From positions 4,092,001-4,156,000 of the forward strand of contig NZ_CP087164.1 of NCBI RefSeq assembly GCF_021172045.1: a stretch of DNA of 64,000 bases. Direction: 5' to 3'. This document shows, piece after piece, positions 1 through 64,000 of this stretch. The DNA is from Capillimicrobium parvum. Its GTDB lineage: Bacteria > Actinomycetota > Thermoleophilia > Solirubrobacterales > Solirubrobacteraceae. The translations under genes and the position numbers were made by a program. How positions within the stretch are numbered: position 1 is the stretch's first letter; the number at the start of each line of letters is the position of its first letter. The notes below the pieces were generated by a model. That model was not told where the DNA came from, ran no database searches, and worked only from the letters and a program-made list of their open reading frames with translations.

Positions 1-1159
1 GGCTCAGCGAGCCGTTGACCGTCTTGCCCGCGTTGCAGAACTCCTGGATGCCGACCTTCAGACAGCCCGGGTCGTTGATCACCGTGCCCGTGTCGATGAC
101 GCCGTTGGCCAGCGCCGCCAGCGCGGTGATCGGCTTGAACGTCGACCCCGTCGGATACAGGCCGCCGGTGGCGCGGTCGAACAGCGGCGCGCCGTTCTCC
201 TCCGACGACAGCTCGTTGTACTTCTTCTGGGTGATCGGCTTGGCGAACACCGACGGGTCATAGCTCGGGAACGAGCCCATCGCGAGGACCTCGCCGTTGC
301 GCGGGTCCATCGCGACGAACGCGCCGGGCAGGCCGCCGCCCGCGGTCGCCACCGCCTCCTGGCCGGCCTTCTGCAGGTTGACGTCCAGCGACAGCTTCAG
401 GTTGCTGCCCGCGACCGGCTGTCGCCGGCGCAGCTCGCCCTTGAAGCCGCCCATGGAGTCGACCTGCAGCAGCTGCGCGCCGTCGCGGCCGCGCAGGTAG
501 CGGTCGTACTCCCACTCGATGCCGCTCTGGCCGACGATCGTCCCCTGCTTGACGCCCTTGAAGCGCTTGAGCTTGAGCTCCTCGGTGTCGATCTGCCCCA
601 CCGTGCCCAGCAGCTGAGCGGCCAGCGTGGTGTGCGGGTAGCGGCGCACGTACTGGTCGGTGACGGTCACCGCCGGGAACTGCCGCTTGCGCTCCTGCAG
701 GTAGTTGAGCACCGCCCGGGGCGCATCCAGGCTCAGCGTGACGTTCGCGTAGGGCAGCAGGCGGCGCTGCTGGTTGACCTCGCGCGAGATCTCGATCGGC
801 TTCATCCGCAGGACCTTCCCGAGCCGCAGGTACAGCAGCTTGCGCTCGGTGTTGTCCTTCGGCAGCCGGCCCGGCTCGAGCTGCACGACCGTGGCCTGGC
901 GGTTGGTCACCAGCGTCGCGCCGTTGCGGTCGGTGACGTCGCCCCGCGGCGCCTGGATGCGGATCTCGCGCACGCGGTTGTCGTTGGCCTGGGAGACGTA
1001 CTGGTCGCCGCTGAGGATCTCCAGGTACCAGAGCCGGAAGAACACGATCGCGAACATGACGAACGCGATGCCGCCGAACACCGCCACCCGCAGCGCGAGC
1101 TGCGGCGTGATGGCGGGCCGGCGGGGGTCGTCGCCGGGCGGTGGGGGCGCCGAGTTCAT
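1..1159 (-). CDS. mrdA: Penicillin-binding protein 2 (peptidoglycan transpeptidase), 3' end outside window
   Basis: Partial gene: the start and 386 codons are present and the stop lies beyond the left edge. PBP2 is the class B transpeptidase that cross-links peptidoglycan in the elongation complex. The translation starts MNSAPPPPGDD, has one membrane helix (about residues 25-45, VFGGIAFVMFAIVFF), then the dimerisation part with the APRGDVTDRNG motif typical of class B PBPs. The catalytic SxxK motif (STFK) is near residue 340; the SxN and KTG motifs fall outside the window. The ATG overlaps the mreD stop in a TGATG junction, so it is the last visible gene of mreB-mreC-mreD-PBP2. Confidence 0.95.
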   Translation of the reverse strand, partial: MNSAPPPPGDDPRRPAITPQLALRVAVFGGIAFVMFAIVFFRLWYLEILSGDQYVSQANDNRVREIRIQAPRGDVTDRNGATLVTNRQATVVQLEPGRLPKDNTERKLLYLRLGKVLRMKPIEISREVNQQRRLLPYANVTLSLDAPRAVLNYLQERKRQFPAVTVTDQYVRRYPHTTLAAQLLGTVGQIDTEELKLKRFKGVKQGTIVGQSGIEWEYDRYLRGRDGAQLLQVDSMGGFKGELRRRQPVAGSNLKLSLDVNLQKAGQEAVATAGGGLPGAFVAMDPRNGEVLAMGSFPSYDPSVFAKPITQKKYNELSSEENGAPLFDRATGGLYPTGSTFKPITALAALANGVIDTGTVINDPGCLKVGIQEFCNAGKTVNGSLS

Positions 1160-1731
1160 CATGCGCGCGAGAGGGGCGACAGGCCGCCGGTCGTGTAGGC
1201 CCGGCGCCGGCGGCGCTGCGGGTCGTCCGGCAGGGCGGGCAGCAGCCAGCGGCGGATCAGGGCGAAGACGGGCGCGGCCAGGATCGTGTTCAGGACGATG
1301 GTCGTGAGGATGTCGCGCAGCAGCAGCCAGCTGACCGGGGCGTCGACGCCGAGCATGAACTGCGCGAGCGAGTAGCCGATCGTCGCGATCGCGGTCGCGG
1401 CGGCGCCGGCGGCGATCGGGACCACCGCGCCCTGCGGGTCGCGCAGCTCGCGCAGCCGGCCGGCCCCGTAGCCGACCACGGTGTAGATCAGCGAGTTGAG
1501 GCCGAGCGTCTGGACGAGCGCGAGGTCGAGGAACAGCCCGATGCCGAAGCCGACGACCGCCCCGGTGATCGAGCCGGACAGCAGGCCGATCGACATCACC
1601 ACCAGCGGCGTGAGGTCGGCGCTCACGCCGAACAGCGACACCTGCGAGACGGCAACGATCTCGAGCATGGTCGCCACCACCGCCAGCACGACGACGCGGA
1701 AGACGAGCTTGCGGGTCGAGCCGCCCGTCAC
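1159..1731 (-). CDS. mreD: Rod shape-determining membrane protein MreD
   Basis: 190 aa, almost entirely hydrophobic, with about five membrane helices (for example VVLAVVATMLEIVAV and GAVVGFGIGLFLDLALVQ), as expected for MreD, the integral membrane part of the elongasome. It starts with GTG inside a GTGA overlap with the mreC stop and ends in a TGATG overlap with PBP2, so translation is probably coupled along the operon. Sequence conservation of MreD is low, so the call leans on topology, length and its place between mreC and PBP2. Confidence 0.9.
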   Translation of the reverse strand: MTGGSTRKLVFRVVVLAVVATMLEIVAVSQVSLFGVSADLTPLVVMSIGLLSGSITGAVVGFGIGLFLDLALVQTLGLNSLIYTVVGYGAGRLRELRDPQGAVVPIAAGAAATAIATIGYSLAQFMLGVDAPVSWLLLRDILTTIVLNTILAAPVFALIRRWLLPALPDDPQRRRRRAYTTGGLSPLSRA

Positions 1732-2591
1732 CCGCGCGCTCCCAGCGGGTCGGTCAGGACCTGCACGACGTCGAGGCGCCGCAGCTGGGCGAACGGCTTG
1801 ACGTGCACACGCTGGTAGACGTTGAGCTCGGTGTCGTCGACCTTCGTCACGCGGCCCACCGGCAGGCCGGGCGGGAACAGCGACTCGTAGCGCTGCGAGC
1901 GCGATCCGGCGGTGACGACGGTCTGGCCCGTCGCGATGCGGTCGCCGCGGCGGATGAACTCGAGCAGCAGGTCGTTCGGGTTGCCGACGGCGGGCTGCAC
2001 GACGCCCGCCACCCCGCTCTCGTTGACGACGGCGGACACGCCGCTCGTGTGGTCGGTGATGAGCGTGACGATGGCCGCGTTGCCCGTCGCGGAGGTCACC
2101 GTGCCGACGAGCCCGTCGCCGTTGATCACCGGCTGGTCGACGCGGACGCCGTCGCCGGTGCCCTTGTTGATCGAGACCGTCGAGTACCACAGGGTCGGCG
2201 AGCGCGTGATCACGCGCGCGGAGACCGGCGACATCTGGTCGACGCCGAGGTCCTTGTCGAGGCCCACGAGCTTGCGCAGCTGGTCGACCTCGCGGGCGGC
2301 CGCGGCGTTCGCGATCGCCTGGCGGCGGGTCTGCTCGAGCTCCTTGCGCAGCTTGTCGCGCTCGTCCTTGGCGTCGAACGTGTCGCCGAACCAGCCGAAG
2401 AGGTCGCGGACCGGCTTCAGCGCGCGGCTCGCCCCGTCCTGGATCGGCGAGACGACCTGGAGGAACCCGCGCTGCACGCTGTGCAGCGGGCTGCCGGCGC
2501 CTTCGCCGAAGTAAGCGGTGAGCAGGATCAGGGAGCAGACGACGAGCAGTCCGAGGACCATTCGTCGGCGGCGCACCGTCTTGTCGTACAC
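1728..2591 (-). CDS. mreC: Rod shape-determining protein MreC
   Basis: 287 aa. An N-terminal membrane anchor (residues 10-27, RMVLGLLVVCSLILLTAY) is followed by a coiled coil (about 70-105, KDERDKLRKELEQTRRQA) and then the beta-rich extracytoplasmic MreC domain (VITRSPTLWYSTVSINKG, then DGLVGTV repeats). MreC bridges MreB filaments in the cytoplasm to PBP2 outside. The GTG start has a GGAGAG Shine-Dalgarno 9 nt upstream. It lies 49 bp after mreB and overlaps mreD by 4 bp. Confidence 0.95.
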   Translation of the reverse strand: MYDKTVRRRRMVLGLLVVCSLILLTAYFGEGAGSPLHSVQRGFLQVVSPIQDGASRALKPVRDLFGWFGDTFDAKDERDKLRKELEQTRRQAIANAAAAREVDQLRKLVGLDKDLGVDQMSPVSARVITRSPTLWYSTVSINKGTGDGVRVDQPVINGDGLVGTVTSATGNAAIVTLITDHTSGVSAVVNESGVAGVVQPAVGNPNDLLLEFIRRGDRIATGQTVVTAGSRSQRYESLFPPGLPVGRVTKVDDTELNVYQRVHVKPFAQLRRLDVVQVLTDPLGARG

Positions 2592-2640
2592 GGCGAAAGT
2601 CTCTCCACGGGGGTTGAACCGCGCTTCGGCAGCACCATGA

Positions 2641-3720
<1,080 letters not shown>

Positions 3721-3750
3721 TCAGCGCCACGAGGGGCCGCGTCCGGGGGC

Positions 3751-3756
3751 AGTGTA
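3751..3756 (-). promoter_or_regulatory. -10 box of the mre operon
   Basis: TACACT on the minus strand, matching the actinobacterial TANNNT -10 consensus, 60 bp before the mreB ATG. It would give a leader of roughly 50 nt. No convincing -35 is seen. The mreB-maf gap holds no other coding sequence. Confidence 0.5.
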
Positions 3757-3818
3757 GCGGTTGGCCACGCCCGCCCTAGACCGGAAAAGTGCTGGATTCC
3801 ATAAGGTCGCCTCCGCGT

Positions 3819-4409
3819 CTACCGGCTCGCGTCGAGCAGGTCGAGCAGGGCGGCGACCGGCAGGCCGACGACGTTGAGGTAGTCGCCCTCGATCGCTTCC
3901 ACGAGCGCCGCGCCCCGGCCCTGGATGGCGTAGCCGCCGGCCCGGTCGCGCCACTCGCCGCTGGCGAGGTACCAGTCGAGCAGGGCGTCGTCGACCTCGC
4001 GGAACGCGACCTTCGTGACGGCGATGGTCGCGTGGTCGTCGAGCACCAGGCCGCTGATGACGTCGTGGGTGCGTCCGGACAGCGCCCGCAGGGTGGCCCG
4101 GGCGTGGGGCTCGTCGCGCGGCTTGCCGTAGATGGCGCCGTCGAGGGCGACGAGCGTGTCGACGGCGAGCACGTGCTCGCCGTCGATCGCCGCGTGCTTG
4201 CGGCGGGCGTTCTCGAGGGCGACCACGTGCGGGTCACCCTGCGCGAGCTCGTCGACGTCGGCCGGGCGCACCTCGAAGGGCACGCCGAGCTGCTCGAGGA
4301 TCGCCCGCCGCTGGGGCGAGCGGCTCGCGAGGACGAGCGGATACGGCAGGGGGGCCCACCTCTGGCCGGCAGCGTTCACCTTCGTGCCTTCAGCGTCGCG
4401 GCCGGCCAT
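3819..4409 (-). CDS. maf: Maf/Ham1-type nucleoside triphosphate pyrophosphatase
   Basis: 196 aa. Maf proteins hydrolyse non-canonical or UTP/dTTP-type nucleotides to monophosphates and are linked to cell-division control. The signature LVLASRSPQRRAILEQLG lies near residue 25, then the VALENARRKHAAI, DTLV and GKP segments and the C-terminal YAIQGRGAALVEAIEGDYLNVVGLP region typical of the family (quoted in part: GRGAALVEAIEGDY). The reading frame is open further upstream, but the ATG at 4409 is preferred because AGGGGG sits 6 nt before it and the length then matches the family. Maf genes often lie next to mreBCD, as here. Confidence 0.93.
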   Translation of the reverse strand: MAGRDAEGTKVNAAGQRWAPLPYPLVLASRSPQRRAILEQLGVPFEVRPADVDELAQGDPHVVALENARRKHAAIDGEHVLAVDTLVALDGAIYGKPRDEPHARATLRALSGRTHDVISGLVLDDHATIAVTKVAFREVDDALLDWYLASGEWRDRAGGYAIQGRGAALVEAIEGDYLNVVGLPVAALLDLLDASR

Positions 4410-4587
4410 CGGCACCCCCTGGGCTAGTACACCCATCCGCAAGTTCTTCGGGTCTCGGCGGCGCTCGCACGCGTCGGACGGCGGTCGCCGACCGCACACA
4501 TACCGCCAGCATGCGAGCGGCCGGCGACCGCCCCCAGCCACGCACGATCATCCACCGAATACCTCGAAGAACCTCCGGACGGCCGCA

Positions 4588-4992
4588 CTAGAGGTTCGGG
4601 AAGAACAGCTTCGCCTCACGCTCGGCGGACTCGGGCGAGTCCGACCCATGGACCATGTTCTGGCCGACCTCGATGGCGAAGTCACCGCGGATCGAGCCGG
4701 TGGCCGCCTCGAGCGGGTTCGTGGCGCCGATGACCTGGCGGGCGGCCTTCACGGCGTCCTGGCCCTCGAGGACGAGCGCGACGAGCGGGCCGGACGTGAT
4801 GAACTCGACCAGCTCGCCGAAGAACGGCTTGCCCTCGTGCTCGGCGTAGTGCTGCCTGGCGATCGCCTCGTCGAGCGTGCGCTGCTCCAGCGCGACGAGC
4901 CGCAGGCCCTTGCGCTCGAAGCGGGCGATGATCTCGCCGGTCAGCCCGCGCTTGAACGCATCCGGCTTGACCAGGATGAGGGTCCGGTCCAC
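4588..4992 (-). CDS. ndk: Nucleoside diphosphate kinase
   Basis: 134 aa, canonical NDK length. It transfers the gamma phosphate from ATP to NDPs through a phospho-histidine. The N terminus ([16 protein letters not shown]) and the active-site segment [20 protein letters not shown], with the catalytic His, are intact. The GTG start has an AAGGAG Shine-Dalgarno 6 nt upstream. The 178-bp gap to maf contains GC-rich inverted repeats (around 4483-4498) but no gene. Confidence 0.97.
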
Positions 4993-5030
4993 TGGTGTCT
5001 CCTTCTGGGGGTCTCTTGGGAAGGCGCCAG

Positions 5031-5036
5031 ACGATA
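5031..5036 (-). promoter_or_regulatory. -10 box of ndk
   Basis: TATCGT on the minus strand 39 bp upstream of the ndk GTG. It fits TANNNT and leaves a leader of about 30 nt that carries the Shine-Dalgarno AAGGAG. Confidence 0.4.
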
Positions 5037-5090
5037 GACGCCGCCCTCGTCACCGCCCGGCGCGGGCGCCGCGATGCGGCGCGGCGTCCC

Positions 5091-5642
5091 CTACGGCTCG
5101 GACGTGACGTCGAACGCGGCGGTCTCGCCGAGCTCTGGGTGCTCGCGCTCGTCGCGCTCCTCGCGACGGCGCCGGCGGCGCGAGGCGGTCGGCTGGACCG
5201 CGCCCGGCACCTCGGTCTCGCAGAACGGGCAGATCGGCCACTCGGGGTCGAGCGGCTTCTGGCAGTTCACGCACGGGTCCTTCAGGCGCCGCATGCAGCT
5301 CGGGCAGCGCAGGAACTCGCGCTGCACCGGGTAGTCGCAATGCGGGCAGAGCTGGTGGTCGAGCTCGACCATGCGCGCCTCGGCGGCCTGGATCTCGAGC
5401 TCGCGTTCGCGCACGTCGTCGAGGAACTCCGGCGGGCGCACGATCATGTAGACGATCGTCCCGACGAACGGGAAGAGGCTCGCCGCGGTCGCGCATCCGA
5501 CGAGCATGGGATCCGCGATCCGGCGCCGCGCGTCCGCGTTCGTCCAGTAGATCAGGGCGAACCAGATGACGACGAGAAAGAGGATCAGGAGGTTGACGGC
5601 GAGATTGACCCCGTCGTTGTTGATCCCGAAGACTGCGAGCAT
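5091..5642 (-). CDS. Membrane protein with double zinc ribbon
   Basis: 183 aa, function unknown. Two N-terminal membrane helices (VNLAVNLLILFLVVIWFALI and MLVGCATAASLFPFVGTIVY) are followed by a soluble part with three or four CxxC pairs (CPHC, CPSC, CVNC, CPFC), the pattern of a tandem zinc ribbon, then an Arg/Glu-rich tail. It sits between ndk and folC and probably faces the cytoplasm. The ATG at 5642 is preferred; a TTG three codons upstream is possible. Confident as a gene; the role is not known. Confidence 0.85.
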   Translation of the reverse strand: MLAVFGINNDGVNLAVNLLILFLVVIWFALIYWTNADARRRIADPMLVGCATAASLFPFVGTIVYMIVRPPEFLDDVRERELEIQAAEARMVELDHQLCPHCDYPVQREFLRCPSCMRRLKDPCVNCQKPLDPEWPICPFCETEVPGAVQPTASRRRRRREERDEREHPELGETAAFDVTSEP

Positions 5643-5653
5643 GGCGTCCAAGG

Positions 5654-5770
5654 CTAGAGGAAGAGTCGGCCGAATCCGTATCCGATGGCGAAGAAGACCA
5701 GGATCACCAAGGCCACGATGAAGGCCACGGCGGCGATCATGGCGATGACGGATGGTCCTTCGTCGTTCAC
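5654..5770 (-). CDS. 38-aa single-span membrane peptide coupled to folC
   Basis: A very small frame that starts with GTG inside a GTGA overlap with the folC stop and ends 11 bp before the zinc-ribbon membrane protein. It encodes VNDEGPS, one long hydrophobic helix (VIAMIAAVAFIVALVILVFF) and the tail GYGFGRLFL. The overlap, the perfect transmembrane profile and its place in the operon argue for a real small protein. No family is recognised. It could act with the neighbouring membrane protein; this is only inference. Confidence 0.6.
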   Translation of the reverse strand: MNDEGPSVIAMIAAVAFIVALVILVFFAIGYGFGRLFL

Positions 5771-7050
5771 AGCGTAGACCCTGCTTTTCCGGGGTCGGTT
5801 CGCAGCAGATCCGCGATCAGATAGATCGATCCGGTCACGAGCACGGCGCCATTCTCCGCGCCCGCCGCCTCGCGCGCCACCGCGAGCGCCCGGCGGGGGT
5901 CGGCCACGCCCCGGACGTCCGTCGCACCGACCTGCCGCGCCAGCGACTCCAGCGTCGCGGGCGACAGCGCCCGTGGGTTCGCGTTCGACGTCGCGACGAC
6001 CCGGCGGGCGAGCGGCACCACCTGGCGCAGCATCTCGCCCGCGTCCTTGTCGTCGAGGATCGACAGCACGAGCGTCAACGGCCGCCCCGCGAGCTCCTCG
6101 CGCACGGTCTCCGCCAGCGCCACCATGCCGCCCGGGTTGTGGGCGCCGTCGAGGAACGTCGGCGGGTCGGCGGAGAGCTGCTCGAACCGGCCCGGCACCA
6201 GCGTGCCGGCCGCCGCCGCCATGACCGCAGCCTCGTCGAGCCCACCCAGGTACGCCTCGGCGGCCGCCCGCGCCACCGCGAAGTTGCGGCGCTGGAAGCC
6301 GCCCCGGGCCGCCAACTCGACAGCGTCGCCCGCGGCGCCCGCCGACGCGACGACCAGCCGGGCGTCGACCCGGCGCGCCTCGTCCATCGCGTCGGGGTGC
6401 AGGTCCGGCCCCACGACCAGCGTCGAGCCCGGCCGCACCACCGCGAGCTTCTCGCGCGCGATGTCGCGCACCGTCGGCCCCAGCCAGCGCGTGTGCTCCA
6501 GCCCCACGTTGGTCAGGACGGCCACGCGCGAGTCGAGCACGTTCGTGGCGTCCCAGCGCCCGCCGAGGCCCGCCTCGATGACCGCCACGTCGACCTCGCG
6601 GCGCGCCATCTCCGAGAACGTCGCCGCCGTCAGCGCCTCGAACTGCGTGACGCGATCGTCCTCGCCCAGCGTCCGGTCGACCTTCGCCGCCGCCCCGGCC
6701 GCTCGCTGCACGGCGGCCGCGAACGCATCGGGCGACACGTCCTGCTCCCCGATCCGCACCCGTTCGCCGAAGCGCACGAGATGCGGCGACAGGTACGCCC
6801 CCGTGCACAGCCCGTGGCGCTCCAGGATCGCCGCGATCATGCGCACGGTCGAGGACTTGCCGTTCGTGCCCACGACGTGCACGGAGCCGAACCGCTGCTG
6901 CGGCTCGCCGAGCGTCAGCAGCAGGCGGCGCATGCGGTCCAGCCCGAACCGCATGCCGAACAGCTCGAGGCCGAGCAGGTACCCCTCGGCCTGGTCCTCG
7001 GTCCAGCAGGGCGCGGCGCCCGCCGCGCCGGGCGGATGGGCCGGGTTCAA
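5767..7050 (-). CDS. folC: Dihydrofolate synthase / folylpolyglutamate synthase
   Basis: 427 aa. FolC adds glutamate to dihydropteroate and folates in an ATP-dependent Mur-ligase-type reaction. The P-loop VVGTNGKSSTVRMIAAIL is near residue 60, followed by YLSPHLV, the AVIEAGLGGRWDATN segment, and DGAHNPGGM in the C-terminal ligase domain. The most likely start is TTG at 7050, overlapping the valS stop in a TTGA junction; no better start with a ribosome site is seen. It lies downstream of valS, as in many Gram-positive bacteria. Confidence 0.93.
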   Translation of the reverse strand: MNPAHPPGAAGAAPCWTEDQAEGYLLGLELFGMRFGLDRMRRLLLTLGEPQQRFGSVHVVGTNGKSSTVRMIAAILERHGLCTGAYLSPHLVRFGERVRIGEQDVSPDAFAAAVQRAAGAAAKVDRTLGEDDRVTQFEALTAATFSEMARREVDVAVIEAGLGGRWDATNVLDSRVAVLTNVGLEHTRWLGPTVRDIAREKLAVVRPGSTLVVGPDLHPDAMDEARRVDARLVVASAGAAGDAVELAARGGFQRRNFAVARAAAEAYLGGLDEAAVMAAAAGTLVPGRFEQLSADPPTFLDGAHNPGGMVALAETVREELAGRPLTLVLSILDDKDAGEMLRQVVPLARRVVATSNANPRALSPATLESLARQVGATDVRGVADPRRALAVAREAAGAENGAVLVTGSIYLIADLLRTDPGKAGSTL

Positions 7051-9590
7051 AGCTCCGCGAGCTCCTGGCGCAGGCGCTCGAGCTTGTCGCGCTCGGCCTG
7101 GACGACGGCGGCCGGCGCCTTGCCCACGAAGCCCTGGTTGGCGAGCTTGCCCTCCGCGCGGCGGATCTCGGCCTGGAGCTCCGTGCGCTGCTCCGCCAGG
7201 CGCCGCGAGTGCGCCTCGAGGTCGACCGCGTCCGAGCGCAGCACGGCGACGGCACCGCCCGGGACGGGGATCGTGGCGACCGCCTCGCCCCCGTCCGCGG
7301 ACAGCTCGAGGCGCGCGAGCAGCGCGATGCCCGCCGCGATGTCGTCGTAGCCGGCCGCGTCCAGGCGCGCCGGCAGCCGCGGCCCGGGCGGCACGCCGAC
7401 CGCCTGGCGCCAGCCGCGCACGGCCTGCACCGCCTCGAACTGGCGCTCGACCGCCTCCTCGGCCTCCGGGTCCAGCAGCGCGTCGTCGGCGGCCGGGTAC
7501 GGCGCCGCCGCCAGGAGATCCGGCCGCTGCACGCCCGCCGGCAGCAGCGCCCAGATCTCCTCGGTGACGAACGGGATGATGGGATGCGCCATCGCCAGCG
7601 TCTCGGTCAGCACGTGCAGCAGCGTGGCCTGCACGTCGTCGTCGTCGAGGCGCGGCTTGACGAGCTCGATGTAGCGGTCGCACAGCTCGTCGAAGACGAA
7701 CTCGTAGAGGCCGAGCGCCGCGCGGTGGAACTCGAAGGCCTCGATCGCCTCGCGCGTCGCCCGCTTGGCCCGCTGCAGGCGCGACAGGATCCAGCGGTCC
7801 TCGACCGCGCCGGCGACCGGCGCGGGCTCGACTCCGTCGCCGACCCGGAGCAGCATGAACCGCGAGGCGTTGAACAGCTTGTTCGCCAGCCGCTGGCCCT
7901 GCTCGACCTTCTCGGCGCTGTAGCGCACGTCCTGGGTCGACGACATCGCGAGCAGGCCGAAGCGCGTCGCGTCGGCGCCGTGGGCGTCGATGACGTCGAG
8001 CGGGTCGATCCCGGTGCCCAGCGACTTGCTCATCCGCCGCCCGTCGGGCGCCTGGATGACCGAGTGGATGTAGACCCGGGAGAACGGGATCTCCTCGCGG
8101 AACTCGAGGCCCATCATGATCATCCGCGCGACCCAGAGGAAGATGATGTCGCGCGCCGTCGAGAGCACGTCGGTCGGGTAGAACGCGCGCAGCTGGGGCG
8201 TGTCCTGCGGCCAGCCGAGCGTCGCGAACGGCCACAGCGCCGAGGAGAACCACGTGTCGAGGACGTCGGGATCGCGCTCCCAGCCCTCCCCGGGCGGCTC
8301 CTGGAGCCCGCAGTAGACCTCGTCGTCGCGGTACCAGACGGGGATCTGGTGGCCCCACCACAGCTGGCGCGAGACGCACCACGGGCGGATCTCCGACATC
8401 CACTGCAGGTAGACCCGCTCCCAGCGCTCCGGGACGAACCGCACGCGCCCGTCGCGCACCGCCTCGATCGCCGGCGCGGCCAGCGGCTCCATGCGCATGA
8501 ACCACTGCAGCGAGACGAGCGGCTCCACCCGCTCCCCCGAGCGATGGCTGAACGGCACCTCGTGCACGTACTCCTCGCGTGCGCGGATCAGGCCCTCGGC
8601 CTCGAGGCGGCTGACGACGCGGTCGCGCGCCTCCATCACGGTCAGCCCGGCGAAGTCCTCGCCCGCCTCCTCGTTCATCCGGCCGTTCTCGCCGATGACG
8701 GTGATCTCGTCGAGCCCGTGGGCGCGGCCGATCTCGAAGTCGTTGGGGTCGTGGCCCGGCGTGATCTTCAACACGCCGGTGCCGAAGTCGGTCTTGACGT
8801 ACTCGTCGGCGATGATCGGCAGGCGGCGCCCGACGATCGGCAGGATCGCGGTGCGGCCGATGACGTCGCGGTAGCGCTCGTCGGCCGGGTTGACGGCGAC
8901 CGCGGTGTCGGCCAGCATCGTCTCCGGGCGCACGGTGGCCACGACGAGCTCGCCGCCGCCCTCGAGCGGGTAGGCGATCGAGTACAGCGTGTCGGTGACC
9001 TCGCGCGGGTCGACCTCGAGGTCGCTGATCGCCGAGCGCAGCCCCGGATCCCAGTTGACGATCCGGTTGTCGCGGTAGATCAGGCCCTTGTCGTAGAGGG
9101 CGACGAAGACCTTCAGGACGGCTTCGACGTAGCCCTCGTCGAGCGTGAAGCGCTCGCCGTCGTAGTCGCAGGAGGCGCCCAGCCGCTTGAGCTGCTCGAT
9201 GATCGTCGAGCCGTACTGCTCGCGCCACTCCCACACCCGCTCGACGAACGCCTCGCGGCCCAACTCCTGGCGCGAGGTCCCCTCGCGGCCGAGGAGCGTC
9301 TCGACCTGCTTCTGGGTGGCGATCCCGGCGTGGTCGGTGCCGAGGATCCACTTCGTCCGCCTGCCCTCCATCCGGGCCAGGCGGATCAGCGTGTCCTGGA
9401 TCGTCGAGTTCAGCGCGTGACCCATGTGCAGCGCGCCGGTGACGTTCGGCGGCGGGATCGCGATCGAGTAGTTCTCGTCCGGCGTGCCCTCAGGCTCGGG
9501 CGAGAAGAGGCCCGACTCCAGCCAGCGTTTGGTGATGCGCGGCTCCACCTCGGCGGGCTCGAAGCGCGTGCGGGACTCCAGGTCGCTCAT
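7047..9590 (-). CDS. valS: Valyl-tRNA synthetase
   Basis: 847 aa. A class I aminoacyl-tRNA synthetase that charges tRNA-Val and edits threonine. It shows the N-terminal PPPNVTGALHMGHALN block (HIGH-type motif HMGH), the WILGTDHAGIATQ and CP1 editing regions, the KMSKS-type loop RRMSKSLGTGIDP near residue 520, and a C-terminal coiled-coil arm (RLAEQRTELQAEIRRAEGKL). A TACACT box 11 nt upstream suggests a very short leader. folC follows with a 4-bp overlap. Confidence 0.97.
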   Translation of the reverse strand: MSDLESRTRFEPAEVEPRITKRWLESGLFSPEPEGTPDENYSIAIPPPNVTGALHMGHALNSTIQDTLIRLARMEGRRTKWILGTDHAGIATQKQVETLLGREGTSRQELGREAFVERVWEWREQYGSTIIEQLKRLGASCDYDGERFTLDEGYVEAVLKVFVALYDKGLIYRDNRIVNWDPGLRSAISDLEVDPREVTDTLYSIAYPLEGGGELVVATVRPETMLADTAVAVNPADERYRDVIGRTAILPIVGRRLPIIADEYVKTDFGTGVLKITPGHDPNDFEIGRAHGLDEITVIGENGRMNEEAGEDFAGLTVMEARDRVVSRLEAEGLIRAREEYVHEVPFSHRSGERVEPLVSLQWFMRMEPLAAPAIEAVRDGRVRFVPERWERVYLQWMSEIRPWCVSRQLWWGHQIPVWYRDDEVYCGLQEPPGEGWERDPDVLDTWFSSALWPFATLGWPQDTPQLRAFYPTDVLSTARDIIFLWVARMIMMGLEFREEIPFSRVYIHSVIQAPDGRRMSKSLGTGIDPLDVIDAHGADATRFGLLAMSSTQDVRYSAEKVEQGQRLANKLFNASRFMLLRVGDGVEPAPVAGAVEDRWILSRLQRAKRATREAIEAFEFHRAALGLYEFVFDELCDRYIELVKPRLDDDDVQATLLHVLTETLAMAHPIIPFVTEEIWALLPAGVQRPDLLAAAPYPAADDALLDPEAEEAVERQFEAVQAVRGWRQAVGVPPGPRLPARLDAAGYDDIAAGIALLARLELSADGGEAVATIPVPGGAVAVLRSDAVDLEAHSRRLAEQRTELQAEIRRAEGKLANQGFVGKAPAAVVQAERDKLERLRQELAEL

Positions 9591-9601
9591 GTGAGCGATG
9601 G

Positions 9602-9607
9602 AGTGTA
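9602..9607 (-). promoter_or_regulatory. -10 box of valS-folC
   Basis: TACACT on the minus strand, 11 nt before the valS ATG, so the transcript would carry only about 4 nt of leader. No T-box or other leader fits in the gap to the next gene. Confidence 0.5.
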
Positions 9608-9616
9608 GATGTGGGG

Positions 9617-9886
9617 TCAGTGCCCCCGGCGGCCGCGGCCGAACATCATCCGCGGACCCGCGGCGCGCAGGAAGCGCCCGAGCTCGAGCTGGCCCGCGAT
9701 CCGCCGCAGCTCGTCCTTGTCGCCGGCGGTGATGTTCTGCGGCCGGCCCTTCGAACGCCGCACGATGTCGACGACACGGCGGCGGTCCTCCGGCGACGTG
9801 ACCTCGGTGAGGTGGCCGTAGCCCATCCGCGCCACCTCGAACAGCAGCAACCAGGACACCTTCCGGCGCAGCGACAGCAATCCCAT
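9617..9886 (-). CDS. Conserved small basic protein, unknown function
   Basis: 89 aa, rich in Arg and Lys (MGLLSLRRKVSWLLLFEVAR ... RRVVDIVRRSKGRPQNIT), with a short amphipathic or hydrophobic N-terminal stretch and a C-terminal tail GRGRRGH. No known domain is recognised. The ATG at 9886 is chosen over an upstream in-frame ATG because the upstream part is low-complexity. It sits alone between clpX and valS. Confidence 0.65.
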   Translation of the reverse strand: MGLLSLRRKVSWLLLFEVARMGYGHLTEVTSPEDRRRVVDIVRRSKGRPQNITAGDKDELRRIAGQLELGRFLRAAGPRMMFGRGRRGH

Positions 9887-9994
9887 GCCGACGCGACTAC
9901 CCGGCGCCCGCGGCCGGTGAACACACGCGGGCCCGCCTCCCACCGGGAGAGGCTGCAAGCCCACCTTGCGTGCCGCGGGCCGGTGTCGGCACCG

Positions 9995-11272
<1,278 letters not shown>

Positions 11273-11310
11273 TCGTTCTGAAGCGACAGCGTTCCCGCTC
11301 GATCTCGAAG

Positions 11311-11895
11311 CTAGTGCTCCGAGATCACGCGGTCAATGATGCCGTACTCCTTCGCCTCTTCGGAGGACATGAAGTAGTCGCGCTCGGTGTCCTTGGACAC
11401 CTTCTCGTACGTCTGCCCCGTGTGCTTGGCGATGATGTGGTCCAGGCGCTGGCGGATGTCGATGATCTCCCTGGCGTGGATCTCGATGTCCGTCGCCTGA
11501 CCCTGGAAGCCCGAGCTCACCTGGTGGATGAGGATCTTGGCGTTGGGCAGCGCCATGCGCTTGCCCTCCGCGCCGCCGGCCAGCAGCAGCGCGCCCATGC
11601 TCATCGCGATGCCGACGCAGATCGTCTGCACGTCGGGCTTGATGAACTGCATCGTGTCGTAGATCGCCAGACCCGCGTACACCGACCCGCCGGGCGAGTT
11701 GACGTAGATCGAGATGTCCTTGTCGGGGTCCTCGGACTCGAGGTGCAGGAGCTGCGCCACGATCAGGTTCGCGATCTGATCGTCCACGGGCGTCCCCAGG
11801 AAGATGATGCGCTCGTTGAGGAGGCGGGAGTAGATGTCGAAGGCGCGCTCGCCTCGCGACGTCTGCTCGACCACCATGGGGACAAGTGGGCTCAT
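11311..11895 (-). CDS. clpP: ATP-dependent Clp protease proteolytic subunit ClpP
   Basis: 194 aa. Serine protease subunit that forms the tetradecameric chamber. The catalytic Ser lies in [14 protein letters not shown], the His in [18 protein letters not shown] and the Asp in the [14 protein letters not shown] segment. A TAGACT box about 60 bp upstream is a likely promoter. It is followed by clpX and preceded by tig on the same strand (an order common in bacteria). Confidence 0.97.
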
Positions 11896-11954
11896 GATCC
11901 TCGCTTCGATTCGCTCCGCGCCGGGGCGTTCCTCCCCCCGGCGCCGAGCAGATC

Positions 11955-11960
11955 AGTCTA
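11955..11960 (-). promoter_or_regulatory. -10 box of clpP-clpX
   Basis: TAGACT on the minus strand in the 109-bp tig-clpP gap, 59 bp before the clpP ATG. It fits TANNNT. No clear -35 or ClgR-type operator was identified. Confidence 0.4.
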
Positions 11961-12004
11961 TCGAGGTGGTCGTCCGGCTCCCGCCGGGCCTGGGCGGCGG
12001 CGGC

Positions 12005-13393
12005 TCAGCTGCCGGGCGTCCAGATCTGCGGGCGCTCCGCGGACTCCGCGGCGGCGTCCTTCTCCGGCGTCCACAGCTTGTCGCGCGCCTGCGCCTGCTC
12101 CACCGAGATCGGCGAGGCGTTCTCGACCAGGAAGTCGATGGCCTGGCGGGCGGCCAGGTCCTCCTTGAGGTCGTCCAGGCGCCCCGACTGCTCGAGACGG
12201 TCACGCAGCTTCTCGACCTTGACGTTCTCACGGGCCGCGGAGGCCTGCAGGGCGTCGAGGACGTCGCCGTCGGCGGGCTCGATGCCCTCGGCGGCGATGA
12301 TCGCGGCGATCACGGCCTCGCGGCGCAGCGCGCGCTCGGCCTCGGGCTTGGCCTCCTCGAGGAGCTCCTCCTCGGGCTTGCCCGCCATCTGCAGGTACAT
12401 CTCGCGCGAGATGCCCTGGTGGCCGAGCGAGTGCACCATGCGGTCCCACAGCTCGCGGGCGCGCGCGTCCACGAGCGCGTCGGGGACGTCGACCGTCGCC
12501 TCCTTGACCACCGCGTCGACGACCGCCTCGCGGTAGGCCTGCTCGACCTCGCGCTCGTCGGCCTCCAGCAGCTTGGAGCGGACGTCCTCGCGCAACTCGT
12601 CCAGGGAGTCGAACCCGGCCTGGTCGACGGCGAAGTCGTCGTCGAGCTCGGGCAGGACCTTCTCCTTGATCTCGCTGACCGTGACGGCGAACTCCGCCTC
12701 CTTGCCCGCGAGGTGCTCCGCGCCGTAGTCGTCGGGGAACGACACCTTGACGGTGCGCTCGTCGCCGGCCTTCGCGCCCTTGAGCTGCTCCTCGAAGCCG
12801 GGGATCAGCCGCCCGGAGCCGAGCTCGATCATCTGGTCGCGGCCGGCGCCGCCCTCGAACTCCTCGCCGTCGATCGAGCCGACGTAGTCCATGACGACGA
12901 AGTCGCCCTCGCCCGCCTCGCGGTCGGCGGTCTCCAGGCGCGCCGCGCGCTCGCGCAGCGCGTCGAGCTCGGCCTGCACCGCCTCGTCGGAGGCCTGCGG
13001 CTCGCGGCGGCCCACCTCGACGCCCTTGTACTCGCCCAGCTGGGCGGTCGGGCGCACGCCGATCTCGACGGTGAACGTCAGCGGCTCGCCCTCGCCGGGG
13101 AGGTCGCCCAGGTCGAGCTGCGGCTCGCCCACGGGCGCGATCTTCGCGTCGCCGATCGCGTCCGCGTACCAGCGCGCGAGCGCATCGCGGACGGTCTCGT
13201 CGAGCACGGCCTGGCGGCCGATGCGGCGGATGACGACCGGCGGCGGGACCTTGCCCTTGCGGAAGCCGGGGATGCGCATCTCGCGCCCCAGGGCCTTCGC
13301 CGTCCGGGCGACCTGGCGCTCGACCTCCTCGGGCGGGACCTCCGCCTCGACGCGGACGCGGGACTCGGGAAGCTCGGTGACGGTCGTCTTCAT
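12005..13393 (-). CDS. tig: Trigger factor (ribosome-associated chaperone / prolyl isomerase)
   Basis: 462 aa. The N-terminal ribosome-binding domain contains the signature region GFRKGKVPPPVV (about residues 40-55). The FKBP-like prolyl isomerase domain follows (GDFVVMDYVGSIDGEEFEGG, about 155-240), then the helical C-terminal chaperone arms. The extreme C terminus (DKLWTPEKDAAAESAERPQI) is low-complexity. The ATG overlaps the stop of the upstream glycosyltransferase in an ATGA junction, an unusual partner for tig. Confidence 0.95.
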   Translation of the reverse strand: MKTTVTELPESRVRVEAEVPPEEVERQVARTAKALGREMRIPGFRKGKVPPPVVIRRIGRQAVLDETVRDALARWYADAIGDAKIAPVGEPQLDLGDLPGEGEPLTFTVEIGVRPTAQLGEYKGVEVGRREPQASDEAVQAELDALRERAARLETADREAGEGDFVVMDYVGSIDGEEFEGGAGRDQMIELGSGRLIPGFEEQLKGAKAGDERTVKVSFPDDYGAEHLAGKEAEFAVTVSEIKEKVLPELDDDFAVDQAGFDSLDELREDVRSKLLEADEREVEQAYREAVVDAVVKEATVDVPDALVDARARELWDRMVHSLGHQGISREMYLQMAGKPEEELLEEAKPEAERALRREAVIAAIIAAEGIEPADGDVLDALQASAARENVKVEKLRDRLEQSGRLDDLKEDLAARQAIDFLVENASPISVEQAQARDKLWTPEKDAAAESAERPQIWTPGS

Positions 13394-14586
13394 GGGCGGC
13401 TGACGATAGCGCCCGGGTTCGCGGCGATCAGCTCCGCGTACACGCCGCGCGTCTGGCGGGCCACGTCGACCCAGTCGAAGCGCAGCACGTGCTCGGAGGC
13501 CTGCGCGACGAGCCGGTCGCGCAACGGTTCGTCGGTGAGCACCTTGACCATCATCCGGGCCAGCGAGCGCGGGTCGCGCGAGCGGAAGCGCAGCGCCACG
13601 TCGTCGCTGGGCGCCACCTCGGCCAGCCCGCCGGTGTTCGCGACGATGCACGGGCAGCCGCTGGCCATCGCCTCCAGCGCCACGAGGCCGAACGGCTCGT
13701 ACAGCGACGGCACCACGCACAGGTCGCTGATGCGGTACAGCGAGTGCAGGAGGTCGTCGCCGATCCAGCCGGCGAACGTGCCGTGCGCGTCCAGGCCGAG
13801 CTCGGTCGCCTGCTTGCGCAGCTGCGCCTCATGCGTGCCGGATCCGGCGACGACGAAGCGCAGGTCGCCGACCTTGGCGATGACCGCCGGGAGCGCCTCG
13901 AGCGCGAACTGGAAGCCCTTCTCGTAGACGAGGCGGCCGACGAGCAGCAGCAGGCGCTCGTCGGGCGCGGCGAAGCGGGCGCGCAGGGCCTCGAGGTCGC
14001 CGACCGGCTGCAGGTCGCCCGGGTCGATGCCGTTGGCGATGACCGCGATGGCGGACTCGTCGACGCCGAAGACGTCGGCGACGTGCCCCCGCATGTAGTG
14101 CGAGCAGGTGATGAGGCCGTCCGCGCGGCGGGCCATCCAGCGCTCGGTGGCGTGGATCTTGGACTGGGGCGGCTTGTCGACCCAGCCCTGGTGGCGCCCG
14201 TGCTCGGTCGCGTGGATCGTGGCGAGGAACGGCACCCCGATCCGGTCCGCCAGCGCGGAGGCGGCGCGCGCGACGAGCCAGTCGTGGCCGTGGACGAGGT
14301 CGAAGTCGTGCTCCTCGGCGAGGGCGGTCCCGGCCCGGCGCATGTCGTCGTTCATCGCCCGCACCCACGCGAGGAAGCGGTCGAGGTCGCGCGGCCACTG
14401 CGGCTCCGGGACGCGGTGGACGTGGACGCCGGCGCGCAGCTCGCTCGGGCGTTCGCCGCGGGTGAGCACGTGGACCTCGGTCCCTTGGCGCACGAGCTCC
14501 TCGCTGAGCTTGCGCACGTGCCGGGCCAGGCCTCCCTCGACGACCGGCGGGTACTCCCACGAGAGGATGAGAACGCGACCGTTCAC
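13390..14586 (-). CDS. GT4-family glycosyltransferase, glycogen-synthase-like
   Basis: 398 aa, two Rossmann-like halves of a GT-B enzyme. The N terminus (LILSWEYPPVVEGGLARHV) is the glucan-synthase-type acceptor loop, and the C-terminal half has LLLVGRLVYEKGFQFALEAL and the EPFGLVALEAMASGCP motif with the catalytic ExFGxxxLE. Retaining GT4 enzymes of this type include actinobacterial GlgA/GlgM, which use ADP-glucose to build glucan or maltose-1-phosphate. Proximity to the glgE operon supports that role, but a cell-surface glycan transferase cannot be excluded. GTG start; TAGGGT lies 12 nt upstream. Coupled to tig by an ATGA overlap. Confidence 0.8.
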   Translation of the reverse strand: MNGRVLILSWEYPPVVEGGLARHVRKLSEELVRQGTEVHVLTRGERPSELRAGVHVHRVPEPQWPRDLDRFLAWVRAMNDDMRRAGTALAEEHDFDLVHGHDWLVARAASALADRIGVPFLATIHATEHGRHQGWVDKPPQSKIHATERWMARRADGLITCSHYMRGHVADVFGVDESAIAVIANGIDPGDLQPVGDLEALRARFAAPDERLLLLVGRLVYEKGFQFALEALPAVIAKVGDLRFVVAGSGTHEAQLRKQATELGLDAHGTFAGWIGDDLLHSLYRISDLCVVPSLYEPFGLVALEAMASGCPCIVANTGGLAEVAPSDDVALRFRSRDPRSLARMMVKVLTDEPLRDRLVAQASEHVLRFDWVDVARQTRGVYAELIAANPGAIVSRP

Positions 14587-14618
14587 CAGCGGGGGCGAAC
14601 CCTATCGAGCCGGGCGCG

Positions 14619-15545
14619 TCATGCCGCGATCCGGTGCGCGCCGCGGCCCAGCGCGAACTCGTACGCGGGCACCCACGGCGCCTCCAGGCCGGTGAGACCG
14701 CGCAGCACCTCGGCGTCGGCGAGGTAGCGCTTGTGCAGGCGCCGGCGCAGCGGGTCGGACACCGTCCGACCCGCGTCGTCGGCCTCGATGTTCCAGAGGT
14801 GGCGCACCCACCACTCCAGCGCGCGCTGCGGCTCGCGGCAGGCGGGCACGTGGGGCCACGCCTGCTCGCGCAGGTGGTCGAGGATGCGCTCGACCTCGTC
14901 GGCCGACGTCCGGGGGCGCAGGCCGCCGCGGTTGAGGCGCACGTCGAGGTCGGGCACGTGGCCCGGGTCCACGCCGAGATGGCGGAAGATGCGCCGGTAG
15001 CTCGTCGCCGGCCAGCGGTCGAAGTCCTCGGTGAACAGCACGTGCAGCTGCTCGCGCGGGAACGCGTCGAGGTACGCGCCGAGGATGCGCCCGTACTCGC
15101 TGTCGGCCAGGACGTCCTCGTCGCCCGGGCCGGCCGCGGCCACGTGCTCGTCGAACGTGGCGCCGCACGCGGTCCCCTGGCGCAGCGCCTGGCGGAAGCG
15201 CGAGACGGCGCGGTCGACCGGCTCGCGCAGGATCGCCACGAGCCGGGCGTCGGGGATCCGCGAGCGCATCCTCCCGACGACCGTCTCGAGCCCGGCGCTC
15301 GCCATGTAGGTCGGCGTCACGGTGCCGATCCGCTGGCCGGGGGCGGCGTGCTCGAACGCCTCCGCGACGTATGGGCCCAGCCCGCGCTCCCAGCGCGCGG
15401 GCGAGTTGAAGAAGCCGCGCTCCTTGTCGCCCGGCAGGCACAGCTCGGGGTGCGACGACAGGCCGGCCCAGAGCGTCGTCGTCGCCGACTTCGTGGCCCC
15501 GATGACGACGAAGTCGAGCCGGCGGCTCGACGGCCCGCTGCTCAC
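14619..15545 (-). CDS. PAPS-dependent sulfotransferase (first of a pair)
   Basis: 308 aa. The 5'-phosphosulfate loop (VVIGATKSATTTLWAGLSSH, residues about 14-33) and the 3'-phosphate motif (AILREPVDRAVSRFRQALR) identify a PAPS-binding sulfotransferase of the carbohydrate (Sulfotransfer_1) type. The acceptor is unknown. GTG start in a GTGA overlap with the upstream paralogue, so the two are translated together. The two proteins share the KERGFFNS segment and general layout and are clearly tandem duplicates that have diverged. Confidence 0.88.
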   Translation of the reverse strand: MSSGPSSRRLDFVVIGATKSATTTLWAGLSSHPELCLPGDKERGFFNSPARWERGLGPYVAEAFEHAAPGQRIGTVTPTYMASAGLETVVGRMRSRIPDARLVAILREPVDRAVSRFRQALRQGTACGATFDEHVAAAGPGDEDVLADSEYGRILGAYLDAFPREQLHVLFTEDFDRWPATSYRRIFRHLGVDPGHVPDLDVRLNRGGLRPRTSADEVERILDHLREQAWPHVPACREPQRALEWWVRHLWNIEADDAGRTVSDPLRRRLHKRYLADAEVLRGLTGLEAPWVPAYEFALGRGAHRIAA

Positions 15546-16507
15546 GAGGTCACCGCCGCCTCGTAGGCCCCGAGCCACGGCGGCTCGACGCCGACCCGGT
15601 CGCGCAGCAGCTGCGCGTCGGCCAGGAAGTGCTCGGCCAGGCGCCGCCGCAGCGGCTCGCCGATGCTCTTGGACTCCTCGTCGGGCACGGTGTTCCAGAG
15701 GTGGGTCAGCCACCAGCGCGTCGAGCGCCGCAGCTCCTCCCCGCCGTCGGCGACGAGCGGCCAGAGGTGGGCGTCGAGGTGGGCGTTGAGCTCGTCGAGC
15801 GCCTCCGGGGACACGCGCCTGCTCGTGCCGCCGACGTTCAGGCGCTCGCCGGCCGTCGGCGCGTGGCAGGGGTCGACGCCGACGAACGCGAAGAGCTCGC
15901 GGTAGACGGCGGCGGGGTCGCGGACGAGGTCCCGGGTCCAGAGGACCAGCAGCTGCTCGCGCGGGAAGGCGTCGAGGTAGCGCGCGAGGATGCGCCCGTA
16001 CTCGCCGCGGCGGATGATCGGCGGCCAGATCACGCCCCGCTCCCGGCAGACCCACTCGAAGTGCTCGTCGAACGTGGGCAGCGAGGCGTTGCCGGTGCGC
16101 AGTCCGGTGCGGTAGTGCGAGATGGCGCGCTCGATCGGGTCGCGCAGGATGGCGACGAGGCGCGTGGCGGGGATCGTGTCGCGCATCCGCTCGACCAGCA
16201 CCACCAGCCCGTCCTTGGAGGCGGGCATGTAGTCCGGCGTGACGGTGCCGAGGACCGAACCGGCCGGCGCGTCGGGGAAGGTCGCGTCGAGGAACGCGTC
16301 GAGACCCTTCTCGTAGCGGCCGTCGGAGTTGAAGAACCCTCGCTCCTTGTCGCCGGGCGTGCGCACCTGCGGGTGCGAGTCGAGCCCGCGCCACAGCGTG
16401 GTCGTCGCCGCCTTCTGCGCGCCGATCACGACGAAGCCCAGCGTGCGCCCGCCGGCGGGGGCGGCCGGAGGCCGATGGCCGTTGCGGAGCGGCGCCGTCT
16501 CGATCAC
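15542..16507 (-). CDS. PAPS-dependent sulfotransferase (second of a pair)
   Basis: 321 aa. Same fold as its neighbour: 5'-phosphosulfate loop VVIGAQKAATTTLWRGLDSH near residue 25, 3'-phosphate motif AILRDPIERAISHYRTGLR, and KERGFFNSDGRYEKG. The open frame reaches further upstream into treY, but GTG at 16507 is preferred since GACAAT ends 7 nt before it, the leaderless arrangement seen elsewhere here. It follows treY by 80 bp. Substrate is unknown; sulfated glycans or trehalose derivatives are only conjecture from position. Confidence 0.85.
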   Translation of the reverse strand: MIETAPLRNGHRPPAAPAGGRTLGFVVIGAQKAATTTLWRGLDSHPQVRTPGDKERGFFNSDGRYEKGLDAFLDATFPDAPAGSVLGTVTPDYMPASKDGLVVLVERMRDTIPATRLVAILRDPIERAISHYRTGLRTGNASLPTFDEHFEWVCRERGVIWPPIIRRGEYGRILARYLDAFPREQLLVLWTRDLVRDPAAVYRELFAFVGVDPCHAPTAGERLNVGGTSRRVSPEALDELNAHLDAHLWPLVADGGEELRRSTRWWLTHLWNTVPDEESKSIGEPLRRRLAEHFLADAQLLRDRVGVEPPWLGAYEAAVTS

Positions 16508-16587
16508 GCGGGCAATTGTCGCGGCGCCTCCGGCCGGAGATGCCGCTTTCGGCCGCGTCGGCGGCCGGTTGGACGGATGTACGAGGG

Positions 16588-18570
<1,983 letters not shown>

Positions 18571-18583
18571 GGGGCGCCCCCGG

Positions 18584-20713
18584 CTACCCCGCGCGGCGCA
18601 GCACGAGCATCGAGCGCGACGGGACGGTCACCGTGTCGCGCGCGTCGTAGCGCCGCGCGCCCGGCTCCTCCTCCGGCCGGCACGTGTCGATCTCGCTGCA
18701 CCACACCTTGCCGAAGCGCTCGTTGGGCAGCGTGAAGTCGACGTCCTCGTGGCTGGCGTTGAACAGCATGAGCCACGAGTCGTCGTACAGCGGCCGGCCG
18801 TGGTCGTCGACCTCGCGCAGCTCGTCGCCGTTCAGGAACACGCCGACGAACAGCCCGTCCTCGCGGTTCCAGTCGTGCTGGGTCATGCGCCGGCCGTCGG
18901 GCCGGAACCACCACGCGTCGGGCAGGCCCGAGCCCTCGAGGTCCCGGCCGGCGAGGAAGTTCGTGCGCCGGAACGCGGGGTGCTCGCGGCGCAGGCGGAT
19001 CAGGCGCCGCGTGAACGCGGTCAGGTCGTGGTTGCGCTCGGCCAGATCCCAGTCGAACCAGGAGATCTCCGAGTCCTGGCACCACGCGTTGTTGTTGCCG
19101 CCCTGGGTGCGGCCGAACTCGTCGCCGCCGAGCAGCATCGGCGTGCCGATCGACAGCAGGAGCGTGGCGAGGAAGTTGCGCTGCTGGCGCAGGCGCAGCG
19201 CCTCGATCTGCGGGTCGTCGGTCTCCCCCTCGACCCCGCAGTTCCAGGAGCGGTTGTCGTCGGTGCCGTCCTGGTTGTCCTCCAGGTTGGCCTCGTTGTG
19301 CTTCTCGTTGAAGGACACGAGGTCGCGCAGCGTGAAGCCGTCGTGGGCGGTGATGAAGTTGATCGACGCGAACGGGTGGCGGCCGTCCTCCTCGTAGAGG
19401 TCGCTCGAGCCGGTCAAGCGCGCCGCGAACTCGGCGACGTTCGCCTCGCCGCGCCAGAAGTCGCGCACGGTGTCGCGGTAGATGCCGTTCCACTCCGACC
19501 ACAGCACCGGGAAGTTGCCGACCTGGTAGCCGCCCGGCCCGACGTCCCACGGCTCGGCGATCAGCTTGACCTGCGACAGGATCGGGTCCTGGTGGATCGT
19601 GTCGAAGAACGCCGACAGCCGGTCCACGTCGTAGAGCTCGCGGGCCAGCGCGGAGGCGAGGTCGAACCGGAAGCCGTCCACGTGGCACTCCGTCACCCAG
19701 TAGCGCAGCGAGTCCATGATCAGCCGCAGAACGCTCGGATGGACCGGGTTGAGGCTGTTGCCCGTCCCGGTGAAGTCCATGTAATGCCGCAGGTCGCCGG
19801 GCACGAGCCGGTAGTACGCCGCGTTGTCGACGCCCTTGAACGACAGCATCGGGCCGAGGTGGTTGCCCTCCGCCGTGTGGTTGTAGACCACGTCGAGGAT
19901 CACCTCGATGCCCGCCCGGTGCAGGGCCTTGACCATGCCCTTGAACTCGCGCAGCGCCTCGCCGCCCTGCCCGTTGGCGGCGTACAGGGCGTGCGGGGCG
20001 AGGTAGCCGATCGAGCTGTAGCCCCAGTAGTTCGTGAGCCCGCGCTCGGCGAGGAACGACTCGTCGACGATGTGGTGGATCGGCAGCAGCTCCACGGCCG
20101 TCACGCCCAGGTCGATGAGGTGCGCGAGCGCCTCGTCGGACGCCAGGCCCGCGTAGGTGCCCTGCAGGTGCTCGGGCACGTGCGGGTGGCGCTTCGTGTA
20201 GCCCTTGACGTGGGTCTCGTAGATGACCATGTCCGACCAGCGGTGGTTCGGGGGGCGGTCGTCCTCCCAGTGGAAGCTCTGGTCGACCACCAGGCAGCGC
20301 GGCATCGCCGGCGCGGAGTCCTCGTCGTCGGCCTCGAGGTCCGCGTCCGGGTTGTCGGGGTCAGGGACGTAGGGCAGGGTGTTCGCGCGCTCGGGCCGCA
20401 CCGGTCCCTCGATCGCCTTCGCGTAGGGGTCGATCAGCAGCTTGTGCGGGTTGAACCGGTGGCCATGCTCCGGCGCGTACGGACCGTGGACCCGGTAGCC
20501 GTAGCGCTGGCCGAGCCCGACGCCCGGCAGGTAGCAGTGCCAGGTATGGGCCGTGACCTGCTCGACCTCGATGCGTGTCTCCTCGTCCTCGTCGTCGTAG
20601 AGGCAGAGCTCCACGCGCTCGGCGTGCTCGGAGAACAGCGAGAAGTTCGTGCCGTGCCCGTCCCACGTGGGGCCGAGCGGGAACGGCCGGCCGGGCCAGA
20701 CGTCCTGGCTCAT
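18584..20713 (-). CDS. glgX: Glycogen debranching enzyme GlgX / isoamylase
   Basis: 709 aa. Hydrolyses alpha-1,6 branches, releasing linear chains for TreY and TreZ. An N-terminal CBM48 domain (FPLGPTWDGHGTNFSLFSEH) is followed by the GH13 barrel: ILDVVYNHTAEG, nucleophile Asp in VDGFRFDLASAL, acid Glu in IAEPWDVGPGGYQ, and FITAHDGFTLRDLVSFNEKH. The GlgX-type GRTQGGNNNAWCQD segment is present. The ATG at 20713 starts the conserved MSQDVWPGRPFPLG; the frame is open upstream into treZ but unconserved. It is 52 bp behind treZ. Confidence 0.95.
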   Translation of the reverse strand: MSQDVWPGRPFPLGPTWDGHGTNFSLFSEHAERVELCLYDDEDEETRIEVEQVTAHTWHCYLPGVGLGQRYGYRVHGPYAPEHGHRFNPHKLLIDPYAKAIEGPVRPERANTLPYVPDPDNPDADLEADDEDSAPAMPRCLVVDQSFHWEDDRPPNHRWSDMVIYETHVKGYTKRHPHVPEHLQGTYAGLASDEALAHLIDLGVTAVELLPIHHIVDESFLAERGLTNYWGYSSIGYLAPHALYAANGQGGEALREFKGMVKALHRAGIEVILDVVYNHTAEGNHLGPMLSFKGVDNAAYYRLVPGDLRHYMDFTGTGNSLNPVHPSVLRLIMDSLRYWVTECHVDGFRFDLASALARELYDVDRLSAFFDTIHQDPILSQVKLIAEPWDVGPGGYQVGNFPVLWSEWNGIYRDTVRDFWRGEANVAEFAARLTGSSDLYEEDGRHPFASINFITAHDGFTLRDLVSFNEKHNEANLEDNQDGTDDNRSWNCGVEGETDDPQIEALRLRQQRNFLATLLLSIGTPMLLGGDEFGRTQGGNNNAWCQDSEISWFDWDLAERNHDLTAFTRRLIRLRREHPAFRRTNFLAGRDLEGSGLPDAWWFRPDGRRMTQHDWNREDGLFVGVFLNGDELREVDDHGRPLYDDSWLMLFNASHEDVDFTLPNERFGKVWCSEIDTCRPEEEPGARRYDARDTVTVPSRSMLVLRRAG

Positions 20714-20765
20714 GATGCAGCGCCCCACGAGCGCGGAACGTCTGGGTATGAGGACCCGCAGGGTC

Positions 20766-22484
20766 TCACTTGATGAGAGCTCCCCCCAGGGCGGGCAGCG
20801 CCACCGCGCCGGCGCCCATCCGCGTGTCGTCGTGGTGCGTTGCCAGTGCGAGCGCGCGGCCGTCGACCGGCACCGCCCGCGGCTCGCGGGCGAAGTTGCA
20901 GGCCAGCTCGTGGTCTCCGCGGCGCACAACGAGCCAGCGGGCGTCCTCGTCGAAGCGGCACTCCGCTTCGCCGCGGACGTCGCGGCGGGTCCGCAGCAGC
21001 GCCTTGACCAGATCGCGATGCGTGCGGTCCTCGTCCCACGTGAGCTTCGAGCGCGCGAACGTGGCCGGATCCTGCGGGTCGGGCACCTCCTCGCCGGCGA
21101 ACTCGGCGAACGCCGCGAACTCGCGCCGGCGCCCTTCGCGGGTGGCGTCGGCGATCCGCTTGTCGATGTGGTCGCAGAAGAACTGAAACGGCGCGCGCTC
21201 GCGGTACTCCTCGCCCATGAACAGCATCGGCACGAAGCCTGACAGCAGCGTCACGAACGCGGCGAGCGGCGCGGACTCGGCGGGCAGCCGGTCGCCGAAG
21301 GCGCGGTTGCCGACCTGGTCGTGGTTCTGATCGAACACGACGAACGCGCTGCGCGGCAGGTCGTCCGCGGGCGCACCGAAGGTGCGGTCGCGGAACGCCG
21401 ACCAGGTGCCGTCGTGGACGTGCGGACGGTGCATCGCCTTGGCCAGGTCGGCGACGCGGCCGAACTCGGCGTAGTAGCCGTCGCGCTCGTCGGTGACGAG
21501 CGTGCGCAGGGCGTGGTGGAAGTCGTCGGCCCACGCGGCGTCGCAGCCCCACCCGCCTGACCCGTTGCCACCCGCCCCCCGCATCACCTTCGGGTCGTTC
21601 AGGCCGCTCTCGGCGATGACGATCGCGCCCGGCCGTGCCGCATGCACCCGGCGGGCGACCTCGGCGACGATGTGCTCGGGCCGCTGGTCGAAGATCGCGT
21701 GGATCGCATCGAGGCGCACGCCGTCGACGTGCAGGTCGCGCACCCAGTGCTCGACGGACTGACACGCCCACTCGCGCACGGCGTCCGAGCCGGCGTCGTC
21801 GTAGTTGATCGCCTCGCCCCAGAACGTCGAGTACTTGTCGGTGAAGTAGGGGCCGAACGCGCGCAGCGCCCGGTTGCCCGACGCGCCGACGTGGTTGAGG
21901 ACGACGTCGAGGATCACCGCCAGGCCGGCGCCGTGGGCCGCGTCGACGAAGCGCGCGAAGGCCTCGGGCCCGCCGTAGGACGACTGCGCCGCGGCCAGGT
22001 AGACGCCGTCGTAGCCCCAGCCGCGGGCGCCGGGGAACTCGGCGACCGGCATGACCTCGACCGCGGTGATGCCGAGCTCGGCCAGCTCCCGTAGCCGGGC
22101 GATCGCGCCGTCGAACGTCCCCTCCGGCGTGAACGTGCCGACGTGCAGCTCGTAGACGACGAGATCCTCCATCGCCGGCGGCGTGAAGCCGTCGTCGGTC
22201 CAGCGCAACGCCGCGGTGTCGAGCACGCGCGACGGGCCGCGCAGCCCTCGCGGCTGCCAGCGCGTGGCGGGGTCCGGCAGGCGCCGCCCGTCGAGGACGA
22301 TCCAGTAGTCGTCGCCCCCGCCTGCCGGCACCGCGCCGGCCCACATGCCGCGCTCCTCGCGCTCGAGCGCCGTCTCGCCGCGCCGCGCCACGCGGACGGC
22401 CACCGCATCCGCGCGCGGCGCCCAGACGCGCACGAGCGCCCGGCCGTCGCCGGCCGGCACCGCCCCCAGCTGCTGCTCACCCAC
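20766..22484 (-). CDS. treZ: Malto-oligosyltrehalose trehalohydrolase
   Basis: 572 aa. TreZ cuts trehalose from the end made by TreY. N-terminal E-set domain (RVWAPRADAVAVRV), then GH13: VYELHVGTFTPEGTFDGAI, ILDVVLNHVGASGN, the nucleophile in DGVRLDAIHAIFD, acid Glu in IAESGLND and FDQNHDQVGN. GTG start, overlapping the glgB stop by 8 bp. Confidence 0.95.
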   Translation of the reverse strand: MGEQQLGAVPAGDGRALVRVWAPRADAVAVRVARRGETALEREERGMWAGAVPAGGGDDYWIVLDGRRLPDPATRWQPRGLRGPSRVLDTAALRWTDDGFTPPAMEDLVVYELHVGTFTPEGTFDGAIARLRELAELGITAVEVMPVAEFPGARGWGYDGVYLAAAQSSYGGPEAFARFVDAAHGAGLAVILDVVLNHVGASGNRALRAFGPYFTDKYSTFWGEAINYDDAGSDAVREWACQSVEHWVRDLHVDGVRLDAIHAIFDQRPEHIVAEVARRVHAARPGAIVIAESGLNDPKVMRGAGGNGSGGWGCDAAWADDFHHALRTLVTDERDGYYAEFGRVADLAKAMHRPHVHDGTWSAFRDRTFGAPADDLPRSAFVVFDQNHDQVGNRAFGDRLPAESAPLAAFVTLLSGFVPMLFMGEEYRERAPFQFFCDHIDKRIADATREGRRREFAAFAEFAGEEVPDPQDPATFARSKLTWDEDRTHRDLVKALLRTRRDVRGEAECRFDEDARWLVVRRGDHELACNFAREPRAVPVDGRALALATHHDDTRMGAGAVALPALGGALIK

Positions 22485-24651
22485 GCTCTGGCACCAGCCA
22501 CACGACGCCCAGCGGCGGGAGCGTCAGCTCCGCGGAGTGCCCCTGGTCGTGCCACCGCACCGGCTCGGCGTCGACGCCGCCCATGTTGCCGACGTTGGAC
22601 CCGCCGTACAGGCCGGCGTCGGTGTTCAGCGCCTCCAGCCAGCGCCCGCCCCTGGGCAGGCCGACGCGGTAGCGCTCGCGGGGGACCGGCGACAGGTTGC
22701 AGACGCACACGAGGTGCTCCGTGCCCGGGTTGCCCGCGCGCGCGAACGCGACGACGTTGCGGTCGGCGTCGTTGGGCTCGAGCCAGTAGAAGCCCGACGA
22801 GTCGAAGTCGCGCTCCCACAGCGCCGGCGTGTCGCGGTAGACGTGGTTGAGGTCGCGCACGAGAGCCTGGACGCCGCTGTGGCCGGCGTCCTCGAGCAGG
22901 TGCCAGTCCAGCGACCGCTCGTGGCTCCACTCGCGCTCCTGCGCGAGCTCGCCGCCCATGAACAGGAGCTTCTTGCCGGGGTGCGCCCACATGTACGCGT
23001 ACAGGCTGCGCAGGTTGGCGAGCTGCTGCCAGCGGTCGCCGGGCATCTTCTGAAGCAGCGACCCCTTGCCGTGGACCACCTCGTCGTGGCTGAGCGGCAG
23101 CACGAAGTTCTCGCTGAACGCGTACATCAGGCTGAAGGTCAGCGTGTGGTGGTGGTAGCGGCGGTGGATCGGGTCCCGCTGGAAGTAGGTCAGCGTGTCG
23201 TGCATCCAGCCCATGTTCCACTTGAAGCCGAAGCCCAGGCCGCCGAGGTAGGTCGGCCGCGAGACGCCGGGCCAGGCGGTCGACTCCTCCGCCGCCGTGA
23301 CGATCCCCGGCTCGCGGGCGAACAGCAGCTCGTTGAGCTCCTTGAGGAACTCGACCGCGTCGAGGTCCTCGCGGCCGCCGAACCGGTTCGGGATCCACTC
23401 GCCCGCCTTGCGCGAGTAGTCGAGGTAGAGCATCGAGGCGACGGCGTCCACGCGGATGCCGTCGGCGTGGTACTCGTCGCTCCAGAACAGGGCGTTGGAC
23501 AGCAGGAAGTTGCGGACCTCGTTGCGGCCGAAGTTGAAGACGAGCGTCCCCCAGTCGGGGTGCGCGCCGCGGCGCGGGTCCTCGTGCTCGTAGAGCGCGG
23601 TGCCGTCGAAGCGCGCGAGGCCCCACTCGTCGCGCGGGAAGTGCGCCGGAACCCAGTCGAGGAGCACGCCGATGCCGGCGTCATGGAGGCGGTCGATGAA
23701 CGCCCGGAACTCGTCGGGCGTGCCGAAGCGCGGCGTCGGCGCGTAGTAGCTCGTCACCTGATAGCCCCACGAGCCGCTGAACGGGTGCGCCATCACCGGC
23801 ATGAGCTCGACGTGGGTGAAGCCCATGTCCTTCGCGTAGGCGGCGAGCTCGTCGGCCAGCTCGAGGTAGCTCAGGCAGGAGTCGGGCGCGCGCGGATCGC
23901 GCCGCCAGGAGCCGAGGTGGACCTCGTAGATTGACACCGGCGAGCTCAGCGGCTCGCGGGCCGCCCGCTCGGCCAGCCACGCGTCGTCGCCCCACTCGTG
24001 GCGCGAGCGCGTGACGACCGACGCGGTCGCCGGCGGCATCTCGGCGGCGAAGGCGACCGGGTCGGCCTTCAGCAGCAGCGCACCGGACTGCGCGCGGATC
24101 TCGAACTTGTAGCGCGCGCCCTCGCCGACGCCGGGGACGAACAGCTCCCAGACGCCCGACGAGCCGAGCGAACGCATCGGGTGCAGGCGCCCGTCCCAGG
24201 AGTCGAAGTCGCCGACGACGCTCACCGAGCGCGCGGAGGGCGCCCAGACCGCGAACGCCGTGCCCGCGACGCCGTCGACCTCGGTGACGTGGGCGCCGAG
24301 CCGGTTGTACAGCCGCTCGTGGCGGCCCTCGCCGACGAGGTGCAGGTCGAGCTCGCCGAGCGTCGGCGGGAAGCGGTACGGGTCCTGGATGCGGAACTCG
24401 TTGCCGTCCGGGTAGCGGACGTCGAGCTCGTAGCTCAGCGGCATCTCCGCGTCCTTGACGACGCCCTCGAACACGCCGTCGGGATGGCAGCGCTTGAGCT
24501 TCGTGGTCTGGCCGTCGACCACCGCGCTGACCGCCTCCGCCGCGGGCCGGTAGGCGCGGATCTTCACGCCGTTCTTCGAGGGGTGCGCGCCCAGGATGCT
24601 GTGCGGATCGGCCGTGTCGCGTGCGACGAGGGCGTCGACCTTGGCGCTCAT
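22477..24651 (-). CDS. glgB: 1,4-alpha-glucan branching enzyme
   Basis: 724 aa, normal GlgB length. Two N-terminal beta domains (about 1-110 and 115-220, FAVWAPSARSVSVVGDFDSW), then the GH13 catalytic domain with WVPAHFPRDEWGL, nucleophile Asp in DGIRVDAVASMLYLDYSR, acid Glu in AAEESTAWPGVS and LPLSHDEVVHGKGS. It introduces alpha-1,6 branches into the glucan made by GlgE. The ATG overlaps the maltokinase stop (ATGA). Confidence 0.97.
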   Translation of the reverse strand: MSAKVDALVARDTADPHSILGAHPSKNGVKIRAYRPAAEAVSAVVDGQTTKLKRCHPDGVFEGVVKDAEMPLSYELDVRYPDGNEFRIQDPYRFPPTLGELDLHLVGEGRHERLYNRLGAHVTEVDGVAGTAFAVWAPSARSVSVVGDFDSWDGRLHPMRSLGSSGVWELFVPGVGEGARYKFEIRAQSGALLLKADPVAFAAEMPPATASVVTRSRHEWGDDAWLAERAAREPLSSPVSIYEVHLGSWRRDPRAPDSCLSYLELADELAAYAKDMGFTHVELMPVMAHPFSGSWGYQVTSYYAPTPRFGTPDEFRAFIDRLHDAGIGVLLDWVPAHFPRDEWGLARFDGTALYEHEDPRRGAHPDWGTLVFNFGRNEVRNFLLSNALFWSDEYHADGIRVDAVASMLYLDYSRKAGEWIPNRFGGREDLDAVEFLKELNELLFAREPGIVTAAEESTAWPGVSRPTYLGGLGFGFKWNMGWMHDTLTYFQRDPIHRRYHHHTLTFSLMYAFSENFVLPLSHDEVVHGKGSLLQKMPGDRWQQLANLRSLYAYMWAHPGKKLLFMGGELAQEREWSHERSLDWHLLEDAGHSGVQALVRDLNHVYRDTPALWERDFDSSGFYWLEPNDADRNVVAFARAGNPGTEHLVCVCNLSPVPRERYRVGLPRGGRWLEALNTDAGLYGGSNVGNMGGVDAEPVRWHDQGHSAELTLPPLGVVWLVPERG

Positions 24652-25991
24652 CCGATCGGCTCCTCGAGCAGACGCTCGATCCCGGCAACCGGGATGCTGA
24701 CCCACTGCGGCCGGTTGTCGAGCTCGTAGCGCAGCTCGTAGACCGCCTTCTCGAGCTCGAAGATCCCCAGCAGGCTCTCGATCGCGCGCTGGCCGGCGGG
24801 CAGCAGGCTCATCTCCATGCACTCGAAGTACCCCTCCAGGAAGGTCTCGCGCGCGCGGATCTCCCAATCGGCGGGAACGGCGTTGGAGCGCAGGACCTCG
24901 GAGGCCGAGGCGGCGTAGGCGAACGAGCGCAGCATCCCGGCTACGTCGCGCAGCGGCGAACGCTTGCGGCGGCGCTCGGTCAGCGGCCGCGCCGGCTCGC
25001 CCTCGAAGTCGATGACGACCCAGCGATCGGGCGTCCGCAGCGTCTGGCCGAGGTGCAGATCACCGTGGTGGCGGATCAGCCGGCCGCCGGTCCCGACGTG
25101 GGACATCATCTGCAGGCGGTCGCGGATCTCCTCGCCGCGGCCGGCGATCGGCTCGAGCGCCGGCTCGTCGTCGGGCAGCCGGATGAACAGGCGCTCGATC
25201 TCCTCGTCGATCGTGGCGGTCAGCAGCGACAGGCCCTCCCCGGCCGGCTCCTCCGGCGCGAAGTCGGGATCCGTGAGGTCCGAGCCGAGCACGGCGTGCA
25301 TGCGGCCGATGACCTCGCCGAGCTCGTGCAGCCGGTCGAGGAAGCGCTGAGGGTCGGCGCCGAGCTCGTCGAGCGCGAGCTCCCAGCCGTCGCGTCCGTC
25401 GCTGACGTACTCCTGCGCGATGCCGAGCGTCGCGGTCAGCAGGTCGCCGTGCATCTCGTACCAGCCGGTCAGCGTGGCGATGTTCGGGAACTCGCGGGCG
25501 GAGAGGAAGCGCAGCATCTCGAGCTCGGGGTTCTCCCCCGGCTCCAGGCGCCGGAACGCCTTGAGCACGAACGCGTCGTCGAGGACGACCGACGAGTTCG
25601 ACTGCTCGGCGCCGATCGGGCGCACCGTCGTGCGCTCGGGCAGCGGCGGCGCGTCGGGCAGCCAGTGGAACTCGATCGTGCCCGACGCCGACTCGCAGAC
25701 GGTCTGCTCGCGCAGGAGGTCGGCGAGCACCGCGGCGTGCGGTGGGCTCGTCAGCGCGTCGAGCGCGACGCGGCCGCGCTCGACGCCGAGCACCAGCTGG
25801 TAGAGCTCGTGCGTGCCGGCGTGGAAGCTCGCTTCGAGCAGGCCGATGCCGAACGGGGGGTCCTCGCGCAGCGTGAGGATCTCGGCGACCGTCACCTCGG
25901 CCACGTCGCGGGTCTTCGAGGCGAACCAGCGCTGGGCCGTGAGCCACTCGACGAGCTGCTCGTCGTCGATCATCGCGTCGAGGTCAGTCAT
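24648..25991 (-). CDS. mak: Maltokinase (Mak/Pep2 type)
   Basis: 447 aa. Phosphorylates maltose with ATP to maltose-1-phosphate, the GlgE donor. An N-terminal cap domain ([18 protein letters not shown]) is followed by an aminoglycoside-phosphotransferase-like kinase domain with the catalytic [14 protein letters not shown] and the metal-binding [19 protein letters not shown], diagnostic for Mak. In many actinobacteria the kinase is fused to TreS; here it is a separate gene overlapping the treS stop by 8 bp, consistent with a TreS-Mak complex (known in mycobacteria; inferred here). Confidence 0.93.
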
Positions 25992-27663
25992 CGGCCGCAT
26001 CCTCTTCGTCGGCCTCGAGCGTGAACCAGAAGAACCCGCGCGGCGCGAGCGTGAGCAGGTAGGACAGCTCGCCGATCCGCGGGAACCGGGACAGCCCGAA
26101 CATCTCGACGGGATGGCGGCCGGCGTAGCCGCTGAGGTCGAGCTCGACGGCCTGGGCGCTGCGGGCGACGTTGTGCACGCAGAGCACGACGTCGTCGCGA
26201 AAGGTGCGGATGTGGGCGAAGATCCGCGGGTTCGTGGTCTCGAGGACGTCGAGCGTGCCGAGCCCGAACACGGGGTGCTCCTTGCGCAGCGCGATGAAGC
26301 GCCGCAGCCAGCGCAGCAGCGACGTCGGCGTGCGCAGCTGCGCCTCCACGTTGACCGCCTGGTAGCCGTAGACGGGGTCCATGAGCGGCGGCGCGTAGAG
26401 CTGCGCGAAGTCGGCGCGCGAGAAGCCTCCGTTGCGATCGCCGGTCCATTGCATCGGCGTCCGGACCCCATCGCGGTCGCCCAGATAGACGTTGTCGCCC
26501 ATCGAGATCTCGTCACCGTAGTAGAGGACGGGGCTTCCCGGCAGCGAGAAGAGGATCGCGTGCATGAGCTCGATCTCGTCGCGGCCGTTGTCGAGCAGCG
26601 GCGCCAGGCGCCGGCGGATGCCGAGGTTGGACTTCATCCGCGGGTCCTTCGCGTACTCGTTCCACATGTAGTCGCGATCCTCGTCGCTGACCATCTCGAG
26701 CGTGAGCTCGTCGTGGTTGCGCAGGAACAGCCCCCACTGGCAGTTGTCGGGGATCTCGGGCGTCTGGCGCAGGATCTCGGCGATCGGCGTCGCGTCCTCG
26801 CGGCGCAGGGCCATGAACATCCGGGGCATGACCGGGAACTGGAACGCCATGTGGCACTCGTCGCCGTCGCCGAAGTACTCGACGACGTCCGCCGGCCACT
26901 GGTTGGCCTCGGCCAGCAGCACGGTGTCGGGGTAGGCGGCGTCGATCTCGGCGCGGACGCGCTTGAGGAACGCGTGCGTCGGGGCCAGGTTCTCGCAGTT
27001 CGTGCCCTCCGCCTCGAAGAGGTACGGCACGGCGTCCAGGCGGTAGCCGTCGAGCCCGAGCTCGAGCCAGAAGCGCAGGACGTCGAGCATCGCCTCCTGC
27101 ACCTCGACGTTCTCGAAGTTCAGGTCGGGCTGGTGGTTGTAGAAGCGGTGCCAGTAGTAGGCCTGGGCGACGTCGTCCCACGACCAGTTCGACGTCTCGG
27201 TGTCGATGAAGATGATCCGTGCGTCGGTGTAGCGGTCGTGCGTGTCCGACCAGACGTACCAGTCGCGCGCCGGCGAGCCCGGGGGCGCGTGGCGAGCGCG
27301 CCGGAACCACGGGTGGTCGGTCGACGTGTGGTTCATGACCATGTCGACGATGACGCGGATGCCGCGCTCGTGGGCGTCGCTGACCAGGTCGCGGAACTCG
27401 TCGACCGTGCCGTAGACCGGGTCGATGTTCGTGAAGTCCGCGACGTCGTAGCCGCCGTCGCGCAGCGGCGACGGGTAGAATGGCATGATCCAGATGCAGT
27501 CGACGCCGAGCCACTGCAGGTAGTCGAGCTTCTCGCGCAGGCCGACGATGTCGCCGTGGCCGTCGCCGTTGCCGTCGTGGAACCCGCGCATGAGCACCTG
27601 GTAGAAGACCGCGGTCTTGAACCAGAGCGGGTTGGCCTCGAACCACTGCTGGGCGGGGTTCAT
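25984..27663 (-). CDS. treS: Trehalose synthase (maltose alpha-D-glucosyltransferase)
   Basis: 559 aa. Interconverts trehalose and maltose. GH13 motifs: N-terminal [35 protein letters not shown], nucleophile Asp in [18 protein letters not shown], acid Glu in [12 protein letters not shown] and [13 protein letters not shown]. The TreS-specific subdomain is present. The ATG lies in an ATGA overlap with the glgE stop. With mak and glgE it forms the trehalose-to-glucan branch. Confidence 0.96.
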
Positions 27664-29600
27664 CGCGGGACCGTCGTGAGGACGTGGGCGGCGCGGTACG
27701 GCGGATGCAGGCGCACGAAGTTGCGCCCGATCTGCCAGTCGAAGCGCTCGCCGCCCAGCAGGTCGACGACCGGGAAGACGGGCGGCAGGCCGAGCTCGTA
27801 CGGGATGACGGCGACGCCCTCCTGCGGGTTGTGCGGGTCGATGTTGACGACGCAGATCACGACGTCGTCGGAGTGGCGCTTGGCGTAGGCGATGAGCGCG
27901 TCGTTCTCGGTCTCCAGGAACGTGACGTTGCCGAGGTGCTGGAGCGCCGGGTGGTCGCGGCGGATCTCGTTCAGGCGGCCGACGAGGGGCAGCAGCGGCC
28001 CGTCGAGCCGGCGGTCCTTGATCTCGTACTTCTCGGAGTCGAGGTACTCCTCGCTGCCGGGTCGCACCGGCACGTTCTCGAAGTGCTCGAAGCCCGAGTA
28101 GATGCCGTACGTCGGCGAGAGGGTCGCCGCGAGGATGAGCCGCGGGGCGAACGCGGGCGGCCCGCCGTGCTGCAGGTACTCGGTGAGGATGTCCGGCGTG
28201 TTGACGAAGAAGTTCGGCCGGTAGTAGTCCTGCATGCCCGAGTGCGCCAGCTCGTTGACGTACTCGGTGAGCTCCCAGCGCGAGTTCTTCCAGGTGAAGT
28301 ACGTGTACGACTGGCTGAAGCCGACCTTCGCGAGCGTGCGCATCATCGCGCGGCGGGTGAAGGCCTCGGCCAGGAAGATCGTGTCGGGCTGCACGGCGCG
28401 GACCTCGCCGATGAGCCACTCCCAGAACGGCAGCGGCTTCGTGTGCGGGTTGTCGACGCGGAAGGCCCGCACCCCGTGGTCGACCCAGTGCATGACGACG
28501 TCGCGCAGCGCGTCCCACAGGGCCTCCCAGTCGGGCGTGTCCCAGTTGACGTTGTAGATGTCCTGGTAGCGCTTGGGTGGGTTCTCGGCGTACTTCAGCG
28601 TGCCGTCGGGGCGGCGGTGAAACCACTCCGGGTGCTCCTTGAGCCAGGGGTGGTCGGGCGAGCACTGGATCGCGAAGTCCAGCGCGATGTCGATGCCGTG
28701 CTCCCGCGCCGTCGCGACCATCGCGTCGAAGTCCTCGATCGTTCCGAGGTCGGGGTGGATCGCGTCGTGCCCGCCCTCCGCGGAGCCGATCGCCCACGGG
28801 CTGCCCGGGTCGTCGGGGCCGGCCTGCAGCGCGTTGTTGCGGCCCTTGCGGTTCGTCGTGCCGATCGGGTGGATCGGCGGGAGGTAGAGGACGTCGAACC
28901 CGAGCTCGGCGAGCTGCGGGATCGCTTCCTGGACGCCGCGCAGCCCGCCCCAGGAGCGCGGGAAGAGCTCGTACCAGGCACCGAAGCGGGCGCGCGGCCG
29001 GTCGACGTCGACGATGAGGGGCGCGTCGAGCACGCTCGCGCCGGTGCGGTCCGGGTAGCGCTCGGTGAGCGCCAGCAGCTCCGGGTCCAGCGCGGCGTCG
29101 ACGGTGAGGTGGTCGGCCGCCGCGGTCAGGCGGTCGGCGTCGGCGCCGTGGCCGGCGCGGACGGCGGCGTCGCGCAGCAGGACCGCGCCCTCCGACAGCT
29201 CGCCGGAGAACTCATCCTGGCCGGCCGCGACCTTGCGCTCGATCTCCGAGTGCCAGGTGGCGTAGGCGTCGGTCCACGTCTGCACCGACCACGTCCAGCG
29301 CCCCTGCGCCGTCACGCGGAAGGAGCCCTGCCAGCGGTCGCCGTCGACGTGGGCGTCGATGCGCCGCATCGGCGCCTCGTGCCACTCCTCGGAGCCCGGC
29401 GCCCGGTACCGGGCGACCGCGCGCAGGATGTCGTGGCCGTCCTTGAAGATCGTGGCGAACACGTCGACGGTGTCGCCGACGCACGCCTTCGCCGGATAGC
29501 GGCCGCAGTCGACCCTGGGCGCGGGCTCCTCGATCTGGATGCGTGGGGGTGGCTGGTCGGGGGAACTCGGCACCAAGTGCTCGTACTTCCGTCTTCGCAC
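27660..29600 (-). CDS. glgE: Maltose-1-phosphate maltosyltransferase
   Basis: 646 aa. GlgE extends alpha-1,4-glucan by maltosyl units from maltose-1-phosphate. N-terminal domain ([20 protein letters not shown]), helical insertion, then the GH13 barrel: [32 protein letters not shown], nucleophile Asp in [17 protein letters not shown], acid Glu in [28 protein letters not shown]. First gene of the seven-gene operon. The GTG at 29600 has AGGA 4 nt upstream; GTG at 29573 is an alternative. Only 18 bp separate it from the divergent malQ start, so its promoter must lie inside malQ. Confidence 0.95.
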
Positions 29601-29606
29601 GATTCC

Positions 29607-29612
29607 TAACCT
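29607..29612 (+). promoter_or_regulatory. -10 box of malQ, leaderless arrangement
   Basis: TAACCT on the plus strand, ending exactly 6 nt before the malQ GTG. Transcription would start at the start codon. It lies inside the 18-bp gap between the divergent glgE and malQ starts; no Shine-Dalgarno precedes malQ. Confidence 0.5.
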
Positions 29613-29618
29613 CGTCTC

Positions 29619-30848
29619 GTGAATCTCCCGAGAACGAGCGGCGTCCAGCTGCATCTGACGTCGCTGCCCGAAGGCCGGCTCGGTGATGGTGCCTACCGCT
29701 TCGTCGACTGGCTGCACGATGCGGGCCAGACGTGGTGGCAGATGCTGCCTCTCGGTCCGCCGGACCGGGCCCGTTCACCGTACAAGGCGAGCTCGGCCTT
29801 CGCGAACTGGCGTGGGCTGCTCGCCGATCCGCGGGCGAGGGTGTCGCTCGACGAGGAGGATGCGTTCCGCACGCGCGAGGCGTTCTGGATCGACGGCTGG
29901 GCCGCGGTGGCCGGCGGGCGGCGGGCCGTCCTCGACCAGGTGCGCTTCGAGCGCGAGTGGACCGCGCTGCGGGCCTACGCGACCTCGGCGGGCGTGCGGC
30001 TCATCGGCGACGTGCCGATCTACGTCGCGCCGGGCGGGGCGGACCAGCGCACGTGGCCGTGGCTCTTCCAGGAGGGCGTGCAGGCCGGGGTTCCGCCCGA
30101 CGCCTACAGCGACACGGGACAGCTCTGGGGCAACCCGCTCTACGACTGGCCGCGGCTGCGGCGCACCGGCTACCGCTGGTGGGTCGAGCGGCTGCGGCGG
30201 ACGTTCGGCCACTTCGACCTCGCCCGCCTGGACCACTTCCGCGGCCTGGTCGCCTACTGGTCGGTACCGGCGGGCGCCCGCGACGCCCGGGGCGGCCGGT
30301 GGCGGCGCGGGCCGGGCCGCGCCGTGCTCGACGCCGCGCGCTCCGAGCTGGGCCGGCTGCCCCTCATCGCGGAGGACCTCGGGATCATCACGCCGGCGGT
30401 CGAGCGGCTGCGCGACTCGCTCGCCCTGCCCGGCATGCTGGTCCTGCAGTTCGGCTTCGACCCCGAGGACCCCCTCGGCCCACACCGGATGGAGAACCAC
30501 CGCAGGCGCGCGATCGTCTACACGGCGACGCACGACAGCGACACGCTGCGCGGCTGGTACGAGACGCTGCCCGGCGAGATCCGCCGCGACGTCGACGCGG
30601 CGACGGCGACGGCGGGGTTCGACGACCGCGAGCCGTGGTGGCGGCTCGTGCGGTTGTGCGCGTCCTCGCCGGCGCAGGTGTCGATGGTGCAGGCCCAGGA
30701 CGTGCTCGGGCTCGGCTCCGAGGGGCGGATGAACGTCCCGGGGCGCGCGACCGGGTCGTGGCGCTGGCGGATGGCCGCCGGCGCGCTGACGCCCGCGCTG
30801 GGGCGGCGGCTGCGCGAGGTCGGCGAGGAGGCGGGCCGGCTGCCGTGA
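29619..30848 (+). CDS. malQ: 4-alpha-glucanotransferase (amylomaltase), compact form
   Basis: 409 aa, about 100 shorter than typical MalQ, mainly because the region between the SPYKASSAFANWRGLLADPR block and the GVRLIGDVPIYVAPGGAD block is condensed. GH77 catalytic residues are kept: Asp in FDLARLDHFRGLVAYW, Glu in PLIAEDLGIITPAVERLRD and Asp in TATHDSDTLRGW. It transfers glucan segments between acceptors, supplying chains to the TreYZ/GlgE circuit. The GTG start is immediately behind a -10 box. The SGNH hydrolase follows with a GTGA overlap. Confidence 0.92.
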   Translation: MNLPRTSGVQLHLTSLPEGRLGDGAYRFVDWLHDAGQTWWQMLPLGPPDRARSPYKASSAFANWRGLLADPRARVSLDEEDAFRTREAFWIDGWAAVAGGRRAVLDQVRFEREWTALRAYATSAGVRLIGDVPIYVAPGGADQRTWPWLFQEGVQAGVPPDAYSDTGQLWGNPLYDWPRLRRTGYRWWVERLRRTFGHFDLARLDHFRGLVAYWSVPAGARDARGGRWRRGPGRAVLDAARSELGRLPLIAEDLGIITPAVERLRDSLALPGMLVLQFGFDPEDPLGPHRMENHRRRAIVYTATHDSDTLRGWYETLPGEIRRDVDAATATAGFDDREPWWRLVRLCASSPAQVSMVQAQDVLGLGSEGRMNVPGRATGSWRWRMAAGALTPALGRRLREVGEEAGRLP

Positions 30849-31510
30849 CGCGGCCCGGGCTGGTCGCGCTCGGCGACTCGATCACCGACGGCGACGTGGC
30901 GCCGATGCTCGGCGTGCGCGCGTGGTCGTGGGCGCAGTGGCTGGCCACCGCGCTCGGGCTGTCCTACACGGGCCTCGCCGCGCCGGGCGCTCGCGTGCCG
31001 GACCTGCTGGCCGCGCAGGTGCCGGCGCTCGACGGGCCCTACGAGGTCGGGTGCCTGTGGATCGGCGTCAACGACGTGCGCGGGGCGGACTTCGACGCCG
31101 CGGCGTACGCGGAGGGCCTCGCGGCCGCCGCCGGCGCGGTCGCCGGCGTGTGCGCGCGGGTGGTGATGCCGACGATCCCGCTCGACCTCGGGCGTCCCCG
31201 GGCCGGGCCGGTGAAGGTGCTGGCGGCCAACGACGCGATCGCCCGGGAGGCGCGCCGGGTGGGCGCGGCGCTCGTGGGGCTGGCCGGCCTGCGCGGGTGG
31301 AAGGTCGTGCTCCCGGACGCGGTGCACCTCACGGCGCTCGGCGAGCTGGCGGTCGCCGACCGCGCGGCGCGGGCGCTGGGCGCGGACGTGCTGCCGTCGT
31401 CGCTGTGCTCGGCCGACCGCTCCGCCCTCGGTGCGGCGCGCTACGCGGTGACGCGCCACGCCGCGGCGGTGGGGCGCGACTGGGCGCGGCGCCTGCGCGA
31501 GCGGACCTGA
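30845..31510 (+). CDS. SGNH/GDSL-type hydrolase
   Basis: 221 aa. Block I LVALGDSITDGD carries the nucleophile Ser, block III GVNDVRGADF the Asn, and block V DAVHLTALGE the Asp and His, so the catalytic set is complete. No signal peptide, so it is probably cytoplasmic. GTG start overlapping the malQ stop. Likely an esterase or deacylase; substrate unknown, though coupling to malQ suggests acylated sugars (inference). Confidence 0.85.
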   Translation: MTRPGLVALGDSITDGDVAPMLGVRAWSWAQWLATALGLSYTGLAAPGARVPDLLAAQVPALDGPYEVGCLWIGVNDVRGADFDAAAYAEGLAAAAGAVAGVCARVVMPTIPLDLGRPRAGPVKVLAANDAIAREARRVGAALVGLAGLRGWKVVLPDAVHLTALGELAVADRAARALGADVLPSSLCSADRSALGAARYAVTRHAAAVGRDWARRLRERT

Positions 31511-31531
31511 GCTCCGCCGGACCGCTTCCAC

Positions 31532-31582
31532 CGACGTGCGTCAGTTTTGTCCCGAGGGGTGGGCAGAAGGTGACGCACGTCG
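31532..31582. repeat. Long inverted repeat between SGNH hydrolase and NAT genes
   Basis: Perfect 12-bp arms CGACGTGCGTCA (31532-31543) and TGACGCACGTCG (31571-31582) around a 27-bp centre that itself begins TTTTGTCCC and ends GGGCAGAA, giving partial further pairing. It could be a terminator for malQ-SGNH, an operator, or a dispersed palindromic element. There is no T run after the right arm. Confidence 0.6.
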
Positions 31583-31632
31583 CGCCCCGCTCGCCCCGGG
31601 ACGGGCTCGCGGCTCGATACCGTGCCTCCCGC

Positions 31633-32511
31633 ATGCCCGACCTCGACGCACTCCTGGACCGCATCGGCCTCGACTCGGCGCCGCCGCCCACGCTCGCCGG
31701 CCTTGACGCGCTGCAGCGCGCGTTCGTCGCGCGCGTGCCGTTCGAAGATCTGGCGATCCACCTCGGCGAGACCGAGCCGCTCGACCTCGACCGCGTGCAG
31801 GAGCGCGTGCTCGCCGGCGGGCGCGGCGGGTACTGCTTCGAGCTCAACGGGCTGTTCGCGTGGATGGCCGAGCAGCTCGGGTTCGGCGTGCAGCGGCGGG
31901 AGTCGGTGGTCGGCCCGCGCGACGTGCCCTCGCCCACGAACCACCTCGGGCTCGTCGTCACGCCGCAGGACGCCGGGCCGCGCCTCGCCGAGGTCGGGTT
32001 CGGCCAGGGGCCGCTGCAGACGCTCCCGCTCGCGGAGGGCCGCCACACGCTGGCGGGGTCGAGCTTCAGCTGGAGCCTCGCACAGGAGGACGACGGCGGC
32101 TGGTGGTGGACGTTCGACGAGCACGTCGCCGTGCCCGGCATCCGGATCGGCGCCGGCGCCGTCGGCTACGACGCCTTCGCGCCGCACCACGAGCGGGTGT
32201 CGACCTCTCCGGAGTCGCGCTTCGTCCAGACCCTCGTCGTCCAGCGCCCGTCCGCCGACCGGTTCGTCTCGCTGCGGGCGCGCACCGTCGCGGTCGACGG
32301 GCCCGGCCATCGCGATCGGCGCCTCGTCGCCGGCGCGGACGACCTCGCCGAGGTGCTCGACGCGACGTTCGGCATCGACCCCGACGTCCTCGGCCCGGCG
32401 CGCATCGAGCGGCTGTGGGAGCGCGCGGCCGCCCAGCACGAGGCGTGGGAGCGCGCGGCCGCCCAGCACGAGGCGTGGGAGCGCACGGCCGCGGCCTCCG
32501 CCGGCGCCTGA
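31633..32511 (+). CDS. nat: Arylamine N-acetyltransferase
   Basis: 292 aa. NATs move acetyl from acetyl-CoA to arylamines or hydrazines through a Cys thioester. The nucleophile is Cys68 in GGRGGYCFELNGLF and the His is His104 in SPTNHLGLVV. The third residue, normally Asp in a D-V-G-F-G motif, is Glu120 (LAEVGFGQGPLQTLPL). The C terminus ends with a repeated AAAQHEAWER segment caused by a 30-bp tandem duplication. ATG start with TACCGT 9 nt upstream. It is 5 bp ahead of a hexapeptide acyltransferase gene. Confidence 0.92.
   Translation: MPDLDALLDRIGLDSAPPPTLAGLDALQRAFVARVPFEDLAIHLGETEPLDLDRVQERVLAGGRGGYCFELNGLFAWMAEQLGFGVQRRESVVGPRDVPSPTNHLGLVVTPQDAGPRLAEVGFGQGPLQTLPLAEGRHTLAGSSFSWSLAQEDDGGWWWTFDEHVAVPGIRIGAGAVGYDAFAPHHERVSTSPESRFVQTLVVQRPSADRFVSLRARTVAVDGPGHRDRRLVAGADDLAEVLDATFGIDPDVLGPARIERLWERAAAQHEAWERAAAQHEAWERTAAASAGA
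32416..32487 (+). repeat. 30-bp tandem repeat in the 3' end of nat
   Basis: Two identical 30-bp units (32416-32445 and 32446-32475) plus a partial third, encoding WERAAAQHEA twice and then WER. In-frame expansion of a helical tail; probably variable between strains. Confidence 0.85.
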
Positions 32512-32516
32512 CGACC

Positions 32517-33032
32517 ATGCCCCTCCGCGCCCGCGCCCGCCTGCTGCGCCACCGCCTCCGCCCCCGGGTCCGCCTCGGCCGGGGCGTGACCTGCGGGCGC
32601 CGCGTCCGCCTCGAAGCCGACCCCGGCGCGTGCATCGTCATCGGCGACGGCGTCCGGCTGGGCGACGGCACGCGGCTCATCGCCCGCGCCGGCACGGTCG
32701 CCGTCGGCCGGCGCAGCGTGCTCGGCGAGCGCTGCACGGTCGTGGCGCTCGGCGGCATCGAGCTGGGCGCCGACGTCCGCCTCGGCGACTGGGTGACCGT
32801 GACCGACTTCGAGCCCGCCCCCGCGGATCCGGAGACGCCGATCCGCGCCCAGCCGCTGCACGTCGCCGCCGTCCGCGTCGGCGACGGCGCGATCCTCGAC
32901 CATGGCGCCTGCGTGTTGGCCGGCGTGGCGGTGGGCCCGCGCGCCCGCGTCGGCGCGCACGCGGTGCTGGCCGCCGATGTGCCGGCCGGCGGCGCGGCCG
33001 AGGGCGCCCCGGCGACGGTTCGCGCCCGGTGA
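32517..33032 (+). CDS. Hexapeptide-repeat (left-handed beta-helix) acyltransferase-like protein
   Basis: 171 aa. Repeats of the [LIV]-G-x4 type (VIGDGVRLGDGTRLIARAG, VGRRSVLGERCTVVALGG, IELGADVRLGDWVTV, VRVGDGAILDHGACVLAGVA) predict a left-handed parallel beta-helix as in sugar or serine O-acetyltransferases. No acceptor-specific motif is recognised. ATG 5 bp after nat, so the two are cotranscribed. The final codons overlap a small downstream frame (GTGA). Confidence 0.8.
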   Translation: MPLRARARLLRHRLRPRVRLGRGVTCGRRVRLEADPGACIVIGDGVRLGDGTRLIARAGTVAVGRRSVLGERCTVVALGGIELGADVRLGDWVTVTDFEPAPADPETPIRAQPLHVAAVRVGDGAILDHGACVLAGVAVGPRARVGAHAVLAADVPAGGAAEGAPATVRAR

Positions 33033-33196
33033 CCGCACGGGCCGCCGGCCCGCGCGAGCGGATCGCCGCGTGGTACGTGACCGGCCCGCTCGGCCACTTC
33101 GTCGCGGGCGTCGCCGACTGGGCGGAGCTGCTCGGCCGCTGCGCGCTCAGCCGGCTTCGAGAGCGAAGATCGGCCAGCGCCCGGAGACGCCCTTGA
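33029..33196 (+). CDS. Small protein, 55 aa, unknown
   Basis: Starts with GTG in a GTGA overlap with the hexapeptide-protein stop and runs RERIAAWYVTGPLGHFVAGV then ADWAELLGRCALSRLRERRS, a basic protein with one moderately hydrophobic aromatic segment. Its last 50 bp overlap the 3' end of the convergent cyclase gene. The coupling and plausible composition support it; the overlap counts against it. Confidence 0.45.
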   Translation: MTARAAGPRERIAAWYVTGPLGHFVAGVADWAELLGRCALSRLRERRSASARRRP

Positions 33197-34472
33197 GCTC
33201 GTGCATGCCGAGGTCGCGGAACGGCAGGCCGGAGCCCACGACCGTCCCGTAGACGGTTCCCGACACGACGACGTCGCCCGGTCCCGCCATCGCGCACAGG
33301 CGCGCGGCGATGTGCACCGCCATCCCGCCCACGTCGTCGCCGATGAGCTCGCACTCGCCGGTGTGCAGCCCGACGCGCGCCTCGATGCCGAGATCCGCGA
33401 GCTGTTCGACGAGGTCGCGCGCGTAGCGCACCGCGTCCGACGGCAGGCCCGCGAACGTGGCCAGCACCCCGTCGCCCGTGCTCTTCACGCGCCGGCCGCC
33501 GTGGCGGGCGAGCTGCACGTCCACCGCGCGGTCGTGCGCCCCCAGCAGCGATCGCCAGCGCGCGTCGCCGAGCCGAGCCGCCAGCCCCGTCGCGTCGCAG
33601 ATGTCGGTGAACAGGACGGTGCGCAGCGCCCGTTCGAACATCCCGCCGACCGGGCCGCCGCTGACGAACTCGAGCATCTCGGCGACGAGCCGGACGCTGT
33701 CGCCCGAGCTGGGCAGGCTGTCGGTGCCGGGCAGCTCGACGAGCCGCGCGCCCGGGATCTTCTCCGCCATGTAGCGCCCGTGACGTACGTCGATGAGGGT
33801 GTCGCCGGTGCGGTGCAGCACGAGGGTCGGGGTCCGGACGTCGCGCAACTGGGCGGTCACGTCGGTCACGCCGCCCATGACGCTGGCCCGCGCCGTGCCG
33901 GGGCTGGCGGCCAGCCGCTCGAGCCGGGCGAACCACGCGCACAGCTGCGGGTCGTCGGCGCAGCTCGGCGCGACGCGATCGGCCAGCAGGCCCTCGCCCC
34001 AGTGCTCGATCTGCTCGTGGAACACCGCCTGCCGCTCCTCGGCGGTCAGCGTCCAGTGGACCTCCTCGCTGCGCTGGTTCGTCGCGAAGGCCCCGTACAG
34101 GATCAGGTGCGACACGCGCTCGGGATGCGCTGCGGCGAAGGCGATGCAGACGGGTCCCCCGGTCGTGTAGCCCAGCAGCGCGACGCGCTCGCTGCCGGCC
34201 GCCTCGAGCACCGCCCCGAGGTCGGCCGCGTGCACCCACACGTCGTCGGAGGTGACCGGATCGGACATCCCGGTGCCCCGCCGGTCGTAGATGATCAGGC
34301 GGGTGTGGCGGCTCAGGCTCTCGATGTAGCGCGCGAGTCCCGGCGCCTCCCAGACGAGCTCGACGTGCGTGACGAACCCCATGCTGAGCAGGAGGTCGAC
34401 GGGCCCGTCGCCCACCACCTGGTAGGCCAGGCTGACGTCGCCGTTGCGGGCGTACTGCGTGCGCGGCACCAC
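33147..34472 (-). CDS. Alpha/beta-hydrolase fused to class III adenylate/guanylate cyclase
   Basis: 441 aa. Residues about 1-270 form an alpha/beta-hydrolase (RLIIYDRRGTGMSDPV, LVLHRTGDTLIDV), residues about 275-440 a class III cyclase homology domain (TVLFTDICDATGLAARLGD with the metal Asp, VKSTGDGVLATF with the second Asp, AVHIAARLCAMA). The same architecture occurs in mycobacterial Rv1900c (LipJ). The nucleophile elbow reads G-Y-T-T-G, with Thr in place of the usual Ser, so the hydrolase half may be a sensor rather than an enzyme. GTG start chosen because TAGTCT ends 8 nt upstream. Confidence 0.88.
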   Translation of the reverse strand: MVPRTQYARNGDVSLAYQVVGDGPVDLLLSMGFVTHVELVWEAPGLARYIESLSRHTRLIIYDRRGTGMSDPVTSDDVWVHAADLGAVLEAAGSERVALLGYTTGGPVCIAFAAAHPERVSHLILYGAFATNQRSEEVHWTLTAEERQAVFHEQIEHWGEGLLADRVAPSCADDPQLCAWFARLERLAASPGTARASVMGGVTDVTAQLRDVRTPTLVLHRTGDTLIDVRHGRYMAEKIPGARLVELPGTDSLPSSGDSVRLVAEMLEFVSGGPVGGMFERALRTVLFTDICDATGLAARLGDARWRSLLGAHDRAVDVQLARHGGRRVKSTGDGVLATFAGLPSDAVRYARDLVEQLADLGIEARVGLHTGECELIGDDVGGMAVHIAARLCAMAGPGDVVVSGTVYGTVVGSGLPFRDLGMHELKGVSGRWPIFALEAG

Positions 34473-34480
34473 GGCGCGGC

Positions 34481-34504
34481 AGACTACCTCGCCCTCGATA
34501 GCGT
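34481..34504. promoter_or_regulatory. Divergent leaderless promoters of the cyclase and ABC permease genes
   Basis: Minus strand: TAGTCT (34481-34486) 8 nt before the cyclase GTG. Plus strand: TAGCGT (34499-34504) 8 nt before the permease GTG. The start codons are 40 bp apart and neither has a Shine-Dalgarno, so both transcripts probably begin at or next to the start codon. Confidence 0.5.
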
Positions 34505-34512
34505 TCGGGCCC

Positions 34513-35622
34513 GTGCTGCGGCTCGTCTTCACGAACCTGACCCGGCGCAAGGGGCGCACGATCGCCACCGCGATCGGCATCGCTCTCGGCGTGGCCACGA
34601 TCGTCGCCCTGCTGTCGATCGGCGCGGGCCTGAAGCGCACCGCGGCGGAGTTCGTCCATCTCGGCCAGTCGGACTTCGGCCTCTTCCAGGCCGGCATCGC
34701 GGACCCGACCGCGTCGATCCTGCCGACCGAGCTGGCGACGAAGCTCGAGCGCCGGCCCGACGTCTCGGCCGCCACCCCGCTGCTGCTCGTCGTCGAGGGC
34801 GTCAAGCAGGATCCCGCCGCCGTCGTCTTCGGCGCCGAGCCCGACGGCTTCTTCGCGCAGCGGCTCGTCGTCACGAGGGGCCGCCACGCGCTGGGGCCCG
34901 GGCAGATCCTCGTCGGCGACCAGCTCGCCAGGCGGCTCAAGCTCGGACCCGGGGACACGATGCGCGTCAAGACGCGCGCGTTCCGGGTCGCCGGCGTCTA
35001 CCACACGGGCATCTTCTTCGAGGACACCGGCGCGGTCCTCGACCTGCGCAGCGCCCAGAAGCTCACCCACCGGCGCCGGACCGAGGCGACGAACATCGTC
35101 GTCCAGCTCGCCCCGGGCGCGCGCCAGAAGCAGGTCGAGGCCGCGGTGGGACGGGCCAACCCCGGCACCCTCGTCATCGGGACGCCCGAGGAGGCCGCGC
35201 GCGTCGGGGCCAACGGCGAGCTCGTGCGCAAGACCGTGACGATCGTGGCCGCGCTCGCGCTCATCGTCGGCGGCCTCGGGGTGACGAACACGATGGCGAT
35301 GGCGGTGATGGAGCGCCAGCGCGAGCTCGCGCTGCTGTCGGCCGTCGGCTGGAAGCGCGTGCGGATCGCGTCGCTGGTGCTCGCCGAGGGGGTGGCGACG
35401 AGCATCATCGGGGCGGGCTTCGGGATGCTGCTGGGGATCATCGGCGCCGACGCCCTCAACCAGGCGCTCAGCGTGTCGTCGGTCGTCTCGCCGCAGGTGA
35501 CGTTCGACACCGTCTGGCAGGCGCTGGCCATCGGCGTCGCGATCGGGATCCTCGGCGGCCTCTATCCCGCCTGGCGCGGGACGAGCGTGTCACCCCTGCG
35601 GCTGCTGGGTGGCGGCCCGTAG
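34513..35622 (+). CDS. ABC transporter permease, MacB/FtsX type
   Basis: 369 aa. N-terminal helix (RTIATAIGIALGVATIVALL), a large extracytoplasmic MacB-type domain (about 50-240), then three C-terminal helices including TIVAALALIVGGLGVTNTMA and ending with the PAWRGTSVSPLRLL coupling region. Such permeases pair with LolD/MacB-like ATPases and act in export or mechanotransmission. GTG start with a -10 box 8 nt upstream. The matching ATPase gene is convergent and overlaps this 3' end by 33 bp. Confidence 0.9.
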   Translation: MLRLVFTNLTRRKGRTIATAIGIALGVATIVALLSIGAGLKRTAAEFVHLGQSDFGLFQAGIADPTASILPTELATKLERRPDVSAATPLLLVVEGVKQDPAAVVFGAEPDGFFAQRLVVTRGRHALGPGQILVGDQLARRLKLGPGDTMRVKTRAFRVAGVYHTGIFFEDTGAVLDLRSAQKLTHRRRTEATNIVVQLAPGARQKQVEAAVGRANPGTLVIGTPEEAARVGANGELVRKTVTIVAALALIVGGLGVTNTMAMAVMERQRELALLSAVGWKRVRIASLVLAEGVATSIIGAGFGMLLGIIGADALNQALSVSSVVSPQVTFDTVWQALAIGVAIGILGGLYPAWRGTSVSPLRLLGGGP

Positions 35623-36318
35623 GTACGGCCGGTCGGGCTCGTCGACGAGGCGCCCGTCGCGCAGGTGCAGGAGGCGGTCGGCGCGGTCGCCGAGCAGCGG
35701 GTCGTAGGTGACGACGAGCAGCGTCGCCCCGCGCCGTTCGCGTGCGTCCTCGAGCAGGTCGAGCACGCGCTCGGCGGACTCGGAGTCCAGCGCGCCGGTC
35801 GGCTCGTCGGCGAGCAGCAGGCGCGGGTCGTTGGCCAGCGCGCGGGCGACCGCGACGCGCTGGCGCTCGCCGCCCGACAGCGTCGAGGACAGCGCGTTCA
35901 CGCGGTGGCCCAGCCCGACCTCGCGCAGCAGCGCCTCCGCGCGCTCGCGCCGCTCGCGCCGGCCGATGCCCGCCCCGATGAGCGGGATCTCGACGTTGCC
36001 GCGCGCGGGCAGGTGGCCGAGCAGGTTGTGGTGCTGGAAGACGAAGCCGACGACCTCGCGGTGGTAGCGGTCGCTCGGGATCTCGTCCAGCGGCGTTCCG
36101 TCGATGAGGACCCGGCCGGACGTCGGGCGGTCGAGGCCGCCGATCAGCGACAGCAGCGAGGTCTTCCCGGATCCCGACGGCCCGGTGAGCACGACGAACT
36201 CGCCGCGCTCGATCGACAGCGAGACGTCGTCGACGGCGACGATGTCGGGCGGGTGGCGGCGGCAGACCTGCTCGGCGACGATCGCCGCCCCGCGCTCGCG
36301 GCGGTCAGCGGCGGACAC
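35590..36318 (-). CDS. ABC transporter ATPase, LolD/MacB type
   Basis: 242 aa. Walker A GPSGSGKTSLLSLIGG, Q-loop VGFVFQHHNLL, signature STLSGGERQRVAVARAL and Walker B RLLLADEPTGALDSE are intact. The H-loop position reads LLVVTYDPLLGDRADR, with Tyr instead of the nearly invariant switch His. GTG start, overlapping the upstream secreted-protein gene by 14 bp. Almost certainly the partner of the convergent permease, although the genes face each other and cannot share one mRNA. Confidence 0.9.
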   Translation of the reverse strand: MSAADRRERGAAIVAEQVCRRHPPDIVAVDDVSLSIERGEFVVLTGPSGSGKTSLLSLIGGLDRPTSGRVLIDGTPLDEIPSDRYHREVVGFVFQHHNLLGHLPARGNVEIPLIGAGIGRRERRERAEALLREVGLGHRVNALSSTLSGGERQRVAVARALANDPRLLLADEPTGALDSESAERVLDLLEDARERRGATLLVVTYDPLLGDRADRLLHLRDGRLVDEPDRPYLRAATQQPQG

Positions 36319-36724
36319 GAACCTTCCAGTCGAGGTTGACGCTCCCCCGCCCGGGAGAGGACACGACGACCCGGAAGGTGATCGGGTAGCCGGCGGCTCG
36401 GGCGGGCCACAGGATGGTGTCCCGGTAGCTGCCGCGGAAGCTCCATGGGCGCGGGCCGCCCTTCGAGTGCCCGGGCCACGGGTTCTGCGTGGAGACGACC
36501 TGACCGTTGTAGAGGAACTTGTACACCGCGGTCGCGCGCAGCGGCTGTCCGGAGCGCGTGCGCGCGCTCACCGTGATCCGCCAGCTCTTCGCGCCGCCCT
36601 TCGGCGAGTGGTTCGGCGCCTTGAGCTGGGCCGAGAATCCGGCGGCCGATGCGGGAGCCGCCGGGATGGCGAGGGCGGCGATGCCGACGAGGACGGCGAG
36701 AAGTCGTGCGCGCATGGTCGTCAT
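36305..36724 (-). CDS. Small secreted protein, unknown function
   Basis: 139 aa. A clear signal peptide (MTTMRARLLAVLVGIAALAI then PAAPASA) precedes a roughly 110-residue beta-rich domain with many Gly, Trp and aromatic residues (APNHSPKGGAKSWRITVSAR, GSYRDTILWPARAAGYP). GGAGG stands 3 nt before the first ATG (12 before the second), and TATGCT lies about 28 bp upstream. It overlaps the ABC ATPase start by 14 bp, so it may be the extracytoplasmic partner of that transporter. No family recognised. Confidence 0.8.
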   Translation of the reverse strand: MTTMRARLLAVLVGIAALAIPAAPASAAGFSAQLKAPNHSPKGGAKSWRITVSARTRSGQPLRATAVYKFLYNGQVVSTQNPWPGHSKGGPRPWSFRGSYRDTILWPARAAGYPITFRVVVSSPGRGSVNLDWKVRVRR

Positions 36725-36759
36725 GAGCCTCCGGAAGTCTGGGTCACGGCAAGCATAGG

Positions 36760-37737
36760 TCACGCCTCCTGTGCGCCGGCGGCGCGCGCGGCCTCGGCCA
36801 GCGCCTCGGCGGCCGGCCGTGACCGGTGGCCCAGTTGCGCCCGGGCGCGGGCATCGTCGAAGCGCATCGGCAGCCGCGCGAGGCGCACCTCGTCGACGTT
36901 CAGCAGCGCCGGCTCCCGCCCCAGCGGGCGCAGCGCGGCGCCGGCGGCGCGGGCCGCGGCGTACGCGGCTCGCCACGGGATCGCGACCCGCGGCGCGCTG
37001 CGGCCGGCCGCGGCGGCGACGAGGGCGAACACGTCGCGCATGAGCAGGTTCTCGCCGCCGAGCAGGTAGCGCTCGCCGGTGCGGCCGCGCTCGAACGCGC
37101 GGATGTGTCCCGCGGCGACGTCGGCGACGGCGACGACGTTCAGCGCCCCGCCGCGCAGGTACGCCCGCGCCCGGCCGGCGGCGACGTCGGCGACCATCTT
37201 GCCCGTCGGCGTCGGGCGCCGGTCCCCGGTGCCGACGGGCGTCGTCGGGTTGACGACGACGACCTCGCGGCCCTCGCGCGCGGCCCGCAGCGCCAGCCGC
37301 TCACCCTCCAGCTTCGTGCGCTTGTAGGGGACGGCGAGCTCGTAGCCGGGCGGGCCGTCGGCCTCGGTGGCCGGGCGGCCCGCTACGGGCCCGCACGTCG
37401 CGCACGAGCTCGTGTGCACCACCCGGCGCACGGACGCGCAGCGCGCCGCCGCGTCGAGCACGGCCCGGGTGCCGTCGACGTTGACCGCCTGCATGAGCGC
37501 CGCATCCGCGCGCGCGAAGCTGTAGACCGCGGCGAGGTGGAAGACCGCGTCGCAGCCGTCCATCGCGCGGGCCAGCGCGTCGCGGTCGAGCACGTCGCCC
37601 GCGACCGGCTCGGCGCCGTCCGGCAGGTCGTGCGGCGCGCGCCGGTCGAACGCCCGGACCTGCGCTCCCTCGGCCGCGAGCGCGGCGACCACGTGCGCGC
37701 CGATGAACCCGCTCGCGCCGGTGACGAGAGCCCTCAC
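36760..37737 (-). CDS. hpnA: NAD-dependent epimerase/dehydratase, HpnA-like
   Basis: 325 aa, extended short-chain dehydrogenase fold. N-terminal GASGFIGAHVVAALAAEG nucleotide loop, HLAAVYSFAR, the catalytic YKRTK and the VVNPTTPVGTGDRRPTPTGK segment characteristic of hopanoid-associated sugar epimerases; GERYLLGGENLLMRDVF follows. HpnA is implicated in processing the hopanoid side chain. GTG start overlapping the upstream aminotransferase stop (GTGA). No squalene-hopene cyclase is in the window, so the pathway link rests on sequence resemblance only. Confidence 0.75.
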   Translation of the reverse strand: MRALVTGASGFIGAHVVAALAAEGAQVRAFDRRAPHDLPDGAEPVAGDVLDRDALARAMDGCDAVFHLAAVYSFARADAALMQAVNVDGTRAVLDAAARCASVRRVVHTSSCATCGPVAGRPATEADGPPGYELAVPYKRTKLEGERLALRAAREGREVVVVNPTTPVGTGDRRPTPTGKMVADVAAGRARAYLRGGALNVVAVADVAAGHIRAFERGRTGERYLLGGENLLMRDVFALVAAAAGRSAPRVAIPWRAAYAAARAAGAALRPLGREPALLNVDEVRLARLPMRFDDARARAQLGHRSRPAAEALAEAARAAGAQEA

Positions 37738-39128
37738 CGCCGTGCGGCGACGCTCTGGCGCGCCATCCGCCAGCCGAACGACGCCATCGCCGACGGCAGC
37801 CGCTCGGCGGCGGCCACGACCTCCTCCAGCGCGGCGGCGAAGCGGCGGATCTCGGCCTCCTCGACGACGAGCGCTGGCAGCGCCTTCACGACGTTCATGC
37901 CGTGGCCGGCGACCTGGCAGAGGATGCGGTGCTCGTGGAAGAGCGGCACGGTGACGAGCTGGGCGATGAGCCCGGGCTGCGCGCGCTCGACGGCCTTGAA
38001 CAGCGAGCGCGAGGCGGCGCCCCCGGGCCGGCCGAGCTCGATCGCCCACATCAGGCCCAGCCCGCGGACCTCCCGCACGATCTCGTAGCGGTCGACGAGC
38101 GGCCGGGTCAGCTCGAGCAGCAGCTCGCCCATCCGCGCCGCGTGCTCGACGAGGCCCTCGCGCTCGAGGACGCGCAGCGTGGCCAGGCCGGCGGCGGCCG
38201 CGAGGTCGTTGGTACCGAAGGTGGAGCCGTGGCGCACGCCGCGCTCCATGCCGTCGAAGACGCGGCCCATGACATGGCGCGAGACGAGCACGCCGCCGAT
38301 CGGGACGAACCCGCCCGACAGCGCCTTGGCGACCGTGATCATGTCCGGCTCGACGTCCCAGTGCTCGAGCGCGAACAGCCGGCCGGTGCGCCCGATGCCG
38401 GTCTGCACCTCGTCGCACACCAGCAGCGCGCCCGCCGCGTGGCAGCGCTCCTGCGCGCCGCGCAGATAGCCGGCCGGCGCGAGGTTGACGCCCTTGCCCT
38501 GGACCGGCTCGACGATCAGCGCGGCGACGCCGCCGCCGGCGAGCTCGCGCTCCAGCGCGTCGAGGTCGCCGAACGGCACCGCCCGGCAGTCGGCGAGCAG
38601 CGGGCCGAAGCCGTCGCGGAACTCCTTGTTGCCGTTCAGCGACAGGGAGCCGAGGGTCAGGCCGTGGAAGGCGTGCTCGGCGAAGAGGATGCGGTCGCGG
38701 CCCGTCGTCGCGCGCGAGAGCTTGATCGCCGCTTCGACCGCCTCGGTGCCGCTGTTGGCCGGGACCATCGCGCCGATGGAGGCCGGCGCCCGCTCGACCA
38801 GCGCCTCGGCGAGGACGCCGGCGAGCAGCGTCACGCCGAGCTGCGGCAGGTTCGGCGTGCGGGCGGCCATGACGTCCTCGAGCGCGGCGATGACGTCCGG
38901 GTGGTTGCGGCCCACCGCGAAGACGCCGTAGCCGCACAGCAGGTCGAGGTAGCGGTCGCCGCGGTCGTCGATCAGGTGCGCGCCCTCCCCCGCGACCCAC
39001 TGCCTGTCGAACCCGAGGGTGCGGACGATCCGCCCCAGCTGCGGGTTGAGCACGCGGTCGTTGAGCACCATCTCCTCGCCGCGGCGGGTCGTGAGGATCT
39101 CGTGGACGCTGGGCAGGGGGGCGGGCAC
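37734..39128 (-). CDS. Class III PLP-dependent aminotransferase, possibly HpnO-like
   Basis: 464 aa. Class III aminotransferase with NSGTEAVEAAIKLSRATTGR, FAEHAFHGLTLGSLSLNGN, the cofactor Asp in LLVCDEVQTGIGRTGRLFA and the PLP Lys in DMITVAKALSGGFVPIGGVL. In hopanoid producers a related enzyme (HpnO) aminates the ribosyl hopane side chain; translational coupling to the HpnA-like gene makes that role plausible, but acetylornithine/4-aminobutyrate types are alternatives. GTG start assigned because GACAAT ends 7 nt upstream. Confidence 0.85.
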   Translation of the reverse strand: MPAPLPSVHEILTTRRGEEMVLNDRVLNPQLGRIVRTLGFDRQWVAGEGAHLIDDRGDRYLDLLCGYGVFAVGRNHPDVIAALEDVMAARTPNLPQLGVTLLAGVLAEALVERAPASIGAMVPANSGTEAVEAAIKLSRATTGRDRILFAEHAFHGLTLGSLSLNGNKEFRDGFGPLLADCRAVPFGDLDALERELAGGGVAALIVEPVQGKGVNLAPAGYLRGAQERCHAAGALLVCDEVQTGIGRTGRLFALEHWDVEPDMITVAKALSGGFVPIGGVLVSRHVMGRVFDGMERGVRHGSTFGTNDLAAAAGLATLRVLEREGLVEHAARMGELLLELTRPLVDRYEIVREVRGLGLMWAIELGRPGGAASRSLFKAVERAQPGLIAQLVTVPLFHEHRILCQVAGHGMNVVKALPALVVEEAEIRRFAAALEEVVAAAERLPSAMASFGWRMARQSVAARR

Positions 39129-39156
39129 CCGGAGAATTGTCCCAGGCGGTGCGGGG

Positions 39157-39162
39157 TATGGT
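39157..39162 (+). promoter_or_regulatory. -10 box of the 119-aa membrane protein gene, leaderless
   Basis: TATGGT, ending 6 nt before the GTG at 39169. The 40-bp gap to the divergent aminotransferase start also holds GACAAT on the other strand, so two face-to-back leaderless promoters appear to share it. Confidence 0.5.
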
Positions 39163-39168
39163 TGCGCC

Positions 39169-39528
39169 GTGACCCTCGAAGGCGATCCGCACCGGCGCCC
39201 CGGCGAGGTGGAGCCGGGGACTCCGCTCGACCAGGAGGCGCTCGAGCCGGCGCCCGTCGAGCGCGAGGGCCGCTTCGACACGCCGTCCGAGATGGCGCGC
39301 GAGCCGCACGAGCGCCCCCAGGGCATGATCCCCGGCCGCGAGCGCCGGCGCACGAAGGTCGAGCGCGGGTTCATGCGGCTGATCGCGACGGGCGGCATCG
39401 TCGGCGTCGCCACGGCGCTCGGGGCGATCCTCGTCAGCCAGGACGTGGCGGGCTGGATCATCGGGCTCGTGATCGGGCTGGTCTCGGTGATCCTCGCGGC
39501 GCTGCTCTGGTCCTCGCGTCAGCTCTGA
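39169..39528 (+). CDS. Small membrane protein with charged N-terminal domain
   Basis: 119 aa. The first 70 residues are acidic/basic and Pro-rich without hydrophobic segments (EGDPHRRPGEVEPGTPLDQE), then two membrane helices (LIATGGIVGVATALGAILV and WIIGLVIGLVSVILAALLW). Conserved-hypothetical in style; no domain recognised. The only good start is the GTG right behind a -10 box. Confidence 0.65.
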   Translation: MTLEGDPHRRPGEVEPGTPLDQEALEPAPVEREGRFDTPSEMAREPHERPQGMIPGRERRRTKVERGFMRLIATGGIVGVATALGAILVSQDVAGWIIGLVIGLVSVILAALLWSSRQL

Positions 39529-39662
39529 CGGCCGCGATCGCGGGCGTTCCGGGCCTGACGGCGTCCGAGAGGTGCTTGGCCGCGGCGCCCAGGCGCGAGC
39601 CACCGTCGATCGGGATGTCCGTGCTCGTGATGAACCGCGGCGAAGTCGGGGACACTGCCCGC

Positions 39663-40868
39663 GTGCCGGCAATGGTCCAGCCACCCGCGCGCGCCACGGC
39701 CGCGCGCCACGGCCTGCTGCTCGTCCTCATCCTCGGCTCGCTGACGGCGCTGGCGCCGCTGTCGATCGACCTCTACCTGCCGGCGCTGCCCGATCTCGGC
39801 GACGACCTCGGCGCGTCGACCTCGGTCGTGCAACTGACGCTCACGGCGTGCGTCGTGGGGCTCGGCGTGGGCCAGCTCGTCGCCGGGCCGCTGGCCGACC
39901 GGTACGGGCGCCGCCCGCCGCTGCTGATCGGGCTGGCGGGCTTCGCCGTGAGCTCGGGGATGTGCGCGCTGGCGCCGACGGTCGAGATCCTGATCGGGCT
40001 GCGTCTCGTGCAGGGCGCCACCGGAGCCGCGGGTCTCGTCATCGCGCGGGCGGTCGTCCGCGACGTCTACGGTCCCTCGGCGACGCGCATCTTCGCCGCG
40101 CTGCTGCTCGTCACGGGGCTCGCGCCCATCGTCGCCCCGATCGTCGGCGCGCAGATGCTGCACTTCACGACGTGGCGGGGCACGTTCGTTGTCCTGCTCG
40201 GGCTGGGCGTGGCGCTGCTGGTCGCCACGTGGCTCGGCCTCGGCGAGAGCCTGGCGCCGGAGCGGCGCCGCGCCGACGGCCTGCGGGCGACGCTCGTCAC
40301 GCTGCGCGGCCTCGTCGCCGACCGCTCGTTCATGCCCTACGTCGCGTGCTTCTCGCTCGCGTTCGGCGCGTTCTTCGCCTACATCTCCGCATCGCCGTTC
40401 GTCCTCGAGGACATCCACGGCGTCTCGCCGCAGGTCTTCAGCGCCATCTTCGCGGTGAACTCCGCCGCGCTCATCGGGGCGGGCCAGGTCGCCGGGCACG
40501 TCTCCGGGCGCCTCGTCGAGCCGCATCGGCTGCTGTACGGCGCCGTGTGGCTCGTGGCGGTCTCGGCGGTGGCGCTCCTCGTGGTCGTCGCGGCGGGCGG
40601 CGGGCTGTGGCCGCTGCTCGCCTGCCTGTTCGGCATCGCGGTGGCGAACGGCCTCGTCGTGCCGACGGCGACCGTGCTCGCGATGGCGGGCCACGGCCAT
40701 GTCGCCGGCAGCGCGTCGGCGCTGCTCGGCCTGTGCCAGTTCGGCCTGGCCGGCATCCTCGCCCCGCTCGTCGGCATCGCGGGCAGCGACACCGCGCTGC
40801 CCATGGCGGTGGTCATCGCCGTGTGCGGGCTGGGGGCGCTGGCGTCGATGCGGGTCGTCGCGCGGTAG
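39663..40868 (+). CDS. Bcr/CflA-family MFS drug-efflux transporter
   Basis: 401 aa, 12 predicted helices. The Bcr/CflA signature near TM1 (LTALAPLSIDLYLPALPDLG) and the MFS motif A (GPLADRYGRRPPLLIG) identify a proton-coupled 12-TM drug exporter (bicyclomycin, chloramphenicol or similar). GACACT ends 6 nt before the GTG; an ATG three codons later is an alternative. The MFS gene stands alone between convergent and divergent neighbours. Confidence 0.92.
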   Translation: MPAMVQPPARATAARHGLLLVLILGSLTALAPLSIDLYLPALPDLGDDLGASTSVVQLTLTACVVGLGVGQLVAGPLADRYGRRPPLLIGLAGFAVSSGMCALAPTVEILIGLRLVQGATGAAGLVIARAVVRDVYGPSATRIFAALLLVTGLAPIVAPIVGAQMLHFTTWRGTFVVLLGLGVALLVATWLGLGESLAPERRRADGLRATLVTLRGLVADRSFMPYVACFSLAFGAFFAYISASPFVLEDIHGVSPQVFSAIFAVNSAALIGAGQVAGHVSGRLVEPHRLLYGAVWLVAVSAVALLVVVAAGGGLWPLLACLFGIAVANGLVVPTATVLAMAGHGHVAGSASALLGLCQFGLAGILAPLVGIAGSDTALPMAVVIAVCGLGALASMRVVAR

Positions 40869-40903
40869 GGCTCACCTGCGCTGCGGCCGGCGCGCCCACG
40901 GGC

Positions 40904-41092
40904 TCAGTCGCGGCGCGTGAGGCGGTCCATCTCGACCTCGGCGGTCTCGCGCGTGTCGGTGAAGATCACGTACGCCAGCGGCGGCCCGCCGAAGAACGTC
41001 GAGTTCTCGCCGCCGCCGACGAAGATCGCGGGCCGGACGCCGTCGGCGAACTGGACCCAGACCTTGTGGCCTTCCGCGTGCTGATGTGCCAT
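40904..41092 (-). CDS. Small protein, 62 aa, unknown
   Basis: MAHQHAEGHKVWVQFADGVR then a short beta-rich stretch and a charged tail (VEMDRLTRRD). It has the look of a small all-beta fold. The ATG lies 8 nt behind a TAGGCT box, the same leaderless layout as its neighbours, which supports a real gene. Function unknown. Confidence 0.6.
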   Translation of the reverse strand: MAHQHAEGHKVWVQFADGVRPAIFVGGGENSTFFGGPPLAYVIFTDTRETAEVEMDRLTRRD

Positions 41093-41100
41093 GGCGGGCG

Positions 41101-41106
41101 AGCCTA
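41101..41106 (-). promoter_or_regulatory. -10 box of the 62-aa gene, leaderless
   Basis: TAGGCT on the minus strand, 8 nt before the ATG. The 127 bp up to the next gene carry nothing else recognisable. Confidence 0.45.
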
Positions 41107-41219
41107 GTGGACCCATTGGTCGCACTGCGCCCGCTCCGCGACCGCCACTCGGCCATCTCGCCGAGCGGTCCCGCAACCGCCGCAGGAGCAGCGGGCCGTG
41201 GGCGCCCGCTCCTCGAACG

Positions 41220-42137
41220 TCAGCGCACGGGCGGCGGGGTGCCCTGGGCGGTCGCCGCGAGCGCGGGGTCCCAGTCGCACACCGCGCACGCGTGCCGGAC
41301 CGCCGACCGGCCGAACGCCAGCGCGGCGCCGTGGGGATCGGCCGCCGCCCCCACGTCGCTGAAGTCGAGGACGTACTCGCCGAGCTCACCGTCCCAGCGG
41401 GCGGCGTCCGGCTCGAGGCGCGCGGTGTCGAACCCGGGCACGGCCGGGTGGGCGTACGCGTAGAAGGCCGCCCGCGGGTAGCGGGGGTCGCCCGGCCACC
41501 ACCCGACCGCGATCTCCTGGACGTCCATCGCGTTGCGCATGATGAAGTCGTCGGACGGCGGGGTCGCCGGGCGCCCGGAGAAGAGGTTGACCGCCAGGTC
41601 GAACGACCCCCACCAGGCGTTGACCGGCGTCGAGCGGCCCCGGAACGGCGCGCGGAGCGCCGCCAGGACCAGCGCCGCCCGGGTCGCCGCGTCGTGGAAG
41701 CGCTCGACGGCCGCCGGGTCATACGTCGCGTGCTCGTCGTCCTCGTCGAGCGGCGCCGTCCACGGCACCTCCTGCGGCGTGGGGTCGATCGTGAAGTCTC
41801 CCGCCAGGTCGCGGGCCGCGGCCAGCACGTCGCGGGTCACCTCGCCCACCGCGCGGTCCGGGCCGAGCGCGATGCGCGCCCCGCGCCCGCCGCTGTGCTC
41901 GACGACCGCCTCGTGCGCGTGGAGGTCCAGCGCCGCGACGATCGCGCCCGAGCCGTCGGGCGCCGGCAGCGGGAGGGTCTCCCAGCCGCGGGCGGTGACG
42001 CGCAGCGCCGCGTGCTGGAGCTGCGGCTCGGGCGGCGCGAGGGCCACGGCGAGCTTGCCGAGCACCTGCGTGTGGGCGTGGAGCGTGTCGCACGTCGCGC
42101 TCCAGGTCTCGTAGTCGACGGCGGGCCAGGAGGACAT
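41220..42137 (-). CDS. DUF5996-like protein
   Basis: 305 aa. WPAVDYETWSATCDTLHAHT at the start and the pattern NAWWGSFDLAVNLFSGRPAT, then FYAYAHPAVPGFDTARLEPD, resemble the actinobacterial DUF5996 family; function unknown. Soluble, no signal peptide. ATG at 42137 chosen since TAGCGT ends 7 nt upstream. Confidence 0.75.
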   Translation of the reverse strand: MSSWPAVDYETWSATCDTLHAHTQVLGKLAVALAPPEPQLQHAALRVTARGWETLPLPAPDGSGAIVAALDLHAHEAVVEHSGGRGARIALGPDRAVGEVTRDVLAAARDLAGDFTIDPTPQEVPWTAPLDEDDEHATYDPAAVERFHDAATRAALVLAALRAPFRGRSTPVNAWWGSFDLAVNLFSGRPATPPSDDFIMRNAMDVQEIAVGWWPGDPRYPRAAFYAYAHPAVPGFDTARLEPDAARWDGELGEYVLDFSDVGAAADPHGAALAFGRSAVRHACAVCDWDPALAATAQGTPPPVR

Positions 42138-42144
42138 GGCCGGG

Positions 42145-42150
42145 ACGCTA
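42145..42150 (-). promoter_or_regulatory. -10 box of the DUF5996-like gene, leaderless
   Basis: TAGCGT on the minus strand ending 7 nt before the ATG; no Shine-Dalgarno at the usual distance. Confidence 0.45.
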
Positions 42151-42218
42151 CTCCTCCGGTGGGCCGGGCTCCGCGTCTCGCCCCGTCGCGCCATCGGGTG
42201 AGCGATGGCGCGACGCGC

Positions 42219-42386
42219 TCACTCGGGCGCGTCGTCGGCAGGCGGCTGGAGCCACTCGGCCTCGCCCCGGCTGACGGCCTCACGGCGCGCGACCTTGCGC
42301 GCCTCCTTGTCCTGGCGGCGCTCGCGCAGACGGCTCTCGCGCTGGAGCTTGGCCATGGTGGTCTTCTTCTTCCCCTTGGACGCCAT
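42219..42386 (-). CDS. 55-aa highly basic protein downstream of cspA
   Basis: Starts 6 bp after the cspA stop: MASKGKKKTTMAKLQRESRL, then RERRQDKEARKVARREAVSR and an acidic tail. The first two thirds are almost entirely Lys/Arg/Glu and helical, suggesting an RNA- or ribosome-binding peptide. Cotranscription with a cold-shock RNA chaperone fits that idea (inference). No family recognised. Confidence 0.65.
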   Translation of the reverse strand: MASKGKKKTTMAKLQRESRLRERRQDKEARKVARREAVSRGEAEWLQPPADDAPE

Positions 42387-42392
42387 ACCGGG

Positions 42393-42596
42393 CTAGAGCG
42401 CTTCGACGTTCGCGGCGGACAGTCCCTTGGGGCCCTCCTCGGCGTCGAAGCGCACCTTCGCGCCCTCGGCGAGCGACTTGAAGCCGGTCGCGCGGATGGA
42501 GCTGTGGTGCACGAAGACGTCATCGCCGGCCTCGTCGGGCGTGATGAAGCCGAAGCCCTTGTCGTCGCTGAACCACTTCACGGTTCCGGTTGCCAT
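42393..42596 (-). CDS. cspA: Cold-shock protein (CspA family)
   Basis: 67 aa. Single cold-shock OB fold with both RNA-binding motifs: KGFGFITPD (RNP1) and VFVHHSSI (RNP2). Acts as an RNA chaperone. The ATG has GAGAGGGG 6-7 nt upstream, and a TATGCT box about 115 bp upstream leaves a leader of over 100 nt, as is usual for csp genes. The 55-aa basic protein follows. Confidence 0.96.
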
Positions 42597-42710
42597 CGGT
42601 GTCCCCTCTCTTTGGGGTCTGTGCACGGCGAAACGCGGAGGCGTGTGAGGCTGCCGACTGCGGGAACGCGAGCACTGCTCTGGCCGGTCGACGCCCGGCC
42701 CTTGCGCCCG

Positions 42711-42716
42711 AGCATA
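42711..42716 (-). promoter_or_regulatory. -10 box of cspA with long leader
   Basis: TATGCT on the minus strand, 114 bp before the cspA ATG. Unlike most neighbours this gene has a long leader and a strong Shine-Dalgarno, suggesting regulation at the RNA level. Confidence 0.4.
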
Positions 42717-42826
42717 GCGGCGGGGCGACCGCGGCGGATGCGCCGCCGCGCGCCGGGAGACGCTACCGTGCCGCCGCTCCGCCCGCCCGTCGCGGCGGCT
42801 CGTTCGACGCGGAGGACCGCCCAGCC

Positions 42827-43558
42827 ATGCCACCGCTCCGCCGCCTCGCGCTGCCCGCGTTCATCGCGATCGCCTGCCTGCCGGCGCCCGCCGCACAGGC
42901 CGATACGCCGGTGTCCACGGTCCGGCCGACCGGCGTCGGCCTGCCGATCCTCGACGACACGACGAGCCTGCAGGCCGGCGACGGCGCCGGCCTGATCGCC
43001 GCGTTGCGCGAGTACCACGACTCGGGCCGGTATCGCCGCGACCTCGAGACCGTCAACGGCGCCGCCCGCCGCTTCCTGCGCCGCCAGCTCACCCGTCGCT
43101 CGCCCGCGGCCCGCCGCCCCGCGATCGTCCTCGACGTCGACGAGACGGCGCTGTCGAACTGGGCGACGCTGTCCGCCGGCGACTTCGGCGCCAGGCCCGT
43201 CGACGCGGCGCTCGCCGACCAGCCCGCCCCCGCCATCGCCTCCACCCTCGCGCTGTACCGCGACGCGCGTCGCCGCCACGTGGCCGTCTTCTTCGTCACC
43301 GGCCGTTCGCCGCAGGCCCGGGCGTCCACGCTGCGCAACCTTCGCGCCGCCGGCTACGACCGCGGCTGGTCGGGCGCCGCCTTCAGACCGCGCGGCGTGG
43401 ACACGACGCCGTTCAAGCGCGGCGCGCGCGCCCGGATCGAACGGCGCGGCTACACGATCCTCGCCAACGTCGGCGACCAGCAGAGCGACCTGGCCGGCGG
43501 GCACGCGCGGCGCGCGTTCAAGCTGCCCAACCCGTTCTACGTCATCGCCGGCCACTGA
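42827..43558 (+). CDS. Secreted HAD-superfamily acid phosphatase (class B-like)
   Basis: 243 aa. Signal peptide ([20 protein letters not shown] then QA), then the HAD motif [16 protein letters not shown] with the nucleophile Asp, motif [10 protein letters not shown] and motif [17 protein letters not shown]. Family: HAD IIIB acid phosphatases. Probably releases phosphate outside the membrane. ATG with GGAGG 11 nt upstream. Confidence 0.88.
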
Positions 43559-43573
43559 CCGGGACGGGACCCG

Positions 43574-44227
43574 TCAGTCGCGCGACTGGCCCCGGTCACG
43601 CTCGCTCGGCGCGATCGGGACGTTGACGCGGTACTTCAGGCCGGCGAGCCGCACGCTGACGCACACGACGACCCCCAGCACCGGCCACACGGGGTTGGTG
43701 CTGCCGCTCTCCTGCGCGGCGACGAGCACCCCGGCGCCCAGCAGCGCCGGGATGGCGTAGAGCTCGTGCCGCAGAACGGTCGGGACCTCGCGCAGCAGCA
43801 CGTCGCGCAGCATGCCGCCGCCGATGCCGGTGATCGCTCCGAGGAGGATCGCCTGCGCCGGCCCGAGGCCGAAGTCGAGCGACTTCGTCGCCCCGGTGAC
43901 GCAGAAGAGGCCGAGTCCGAAGGCGTCGAAGACCAGCACGCCGCGCTGGACGCGCTCGAGCTGCGGCCGGGCGAAGTAGGAGACCAGCCCGGCGGCTCCG
44001 GCGGCCGCCAGGTAACGCCAGTCGCGGAACGTCGCCGGCGGCGTGCCGATCAGCAGGTCCCGCGTGATCCCGCCCGCCAGCCCCACCACGGCGGCGAGCA
44101 CGAGGATGCCGAAGAGGTCGAGCTTGGCCCGCACCGCGGCGAGCCCGCCGCTGAGACCGAAGATGAACGTCCCGGCCAGGTTCAGCGCGAGGATCAGCGT
44201 CGGGTTGAAGCCGTGAGGGACGTCCAT
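43574..44227 (-). CDS. TRIC-type cation channel / UPF0126 membrane protein
   Basis: 217 aa, about seven helices in two similar halves, each with the glycine-rich signature (VGLAGGITRDLLIGTPPATF and TGIGGGMLRDVLLREVPTVL). Prokaryotic TRIC proteins form homotrimeric K+ channels. The ATG at 44227 is preferred to an upstream in-frame start, as the preceding residues are non-helical. Convergent with the HAD phosphatase, 15 bp apart. Confidence 0.88.
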   Translation of the reverse strand: MDVPHGFNPTLILALNLAGTFIFGLSGGLAAVRAKLDLFGILVLAAVVGLAGGITRDLLIGTPPATFRDWRYLAAAGAAGLVSYFARPQLERVQRGVLVFDAFGLGLFCVTGATKSLDFGLGPAQAILLGAITGIGGGMLRDVLLREVPTVLRHELYAIPALLGAGVLVAAQESGSTNPVWPVLGVVVCVSVRLAGLKYRVNVPIAPSERDRGQSRD

Positions 44228-44374
44228 CGTCAGCCAGGAGGTTGTCCCGGTCCCCGGCCGGACCGGGGCCGCGCGGCGCACCCGCGCCGGCGGTCCGAGC
44301 GATTGCCCGGCGGGTAGAGACAGACGTTACCGCCGGTCGCGGAGGCATCGGGGCCGGATCGTCGATGGAGGAGC

Positions 44375-45664
44375 GTGAACATGGCCGAGCCGACCCGCAG
44401 CAATCCGGCTCTCGCCGGCCTGGACGGCATCATGGGCGAGCTCGAGGACCTCTACCGCGACGTCCACGCGCACCCGGAGCTGTCGATGCAGGAGCATCGG
44501 ACCGCGGAGAAGGCGGCGGAGCGGCTGAGCGCCGCGGGCTATGCCGTCACCACGGGCGTCGGCGGCACCGGGGTCGTGGGGCTGCTGTCCAACGGCGACG
44601 GCCCGACGGTGATGCTGCGCGCCGACATGGACGCGCTGCCGGTCAGGGAGGCGACCGGCCTGCCCTACGCCAGCACCGCGACGGCGACCGACCCCGCCGG
44701 CGACGACGTCCCGGTCATGCACGCGTGCGGGCACGACATGCACGTCACCTGGCTGGCCGGCGCGACGGCACTGCTCGCCGGCGCCCGCGACGCCTGGAAG
44801 GGCACCGTGCTGGCCGTCTTCCAACCCGCCGAGGAGACCGCCCAGGGCGCGCGGGCGATGATCGACGACGGGCTCTTCGACCGCTTCCCGAAGCCGCAGG
44901 TCATCCTCGGCCAGCACGTCATGCCCGCCCCCGCGGGCGCAATCGGCTTCCGGCCCGGCACCACGCAGGCCGCCGCCGACAGCCTCGAGGTGCGGCTCTT
45001 CGGCCGCGGCGCCCACGGCTCGATGCCCGAGTCCAGCGTCGATCCCGTCGTCATGGCCGCCGCGACGGTCCTGCGCCTGCAGACGATCGTCTCGCGCGAG
45101 GTCGCCGCCAGCCAGGCCGCGGTCGTCACGATCGGCGCCCTGCAGGCCGGCACGAAGGACAACGTCATCCCCGACGAGGCGCTGCTGAAGCTCAACGTCC
45201 GCACGTTCGACGAGCAGGTCCGCACCCACGTGCTGGACGCGATCAAGCGGATCGTCGAGGCCGAAGCGACCGCCTCGGGCGCGCCCAAGCCGCCGGAGAT
45301 CACGATGACCGAGCACTACCCGCTGACGGTCAACGACCCCGCCCGCACCGCCCGCGTGGCCGCCGCGCTGCGCGGCCAGTTCGGCGACGACCGCGTGCAC
45401 GAGCTCCCCGCACCGGTCTCCGCCAGCGAGGACTTCGGGTCCTTCGGCACGGAATGGGGCGTCCCGTCGGTCTTCTGGTACGTCGGCGGCACCGACGCCG
45501 ACGTCTACCGCCGAGCCGAGCAGGCCGGACGGGTCGCCCAGGACATCCCGACGAACCACAACCCGCGGTTCGCCCCGGTCATCCACCCGACGCTCGAGAC
45601 CGGCGTGCAGGCGATCACCGCCGCCGCCCTCGACGCGCTCGAGGGGTCCGAGGCGCAACCGTGA
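44375..45664 (+). CDS. M20-family amidohydrolase (IAA-amino acid hydrolase type)
   Basis: 429 aa. MLRADMDALPVREATGLPYA, the metal ligands in MHACGHDMHVTWLAG and the catalytic Glu in FQPAEETAQGARAMI identify the M20D peptidase family (N-acyl-amino acid or hippurate-type amidohydrolases). A dimerisation domain lies in the middle (HGSMPESSVDPVVMAA). GGAGGAG 8 nt before the ATG. The tail carries no signal. Substrate unknown. Confidence 0.93.
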   Translation: MNMAEPTRSNPALAGLDGIMGELEDLYRDVHAHPELSMQEHRTAEKAAERLSAAGYAVTTGVGGTGVVGLLSNGDGPTVMLRADMDALPVREATGLPYASTATATDPAGDDVPVMHACGHDMHVTWLAGATALLAGARDAWKGTVLAVFQPAEETAQGARAMIDDGLFDRFPKPQVILGQHVMPAPAGAIGFRPGTTQAAADSLEVRLFGRGAHGSMPESSVDPVVMAAATVLRLQTIVSREVAASQAAVVTIGALQAGTKDNVIPDEALLKLNVRTFDEQVRTHVLDAIKRIVEAEATASGAPKPPEITMTEHYPLTVNDPARTARVAAALRGQFGDDRVHELPAPVSASEDFGSFGTEWGVPSVFWYVGGTDADVYRRAEQAGRVAQDIPTNHNPRFAPVIHPTLETGVQAITAAALDALEGSEAQP

Positions 45665-45786
45665 CCGAGCTCACGTCACCCGGGTCCTGCGTATCGCCGC
45701 ACATGGTCAGGTCTCACGATCGGCAATCTCGTCCACCCGGGTGCGCGGCATGACCAGTTGGCGATGATCGTCCCTGCCGCGGGCCG

Positions 45787-46599
45787 TCAGGAGCCGCCGA
45801 GCGCCGCACTGCAGTCCGTGCGGATGGCCGCCAGCTGTTGGCGGACGGCGTCCGCCTGCGCCTTGACGCTGTCGCCCTCGAACAGCGAGCCCAGCGCTGA
45901 CGCGTACGCCTTGGCGCAGCTCTTGGTGACCTCGGCCTTCGAATCGGCCGCCTTGACCGCTTGATCGCGCTCCTCCGTCGCGGCCTGCTGCGCGGTCGCC
46001 TCCTCCTGCGAGGCCGCCTTCTCCGCGTCGGCCCGCGCCTTCTCGGCGTCCGCTCGGGCCTTCTCGGCGTCCGCTCGGGCCTTCTCGGCGTCGGCCCCGC
46101 CGGTGGTGTCGGCGCCGGCGCTCTGCTCGGCGTCGCGGGCCCGCTGCTCGGCCTCCTGCGCGGCCTTCTCGGCGGCCTTCGCCTTCTCCTCGGCCGTCTG
46201 CGCCTGCTGCCCGGCGGCATCGGCGTCCTGCTTCGCGGCGTCAGCGTCCTTCTGCGCCTGGTCGGCGGCAGCCGAGGCGTCCGTGACCTCCTGCTCGGCC
46301 TCGGCGAGCGACTCCTGAGTGGCGCCCAGCTCCGCGGTTATCTCGTCGTAGGCCTTCTTGAAGCCGGCGACCGCGGTGGTCTGCGCCGCCGTGCTCTTGT
46401 CGAGCTCGGCCTGGGTGTCGTTGAGGTCCGAGCGCGTCACGATGGCCCAGACCAGGAGGCCGGCAGCGACCACCGCGAGCCCGATCGCGACCCACAGCCA
46501 CGGGCTGTGACCGCCCTGCTTCGTTGCTTCCGGCGGGGTCGGCTCACCGGCGGGTTCCGGCGGGGTCGGCTCATGGGCGGGAGGCTCCAGCGTCGACAC
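45787..46599 (-). CDS. Membrane-anchored coiled-coil protein with heptad tandem repeats
   Basis: 270 aa. Pro-rich N-terminal cytoplasmic part (EPPAHEPTPPEPAGEPTPPE), one helix (WLWVAIGLAVVAAGLLVWAI), then a roughly 150-residue Ala/Glu/Lys coiled coil with the seven-residue unit AEKARAD repeated, and a C-terminal domain with two Cys (KSCAKAYASAL, IRTDCSAALGGS) that may form a disulfide outside. Function unknown; perhaps a wall-spanning spacer. Confidence 0.75.
   Translation of the reverse strand: MSTLEPPAHEPTPPEPAGEPTPPEATKQGGHSPWLWVAIGLAVVAAGLLVWAIVTRSDLNDTQAELDKSTAAQTTAVAGFKKAYDEITAELGATQESLAEAEQEVTDASAAADQAQKDADAAKQDADAAGQQAQTAEEKAKAAEKAAQEAEQRARDAEQSAGADTTGGADAEKARADAEKARADAEKARADAEKAASQEEATAQQAATEERDQAVKAADSKAEVTKSCAKAYASALGSLFEGDSVKAQADAVRQQLAAIRTDCSAALGGS
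46031..46093 (-). repeat. Three 21-bp tandem repeats in the coiled-coil gene
   Basis: Units at 46031-46051, 46052-46072 and 46073-46093 differ at three or fewer positions and each encode one coiled-coil heptad (AEKARAD). Copy number is expected to vary. Confidence 0.85.
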
Positions 46600-46859
46600 G
46601 CTCAGTGCCCCCTGATGCTGCGAGCCGGGTGACGGTCCAGGATGCGGCCGGCAGCGACTGCCGGCGCGTGGCGATGCGACGCCATCGTTCGTACCTCCGG
46701 GCGACGTGGGGTGGTCCGGGCAACTATGCGGCCGATGGGCCCCGTCGGCAAACCGGCGGACCGGCGTCCTACGGTGAGGCGCGCATCACCCCCGCGTCGT
46801 GCGGTCCGGCAGACTCATCGCGCTCGCGCCGGGATGGATCGGCCTGGCGGTCGCCTTCG

Positions 46860-47288
46860 GCGGGGGATCTCCCGGAGCGCCTGCTCGCGCAGCGCGACCG
46901 GATGAAGGAGGCGTTCGGGCGGCGCTGGTACGTCGCGCTGACGAGCGCCGTCGGCAAGGTGGGCTTCGACTACCTCGCGCTGCTCTGCTGCCTCGCTGCC
47001 GTTGGTGCGCGCCCGAACCCGTCACTTGTGCTGCTCGCCTACGTCGTAGGCGCGCTGCTCGCCCAGATCCCGATCACCCCCGGCGGCCTCGGGTTCGCCG
47101 AGGCGGGCCTGACGGGCATGCTGGTCGCCGCGGGCGTCGGCAGTCAGGAGGCGCTCGTCTCGACGCTCGCCTACCGCCTGGTCTCCTTCTGGCTTCCGCT
47201 GCCGGTGGGCGGGGTCGCCTACCTGCTGTTCCGCCACCGCTACGGAGCGGCGTCCGGCGACAGCGCCACATCGAACACGGTGCCGTAG
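46860..47288 (+). pseudogene. C-terminal fragment of a YbhN/UPF0104 (LPG-synthase-like) membrane protein
   Basis: The frame encodes LPERLLAQRDRMKEAFGRRW, then helices with VGKVGFDYLALLCCLAAVGA, the family hallmark IPITPGGLGFAEAGLTGML and YRLVSFWLPLPVGGVAYLLF. This is the last ~130 residues of a protein normally above 300 aa; nothing upstream (46600-46859, otherwise empty) encodes the missing helices. It overlaps the convergent DUF1269 gene by 49 bp. Probably a deletion remnant, although translation from ATG 46902 is possible. Confidence 0.65.
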
Positions 47289-47725
47289 CGACCGAGGGCA
47301 TCACGCACCCGCGCGAGCCCCGAGTCGACGAGAACGCACAGCACAGCCTGCCCGGGCCGCAGGTCCTCACCGACCTTCCGAAGCCGACGGTCGGGGATGC
47401 CGGTGTCCCGCATACCGAGCACCGCCCCGCCGACCAGGCCGATCAGCGCGCCGCCGACCGGCACCCCGAGCAGAACCCCGGCGACGAGGCCGGCGGCACC
47501 GCCCCCGACGAGCCCCTCTCCGGCAGCGACGCTCCGCGTCTGCTCAAGCTCGATGCGACCACGCTGCGTGCGGGCCACGACGGCGGCGTCGTGGACCGAG
47601 ACCTCCTTCTCGGCCCCCAGCTTCCGCACCGCGACCAGCGCCTCCTCCGCGGCGGCGACCGACTCGAACACCACCGCCGCGAAGCTCGTCGCGCCGTGCC
47701 CACCCTCGTGATGGTCCGGGGTCAT
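47240..47725 (-). CDS. DUF1269-family membrane protein
   Basis: 161 aa. ATSFAAVVFESVAAAEEALV and the Gly-rich double helix region (EGLVGGGAAGLVAGVLLGVP, VGGALIGLVGGAVLGMRDTG) match DUF1269 proteins, small stress-associated membrane proteins of unknown role. TAGGCT lies 12 nt before the ATG, so the leader is very short. Confidence 0.75.
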   Translation of the reverse strand: MTPDHHEGGHGATSFAAVVFESVAAAEEALVAVRKLGAEKEVSVHDAAVVARTQRGRIELEQTRSVAAGEGLVGGGAAGLVAGVLLGVPVGGALIGLVGGAVLGMRDTGIPDRRLRKVGEDLRPGQAVLCVLVDSGLARVRDALGRYGTVFDVALSPDAAP

Positions 47726-47847
47726 CTTGAAGCGAAGAGCCTAGATCGCCCCGGCCGTCGCGCCGCCGTGGCGCTGACATGGAAAGCAGGAGTGCGGCCC
47801 ACGACGACGCGACGGTCGAGGGATGGAAGCAGCAGCAGTGGGCTTTG

Positions 47848-50190
47848 CTACTCGCGTTTCATCATGGCGAGTGCGTCCATCTCCAGATCGACATACTGGT
47901 CGCCCGAGACGTCGACGATGGCCTCCGTGATGGTGCCGCCGGTGAACCGGTAGGGGTGGGTGCCCGCGTAGTCGTCGGTGACGGGCTCGCCGGGGTCGCG
48001 TCCGACGTTCAGGCCCTCGCCGACGAGCGAGAAGCTGCCGGGCTGGGTCATGATCCGTCCCTCGCCGACCTTTGCGTCGTCGATGAACAACGACAGCGTG
48101 CCGGTGGTCGGCATTCCGTCGCCTTCGCGCACGAAGGAAGCGCCGAGGATCACGCGTCCCGTCGGGATCTCCGTGGTGGACTCGATCCGCTGCTCGTTGT
48201 CGCCGACGAAGTTGTAGACGTACTTGAGCTTGCGGTCCTTGACGTACAGGGAGTGCCCGCCGAACCGTGCGCCGTGGGAGAACAGAACGCCGTGCGCGTC
48301 ATCGGAGTCGATGTCGACCTCGACCGCGATGCTGTAGCTGCGGTTGCGGATGCTGACGGCCGCCGATTCGGGGACCTCGGCCGCGTCGGGGTAGTAGACG
48401 TACCGGTCGCGCGGCGGCGCGACCTGGGGGCGTCCCGGATCGGTGAGGACCTCGACCGCCGTCCTGTCGAGCAGCGGGAGTCCATTGTAGAGGCCGGCCG
48501 CATGGAACCAGAGGTTGATCATCTCCTGGACCTTGCCCGGGTGCTGGGCCGCCAGGTCGTGGCACTCGGTCGGGTCCTCGGTGGTGTTGTAGAGCTCCCA
48601 GCGATCGTCCTCGAAGTGGCCCCAGCCGGCGATCGTCGGGTGCACGCTCACCGCCTTCCATCCCTTGTGCCAGATCGCCCGTGAGCCGAGCATCGAGAAG
48701 AAGCCCGTCTCCTTCGGCGTGGGCACGTCGTCACTCTTGAACGTCGAGCGGAAGTTCACGCCTTCCAGCGGGATCTGCGGGTACCCCTTGACGACCTCCG
48801 GCATCTCCACGCCGAGCACGTCGTACATCGTCGGGACGACGTCGGTGGCGTGCAGGAACTGGTGGCGCAACTCGCCCCGCGCGGCGATCCCCTCGGGCCA
48901 CGAAACCACCATCGCGTCGGCCACGCCGCCCTCGAAGTTGTACCGCTTCCACATCTTGAACGGCGTGTTGAACGCCCACGCCCACCCGACCGGGTAGTGG
49001 TTGTAGGTGGCGGGCGATCCGAGCTCGTCGAGCTGTTTGAGGTTCTGCTCGATGTTGTCGGGGATCCCGTTGAAGAACTTGTTCTCGTTGACCGAGCCGT
49101 TCGGGCCACCCTCGCCGCTCGCCCCGTTGTCCGAGACCAGCACGATGATCGTGTTCTCGATCTGCCCCGACGCTTCCAGGAAGTCCAGCAGTCGTCCGAT
49201 CTCGTGATCTGTGTGGGACAGGAAACCGGCGTAGACCTCGGCCATGCGGGAGAACAGCCGCCGCACCTCCTGAGACAGCGAGTCCCAGGGACGGACGACG
49301 TCGAGCGAGGGCCAGGGCTTGCCGTCGACGCTCTGCTCCTCGGCGTAGGGATTGAGCGGCGACAGCTCGGTGCCGGCGGGGAAGATCCCCATCTGCTTCT
49401 GGCGCTCGAACACCAGCTCGCGGTAGGCCTCATAGCCCATGTCGAACTTGCCCTTGTACTTCTCGATCCACTCCTTCGGGGCGTGATGCGGCGCGTGCGT
49501 CGCGCCGGGGCAGAAGTACATGAAGAACGGCTTCTCCGGCGCGATCATCTTGGCGTCCTTGACGAACTGGATCGCCTTGTCAGTGAGATCCGTCGTGAGG
49601 TGATAGCCCTCGTCCGGCAAGGCCGGCTGCTCGACCAGGTGGTTGTCGTAAACGAGGTCCGGATACCACTGGTTGGTCTCGCCACCCAGGAACCCGTAGT
49701 AGCGCTCAAAGCCGCGCCCGACCGGCCAGTTGCGCTTCGTCGAGGCCATGTTCATCTCGTCGGACGCGACCAGATGCCACTTGCCGAGCATGTACGTGTT
49801 CCAGCCCCGCTCACCGAGCACCTCGGCGATCGTCGCGCACTCGAACGGGATGTGGCCGTTCGCGTTCGGGAAGCCGCTGGTGGCCTCCGCGATGCAGGCC
49901 ATGCCGTTGGTCGTGTGGTTGCGGCCCGTCAGCAGCGACGAGCGGGTCGGCGAGCACAGCGCCGTCGTGTGCCAGTTCGTGTACGTCAGCCCCGACGCGG
50001 CGAGCCGGTTGATGTTCGGCGTCTCGATCAAGCCGCCCCACGGCTCCATCGCCGAGTACCCGACATCGTCGAGCACGATGTACAAGACGCTCGGCGCGCC
50101 CGGCGGCGCCACCGGCTGGACGTACGCCTCCCAGTCCGGGACCGAGTCGCGATCGTCGAGCTTGATCGTGCCCTTGAACGGCTTGGTCAT
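47848..50190 (-). CDS. Large type I arylsulfatase (AtsD-like)
   Basis: 780 aa. Metal ligands in VLYIVLDDVGYSAMEPWG (Asp41/42), the formylglycine motif C-S-P-T-R at Cys79 (TTALCSPTRSSLLTGRNH), MLGKWHL and the SDNGASGEGG motif are all present. About 230 C-terminal residues form an extra beta-rich domain (RNRSYSIAVEVDIDSDDAHG). No signal peptide. Size and layout resemble mycobacterial AtsD. Hydrolyses sulfate esters; a formylglycine-generating enzyme would be needed and is not in the window. Divergent from the Rieske operon across 500 bp. Confidence 0.92.
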   Translation of the reverse strand: MTKPFKGTIKLDDRDSVPDWEAYVQPVAPPGAPSVLYIVLDDVGYSAMEPWGGLIETPNINRLAASGLTYTNWHTTALCSPTRSSLLTGRNHTTNGMACIAEATSGFPNANGHIPFECATIAEVLGERGWNTYMLGKWHLVASDEMNMASTKRNWPVGRGFERYYGFLGGETNQWYPDLVYDNHLVEQPALPDEGYHLTTDLTDKAIQFVKDAKMIAPEKPFFMYFCPGATHAPHHAPKEWIEKYKGKFDMGYEAYRELVFERQKQMGIFPAGTELSPLNPYAEEQSVDGKPWPSLDVVRPWDSLSQEVRRLFSRMAEVYAGFLSHTDHEIGRLLDFLEASGQIENTIIVLVSDNGASGEGGPNGSVNENKFFNGIPDNIEQNLKQLDELGSPATYNHYPVGWAWAFNTPFKMWKRYNFEGGVADAMVVSWPEGIAARGELRHQFLHATDVVPTMYDVLGVEMPEVVKGYPQIPLEGVNFRSTFKSDDVPTPKETGFFSMLGSRAIWHKGWKAVSVHPTIAGWGHFEDDRWELYNTTEDPTECHDLAAQHPGKVQEMINLWFHAAGLYNGLPLLDRTAVEVLTDPGRPQVAPPRDRYVYYPDAAEVPESAAVSIRNRSYSIAVEVDIDSDDAHGVLFSHGARFGGHSLYVKDRKLKYVYNFVGDNEQRIESTTEIPTGRVILGASFVREGDGMPTTGTLSLFIDDAKVGEGRIMTQPGSFSLVGEGLNVGRDPGEPVTDDYAGTHPYRFTGGTITEAIVDVSGDQYVDLEMDALAMMKRE

Positions 50191-50691
50191 CTGCGTGATC
50201 CCTCCCAGGGCCGGCCACCGCCGCGGCGCGCGGCTCGATGACGCGTCAACGATCACGCAGGGTCACGCCGCGCGCATCCTCCCAAACGGATGAAACGGAT
50301 CCGCCGCCGGACGGTTGGCCTGGCGACGATCGGCATCGCCCCAGCCTCGCGTCGCCGCGCGGGCGGCCAAGCCCCGATCCGGTCGCTTCCCGGTCCGCTT
50401 CGCCTCGGATTTGGTAGGACCACAACACCTCGCGTCGGCGGTCGGACGGCGGCGCTCACGGACAGTGGTCCGTCACGACACCGTCCTGGTTGAGCTTGTA
50501 CGTCACGTCGATGCCCGCCGCGTCGGTGAGGTGTTTGAGCGTCGCGAAGTCGCCGCGGAATCCATGCACCTGGCATGCCGGAGCGCAACCGCGCCGATGT
50601 GCTCACGGCCCCGCGGTCGGTCGCCCTTCTGGCCCGACGTGACGCTATGATGGCGCGCCACACGGCGTTGACCTTCGGGAGAGGGGTAGCG
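50191..50691. other. 500-bp gap between arylsulfatase and Rieske operon
   Basis: No complete gene. A minus-strand frame ending at 50456 reads DFATLKHLTDAAGIDVTYKL then NQDGVVTDHCP, which looks like a C-terminal remnant of a lost protein. The right end carries a likely promoter (TATGAT at 50646-50651) and a strong Shine-Dalgarno for the Rieske gene. No palindromic operator stands out. Confidence 0.4.
50646..50651 (+). promoter_or_regulatory. -10 box of the Rieske operon
   Basis: TATGAT, about 40 bp before the GTG; the leader would hold GAGAGGGG, a strong ribosome site 6 nt before the start. This differs from the leaderless host genes and fits an acquired operon. Confidence 0.45.
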
Positions 50692-51876
50692 GTGGCCAGC
50701 GAGCTCAAGCGGTGGGCGACGAAGTATCCGGATCTGGGCACCGGACCGCTGCCTGTCGAGCCCTACATCTCACCGGAGTACGCGGAGCTCGAGCGTGAGC
50801 ACATCTTCCGCCGCGTATGGCTGAACGTCGGCCGCATCGACGACGTGCCCACGCCCGGCTCGTACTTCGTCCGGGAGATCGCCGTCTGTGGGGCATCGGT
50901 GCTCGTCATCCACGGCTCGGATGGCGTCATCCGCGCGTTCCACAACGTCTGCTCCCACCGGAGCAACAAGCTCGTATGGGAGGAGCGCGGCCAGTGCGGC
51001 GGCTACCTCAGCTGCTGCTTTCACGGGTGGACGTACGACCTCGAGGGCAAGCTCCGCGGCGTCCTCGACGAGGACAACTTCCACGAGATCGCGCGGGAGC
51101 GGCTCGGGCTCTCTCCGCTGGCGACCGACACCTGGAAGGGCTTCATCTTCGTCCACTTCCAGCACGAGCCGGAGGAAACTCTCGAGGAGTACCTCGGTGG
51201 CATGACCGAGGAGCTCGCCGATCACGACCTAGGCGCGCTGCACCTGACGTTCCGCTACGACGTCGAGGAGCGCGCCAACTGGAAGGTCGCCATCGACGCG
51301 CAGAACGAGATCTACCACCTGCCCATCCTCGGCCCCGTCCATGGCGCCTTCACTGACATCCTCGAGACCAACGAGGAGGGCTGCACGCGGTTCTCGCACT
51401 TCAAGCGCTTCGGGCGTCACACGCTCTGGGCGACCGGCGGCAACCCGGACTACGTGCCGGCCGGCGTAGAGCAGCTCATCGGCGCGGTGCCCATCACGCC
51501 GCTGGAGCTGCCGACGAACAGCCTCTTCGACTTCTACGTGCTCTTCCCGAACATGGTGATCGCGTTCCTGCCGGGAGGAATGATGTTCACCTACAACTTC
51601 TGGCCCCAGGCCGTGGATCGGACGGTGTGGGAGATCCGCTTCCACTTCCCGAAGCCAACGGACGCGGCCGAACTCGTCGTCCAGCACTACCGCAAGACGC
51701 AGTTGCGCGACGCGCTGGCGGAGGACATCGCCGGCCACCAGAACGTCTACGCGGGGCTCGCGTCGCGCGCGAAGTCCGAGTTCTTCCTGCAGGACGAGGA
51801 GGTGCAGATCCGCAGCTTCCACGCCAGCTGGCACGAGCTCATGGACGGCGCGGTCGCCGTCGACGGGCGGTGGTAG
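50692..51876 (+). CDS. Rieske non-heme iron oxygenase, alpha subunit
   Basis: 394 aa. N-terminal Rieske domain with C-x-H (HNVCSHRSNKLVW) and C-x2-H (LSCCFHGWTYDLEG) cluster ligands. In the catalytic domain DAQNEIYHLPILGPVHGAF supplies two His, spaced wider (H-x7-H) than the common H-x4-5-H, and the Asp is expected in ALAEDIAGHQNVYAGLAS. Such enzymes hydroxylate or demethylate aromatic or steroid-like substrates; the actual substrate is unknown. The GTG has GAGAGGGG upstream. First gene of a four- or five-gene operon. Confidence 0.92.
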   Translation: MASELKRWATKYPDLGTGPLPVEPYISPEYAELEREHIFRRVWLNVGRIDDVPTPGSYFVREIAVCGASVLVIHGSDGVIRAFHNVCSHRSNKLVWEERGQCGGYLSCCFHGWTYDLEGKLRGVLDEDNFHEIARERLGLSPLATDTWKGFIFVHFQHEPEETLEEYLGGMTEELADHDLGALHLTFRYDVEERANWKVAIDAQNEIYHLPILGPVHGAFTDILETNEEGCTRFSHFKRFGRHTLWATGGNPDYVPAGVEQLIGAVPITPLELPTNSLFDFYVLFPNMVIAFLPGGMMFTYNFWPQAVDRTVWEIRFHFPKPTDAAELVVQHYRKTQLRDALAEDIAGHQNVYAGLASRAKSEFFLQDEEVQIRSFHASWHELMDGAVAVDGRW

Positions 51877-51880
51877 CGGC

Positions 51881-52234
51881 ATGCTTCCCGCCGGCTTCGA
51901 CGATCTCGCGCCCCTCCTGGACTGGGCGCTCCCGCGCGACGAGGACCGCATCGAGAAGCGGCTGACGTCGAGCATCGACGAGGCGACGGCGTTCTACGAC
52001 GCGATGCTGCCGCGCTTCGCCGCGGTGATGAAGTACCTTGGCGGCGTGGCGGCCGAGACACCGGATGCGGACGACCGCCGCCTCCAACTGCTCGCCACCG
52101 CGTTCGTCGAGATCGCCGACACCGTCGAGTTCTACGCGCCGACGGGCACGACCGGGCCCGAGGACCTCCGGCGCTTCACCCCGGCGTACAACTCTGTCCT
52201 GGGCATAGCCCTCGGCGGACACGCGAAGACCTGA
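51881..52234 (+). CDS. 117-aa accessory protein of the Rieske operon
   Basis: Soluble, helical (FDDLAPLLDWALPRDEDRIE, then FYDAMLPRFAAVMKYLGGVA), no known domain. It begins 4 bp after the alpha subunit stop and ends 7 bp before the SDR, so it is cotranscribed. It is not the beta subunit of classical ring-hydroxylating dioxygenases; a regulatory or structural partner is possible. Confidence 0.7.
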   Translation: MLPAGFDDLAPLLDWALPRDEDRIEKRLTSSIDEATAFYDAMLPRFAAVMKYLGGVAAETPDADDRRLQLLATAFVEIADTVEFYAPTGTTGPEDLRRFTPAYNSVLGIALGGHAKT

Positions 52235-52241
52235 CCGCGCG

Positions 52242-53003
52242 ATGACGGGCAAGGTCGGGCTGGTCACGGGTGGCGCGTCGGGCATCGGCCGCGCCGCCGT
52301 GCTGGCGTTCGCGCGCGAGGGCGCGAGGCTCCTCGTCGCCGACGTCGACCACGGCGGGGCCGAGCAGACCGCGCAGGAGGCACGCGCGCTGGGCGCAGAC
52401 GCCGCCTCAGTCGGGCTCGACGTCCGCGAGGAGGCGGAGGTCGAGCGCGCCGTCGGAGTCGCCACGCAGGCCTTCGGCCGACTGGACTTCGCCCTCAATA
52501 GCGCCGGGATCCAGGGTCCGCTGCGCGAGGCGGCCGAGTACGCCGAGCATGACTGGCAGCAGGTACTCGCCGTCAACCTCACCGGCGTGTGGCTGTGCAC
52601 GAAGCATGAGATCCGCGCGATGCTGCGGACCGGCGGCGGATCGATCGTCAACGTGGCCTCGAACTTCGGGCTCGTGGGCGGCGTCGGGATGGCCGCGTAC
52701 AGCGCGAGCAAGCATGGCGTGATCGGCCTGACGAAGACCGCTGCGGTCGAGTACGCCGACCGCGGGGTGCGGGTCAACGCGCTATGCCCGGGCGCGACGG
52801 AGACCCCGCTGGTCGGCAAGATCGTCGACGCCGACCCGGTGGCGGGTCCTGAGATCATCTCGCAGATCACCGCCGCGCTTCCGATGGGACGGATGGGCCG
52901 TCCGGAGGAGATCGCATCTGCGGCGCTCTGGCTGTGCTCGCCGGGCGCGTCGTTCATGACGGGCGCCGCGCTGTCCGTCGACGGCGGGTTCGTCGCGCGG
53001 TGA
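52242..53003 (+). CDS. Short-chain dehydrogenase/reductase
   Basis: 253 aa, classical SDR. Cofactor loop TGGASGIGRAAVLAFAREG, NSAGIQG, catalytic Ser in NVASNFGLVG and YxxxK in AAYSASKHGVIGLTK, then CPGATETPL. Asp at the end of beta 2 (LLVADVDHGG) suggests NAD specificity. In this operon it probably oxidises the alcohol or cis-diol made by the oxygenase (inference). Confidence 0.93.
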   Translation: MTGKVGLVTGGASGIGRAAVLAFAREGARLLVADVDHGGAEQTAQEARALGADAASVGLDVREEAEVERAVGVATQAFGRLDFALNSAGIQGPLREAAEYAEHDWQQVLAVNLTGVWLCTKHEIRAMLRTGGGSIVNVASNFGLVGGVGMAAYSASKHGVIGLTKTAAVEYADRGVRVNALCPGATETPLVGKIVDADPVAGPEIISQITAALPMGRMGRPEEIASAALWLCSPGASFMTGAALSVDGGFVAR

Positions 53004-53038
53004 CGGGAGACGTCCAGACAGGAGGAGAGAGCAGGAAC

Positions 53039-53341
53039 GTGAGGGTTGTCTGCCGGGTCGGTGACGTCGCAGACGGGTGTGTGAAGCGCGTCGAGCTCGA
53101 CGGGTACGCGCCGCTCGCCGTCTTCAACATCGGCGAGCGCTACTACGTGACCGACGACACGTGCACGCATGTCGACGCGTCCCTCGCGGAGGGGACGATC
53201 GAGGGCGACGTGGTCACGTGCCCGTTTCACCGCGGCCGGTTCCACATCCCGAGCGGCAAGGTCGTCTCGCGTCCGCCGAAGTGCGATCTGCGAACCTACG
53301 TGGTGGAGGTGCTCGGCGACGAAGTGGTGATCGTCGAGTGA
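53039..53341 (+). CDS. Rieske-type [2Fe-2S] ferredoxin
   Basis: 100 aa. Cluster motifs C-T-H (DDTCTHVDASLAEG) and C-P-F-H (VVTCPFHRGRFHIPSG) of a soluble Rieske ferredoxin that passes electrons to the oxygenase. GTG at 53039 is preferred over one overlapping the SDR stop since the intervening codons are not conserved and AGGAGG lies just upstream. No reductase gene is nearby, so an external one must serve. Confidence 0.92.
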   Translation: MRVVCRVGDVADGCVKRVELDGYAPLAVFNIGERYYVTDDTCTHVDASLAEGTIEGDVVTCPFHRGRFHIPSGKVVSRPPKCDLRTYVVEVLGDEVVIVE

Positions 53342-54054
53342 CGGCTGCGCTGCTCGACTTCCAGGAGCGAGCGGCGGCGCAGGTCGCAGAGCGCTACGCG
53401 CGGCACGCAGCCGGACGCGACGCCAAGGAGGGCGCGATCCCATTGCCGTTCATGCAAGCGTTCGCCGCGGTGACGCAGTCGGGCAAGACCGTGGTTCTCG
53501 CCGAGGCGGTCGCGCGCGTCCAGGCGGCGATGGCCGTCAAGCCCGTCGTGTTGTGGCTGTCGCGCGGCCGGGTCGCGGCGCAGAAGAGCTGGGGCGGCCT
53601 GCAGGCGGGCCGGCGCCATCGCGCGCTCCTCGACGATGTATCCGTGCGGCTGCTCGCGGATCTTGACGCGGCCGACCTCACCGACGCCCGTTCGACGGTG
53701 CTCTACTTCGCGACGGTCGACACGTTTGGCCGCGTGGGCACGGAGCAAACGTTGTTCTCCGTGTCCACGAGCGACTTCAGCGCGCTCGACGATGCCCTAC
53801 TCGATGTCTTGCGCCGGCGGCGCGGCGCGGGTGGCGTGCGTCGGCCGCTCCTGCTCGTCTACGACGAGGCCCATCCGCTCGGGCACGTGCAGACCGAGCG
53901 GCTGCTGTCGCTCGAGCCGGACCTGATCCTGCTGGCGAGCACGACGATGGAGCTGCCCGCCGGGATCGCGCGGGTGGCCGCGCGCCTGCGAGCTGCGGGA
54001 TGGCGCGACTCCGACCTCACGACGATCCCACGCCTCGCCCGGCCGGGCGCCTAG
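53338..54054 (+). pseudogene. Truncated DEAD/DEAH helicase (type III restriction subunit-like)
   Basis: 238 aa representing only the first RecA-like domain: LDFQERAAAQVAERYARHAA, an altered Walker A (AAVTQSGKTVVLAEAV), PVVLWLSRGRVAAQKSW, Walker B/DEAH (RPLLLVYDEAHPLGH) and motif III (LILLASTTMELP). Full-length relatives continue for several hundred residues; here homology stops at SDLTTIP near 54030, just before an IS481 remnant. It begins in a GTGA overlap with the ferredoxin stop. Confidence 0.75.
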
Positions 54055-54127
54055 AGCCTCGATCCACCGTTCGCCACTGCGCCGAGGAGATCCACAACGC
54101 GCTCACCGCGGCAGCGGAGCTTGACAC

Positions 54128-54276
54128 CTCACCACCGGCGAAGTGCTCTCCGTCCACCACATCGACCCCAACCGCAGCTACTGGCGCAACCAAAACACAG
54201 AGCCCGGCCGATGGCCGGGCCCCCCGAACTGAGACCGATGTCCCGAGACATGTGAGACCCATGTCCCGAGACATCA
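54128..54276 (+). mobile_element. IS481-family 3' remnant with terminal repeat
   Basis: After an in-frame stop the frame reads GEVLSVHHIDPNRSYWRNQN then TEPGRWPGPPN and a stop (54232), the typical C terminus of IS481 transposases. A GC hairpin (GCCCGGCC gat GGCCGGGC, 54202-54220) overlaps it. Beyond it ATGTCCCGAGACAT occurs twice, 9 bp apart (54239-54275), resembling the element's terminal sequence. The rest of the IS is gone, and the helicase gene is cut at its other side. Confidence 0.65.
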
Positions 54277-54281
54277 CACAA

Positions 54282-54307
54282 AGGGTGAGCGAGGGGACTC
54301 GAACCCC
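54282..54307. repeat. Left attachment site, first 26 bp
   Basis: Identical to 63029-63054, the T-arm and acceptor 3' part of tRNA-His (reads GGTGAGCGAGGGGACTCG on the plus strand). Its last 8 bp, CGAACCCC, are the IS256 target duplication. Confidence 0.9.
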
Positions 54308-55721
54308 AGTCAAGTCGCGTTTCGTGGTGTAGCTCGCGATCGTCGGTGTGATCGTCTGCTGCTCAGGCGGCGGTGAGCTCGATCACCTCCTGTTGATCAT
54401 GGGCAGGAGATGGCCCGGTCTGCGCAGCGTCGAGTACCTGCTTGAGCGAGTGCTCGGAGAGGTAGCGGCGGGCGACCAACCACTCGTCGTTCTGTTCGAT
54501 GAGGACCATGCCGGCCAGCCGGATCAGGGCGGCGTCGTTGGGAAAGATCCCGACGACGTCGGAGCGCCGGCCGATCTCGCGGTTCATGCGCTCCAGCGGA
54601 TTGGTGGAGCGCAGCTTGGGCCAGTGGTCCTTGGGAAACGCGTAGAAGGCCAGCAGCTCGGGCTCGGCGTCCTCGAGCAACCGCGCGACCTTCGGCGCCG
54701 GCCCGCGGAGCCGATCGACGACCTCGCCAAGCCGCTCGCCGGCCTCGACGCCGTCTGAGGCGTTGAAGATCTGGCGGATCGCGGTGGCGATCATCGGCTG
54801 TTGCGCCTTGCCGACATGGCCCAGCATGTCGCGCAGGAAATGCACGGTGCAGCGCTGCCACGGCGCGTCGAGCACCCGGGCGATCGCGTTGCGGAGGCCC
54901 TGATGCGCGTCGGAAACGACCAAGCGCACCCCTTGCAGGCCGCGGGCGCGCAGCGAGTGCAGAAACTCCGTCCAGAACGCCTCGGTCTCGGCCTCGCCGA
55001 CATCGAGGCCGATGACCTCGCGCCGGCCGCTGTCGTGGACGGCGTAGGCGATGACCAACGCCTTCTGGCGCACCCCGCCCCGTTCGCGGACGCGCTCGAT
55101 CTTGGCGTCCAACCACAGATACGGATAGGCGCCCTCCAGCGGCCGCTCGCGGAACGCCGTGACCTGCTCGTCCAGGCCGCGGCACATCCGGCTGACCTGG
55201 TCCTTCGATAGGCCGCGCAACCCCATCTGCTCGACGAGCCGATCGACCTTCCGCGTCGAGACGCCGTTGACGTAGGCCTCCTGGACGACCGCGACCAGCG
55301 CCTGCTCGGCGCGCCGCCGCGGCTCCAGAAACGACGGCAGATAGCTGCCCGTCCGCAACCGCGGGATCTCCAGCTCAATCTCGCCGACCCGGGTGTCCCA
55401 GCGCCGCTGGCGATACCCGTTGCGCTGCGCGCTGCGGCGCTCGGGGGCGCGCTCTCCGAGCTCGGCGCCGACCAGTTGCGCGACCTCGGCCTCCATGATC
55501 TCGCGCACCATCAGCGCCACGCTCTCGCGCAGCAGATCGGCGTGCTCGAGCGCGAGCACCCCCTCGGCCGCCTCGCGGGCGGTCACACTGTCCTTCCCGG
55601 CCATCGTGGTGTCCCTTCGTCAACTTCTTGGCAGAAGCCGACGATCATCGGGCCCACGGTGGCCGGAACCGTCCCGGCCAGCCCGTCAGCCCCCAGCTAC
55701 ACCACTTCTAACGACCTGACC
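54308..55721. mobile_element. Complete IS256-family insertion sequence
   Basis: 1414 bp. Imperfect terminal inverted repeats: left starts AGTCAAGTCG, right (complement) GGTCAGGTCG, and both contain GTGGTGTAGCT at positions 17-27. The element is flanked by the 8-bp direct repeat CGAACCCC (54300-54307 and 55722-55729), the size expected for IS256. Removing the IS and one repeat restores a continuous tRNA-His att copy. It holds a single intact transposase gene on the minus strand. Confidence 0.93.
54363..55604 (-). CDS. IS256-family (Mutator-type) transposase
   Basis: 413 aa, full length. The DDE triad is intact: first Asp in YPYLWLDAKIERVRERGG, second in VVSDAHQGLRNAI and Glu in STNPLERMNREIGRR; the C/H region AVLDAPWQRCTVHFLRDML (in part) fits the insertion domain. 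Catalyses copy-paste transposition. Because it is intact inside a decayed element, it is the youngest event in this stretch. Confidence 0.97.
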   Translation of the reverse strand: MAGKDSVTAREAAEGVLALEHADLLRESVALMVREIMEAEVAQLVGAELGERAPERRSAQRNGYRQRRWDTRVGEIELEIPRLRTGSYLPSFLEPRRRAEQALVAVVQEAYVNGVSTRKVDRLVEQMGLRGLSKDQVSRMCRGLDEQVTAFRERPLEGAYPYLWLDAKIERVRERGGVRQKALVIAYAVHDSGRREVIGLDVGEAETEAFWTEFLHSLRARGLQGVRLVVSDAHQGLRNAIARVLDAPWQRCTVHFLRDMLGHVGKAQQPMIATAIRQIFNASDGVEAGERLGEVVDRLRGPAPKVARLLEDAEPELLAFYAFPKDHWPKLRSTNPLERMNREIGRRSDVVGIFPNDAALIRLAGMVLIEQNDEWLVARRYLSEHSLKQVLDAAQTGPSPAHDQQEVIELTAA

Positions 55722-55729
55722 CGAACCCC

Positions 55730-55749
55730 CGACCGCCTGGACCACAACC
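55730..55749. repeat. Left attachment site, remaining 20 bp
   Basis: CGACCGCCTGGACCACAACC, identical to 63055-63074 (variable loop and anticodon arm of tRNA-His). It continues the copy that ends at 54307 and was split off by the IS256 insertion. Confidence 0.9.
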
Positions 55750-55785
55750 GGTACGACGGGGCAGCGCTGGGTGTATTTCCCGCTG

Positions 55786-56830
55786 TCATGCGGACTGAGT
55801 GTCGCTCAGGTGCGCTGAGTTGCGCTCAGTTTGGGCCCCAGATTGGGCCCCGAACGCCACATCGACGAGATCGACCTCCCGCTCGCTCGGCAGGTAGTCG
55901 GCGTACATCAGCGTCGTCTTGAAGTCGCGGTGGCCCATCCACCCCTGCAGGGTGCGCATCGGCACGCCCGCGCCGGCCATCCGCGTGCCGAACGTGTGGC
56001 GCAGGTCGTGGAAGCGGACCTCGCGCACGCCGGCCCGGCGCAGCGCCGCCTTGAAGCGCTTGAGCAGCCGGCTGCGGTCGATCGGCTTGCCGGTGTGCGG
56101 GTGCGCGAACACGAGCTCGTCGTCGCCCTGGTACGCGGTGGCCTGGTAGTGGCGGTCGAGCGCGCCGCCGAGCGCGTCGCCGAGCGGCACGGCGCGCGTC
56201 GAGCGCTTGCTCTTCGGCGTGCCGATCTCACCGCGCACGAAGTTGCGCCGGCCGCGGATCCGGCGCGCGGGCCAGTCGACGTCCGACCAGCGCAACGCGA
56301 GGAGCTCGCCCTAGCGCATCCCGGTCATCGCCGCCGTCAGGTACATGACGCGCTCGACGCGGCCCAGGTCGTCGTCGGGCACGGCAGCGATGAGCGCATC
56401 GAGCTCGGCCTGGTCGAGGAAGTGCACGTCGGCGTCGCCGCCCTCGGGCCGGGGCCGGTCGATGAGCTTGCACGGGTTCGCCGGCGCCCACCCGCGACGC
56501 ATGGCGTAGTCAAAGATCGAGGCAGGAGCCCGAGGTAGTTCAGCTTGCTTTTGACGGACTGCCCGTGCCGGCGGCAGTGCGCGACGAACGCCTCGACGTC
56601 ATCGCCCGTGATCCGCTCGAGCGCCCGGTCACCGAAGTACGGGGCGAGATGGATGCGTAGGTAGGACTCGTAGCCCTCGAGCGTCGAGCGCTTGCGCCCG
56701 AGGGTCGTGAGGTGGTCGAGCAGCCGGTGTCCGGCGTCGGCCACCGTGAGCCGAGCGACGACGACCGGGACCGCGGCCTCCATCAGCCGGCGCATCTCGC
56801 GCTCGGCTTGCCGGCGACGAGTGCCGGGAG
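55786..56830 (-). pseudogene. int: Tyrosine integrase, broken by a frameshift and an amber codon
   Basis: Order of parts: core-binding domain (RLTVADAGHRLLDHLTTLGR, YESYLRIHLAPYFGDRALER), then catalytic domain with TGMR, HDLRHTFGTRMAGAGVPMRT (His-x-x-Arg) and the Tyr in TTLMYADYLPSEREV. Two lesions: loss of one base near 56524 shifts the frame inside KLNYLGLL/ASIFDYAMRRGW, and TAG at 56311-56313 replaces what is normally Gln in TGMRQGELLALRW. It lies beside the left attachment site. At the N-terminal side the frame runs into the ATPase gene without a stop. Confidence 0.88.
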
Positions 56831-57011
56831 CTCGCCGCAGCGCGAGCACGTCGGCGTGCCGTTCGAGGCCGGCCGGCCGTTCCCGCTCGAGGGCGCCGCT
56901 CCTCTCCTCGAGGGCGAAACGTCGACGGGGGAATCCGCGCTCGAGGGTGGACCACCAACCGGGTCCCGAGATTGGGACCCGGTTGACGGGTCCTCGAGCC
57001 CTGAGGCAACC

Positions 57012-57542
57012 GTTGTCGAGCATCACCACCGCGACGCCGGCGCCGACGAGCGGCTGCACGAGCCGGTCATAGAACTGCACGAACTCGGCGTTTGAGCTAT
57101 CGAAGTCGAGATCGAGCGCGGACGCGACGGCGGACAGCGGGTCGATGACCACGACGTCGTACGCCGGCGGAACGTCGCGCGCCCAGGCGTCCGGCTCGTC
57201 CCATGCCTGCACGAGCACGCTCGAGAGCTCGAGGTAGCGCACCCGCTCGAGCTCGCCGACGAGCTCGTCGTCGATCGCGTCGCCGCGCCGCTCGGGCAGG
57301 TCGCGAGCTCGCGCGTTCCACTCGCTCGCGGTCACCTCCGAACCGAGATACGCGACCCGCAGGCCGGCGCGCGCGGCGTCGTAGGCGCCGGCCTGCACGA
57401 GCGACGAGCGCCCGCCACCGGTCGGGCCGACGATCACCGCGCCGGCGCCGGCGTGCAGGAACGGGAAGCCGGCCAGCGCCGGGAGCGGCTCGGGGTCCTC
57501 CGCGAGCGGGTTGGTCGGGAGCCCGTCGATCCAGGACGTCAT
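57012..57542 (-). pseudogene. RepA-like AAA ATPase, 3' part lost and fused to integrase
   Basis: 177 recognisable residues: P-loop AVIVGPTGGGRSSLVQAGAY (Arg where most Walker A motifs have Lys), VAYLGSEVTASEWNARARDL and the Walker B strand YDVVVIDPLSAVASALDLDF. Similarity ends at VVMLDN (57012), after which about 190 bp of unrelated codons lead in frame into the integrase. Full-length relatives have another 100-150 residues. ATG start overlaps the primase stop (ATGA). Confidence 0.7.
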
Positions 57543-58443
57543 CGGATCGCCCCCGTCCCGGTCACGCGCACGAGCTCGTCGAGCGCGTTGCCGCCTCGCT
57601 CATCGACTTCGCGCAGATAGTCGGTCACATCGAACCGGTCGCGTCGCGTGGGGTCGATGTCGACGATGCTGTGCTCGATGTCGGCCGCGTCCAGGTCGCC
57701 GGCGATCCGCGCGGCTGCGTCGCGGCCCGCCTGATCGGCGTCCATCATCACGAGGACGTAGCGGCCGGCGAACCGCGCCGTCCACTCCGATCGCCAGGCG
57801 CCGACGCCGGGTAGGCCCGTGCTCGGCAGGCCGGCGCTCAGGCCGTCCAGCGCGTCGGGCTCGCCCTCGACGATCGCGACGATGGAGCTCGAGATCCGCT
57901 CGGGCGCCGGAAACAGTTGCCGGGTCGTGTTGGCGACGGCGAGGCTCTTCGAGCTCCGGCCGGGGCGATCGGTGTAGCGGATCGCGCCGGTGAGCTCGCC
58001 GAGCTCGTCCCGCGACGGGAAGGTGAACCGCGAGCCGTCCCAGCCCACTTTGGCCTGTCGGAGCGTGCGCCACGTCCAGCGTCGCGCTGCGAGGCGCGGA
58101 CCGAACCGGACCACGAGCTCGAGCCGATCGTCGTGCAGGTTCTCCATCCACTCGCGGACGAGCTCCTCGTTGACCTCCGCACGCGCCTGGACTTTCGGGC
58201 TCGCGCGCCGCCGGCGCTTGGGCGCCGAGATCTGCGTCCCGAACGCCTCGAGCACCTCGAGTTGCCCGCAGCCGCGGAAGCAGTGCCAGAGTGGCCGGCG
58301 GTCGTCGCCCTGACCGACCGACAGGCTGCGCCGGTGGCGTCGTCGTGCGCGGGGCAGAAGCTCAACCAGCCGGAGCCGACGCGCTGGGGTGAGAGCTCGA
58401 GCTCGTCGAGACGGGCGACGAGCTCGGCGGCGGTGGTGATCAC
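57539..58443 (-). pseudogene. Phage TOPRIM primase with one frameshift
   Basis: N-terminal zinc-binding part MITTAAELVARLDELELSPQ (GTG start) with FCPAHDD in one frame, then SLSVGQGDDRRPLWHCFRGC in the next, so one base is missing near 58333 between the two zinc-ligand pairs. The TOPRIM domain is intact further on: AIVEGEPDALDGL (Glu) and YVLVMMDADQAGRDAAARIA (DxD). It would have primed element replication. Coupled to neighbours on both sides by GTGA and ATGA overlaps. Confidence 0.82.
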
Positions 58444-59041
58444 GCGACCACCTCCGAGAAGTCCATCTGCGGGCTGGGGCGCAGCGCGTGCTCGGGCGCG
58501 AGCTCATCCCAACCGTAGACGCGCCGGCGCGGGAACGCCGGCGGTGGTTCTGCTGGGCCGTCGTCTCCGTCGCCGGAGTCGCCGCCACGCGAGCTCGCGG
58601 TGCTCGAGCTCGGGGTCCGGCGGCCCGGCGGCCGGCCGCTCGAGCTCGGCCGGCGACGCAGCGGCATGCTGCGCCGCGGCGCCGCGACGATGCACGACTC
58701 GGCGACGTCCGCGCCGCCGGTGATGGCGATCCCGCGGCGGGCGCGGACCTCGCGGATGGCCTCGCGGCGCTCGCGGTCGGCCGCCTCGGCGCGACCCGGA
58801 TGCTCCGCGTAGTACTGCTCGATCTGCTCGGCCGACGCAAGTCACAGACCGTCGCGCCGGGGTACGGGTGGGCGAGCAGTCGCACGATCCTCGTGTCGTC
58901 GCCGGCGGCAGCACGGCCGTCGGTCGTCTTGCGGTGGGCGTGTAGCGGCATCGTGCTGGCGAGCAGTTGGATGCACGCCCACGCGTCACTGCAGCGCTGC
59001 CAGTTCGACTGGCTGATCTCGAGCGGCTGGCTGCCGCCCAT
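58440..59041 (-). pseudogene. Element protein of unknown function, one frameshift
   Basis: First part MGGSQPLEISQSNWQRCSDA ... LLAHPYPGATVCDL, then near 58845 the frame changes to SAEQIEQYYAEHPGRAEAAD and RRGIAITGGADVAESCIVAA, followed by a Ser/Pro/Gly-rich stretch and GWDELAPEHALRPSPQMDFS. About 200 aa before the lesion. It overlaps the primase start (GTGA), so it was the first gene of the leftward replication block. Confidence 0.6.
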
Positions 59042-59218
59042 GTAGGACCACGACGGCTGAACGTCGGGCGCGGCGAGCGCGCGGTCCTCGGGGGGTTGTG
59101 GTTCGGAAAAGTCGCATAGCGGGTGACGTGGTGGCGCCCGTCTCGAGCGGCCTGGGGGTGCTTCGTCACGCGCTTTCGGGCGACGTCCTGCGTCGAGCTC
59201 GCTACCGAGCTCGGGACG

Positions 59219-59246
59219 AATGGTATCGTCGTCGTACCATTTCGGC
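59219..59246 (+). promoter_or_regulatory. Inverted repeat and leaderless promoter before the terminase
   Basis: AATGGTA (59219-59225) and TACCATT (59235-59241) form a perfect 7-bp dyad with a 9-bp spacer. The right arm contains TACCAT, a -10 match that ends 6 nt before the terminase ATG. A repressor binding the dyad would block the promoter directly. The rest of the 205-bp divergent gap (59042-59246) shows no gene. Confidence 0.5.
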
Positions 59247-60382
59247 ATGACGATCGCCACGGGCACCGACTTCGACGCGTTCGCTGCGGCGTGCGGGCTC
59301 GAGGTCGAGGGGTTCCAGCGCGCGATCATCGCGGCCGTGCACGGCGACGAGGCCGAGGTGTTGATCACGATCGGGCGCGGCAACGGCAAGACGTCGCTGC
59401 TGGCGCTGCTTGCGCTGCACCACCTCGTGACCGTCGAGGACAGCGAGATCTACGTCGTCGCCGCCTCCCGCCGGCAGGCGACCGAGCTCTACAAGTACGC
59501 GCAGCGCTACGCGCGCCGGCTGGGCGACGAGCACGTCGTGACGCGCCACCTGCTCGTGCGGTGGTGTCCCGATCCCGACGAACCGCGGACCTTCACGCGC
59601 ACGCTCGAGGGCTCGCGAGCGATGCCCGGAAGCTGCACGGCACGACGTTCTCGCTAGCCGTCGTGGACGACCTCGCGCAGCACGAGACGGCCGACGTCTA
59701 CGAGGCGATGTCGACCGGGTTGCACAAGCGGCCGGGGGCACGGGTGATCACGATCACGACGGCCGGCGTGGGCATCGACTCGCCGCTCGGCCGGCTCCGG
59801 GCGCGCTGCCTCGCGCAGCCCGACGTGCGGCGCCGCGGCTCCGTCACCGACGCGCGCGGGCCGGGCCTGCGGATGATCGAGTGAGCGGCGCCGGAGGACG
59901 TCGAGCTCGACGACCTCGCCGCGGCGCGGGCGGCGAACCCGGCGTCGTGGGTCACCGAGGACGAGCCCCGGCGCCAGCGCGGCGCGCTCCCGGAGAACGT
60001 GTATCGGCGCTACCTGCTGAACCAGTGGACGGCGCGGGAAGGCGCCTGGCTGCCTGTCGGTAGCTGGCAGGCCGCAGTGGGCGAGCCGACGTTCACCGAC
60101 GGCGAGCGGATCTACGTCGGCCCTCCCGCTCGAGCTCGGCGGCGAGTTCGGGCGTTCCACGGGTCGAAGCTGATCTCCGCGACCGTGTAGCGCGCTGCGA
60201 GCTCGCGGTGTGGTCGGCGACGTCGAGGATCGCGCTCTCGCCGTCATAGATCCCGCAGCCAACCTGACCGTGGTCATTGACCCACGCCAGCGCGCTGCTG
60301 GACTCACCGCAACCGCCGGGGCTGGCGCATCTCGAAGCCGCGATCGCGCCCGCGCATCGACGGCGTGATCGCGCTGGTTCGG
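59247..60382 (+). pseudogene. Phage terminase large subunit, frameshifted, interrupted and partly inverted
   Basis: N terminus FDAFAAACGLEVEGFQRAII, Walker A TIGRGNGKTSLLALLALHHL, then a one-base loss near 59606 moves the frame to SDARKLHGTTFSLAVVDDLA (Walker B). TGA at 59882-59884 stands where relatives have Trp (MIE-W-AAPEDVELDD). The frame continues NVYRRYLLNQWTAREGAWLP to ERIYVG at 60121; the next segment is inverted (see separate entry), and the C-terminal part RGWRISKPRSRPRIDGVIAL resumes in forward orientation at 60317. About 100 residues between are missing. Confidence 0.85.
60122..60317 (-). pseudogene. Inverted piece of the terminase nuclease domain
   Basis: Read on the minus strand it encodes GGCGESSSALAWVNDHGQVG, CGIYDGESAILDVADH, then after small frame changes LAARYTVAEISFDPW and PELAAELEREG. 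In intact terminases exactly this stretch follows the IYVG that ends the forward part at 60121. The piece has therefore been flipped in place. Confidence 0.75.
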
Positions 60383-60524
60383 CGGCCGCTGCGCGGTGTG
60401 CGGGGCGTGGGGCGTGCCGATGGAGATCCACCATCGCGACCACGATCACCGCGACAACGCCGTTGGCAACCTCGAACCGCTGTGTCGGCCCTGTCACGCT
60501 CGAGCCGGCCGCGAGCCGCGCTGA
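60369..60524 (+). pseudogene. HNH endonuclease remnant
   Basis: Follows an in-frame stop and reads SRWFGGRCAVCGAWGVPMEI, then HHRDHDHRDNAVGNLEPLCR and PCHARAGREPR. The Cys pairs and the HH...N...L..LC..CH pattern are those of phage HNH nucleases, which normally lie next to terminase genes and assist packaging. No start codon precedes the first Cys, so the 5' end is lost at the junction with the terminase. Confidence 0.7.
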
Positions 60525-60714
60525 ACGGACGGCTCGCAACCCTGGCATACCTAGCCATGCCTGCCGTGCCAGCAAGCCGTGCCGGACCGCACGACGATTG
60601 GAGCGCCGCGGCGGCCCCGATCTCCGCCGTTAGCCGAGGCGGCGCCGCGCGTTTTCTACGGATGCGGTCGGGCCGTCCGCGGAGATAGCTTCGGGTGCAT
60701 CGAAAGGGGTTCTC

Positions 60715-60900
60715 ATGCATCACTCCCCCAAGCACATCTTGCTCTGCGTGGCGTCCGGCGCGCTGGCCGCCATCCTCTCGGCTGTCGGCGTTGGGCTCTG
60801 GGCGTTGATCCCCGCCGCGATCTGCGCGGTGACGTGCGCTCAGATGATCGTGATGATGGTTCGTGCCAATCACCACGACTCACGTCGGCTGAACTCATAA
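60715..60900 (+). CDS. Small membrane protein, 61 aa
   Basis: Two hydrophobic segments (HILLCVASGALAAILSAVGV and LIPAAICAVTCAQMIVMMV) with a short polar tail (RANHHDSRRLNS). A good ribosome site AAAGGGG lies 5 nt before the ATG. Possibly the only intact gene from the element's right part; could be a holin-like or cargo protein, but nothing proves it. 60525-60714 holds no recognisable feature. Confidence 0.55.
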   Translation: MHHSPKHILLCVASGALAAILSAVGVGLWALIPAAICAVTCAQMIVMMVRANHHDSRRLNS

Positions 60901-60967
60901 TCGCAGGAACTGAAGATCCTGTGCGTGGCACCACTTTTCGGCGGTTCATCGGTCAAGGTGCGCGAGT

Positions 60968-61171
60968 TCAGTCCCCAACCTCCTCGATCGCGGTGTCCAT
61001 CTTCGCGAGTCGCGCGGCGCTGTACCACGCCGGCGTGTAGCCGTGCGCAGCGGCGCCGTGCTCCTGAAGCAGCGCCAACACGTCACGGCGTGTATTGGCA
61101 CGGACCTGCATCCCACACGGGACGGGCTGCACCGTCGAGCAGGACATGACAAAACCAAAATCGGAGGGCAT
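60968..61171 (-). CDS. Small protein, 67 aa, with structured start site
   Basis: MPSDFGFVMSCSTVQPVPCG then MQVRANTRRDVLALLQEHGA and TPAWYSAARLAKMDTAIEEV. Helical, no known domain. Start chosen because AGGAGGG lies 6 nt upstream; that ribosome site and the AUG are inside a small hairpin. Lower GC than the host average around it. Upstream, 61172-61391 holds no recognisable gene. Confidence 0.5.
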   Translation of the reverse strand: MPSDFGFVMSCSTVQPVPCGMQVRANTRRDVLALLQEHGAAAHGYTPAWYSAARLAKMDTAIEEVGD

Positions 61172-61182
61172 CGAGACCCTCC
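61163..61182 (-). promoter_or_regulatory. Hairpin over ribosome site and start codon
   Basis: GGAGGG and CCCTCC arms with loop TCTCGATG in the mRNA. The 5' arm is the Shine-Dalgarno and the AUG closes the loop, so folding would hinder initiation. Confidence 0.45.
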
Positions 61183-61391
61183 TTCCTGACGCCCGCAAAT
61201 GCTCGGAGGCACGGCAAGGGCATCGGTCGATGAAACCAGTGTCCTCCCGCCGCCGCCGAATAGCAATGGACCGCGGGTCCTGCAATTGTTGCGGATCTTG
61301 CGGCAAATGCGGGTCAACCGCGGTGAGACGGCCGTTTTTGCCCCGGCGCGTAGGGAGGGGTATCCGCGCACGCTGCCCAAAAAAAGGTACG

Positions 61392-61927
61392 TCAGTCTGC
61401 GTCGTCAGCTCCACGCGTGAAGTAGCCGCCCTCAGGCAACTGCGCCCACGGTGCTGTCGGATGCACTTCGTTCCACACCTCCTCGTCGGCGCGGACCCTG
61501 CCGCGACGGCCCTTGCGCAGTCGTTGCTTGCGTCCGTCGCGCGTGACACCCAGGATGACTCATCCGCAGTCCGGTAGATGACGAGCGCTTCTGCCTCCTG
61601 GGTCGGCGGGAGCGACGCGGTGACGCGCACCTTGGTCCCTGGCGCGAGGAACCCGTCGTCGAGCAGTCCCGCCACGCGCCTGCCGCCCGACGTCAGCCAT
61701 GAAGAGCACGCCCTTGGCGATTCCTCCGCCGCGTTGGTGACGGTCAGGACGGTTTGGTGTTGGCCGAGCAGGCCGACCTGCAGGTGTACGTCGGGCTCGA
61801 TGGATGCGGCGATCGCCCGCTGGCCCTGCTTCACGGTCATCAGAGCAGCAGTCGCGGCGGGGGCGGTGAAGAGAGCACTGGCGCCGGCGGCGACGGCGGC
61901 AACGGTGTCGGCAGTGGATGTCGGCAC
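61392..61927 (-). pseudogene. Element-borne hypothetical protein with compensating frameshifts
   Basis: Starts TADTVAAVAAGASALFTAPA (a hydrophobic N-terminal segment), then LQVGLLGQHQTVLTVTNAAE; a shift gives GIAKGVLFMADV, another returns to RVAGLLDDGFLAPGTKVRVT, and a third near 61535 opens GRKQRLRKGRRGRVRADEEV and the end WAQLPEGGYFTRGADDAD at a stop at 61392. Original length about 175 aa. No family recognised. Confidence 0.55.
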
Positions 61928-61978
61928 GGTGAGACGCGACGTTATGTCGCCGCTCGGTTGGATCGGCCCGCTCGGCCC

Positions 61979-62246
61979 TCAGTCGTCGAGCAGGCCGAGC
62001 CACCGGTCGGGGGCCGCGACGTCGCCGTGCTCGCCGGCGTTGACCGTGACCATCGCGGAAAACAGGCGGGCGAGGATGACCGCCTCGAGGTCCTCGCGGC
62101 TCATCGCCTGCACGGCCATGAGCGCCTGCGCGATGTTCGGCCGCTCACGCAGGCCGGCCCACAACAGGTCACCGTCGTGCAGAGCGCGATGCCACGGGCC
62201 GGCGTAGCGCGGCCCGTCGAACGGATCGGCGGGGATCGTCGGTCAT
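61979..62246 (-). pseudogene. Small phage-type protein with one frameshift
   Basis: MTDDP, then a one-base change near 62230 and DPFDGPRYAGPWHRALHDGD, LLWAGLRERPNIAQALMAVQ and LFSAMVTVNAGEHGDVAAPD to a stop at 61979; about 88 aa originally. AGGAGAGGA precedes the ATG. Unknown function. Confidence 0.55.
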
Positions 62247-62283
62247 TGGTCGTGTGTCCTCTCCTCCGGGGTGGTGGGGTTGG

Positions 62284-62533
62284 TCAGGCGGCGTCCTGGC
62301 CGGGCCGCTGCGGGCTCGTCGTGACGTGCCACAGGTGGCAGTGCGGGCACCGGTAGACGACGAACGGACCGCCCGCGAACTGGGGCAGGCTGCCGCCGCG
62401 CAATAGCGCGGGCCGCTCGCTTCGCCGCGCCGGGCGATCGGTAGGCGACCTTCGCTCGCCCAGTGTGCGGATCCACGCACCGCTCGCGCTTGTCGTACGT
62501 GTTGCGCGGCGGCCGCCAACTGGCGCCGGTCAT
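62284..62533 (-). pseudogene. Small zinc-finger protein with one frameshift
   Basis: MTGASWRPPRNTYDKRERCV then DPHTGRAKVAYRSPGAAKRA; after a frame change near 62410 it continues GGSLPQFAGGPFVVYRCPHC and HLWHVTTSPQRPGQDAA. The pattern CV...CPHCHLWH suggests a zinc ribbon, as in small phage proteins. The ATG overlaps the stop of the next gene upstream (ATGA). Confidence 0.55.
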
Positions 62534-62817
62534 TGGTCGTGCGTGGTGTCGGGGCCGACGATCAGCGAGCGCGGCACGGTCACGAGGCCGATCGTCTTCG
62601 TCGGGTCGTCGACGTCGGCGCTACGCCAGTAGCCGACGAACACCTCGAAGCGGCCGTCGCCGATCGGCCGCACGAACCGCCAGGCGCCGGCGGCATACAT
62701 CGCGTCGATCTCAGCGCGCCGCGGATGGTTGATCGTCGCGGCCTCCGCGATGTCGTCCAAGCGCTGCGGAACCGCCGGCCGGCCTCCTCTCTTCCGCTGC
62801 CCGCCGCTTGTCGTCAT
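62530..62817 (-). CDS. Small element protein, 95 aa, unknown
   Basis: GGRPAVPQRLDDIAEAATIN, HPRRAEIDAMYAAGAWRFVR and FEVFVGYWRSADVDDPTKTI; mixed alpha/beta, soluble. ATG at 62817 gives the longest clean frame, but a better ribosome site (GGGAGG) precedes an ATG at 62842 in a different frame (MSDEYQPTDDDKRRAAEE), so the true gene may have been longer and is now frameshifted near 62790. Confidence 0.5.
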   Translation of the reverse strand: MTTSGGQRKRGGRPAVPQRLDDIAEAATINHPRRAEIDAMYAAGAWRFVRPIGDGRFEVFVGYWRSADVDDPTKTIGLVTVPRSLIVGPDTTHDQ

Positions 62818-63000
62818 CGGTGGGCTGGTACTCGTCGCTCATGCGACCTCCCATCTCGTACTCGTCAAGGCATAGCACCTTACGCACCGGATATGTGTGC
62901 TTAGCCGTCCTAGGCATGGTCAGACGGATGACCTTCGCCAACGAACGATTTGGCCCCGATTGGGCCCCGGGCGGTCCGTGTAGTCGGCGCCTGAAGGCGA

Positions 63001-63024
63001 GAAGCCCCGCCGGAGCGGGGCTTC
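63001..63024 (-). terminator. Terminator hairpin of tRNA-His
   Basis: Perfect 10-bp stem GAAGCCCCGC / GCGGGGCTTC with a 4-nt loop, starting 6 nt beyond the tRNA 3' end. No T run follows, as is common in GC-rich actinobacteria. It belongs to the element side of the attachment site. Confidence 0.7.
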
Positions 63025-63028
63025 TGCG

Positions 63029-63074
63029 AGGGTGAGCGAGGGGACTCGAACCCCCGACCGCCTGGACCACAACC
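63029..63074. repeat. Right attachment site (46 bp, inside tRNA-His)
   Basis: Identical over 46 bp to the interrupted copy at 54282-54307 plus 55730-55749. It covers the tRNA from the anticodon loop to the 3' end plus 2 bp. The identity ends at 63074/55749. Confidence 0.9.
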
Positions 63075-63103
63075 AGGAGCTCTACCAGCTGAGCTACGCC
63101 CAC
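63031..63103 (-). tRNA. tRNA-His (anticodon GTG)
   Basis: 73 nt, cloverleaf complete: acceptor GTGGGCG/CGCTCAC with one G-T pair, D stem GCTC/GAGC, anticodon arm CCTGG-TTGTGGT-CCAGG, T arm with TTCGAGT. A G at position -1 (63104) and C at the discriminator position are the tRNA-His identity pair. CCA is not encoded. The 3' half served as attachment site for the element to its left. Confidence 0.96.
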
Positions 63104-63187
63104 CAGGGTTCCCGCAAGAACCTAGCAACAGCGGGCGGCCGGGGTGCGCGGGCGCGAAGACGAAATCGCCTGAGCAGGCGGCTGCGC

Positions 63188-63193
63188 TAGGTT
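63188..63193 (+). promoter_or_regulatory. -10 box of the MBL-fold gene, leaderless
   Basis: TAGGTT, ending 7 nt before the GTG at 63201; no Shine-Dalgarno. Confidence 0.5.
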
Positions 63194-63200
63194 CGCGCCG

Positions 63201-63953
63201 GTGGGACGCGCCGTGGAAGCGGTTGCGCCCGGGGTCCACCGCCTCGGGTCGCCGCTGGTCAACTTCTACCTCGTCGAGGAGGCTGGCTGCTACACGCTCG
63301 TCGACACGGGGCTGCCCAAGCAGTTCGAGACGCTGATCGCCGCGCTGGACGAAGCGGGCGCGGACCTGCACGAAATCGAGGCGGTCGTGCTGACCCACGC
63401 GCACGTCGACCACGTCGGCATCGCCGAGCGGGTGCGCACCGAGGCGCAGGCGACGGTCCACGTGCACGCCGCCGACGCGCAGCTCGCCCGAGGGGGCAGG
63501 TACCTGCGTCGGCGCGGCGACGGCACGCTGCTGCCCTACCTGCGCCACCCGGCGGCATGGCAGCTCCTCCTGCAGATGGCGAGCCAGGGCGCGACGAGCA
63601 TCCCGCGCATCGAAGACGTCACGACGTTCATGGAGAGCGAGCCGCTCGACGTGCCCGGCCGCCCGGTCCCGATCCCGACGCCCGGCCACTCCCACGGCCA
63701 CTGCGCGCTGCTGCTCGCCGACCGCGGCATCCTGTTCGCCGGCGACGCGCTGTGCTCGCGCAACCCGCTCACCGGCCGGCAGGGCCCGCAGCTCATGCCG
63801 AGCCCGTTCAACGTCTCGACCGAGCAGGCCCTCGCGAGCCTCGACCGCCTCGAGCCGCTCGAGGCCGACACGGTCCTCTTCGGCCACGGCGAGCCGTGGA
63901 CGGGGACGCCGAAGGCGGCCGTCGAGCGCGCGCGGGAGCTCGGACCGCGCTAG
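63201..63953 (+). CDS. Metallo-beta-lactamase-fold hydrolase
   Basis: 250 aa. Zinc ligands are complete: LTHAHVDHVG, the His in TPGHSHGHCALLL, Asp in LFAGDALCS and His in LFGHGEPW. Glyoxalase II-like or general MBL hydrolase; lacks RNase-specific domains. Cytoplasmic. GTG start directly behind a -10 box. Confidence 0.92.
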   Translation: MGRAVEAVAPGVHRLGSPLVNFYLVEEAGCYTLVDTGLPKQFETLIAALDEAGADLHEIEAVVLTHAHVDHVGIAERVRTEAQATVHVHAADAQLARGGRYLRRRGDGTLLPYLRHPAAWQLLLQMASQGATSIPRIEDVTTFMESEPLDVPGRPVPIPTPGHSHGHCALLLADRGILFAGDALCSRNPLTGRQGPQLMPSPFNVSTEQALASLDRLEPLEADTVLFGHGEPWTGTPKAAVERARELGPR

Positions 63954-63957
63954 CGGA

Positions 63958-63963
63958 TACCGT
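63958..63963 (+). promoter_or_regulatory. -10 box of the last gene, leaderless
   Basis: TACCGT, ending 7 nt before the ATG at 63971, the same spacing as for the MBL gene. Confidence 0.4.
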
Positions 63964-63970
63964 CTCCGGC

Positions 63971-64000
63971 ATGGCACGGAGTCCGGTCCCCGGACGCGGG
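63971..64000 (+). CDS. Start of an unidentified gene, cut by the window end
   Basis: Only ten codons (MARSPVPGRG) are visible. The ATG is supported solely by the -10 box 7 nt upstream; product unknown. Confidence 0.35.
   Translation, partial: MARSPVPGRG

What the first reader, a model, noticed from the sequence alone, without database searches (positions are those of the whole stretch)
60122..60317. Part of the terminase gene is inverted in place
The forward terminase frame ends at ERIYVG (60121). The residues that follow in intact terminases (SSSALAWVNDHGQVG ... FDPW ... ELAAELEREG) are encoded on the opposite strand in the next ~195 bp, and the C terminus (RGWRISKPRSRPRIDG) then resumes on the plus strand at 60317. 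A small precise inversion inside one gene is unusual decay; it might reflect microhomology (GAGCTCG-type repeats are frequent here) or a recombinase acting on short sites.
Basis: partly seen in the sequence, partly recalled or inferred. Interest (0 to 1): 0.6.

Follow-up and report, generated by a model that had tools for sequence, protein, structure and literature searches.

The report
Short inversion in a dead terminase
Inside the broken DNA-packaging gene of a decaying phage-satellite remnant, about 190 bases sit flipped end-for-end with a stretch lost beside them; this is a real but ordinary scar of sloppy DNA replication or repair in a gene that no longer works.

Summary
tblastn with an intact relative (L013) and a profile of 18 relatives match the terminase large-subunit (TerL) gene on the plus strand up to 60121. 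The next residues are on the minus strand at about 60314-60132. The C terminus (RRGWRISKP) resumes on the plus strand at 60311-60376. None of 65 other loci with a TerL match shows an opposite-strand piece. It is not a clean inversion: about 189-196 bp are flipped, about 3-4 codons (VDV) are missing at the left junction and about 48 codons (~144 bp) at the right. No inverted repeat sits at both breakpoints, so a site-specific recombinase is unlikely. GAGCTC richness is no more than its sub-words predict. Best explanation: one short-range template switch (or non-homologous re-ligation; the genome has Ku genes) in a dead gene. TerL also has a TGA stop and frameshifts, and lies in a 7.3-kb satellite remnant at tRNA-His whose integrase is broken and whose far attachment site is split by an IS256-like element. 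The genome is one 5.95-Mb contig with an intact rpoC frame, so gross sequencing error is unlikely; reads could not be inspected. Ordinary decay; low interest.

The parts
59249..60121 (+). TerL pseudogene, N-terminal ATPase part, with a frameshift near 59600 and an in-frame TGA at 59882-59884
   Evidence: tblastn and HMM against relatives; Pfam TerL_ATPase matches to fragments
60122..60310 (-). inverted TerL segment (nuclease-domain start, GESSSALAW...ELEREG), with two internal frameshifts; right end uncertain, up to 60317
   Evidence: minus-strand HSPs to TerL residues 307-359; HMM positions 302-357 on the minus strand; unique among 66 loci
60311..60376 (+). TerL C-terminal piece NRRGWRISKPRSRPRIDGVIAL, resumed on the plus strand after a loss of about 48 codons
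   Evidence: tblastn L013 residues 421-442; HMM 413-439; family alignment
60378..60521 (+). HNH endonuclease C-terminal half, joined to the TerL remnant apparently by a deletion
   Evidence: Pfam HNH E=6.9e-6; tblastn to L052 58% identity
58838..59113 (-). portal protein N-terminal fragment, divergent from TerL as in most relatives (not inverted)
   Evidence: tblastn E down to 4e-22; gene order in relatives
55787..56800 (-). tyrosine integrase pseudogene, with a frameshift and a TAG at 56311-56313
   Evidence: Pfam Phage_integrase E=1.5e-24 on the C-terminal part; frames shown
54300..55721 (-). IS256/Mutator-family element (transposase 54366-55604) splitting the far attachment site; 8-bp target duplication CGAACCCC
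   Evidence: Pfam Transposase_mut E=7e-125; duplication and imperfect terminal inverted repeats
63030..63103 (-). tRNA-His, the attachment site of the satellite; its 3' part is repeated at 55722-55749 and 54282-54307
   Evidence: ARAGORN; exact repeats of 28 and 26 bp

Best explanation
A dead satellite's terminase gene carries a micro-inversion with flanking deletions, most likely made in one step by a short-range DNA polymerase template switch. The polymerase copied as far as ...ERIYVG, jumped to the opposite strand about 190 bp ahead (end of ELEREG), copied backwards to the GGE...SSSAL codons, and jumped back to the original strand further on, at RRGWR. In four-point notation this is order 1-3-2-4, which predicts a reversed segment plus loss of the sequence between points 1 and 3 and between points 2 and 4, as seen. 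The gene was free to decay because the satellite is defective and probably fixed in place. Shown: the inverted segment, the flanking losses, the other lesions and the family context. Inferred: the single event, the template-switch mechanism, and the order of lesions.
For: Inverted order of matches with near-exact profile continuity, absent from the 65 other loci with a TerL match. Losses at both junctions, as expected for a double switch or end-trimmed re-ligation and not for conservative site-specific inversion. No inverted-repeat pair at the two breakpoints. Other lesions in the same element: TGA and frameshifts in TerL, broken integrase, portal C terminus and capsid not found, IS in the attachment site. 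Four-point template-switch model: PMC7954356. Spontaneous inversions in Salmonella: PMC3411829.
Against: An inversion followed by separate deletions, or non-homologous end joining, fits almost as well; the genome has three Ku matches. Reads were not available.
Confidence: 0.6

Rival explanations
1. Non-homologous end joining: two double-strand breaks released a fragment that was trimmed and ligated back in reverse.
For: Ku matches at three places in the genome, E down to 8e-52; losses at both junctions and little visible homology.
Against: Needs two nearby breaks and recapture of a ~190-bp fragment; a single double switch is simpler.
Confidence: 0.24
2. Assembly or sequencing artefact (chimeric molecules or a mis-joined consensus).
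For: Reads not available; junctions seen in one assembly only.
Against: Single 5.95-Mb contig; rpoC in one 1359-aa open frame; the segment is balanced (one copy, reversed), whereas fold-back chimeras duplicate sequence; independent lesions of other kinds show natural decay.
Confidence: 0.07
3. Programmed or recombinase-driven inversion (phase variation) at short sites.
For: The element encodes an integrase remnant, and short inverted repeats occur in the region.
Against: No inverted repeats at the two breakpoints; sequence lost at both ends; the gene is dead in either orientation because of stops and frameshifts; the integrase is broken.
Confidence: 0.03
4. The minus-strand piece came from a second terminase copy in opposite orientation, inserted where the local piece had been deleted.
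For: Several satellites can share one tRNA site; general knowledge, not tested here.
Against: The piece begins in the profile almost exactly where the plus-strand part ends (298 to 302), and no second copy is in the genome by DNA similarity.
Confidence: 0.06

Closest known systems
Short-range template-switch mutations (four-point model, PMC7954356; quasipalindrome mechanism first proposed for bacteria)
   Same: Local reversed-complement copy flanked by loss of sequence, explicable by two switches near one fork
   Different: Ancestral sequence unknown, so the event could not be scored under that model here; about 190 bp is long beside classical quasipalindrome corrections (own knowledge)
Spontaneous chromosomal inversions in Salmonella (PMC3411829)
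   Same: Inversion in a bacterial chromosome without a dedicated recombinase
   Different: Those confirmed had short inverted repeats at the endpoints; here no such pair was found at the two breakpoints
Capsid-forming phage satellites (cf-PICIs and the Streptomyces satellites of PMC10690885), as context
   Same: The element and its relatives carry TerL, portal, HNH and integrase genes, the relatives also capsid, on small contigs
   Different: This copy is a defective remnant without a capsid gene; kinship to cf-PICIs was not tested

Membership tests
Short-range template-switch event | Local segment replaced by its reverse complement | tested here: met
Short-range template-switch event | One order of switch points accounts for the flanking losses in one step (1-3-2-4) | tested here: met
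   Deletions of about 3-4 and 48 codons lie where that order predicts
Short-range template-switch event | Alignment to the pre-event DNA supports the event over independent mutations | not testable with these tools
   No close unrearranged relative found
Site-specific invertible segment | Inverted repeats at both borders | tested here: not met
Site-specific invertible segment | Conservative exchange without loss of sequence | tested here: not met
Site-specific invertible segment | Both orientations in the population | not testable with these tools
   no reads
Capsid-forming satellite (context) | Own TerL, portal, capsid, HNH and integrase, no tail genes | tested here: inconclusive
   Window has remnants of TerL, portal, HNH and integrase, no capsid found; relatives have capsid; absence of tail genes in relatives not tested

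The most novel reading that the evidence does not exclude
The segment flips repeatedly in the population through an unrecognised recombinase acting at very short sites, or breaks made by the element's own terminase/HNH packaging machinery triggered the rearrangement.
Probability: 0.02. Interest if true: 0.55.

Novelty: new member of a known kind. Interest (0 to 1): 0.15.

Why it matters
It is a clear case of a micro-inversion with deletions in a bacterial pseudogene, a type of scar that is easily missed because gene callers read one strand at a time. It changes no known biology. Its practical value is a reminder to look on the opposite strand when a pseudogene seems to lack its middle.

Tried and rejected
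A recombinase at GAGCTC sites: the motif is frequent but about as expected from its sub-words, and it is not at the right breakpoint. A second inversion involving the portal gene: the portal fragment is opposite to TerL, but 16 of the 22 relatives with both genes have the same divergent order. The TerL pieces in the annotated phage collection: no match. Close relatives in the genus: none with this TerL. Inverted repeats I11, I13 and I17 touch or straddle one breakpoint only and are among 36 pairs in 701 bp, so they were treated as chance. The match of one relative (L033) that extends the C-terminal piece leftwards to 60290 was taken as a chance extension into the inverted segment.

Full report
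Observation. Tested against intact relatives, the TerL protein of L013 (52% identical to a read-through of the window's TerL pieces) matches the window in the order plus, plus, minus, minus, plus along the gene, with residues 22-303, then 307-359, then 421-442. A profile from 18 relatives gives the same order: 122-298 plus, 302-357 minus, 413-439 plus. Flipping extends the main domain to position 338 and raises its score from 255.7 to 292.2 bits. Among 66 loci with a strong TerL match only the window shows an opposite-strand piece within 3 kb. The inversion in the sequence is therefore real and not a chance resemblance.

Anatomy. The family alignment has ...IYVG-VDV-GGE-RSSSALAW...FDPW...ELEREG-[about 48 residues]-SRRGWRI.KP...ID... 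In the window the VDV codons are missing at the left junction, and the ~48 residues between ELEREG and RRGWR are missing at the right. The right junction is uncertain: 60311-60317 (AACCGCC) can be read as NRR of the plus-strand C terminus or as part of the inverted GG region. I prefer 60310/60311, because the plus-strand reading NRRGWR matches SRRGWR and the minus-strand reading then starts GGTGAG (GE), as in relatives; this is inference. The inverted segment has two frameshifts of its own, and the plus-strand parts have one frameshift and one TGA.

Context. The gene belongs to a small satellite-like element. Relatives are found in viral contigs, many of about 6-14 kb, and in other genomes of the class. 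In 16 of the 22 relatives with both genes, portal and TerL are divergent, so the minus-strand portal fragment at 58838-59113 is in its normal orientation. In the window copy most of the portal and the capsid gene are not found, and TerL is joined to the C-terminal half of an HNH endonuclease. The element is bounded by tRNA-His (63030-63103) and a partial copy of the tRNA at 55722-55749; the rest of that copy lies at 54282-54307, and a 1.4-kb IS256/Mutator-family element with an 8-bp target duplication sits between them. The integrase has a frameshift and a TAG. The element is therefore defective in many ways, and a rearranged terminase would not be selected against.

Mechanism. A conservative site-specific inversion needs inverted sites at both borders and loses nothing; neither holds. 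Loss on both sides of a reversed segment is what one double template switch of order 1-3-2-4 gives (model described in PMC7954356; the application to this case is mine). Trimmed end joining could give the same, and the genome encodes Ku-like proteins. Without a close unrearranged relative the two cannot be separated; I prefer template switching because it needs one event and no fragment recapture. The GAGCTC motif is enriched in the element, but not much beyond its sub-word composition.

Artefact. The genome is a single contig and rpoC lies in one long open frame, so gross indel error is unlikely. A balanced, single-copy reversed segment is not the usual shape of a chimera. Reads would settle it.

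Verdict. True observation, ordinary explanation, low interest.

Noticed in passing
window 54300-55721: IS256/Mutator-family element (transposase 54366-55604) inserted in the satellite's attachment-site copy of tRNA-His, with 8-bp target duplication CGAACCCC; it probably hinders excision.
   Followed up: partly
window 55722-63103: A 7.3-kb satellite remnant integrated at tRNA-His: integrase, AAA ATPase, Toprim primase-like, portal, TerL and HNH fragments.
   Followed up: partly
window 56340-57542 (-): An AAA ATPase frame runs directly into the N terminus of the integrase, apparently a deletion fusion.
   Followed up: no
L013, L040-L057: A family of small elements, many on contigs of about 6-14 kb, mostly with divergent portal/TerL genes; possibly capsid-forming satellites. 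The TerL pieces of the window had no match in the annotated phage collection.
   Followed up: partly
window 57500-60600: GAGCTC and CTCGAG are about three to four times denser than in the host part of the window; explained by sub-word composition, cause of that composition unknown.
   Followed up: partly
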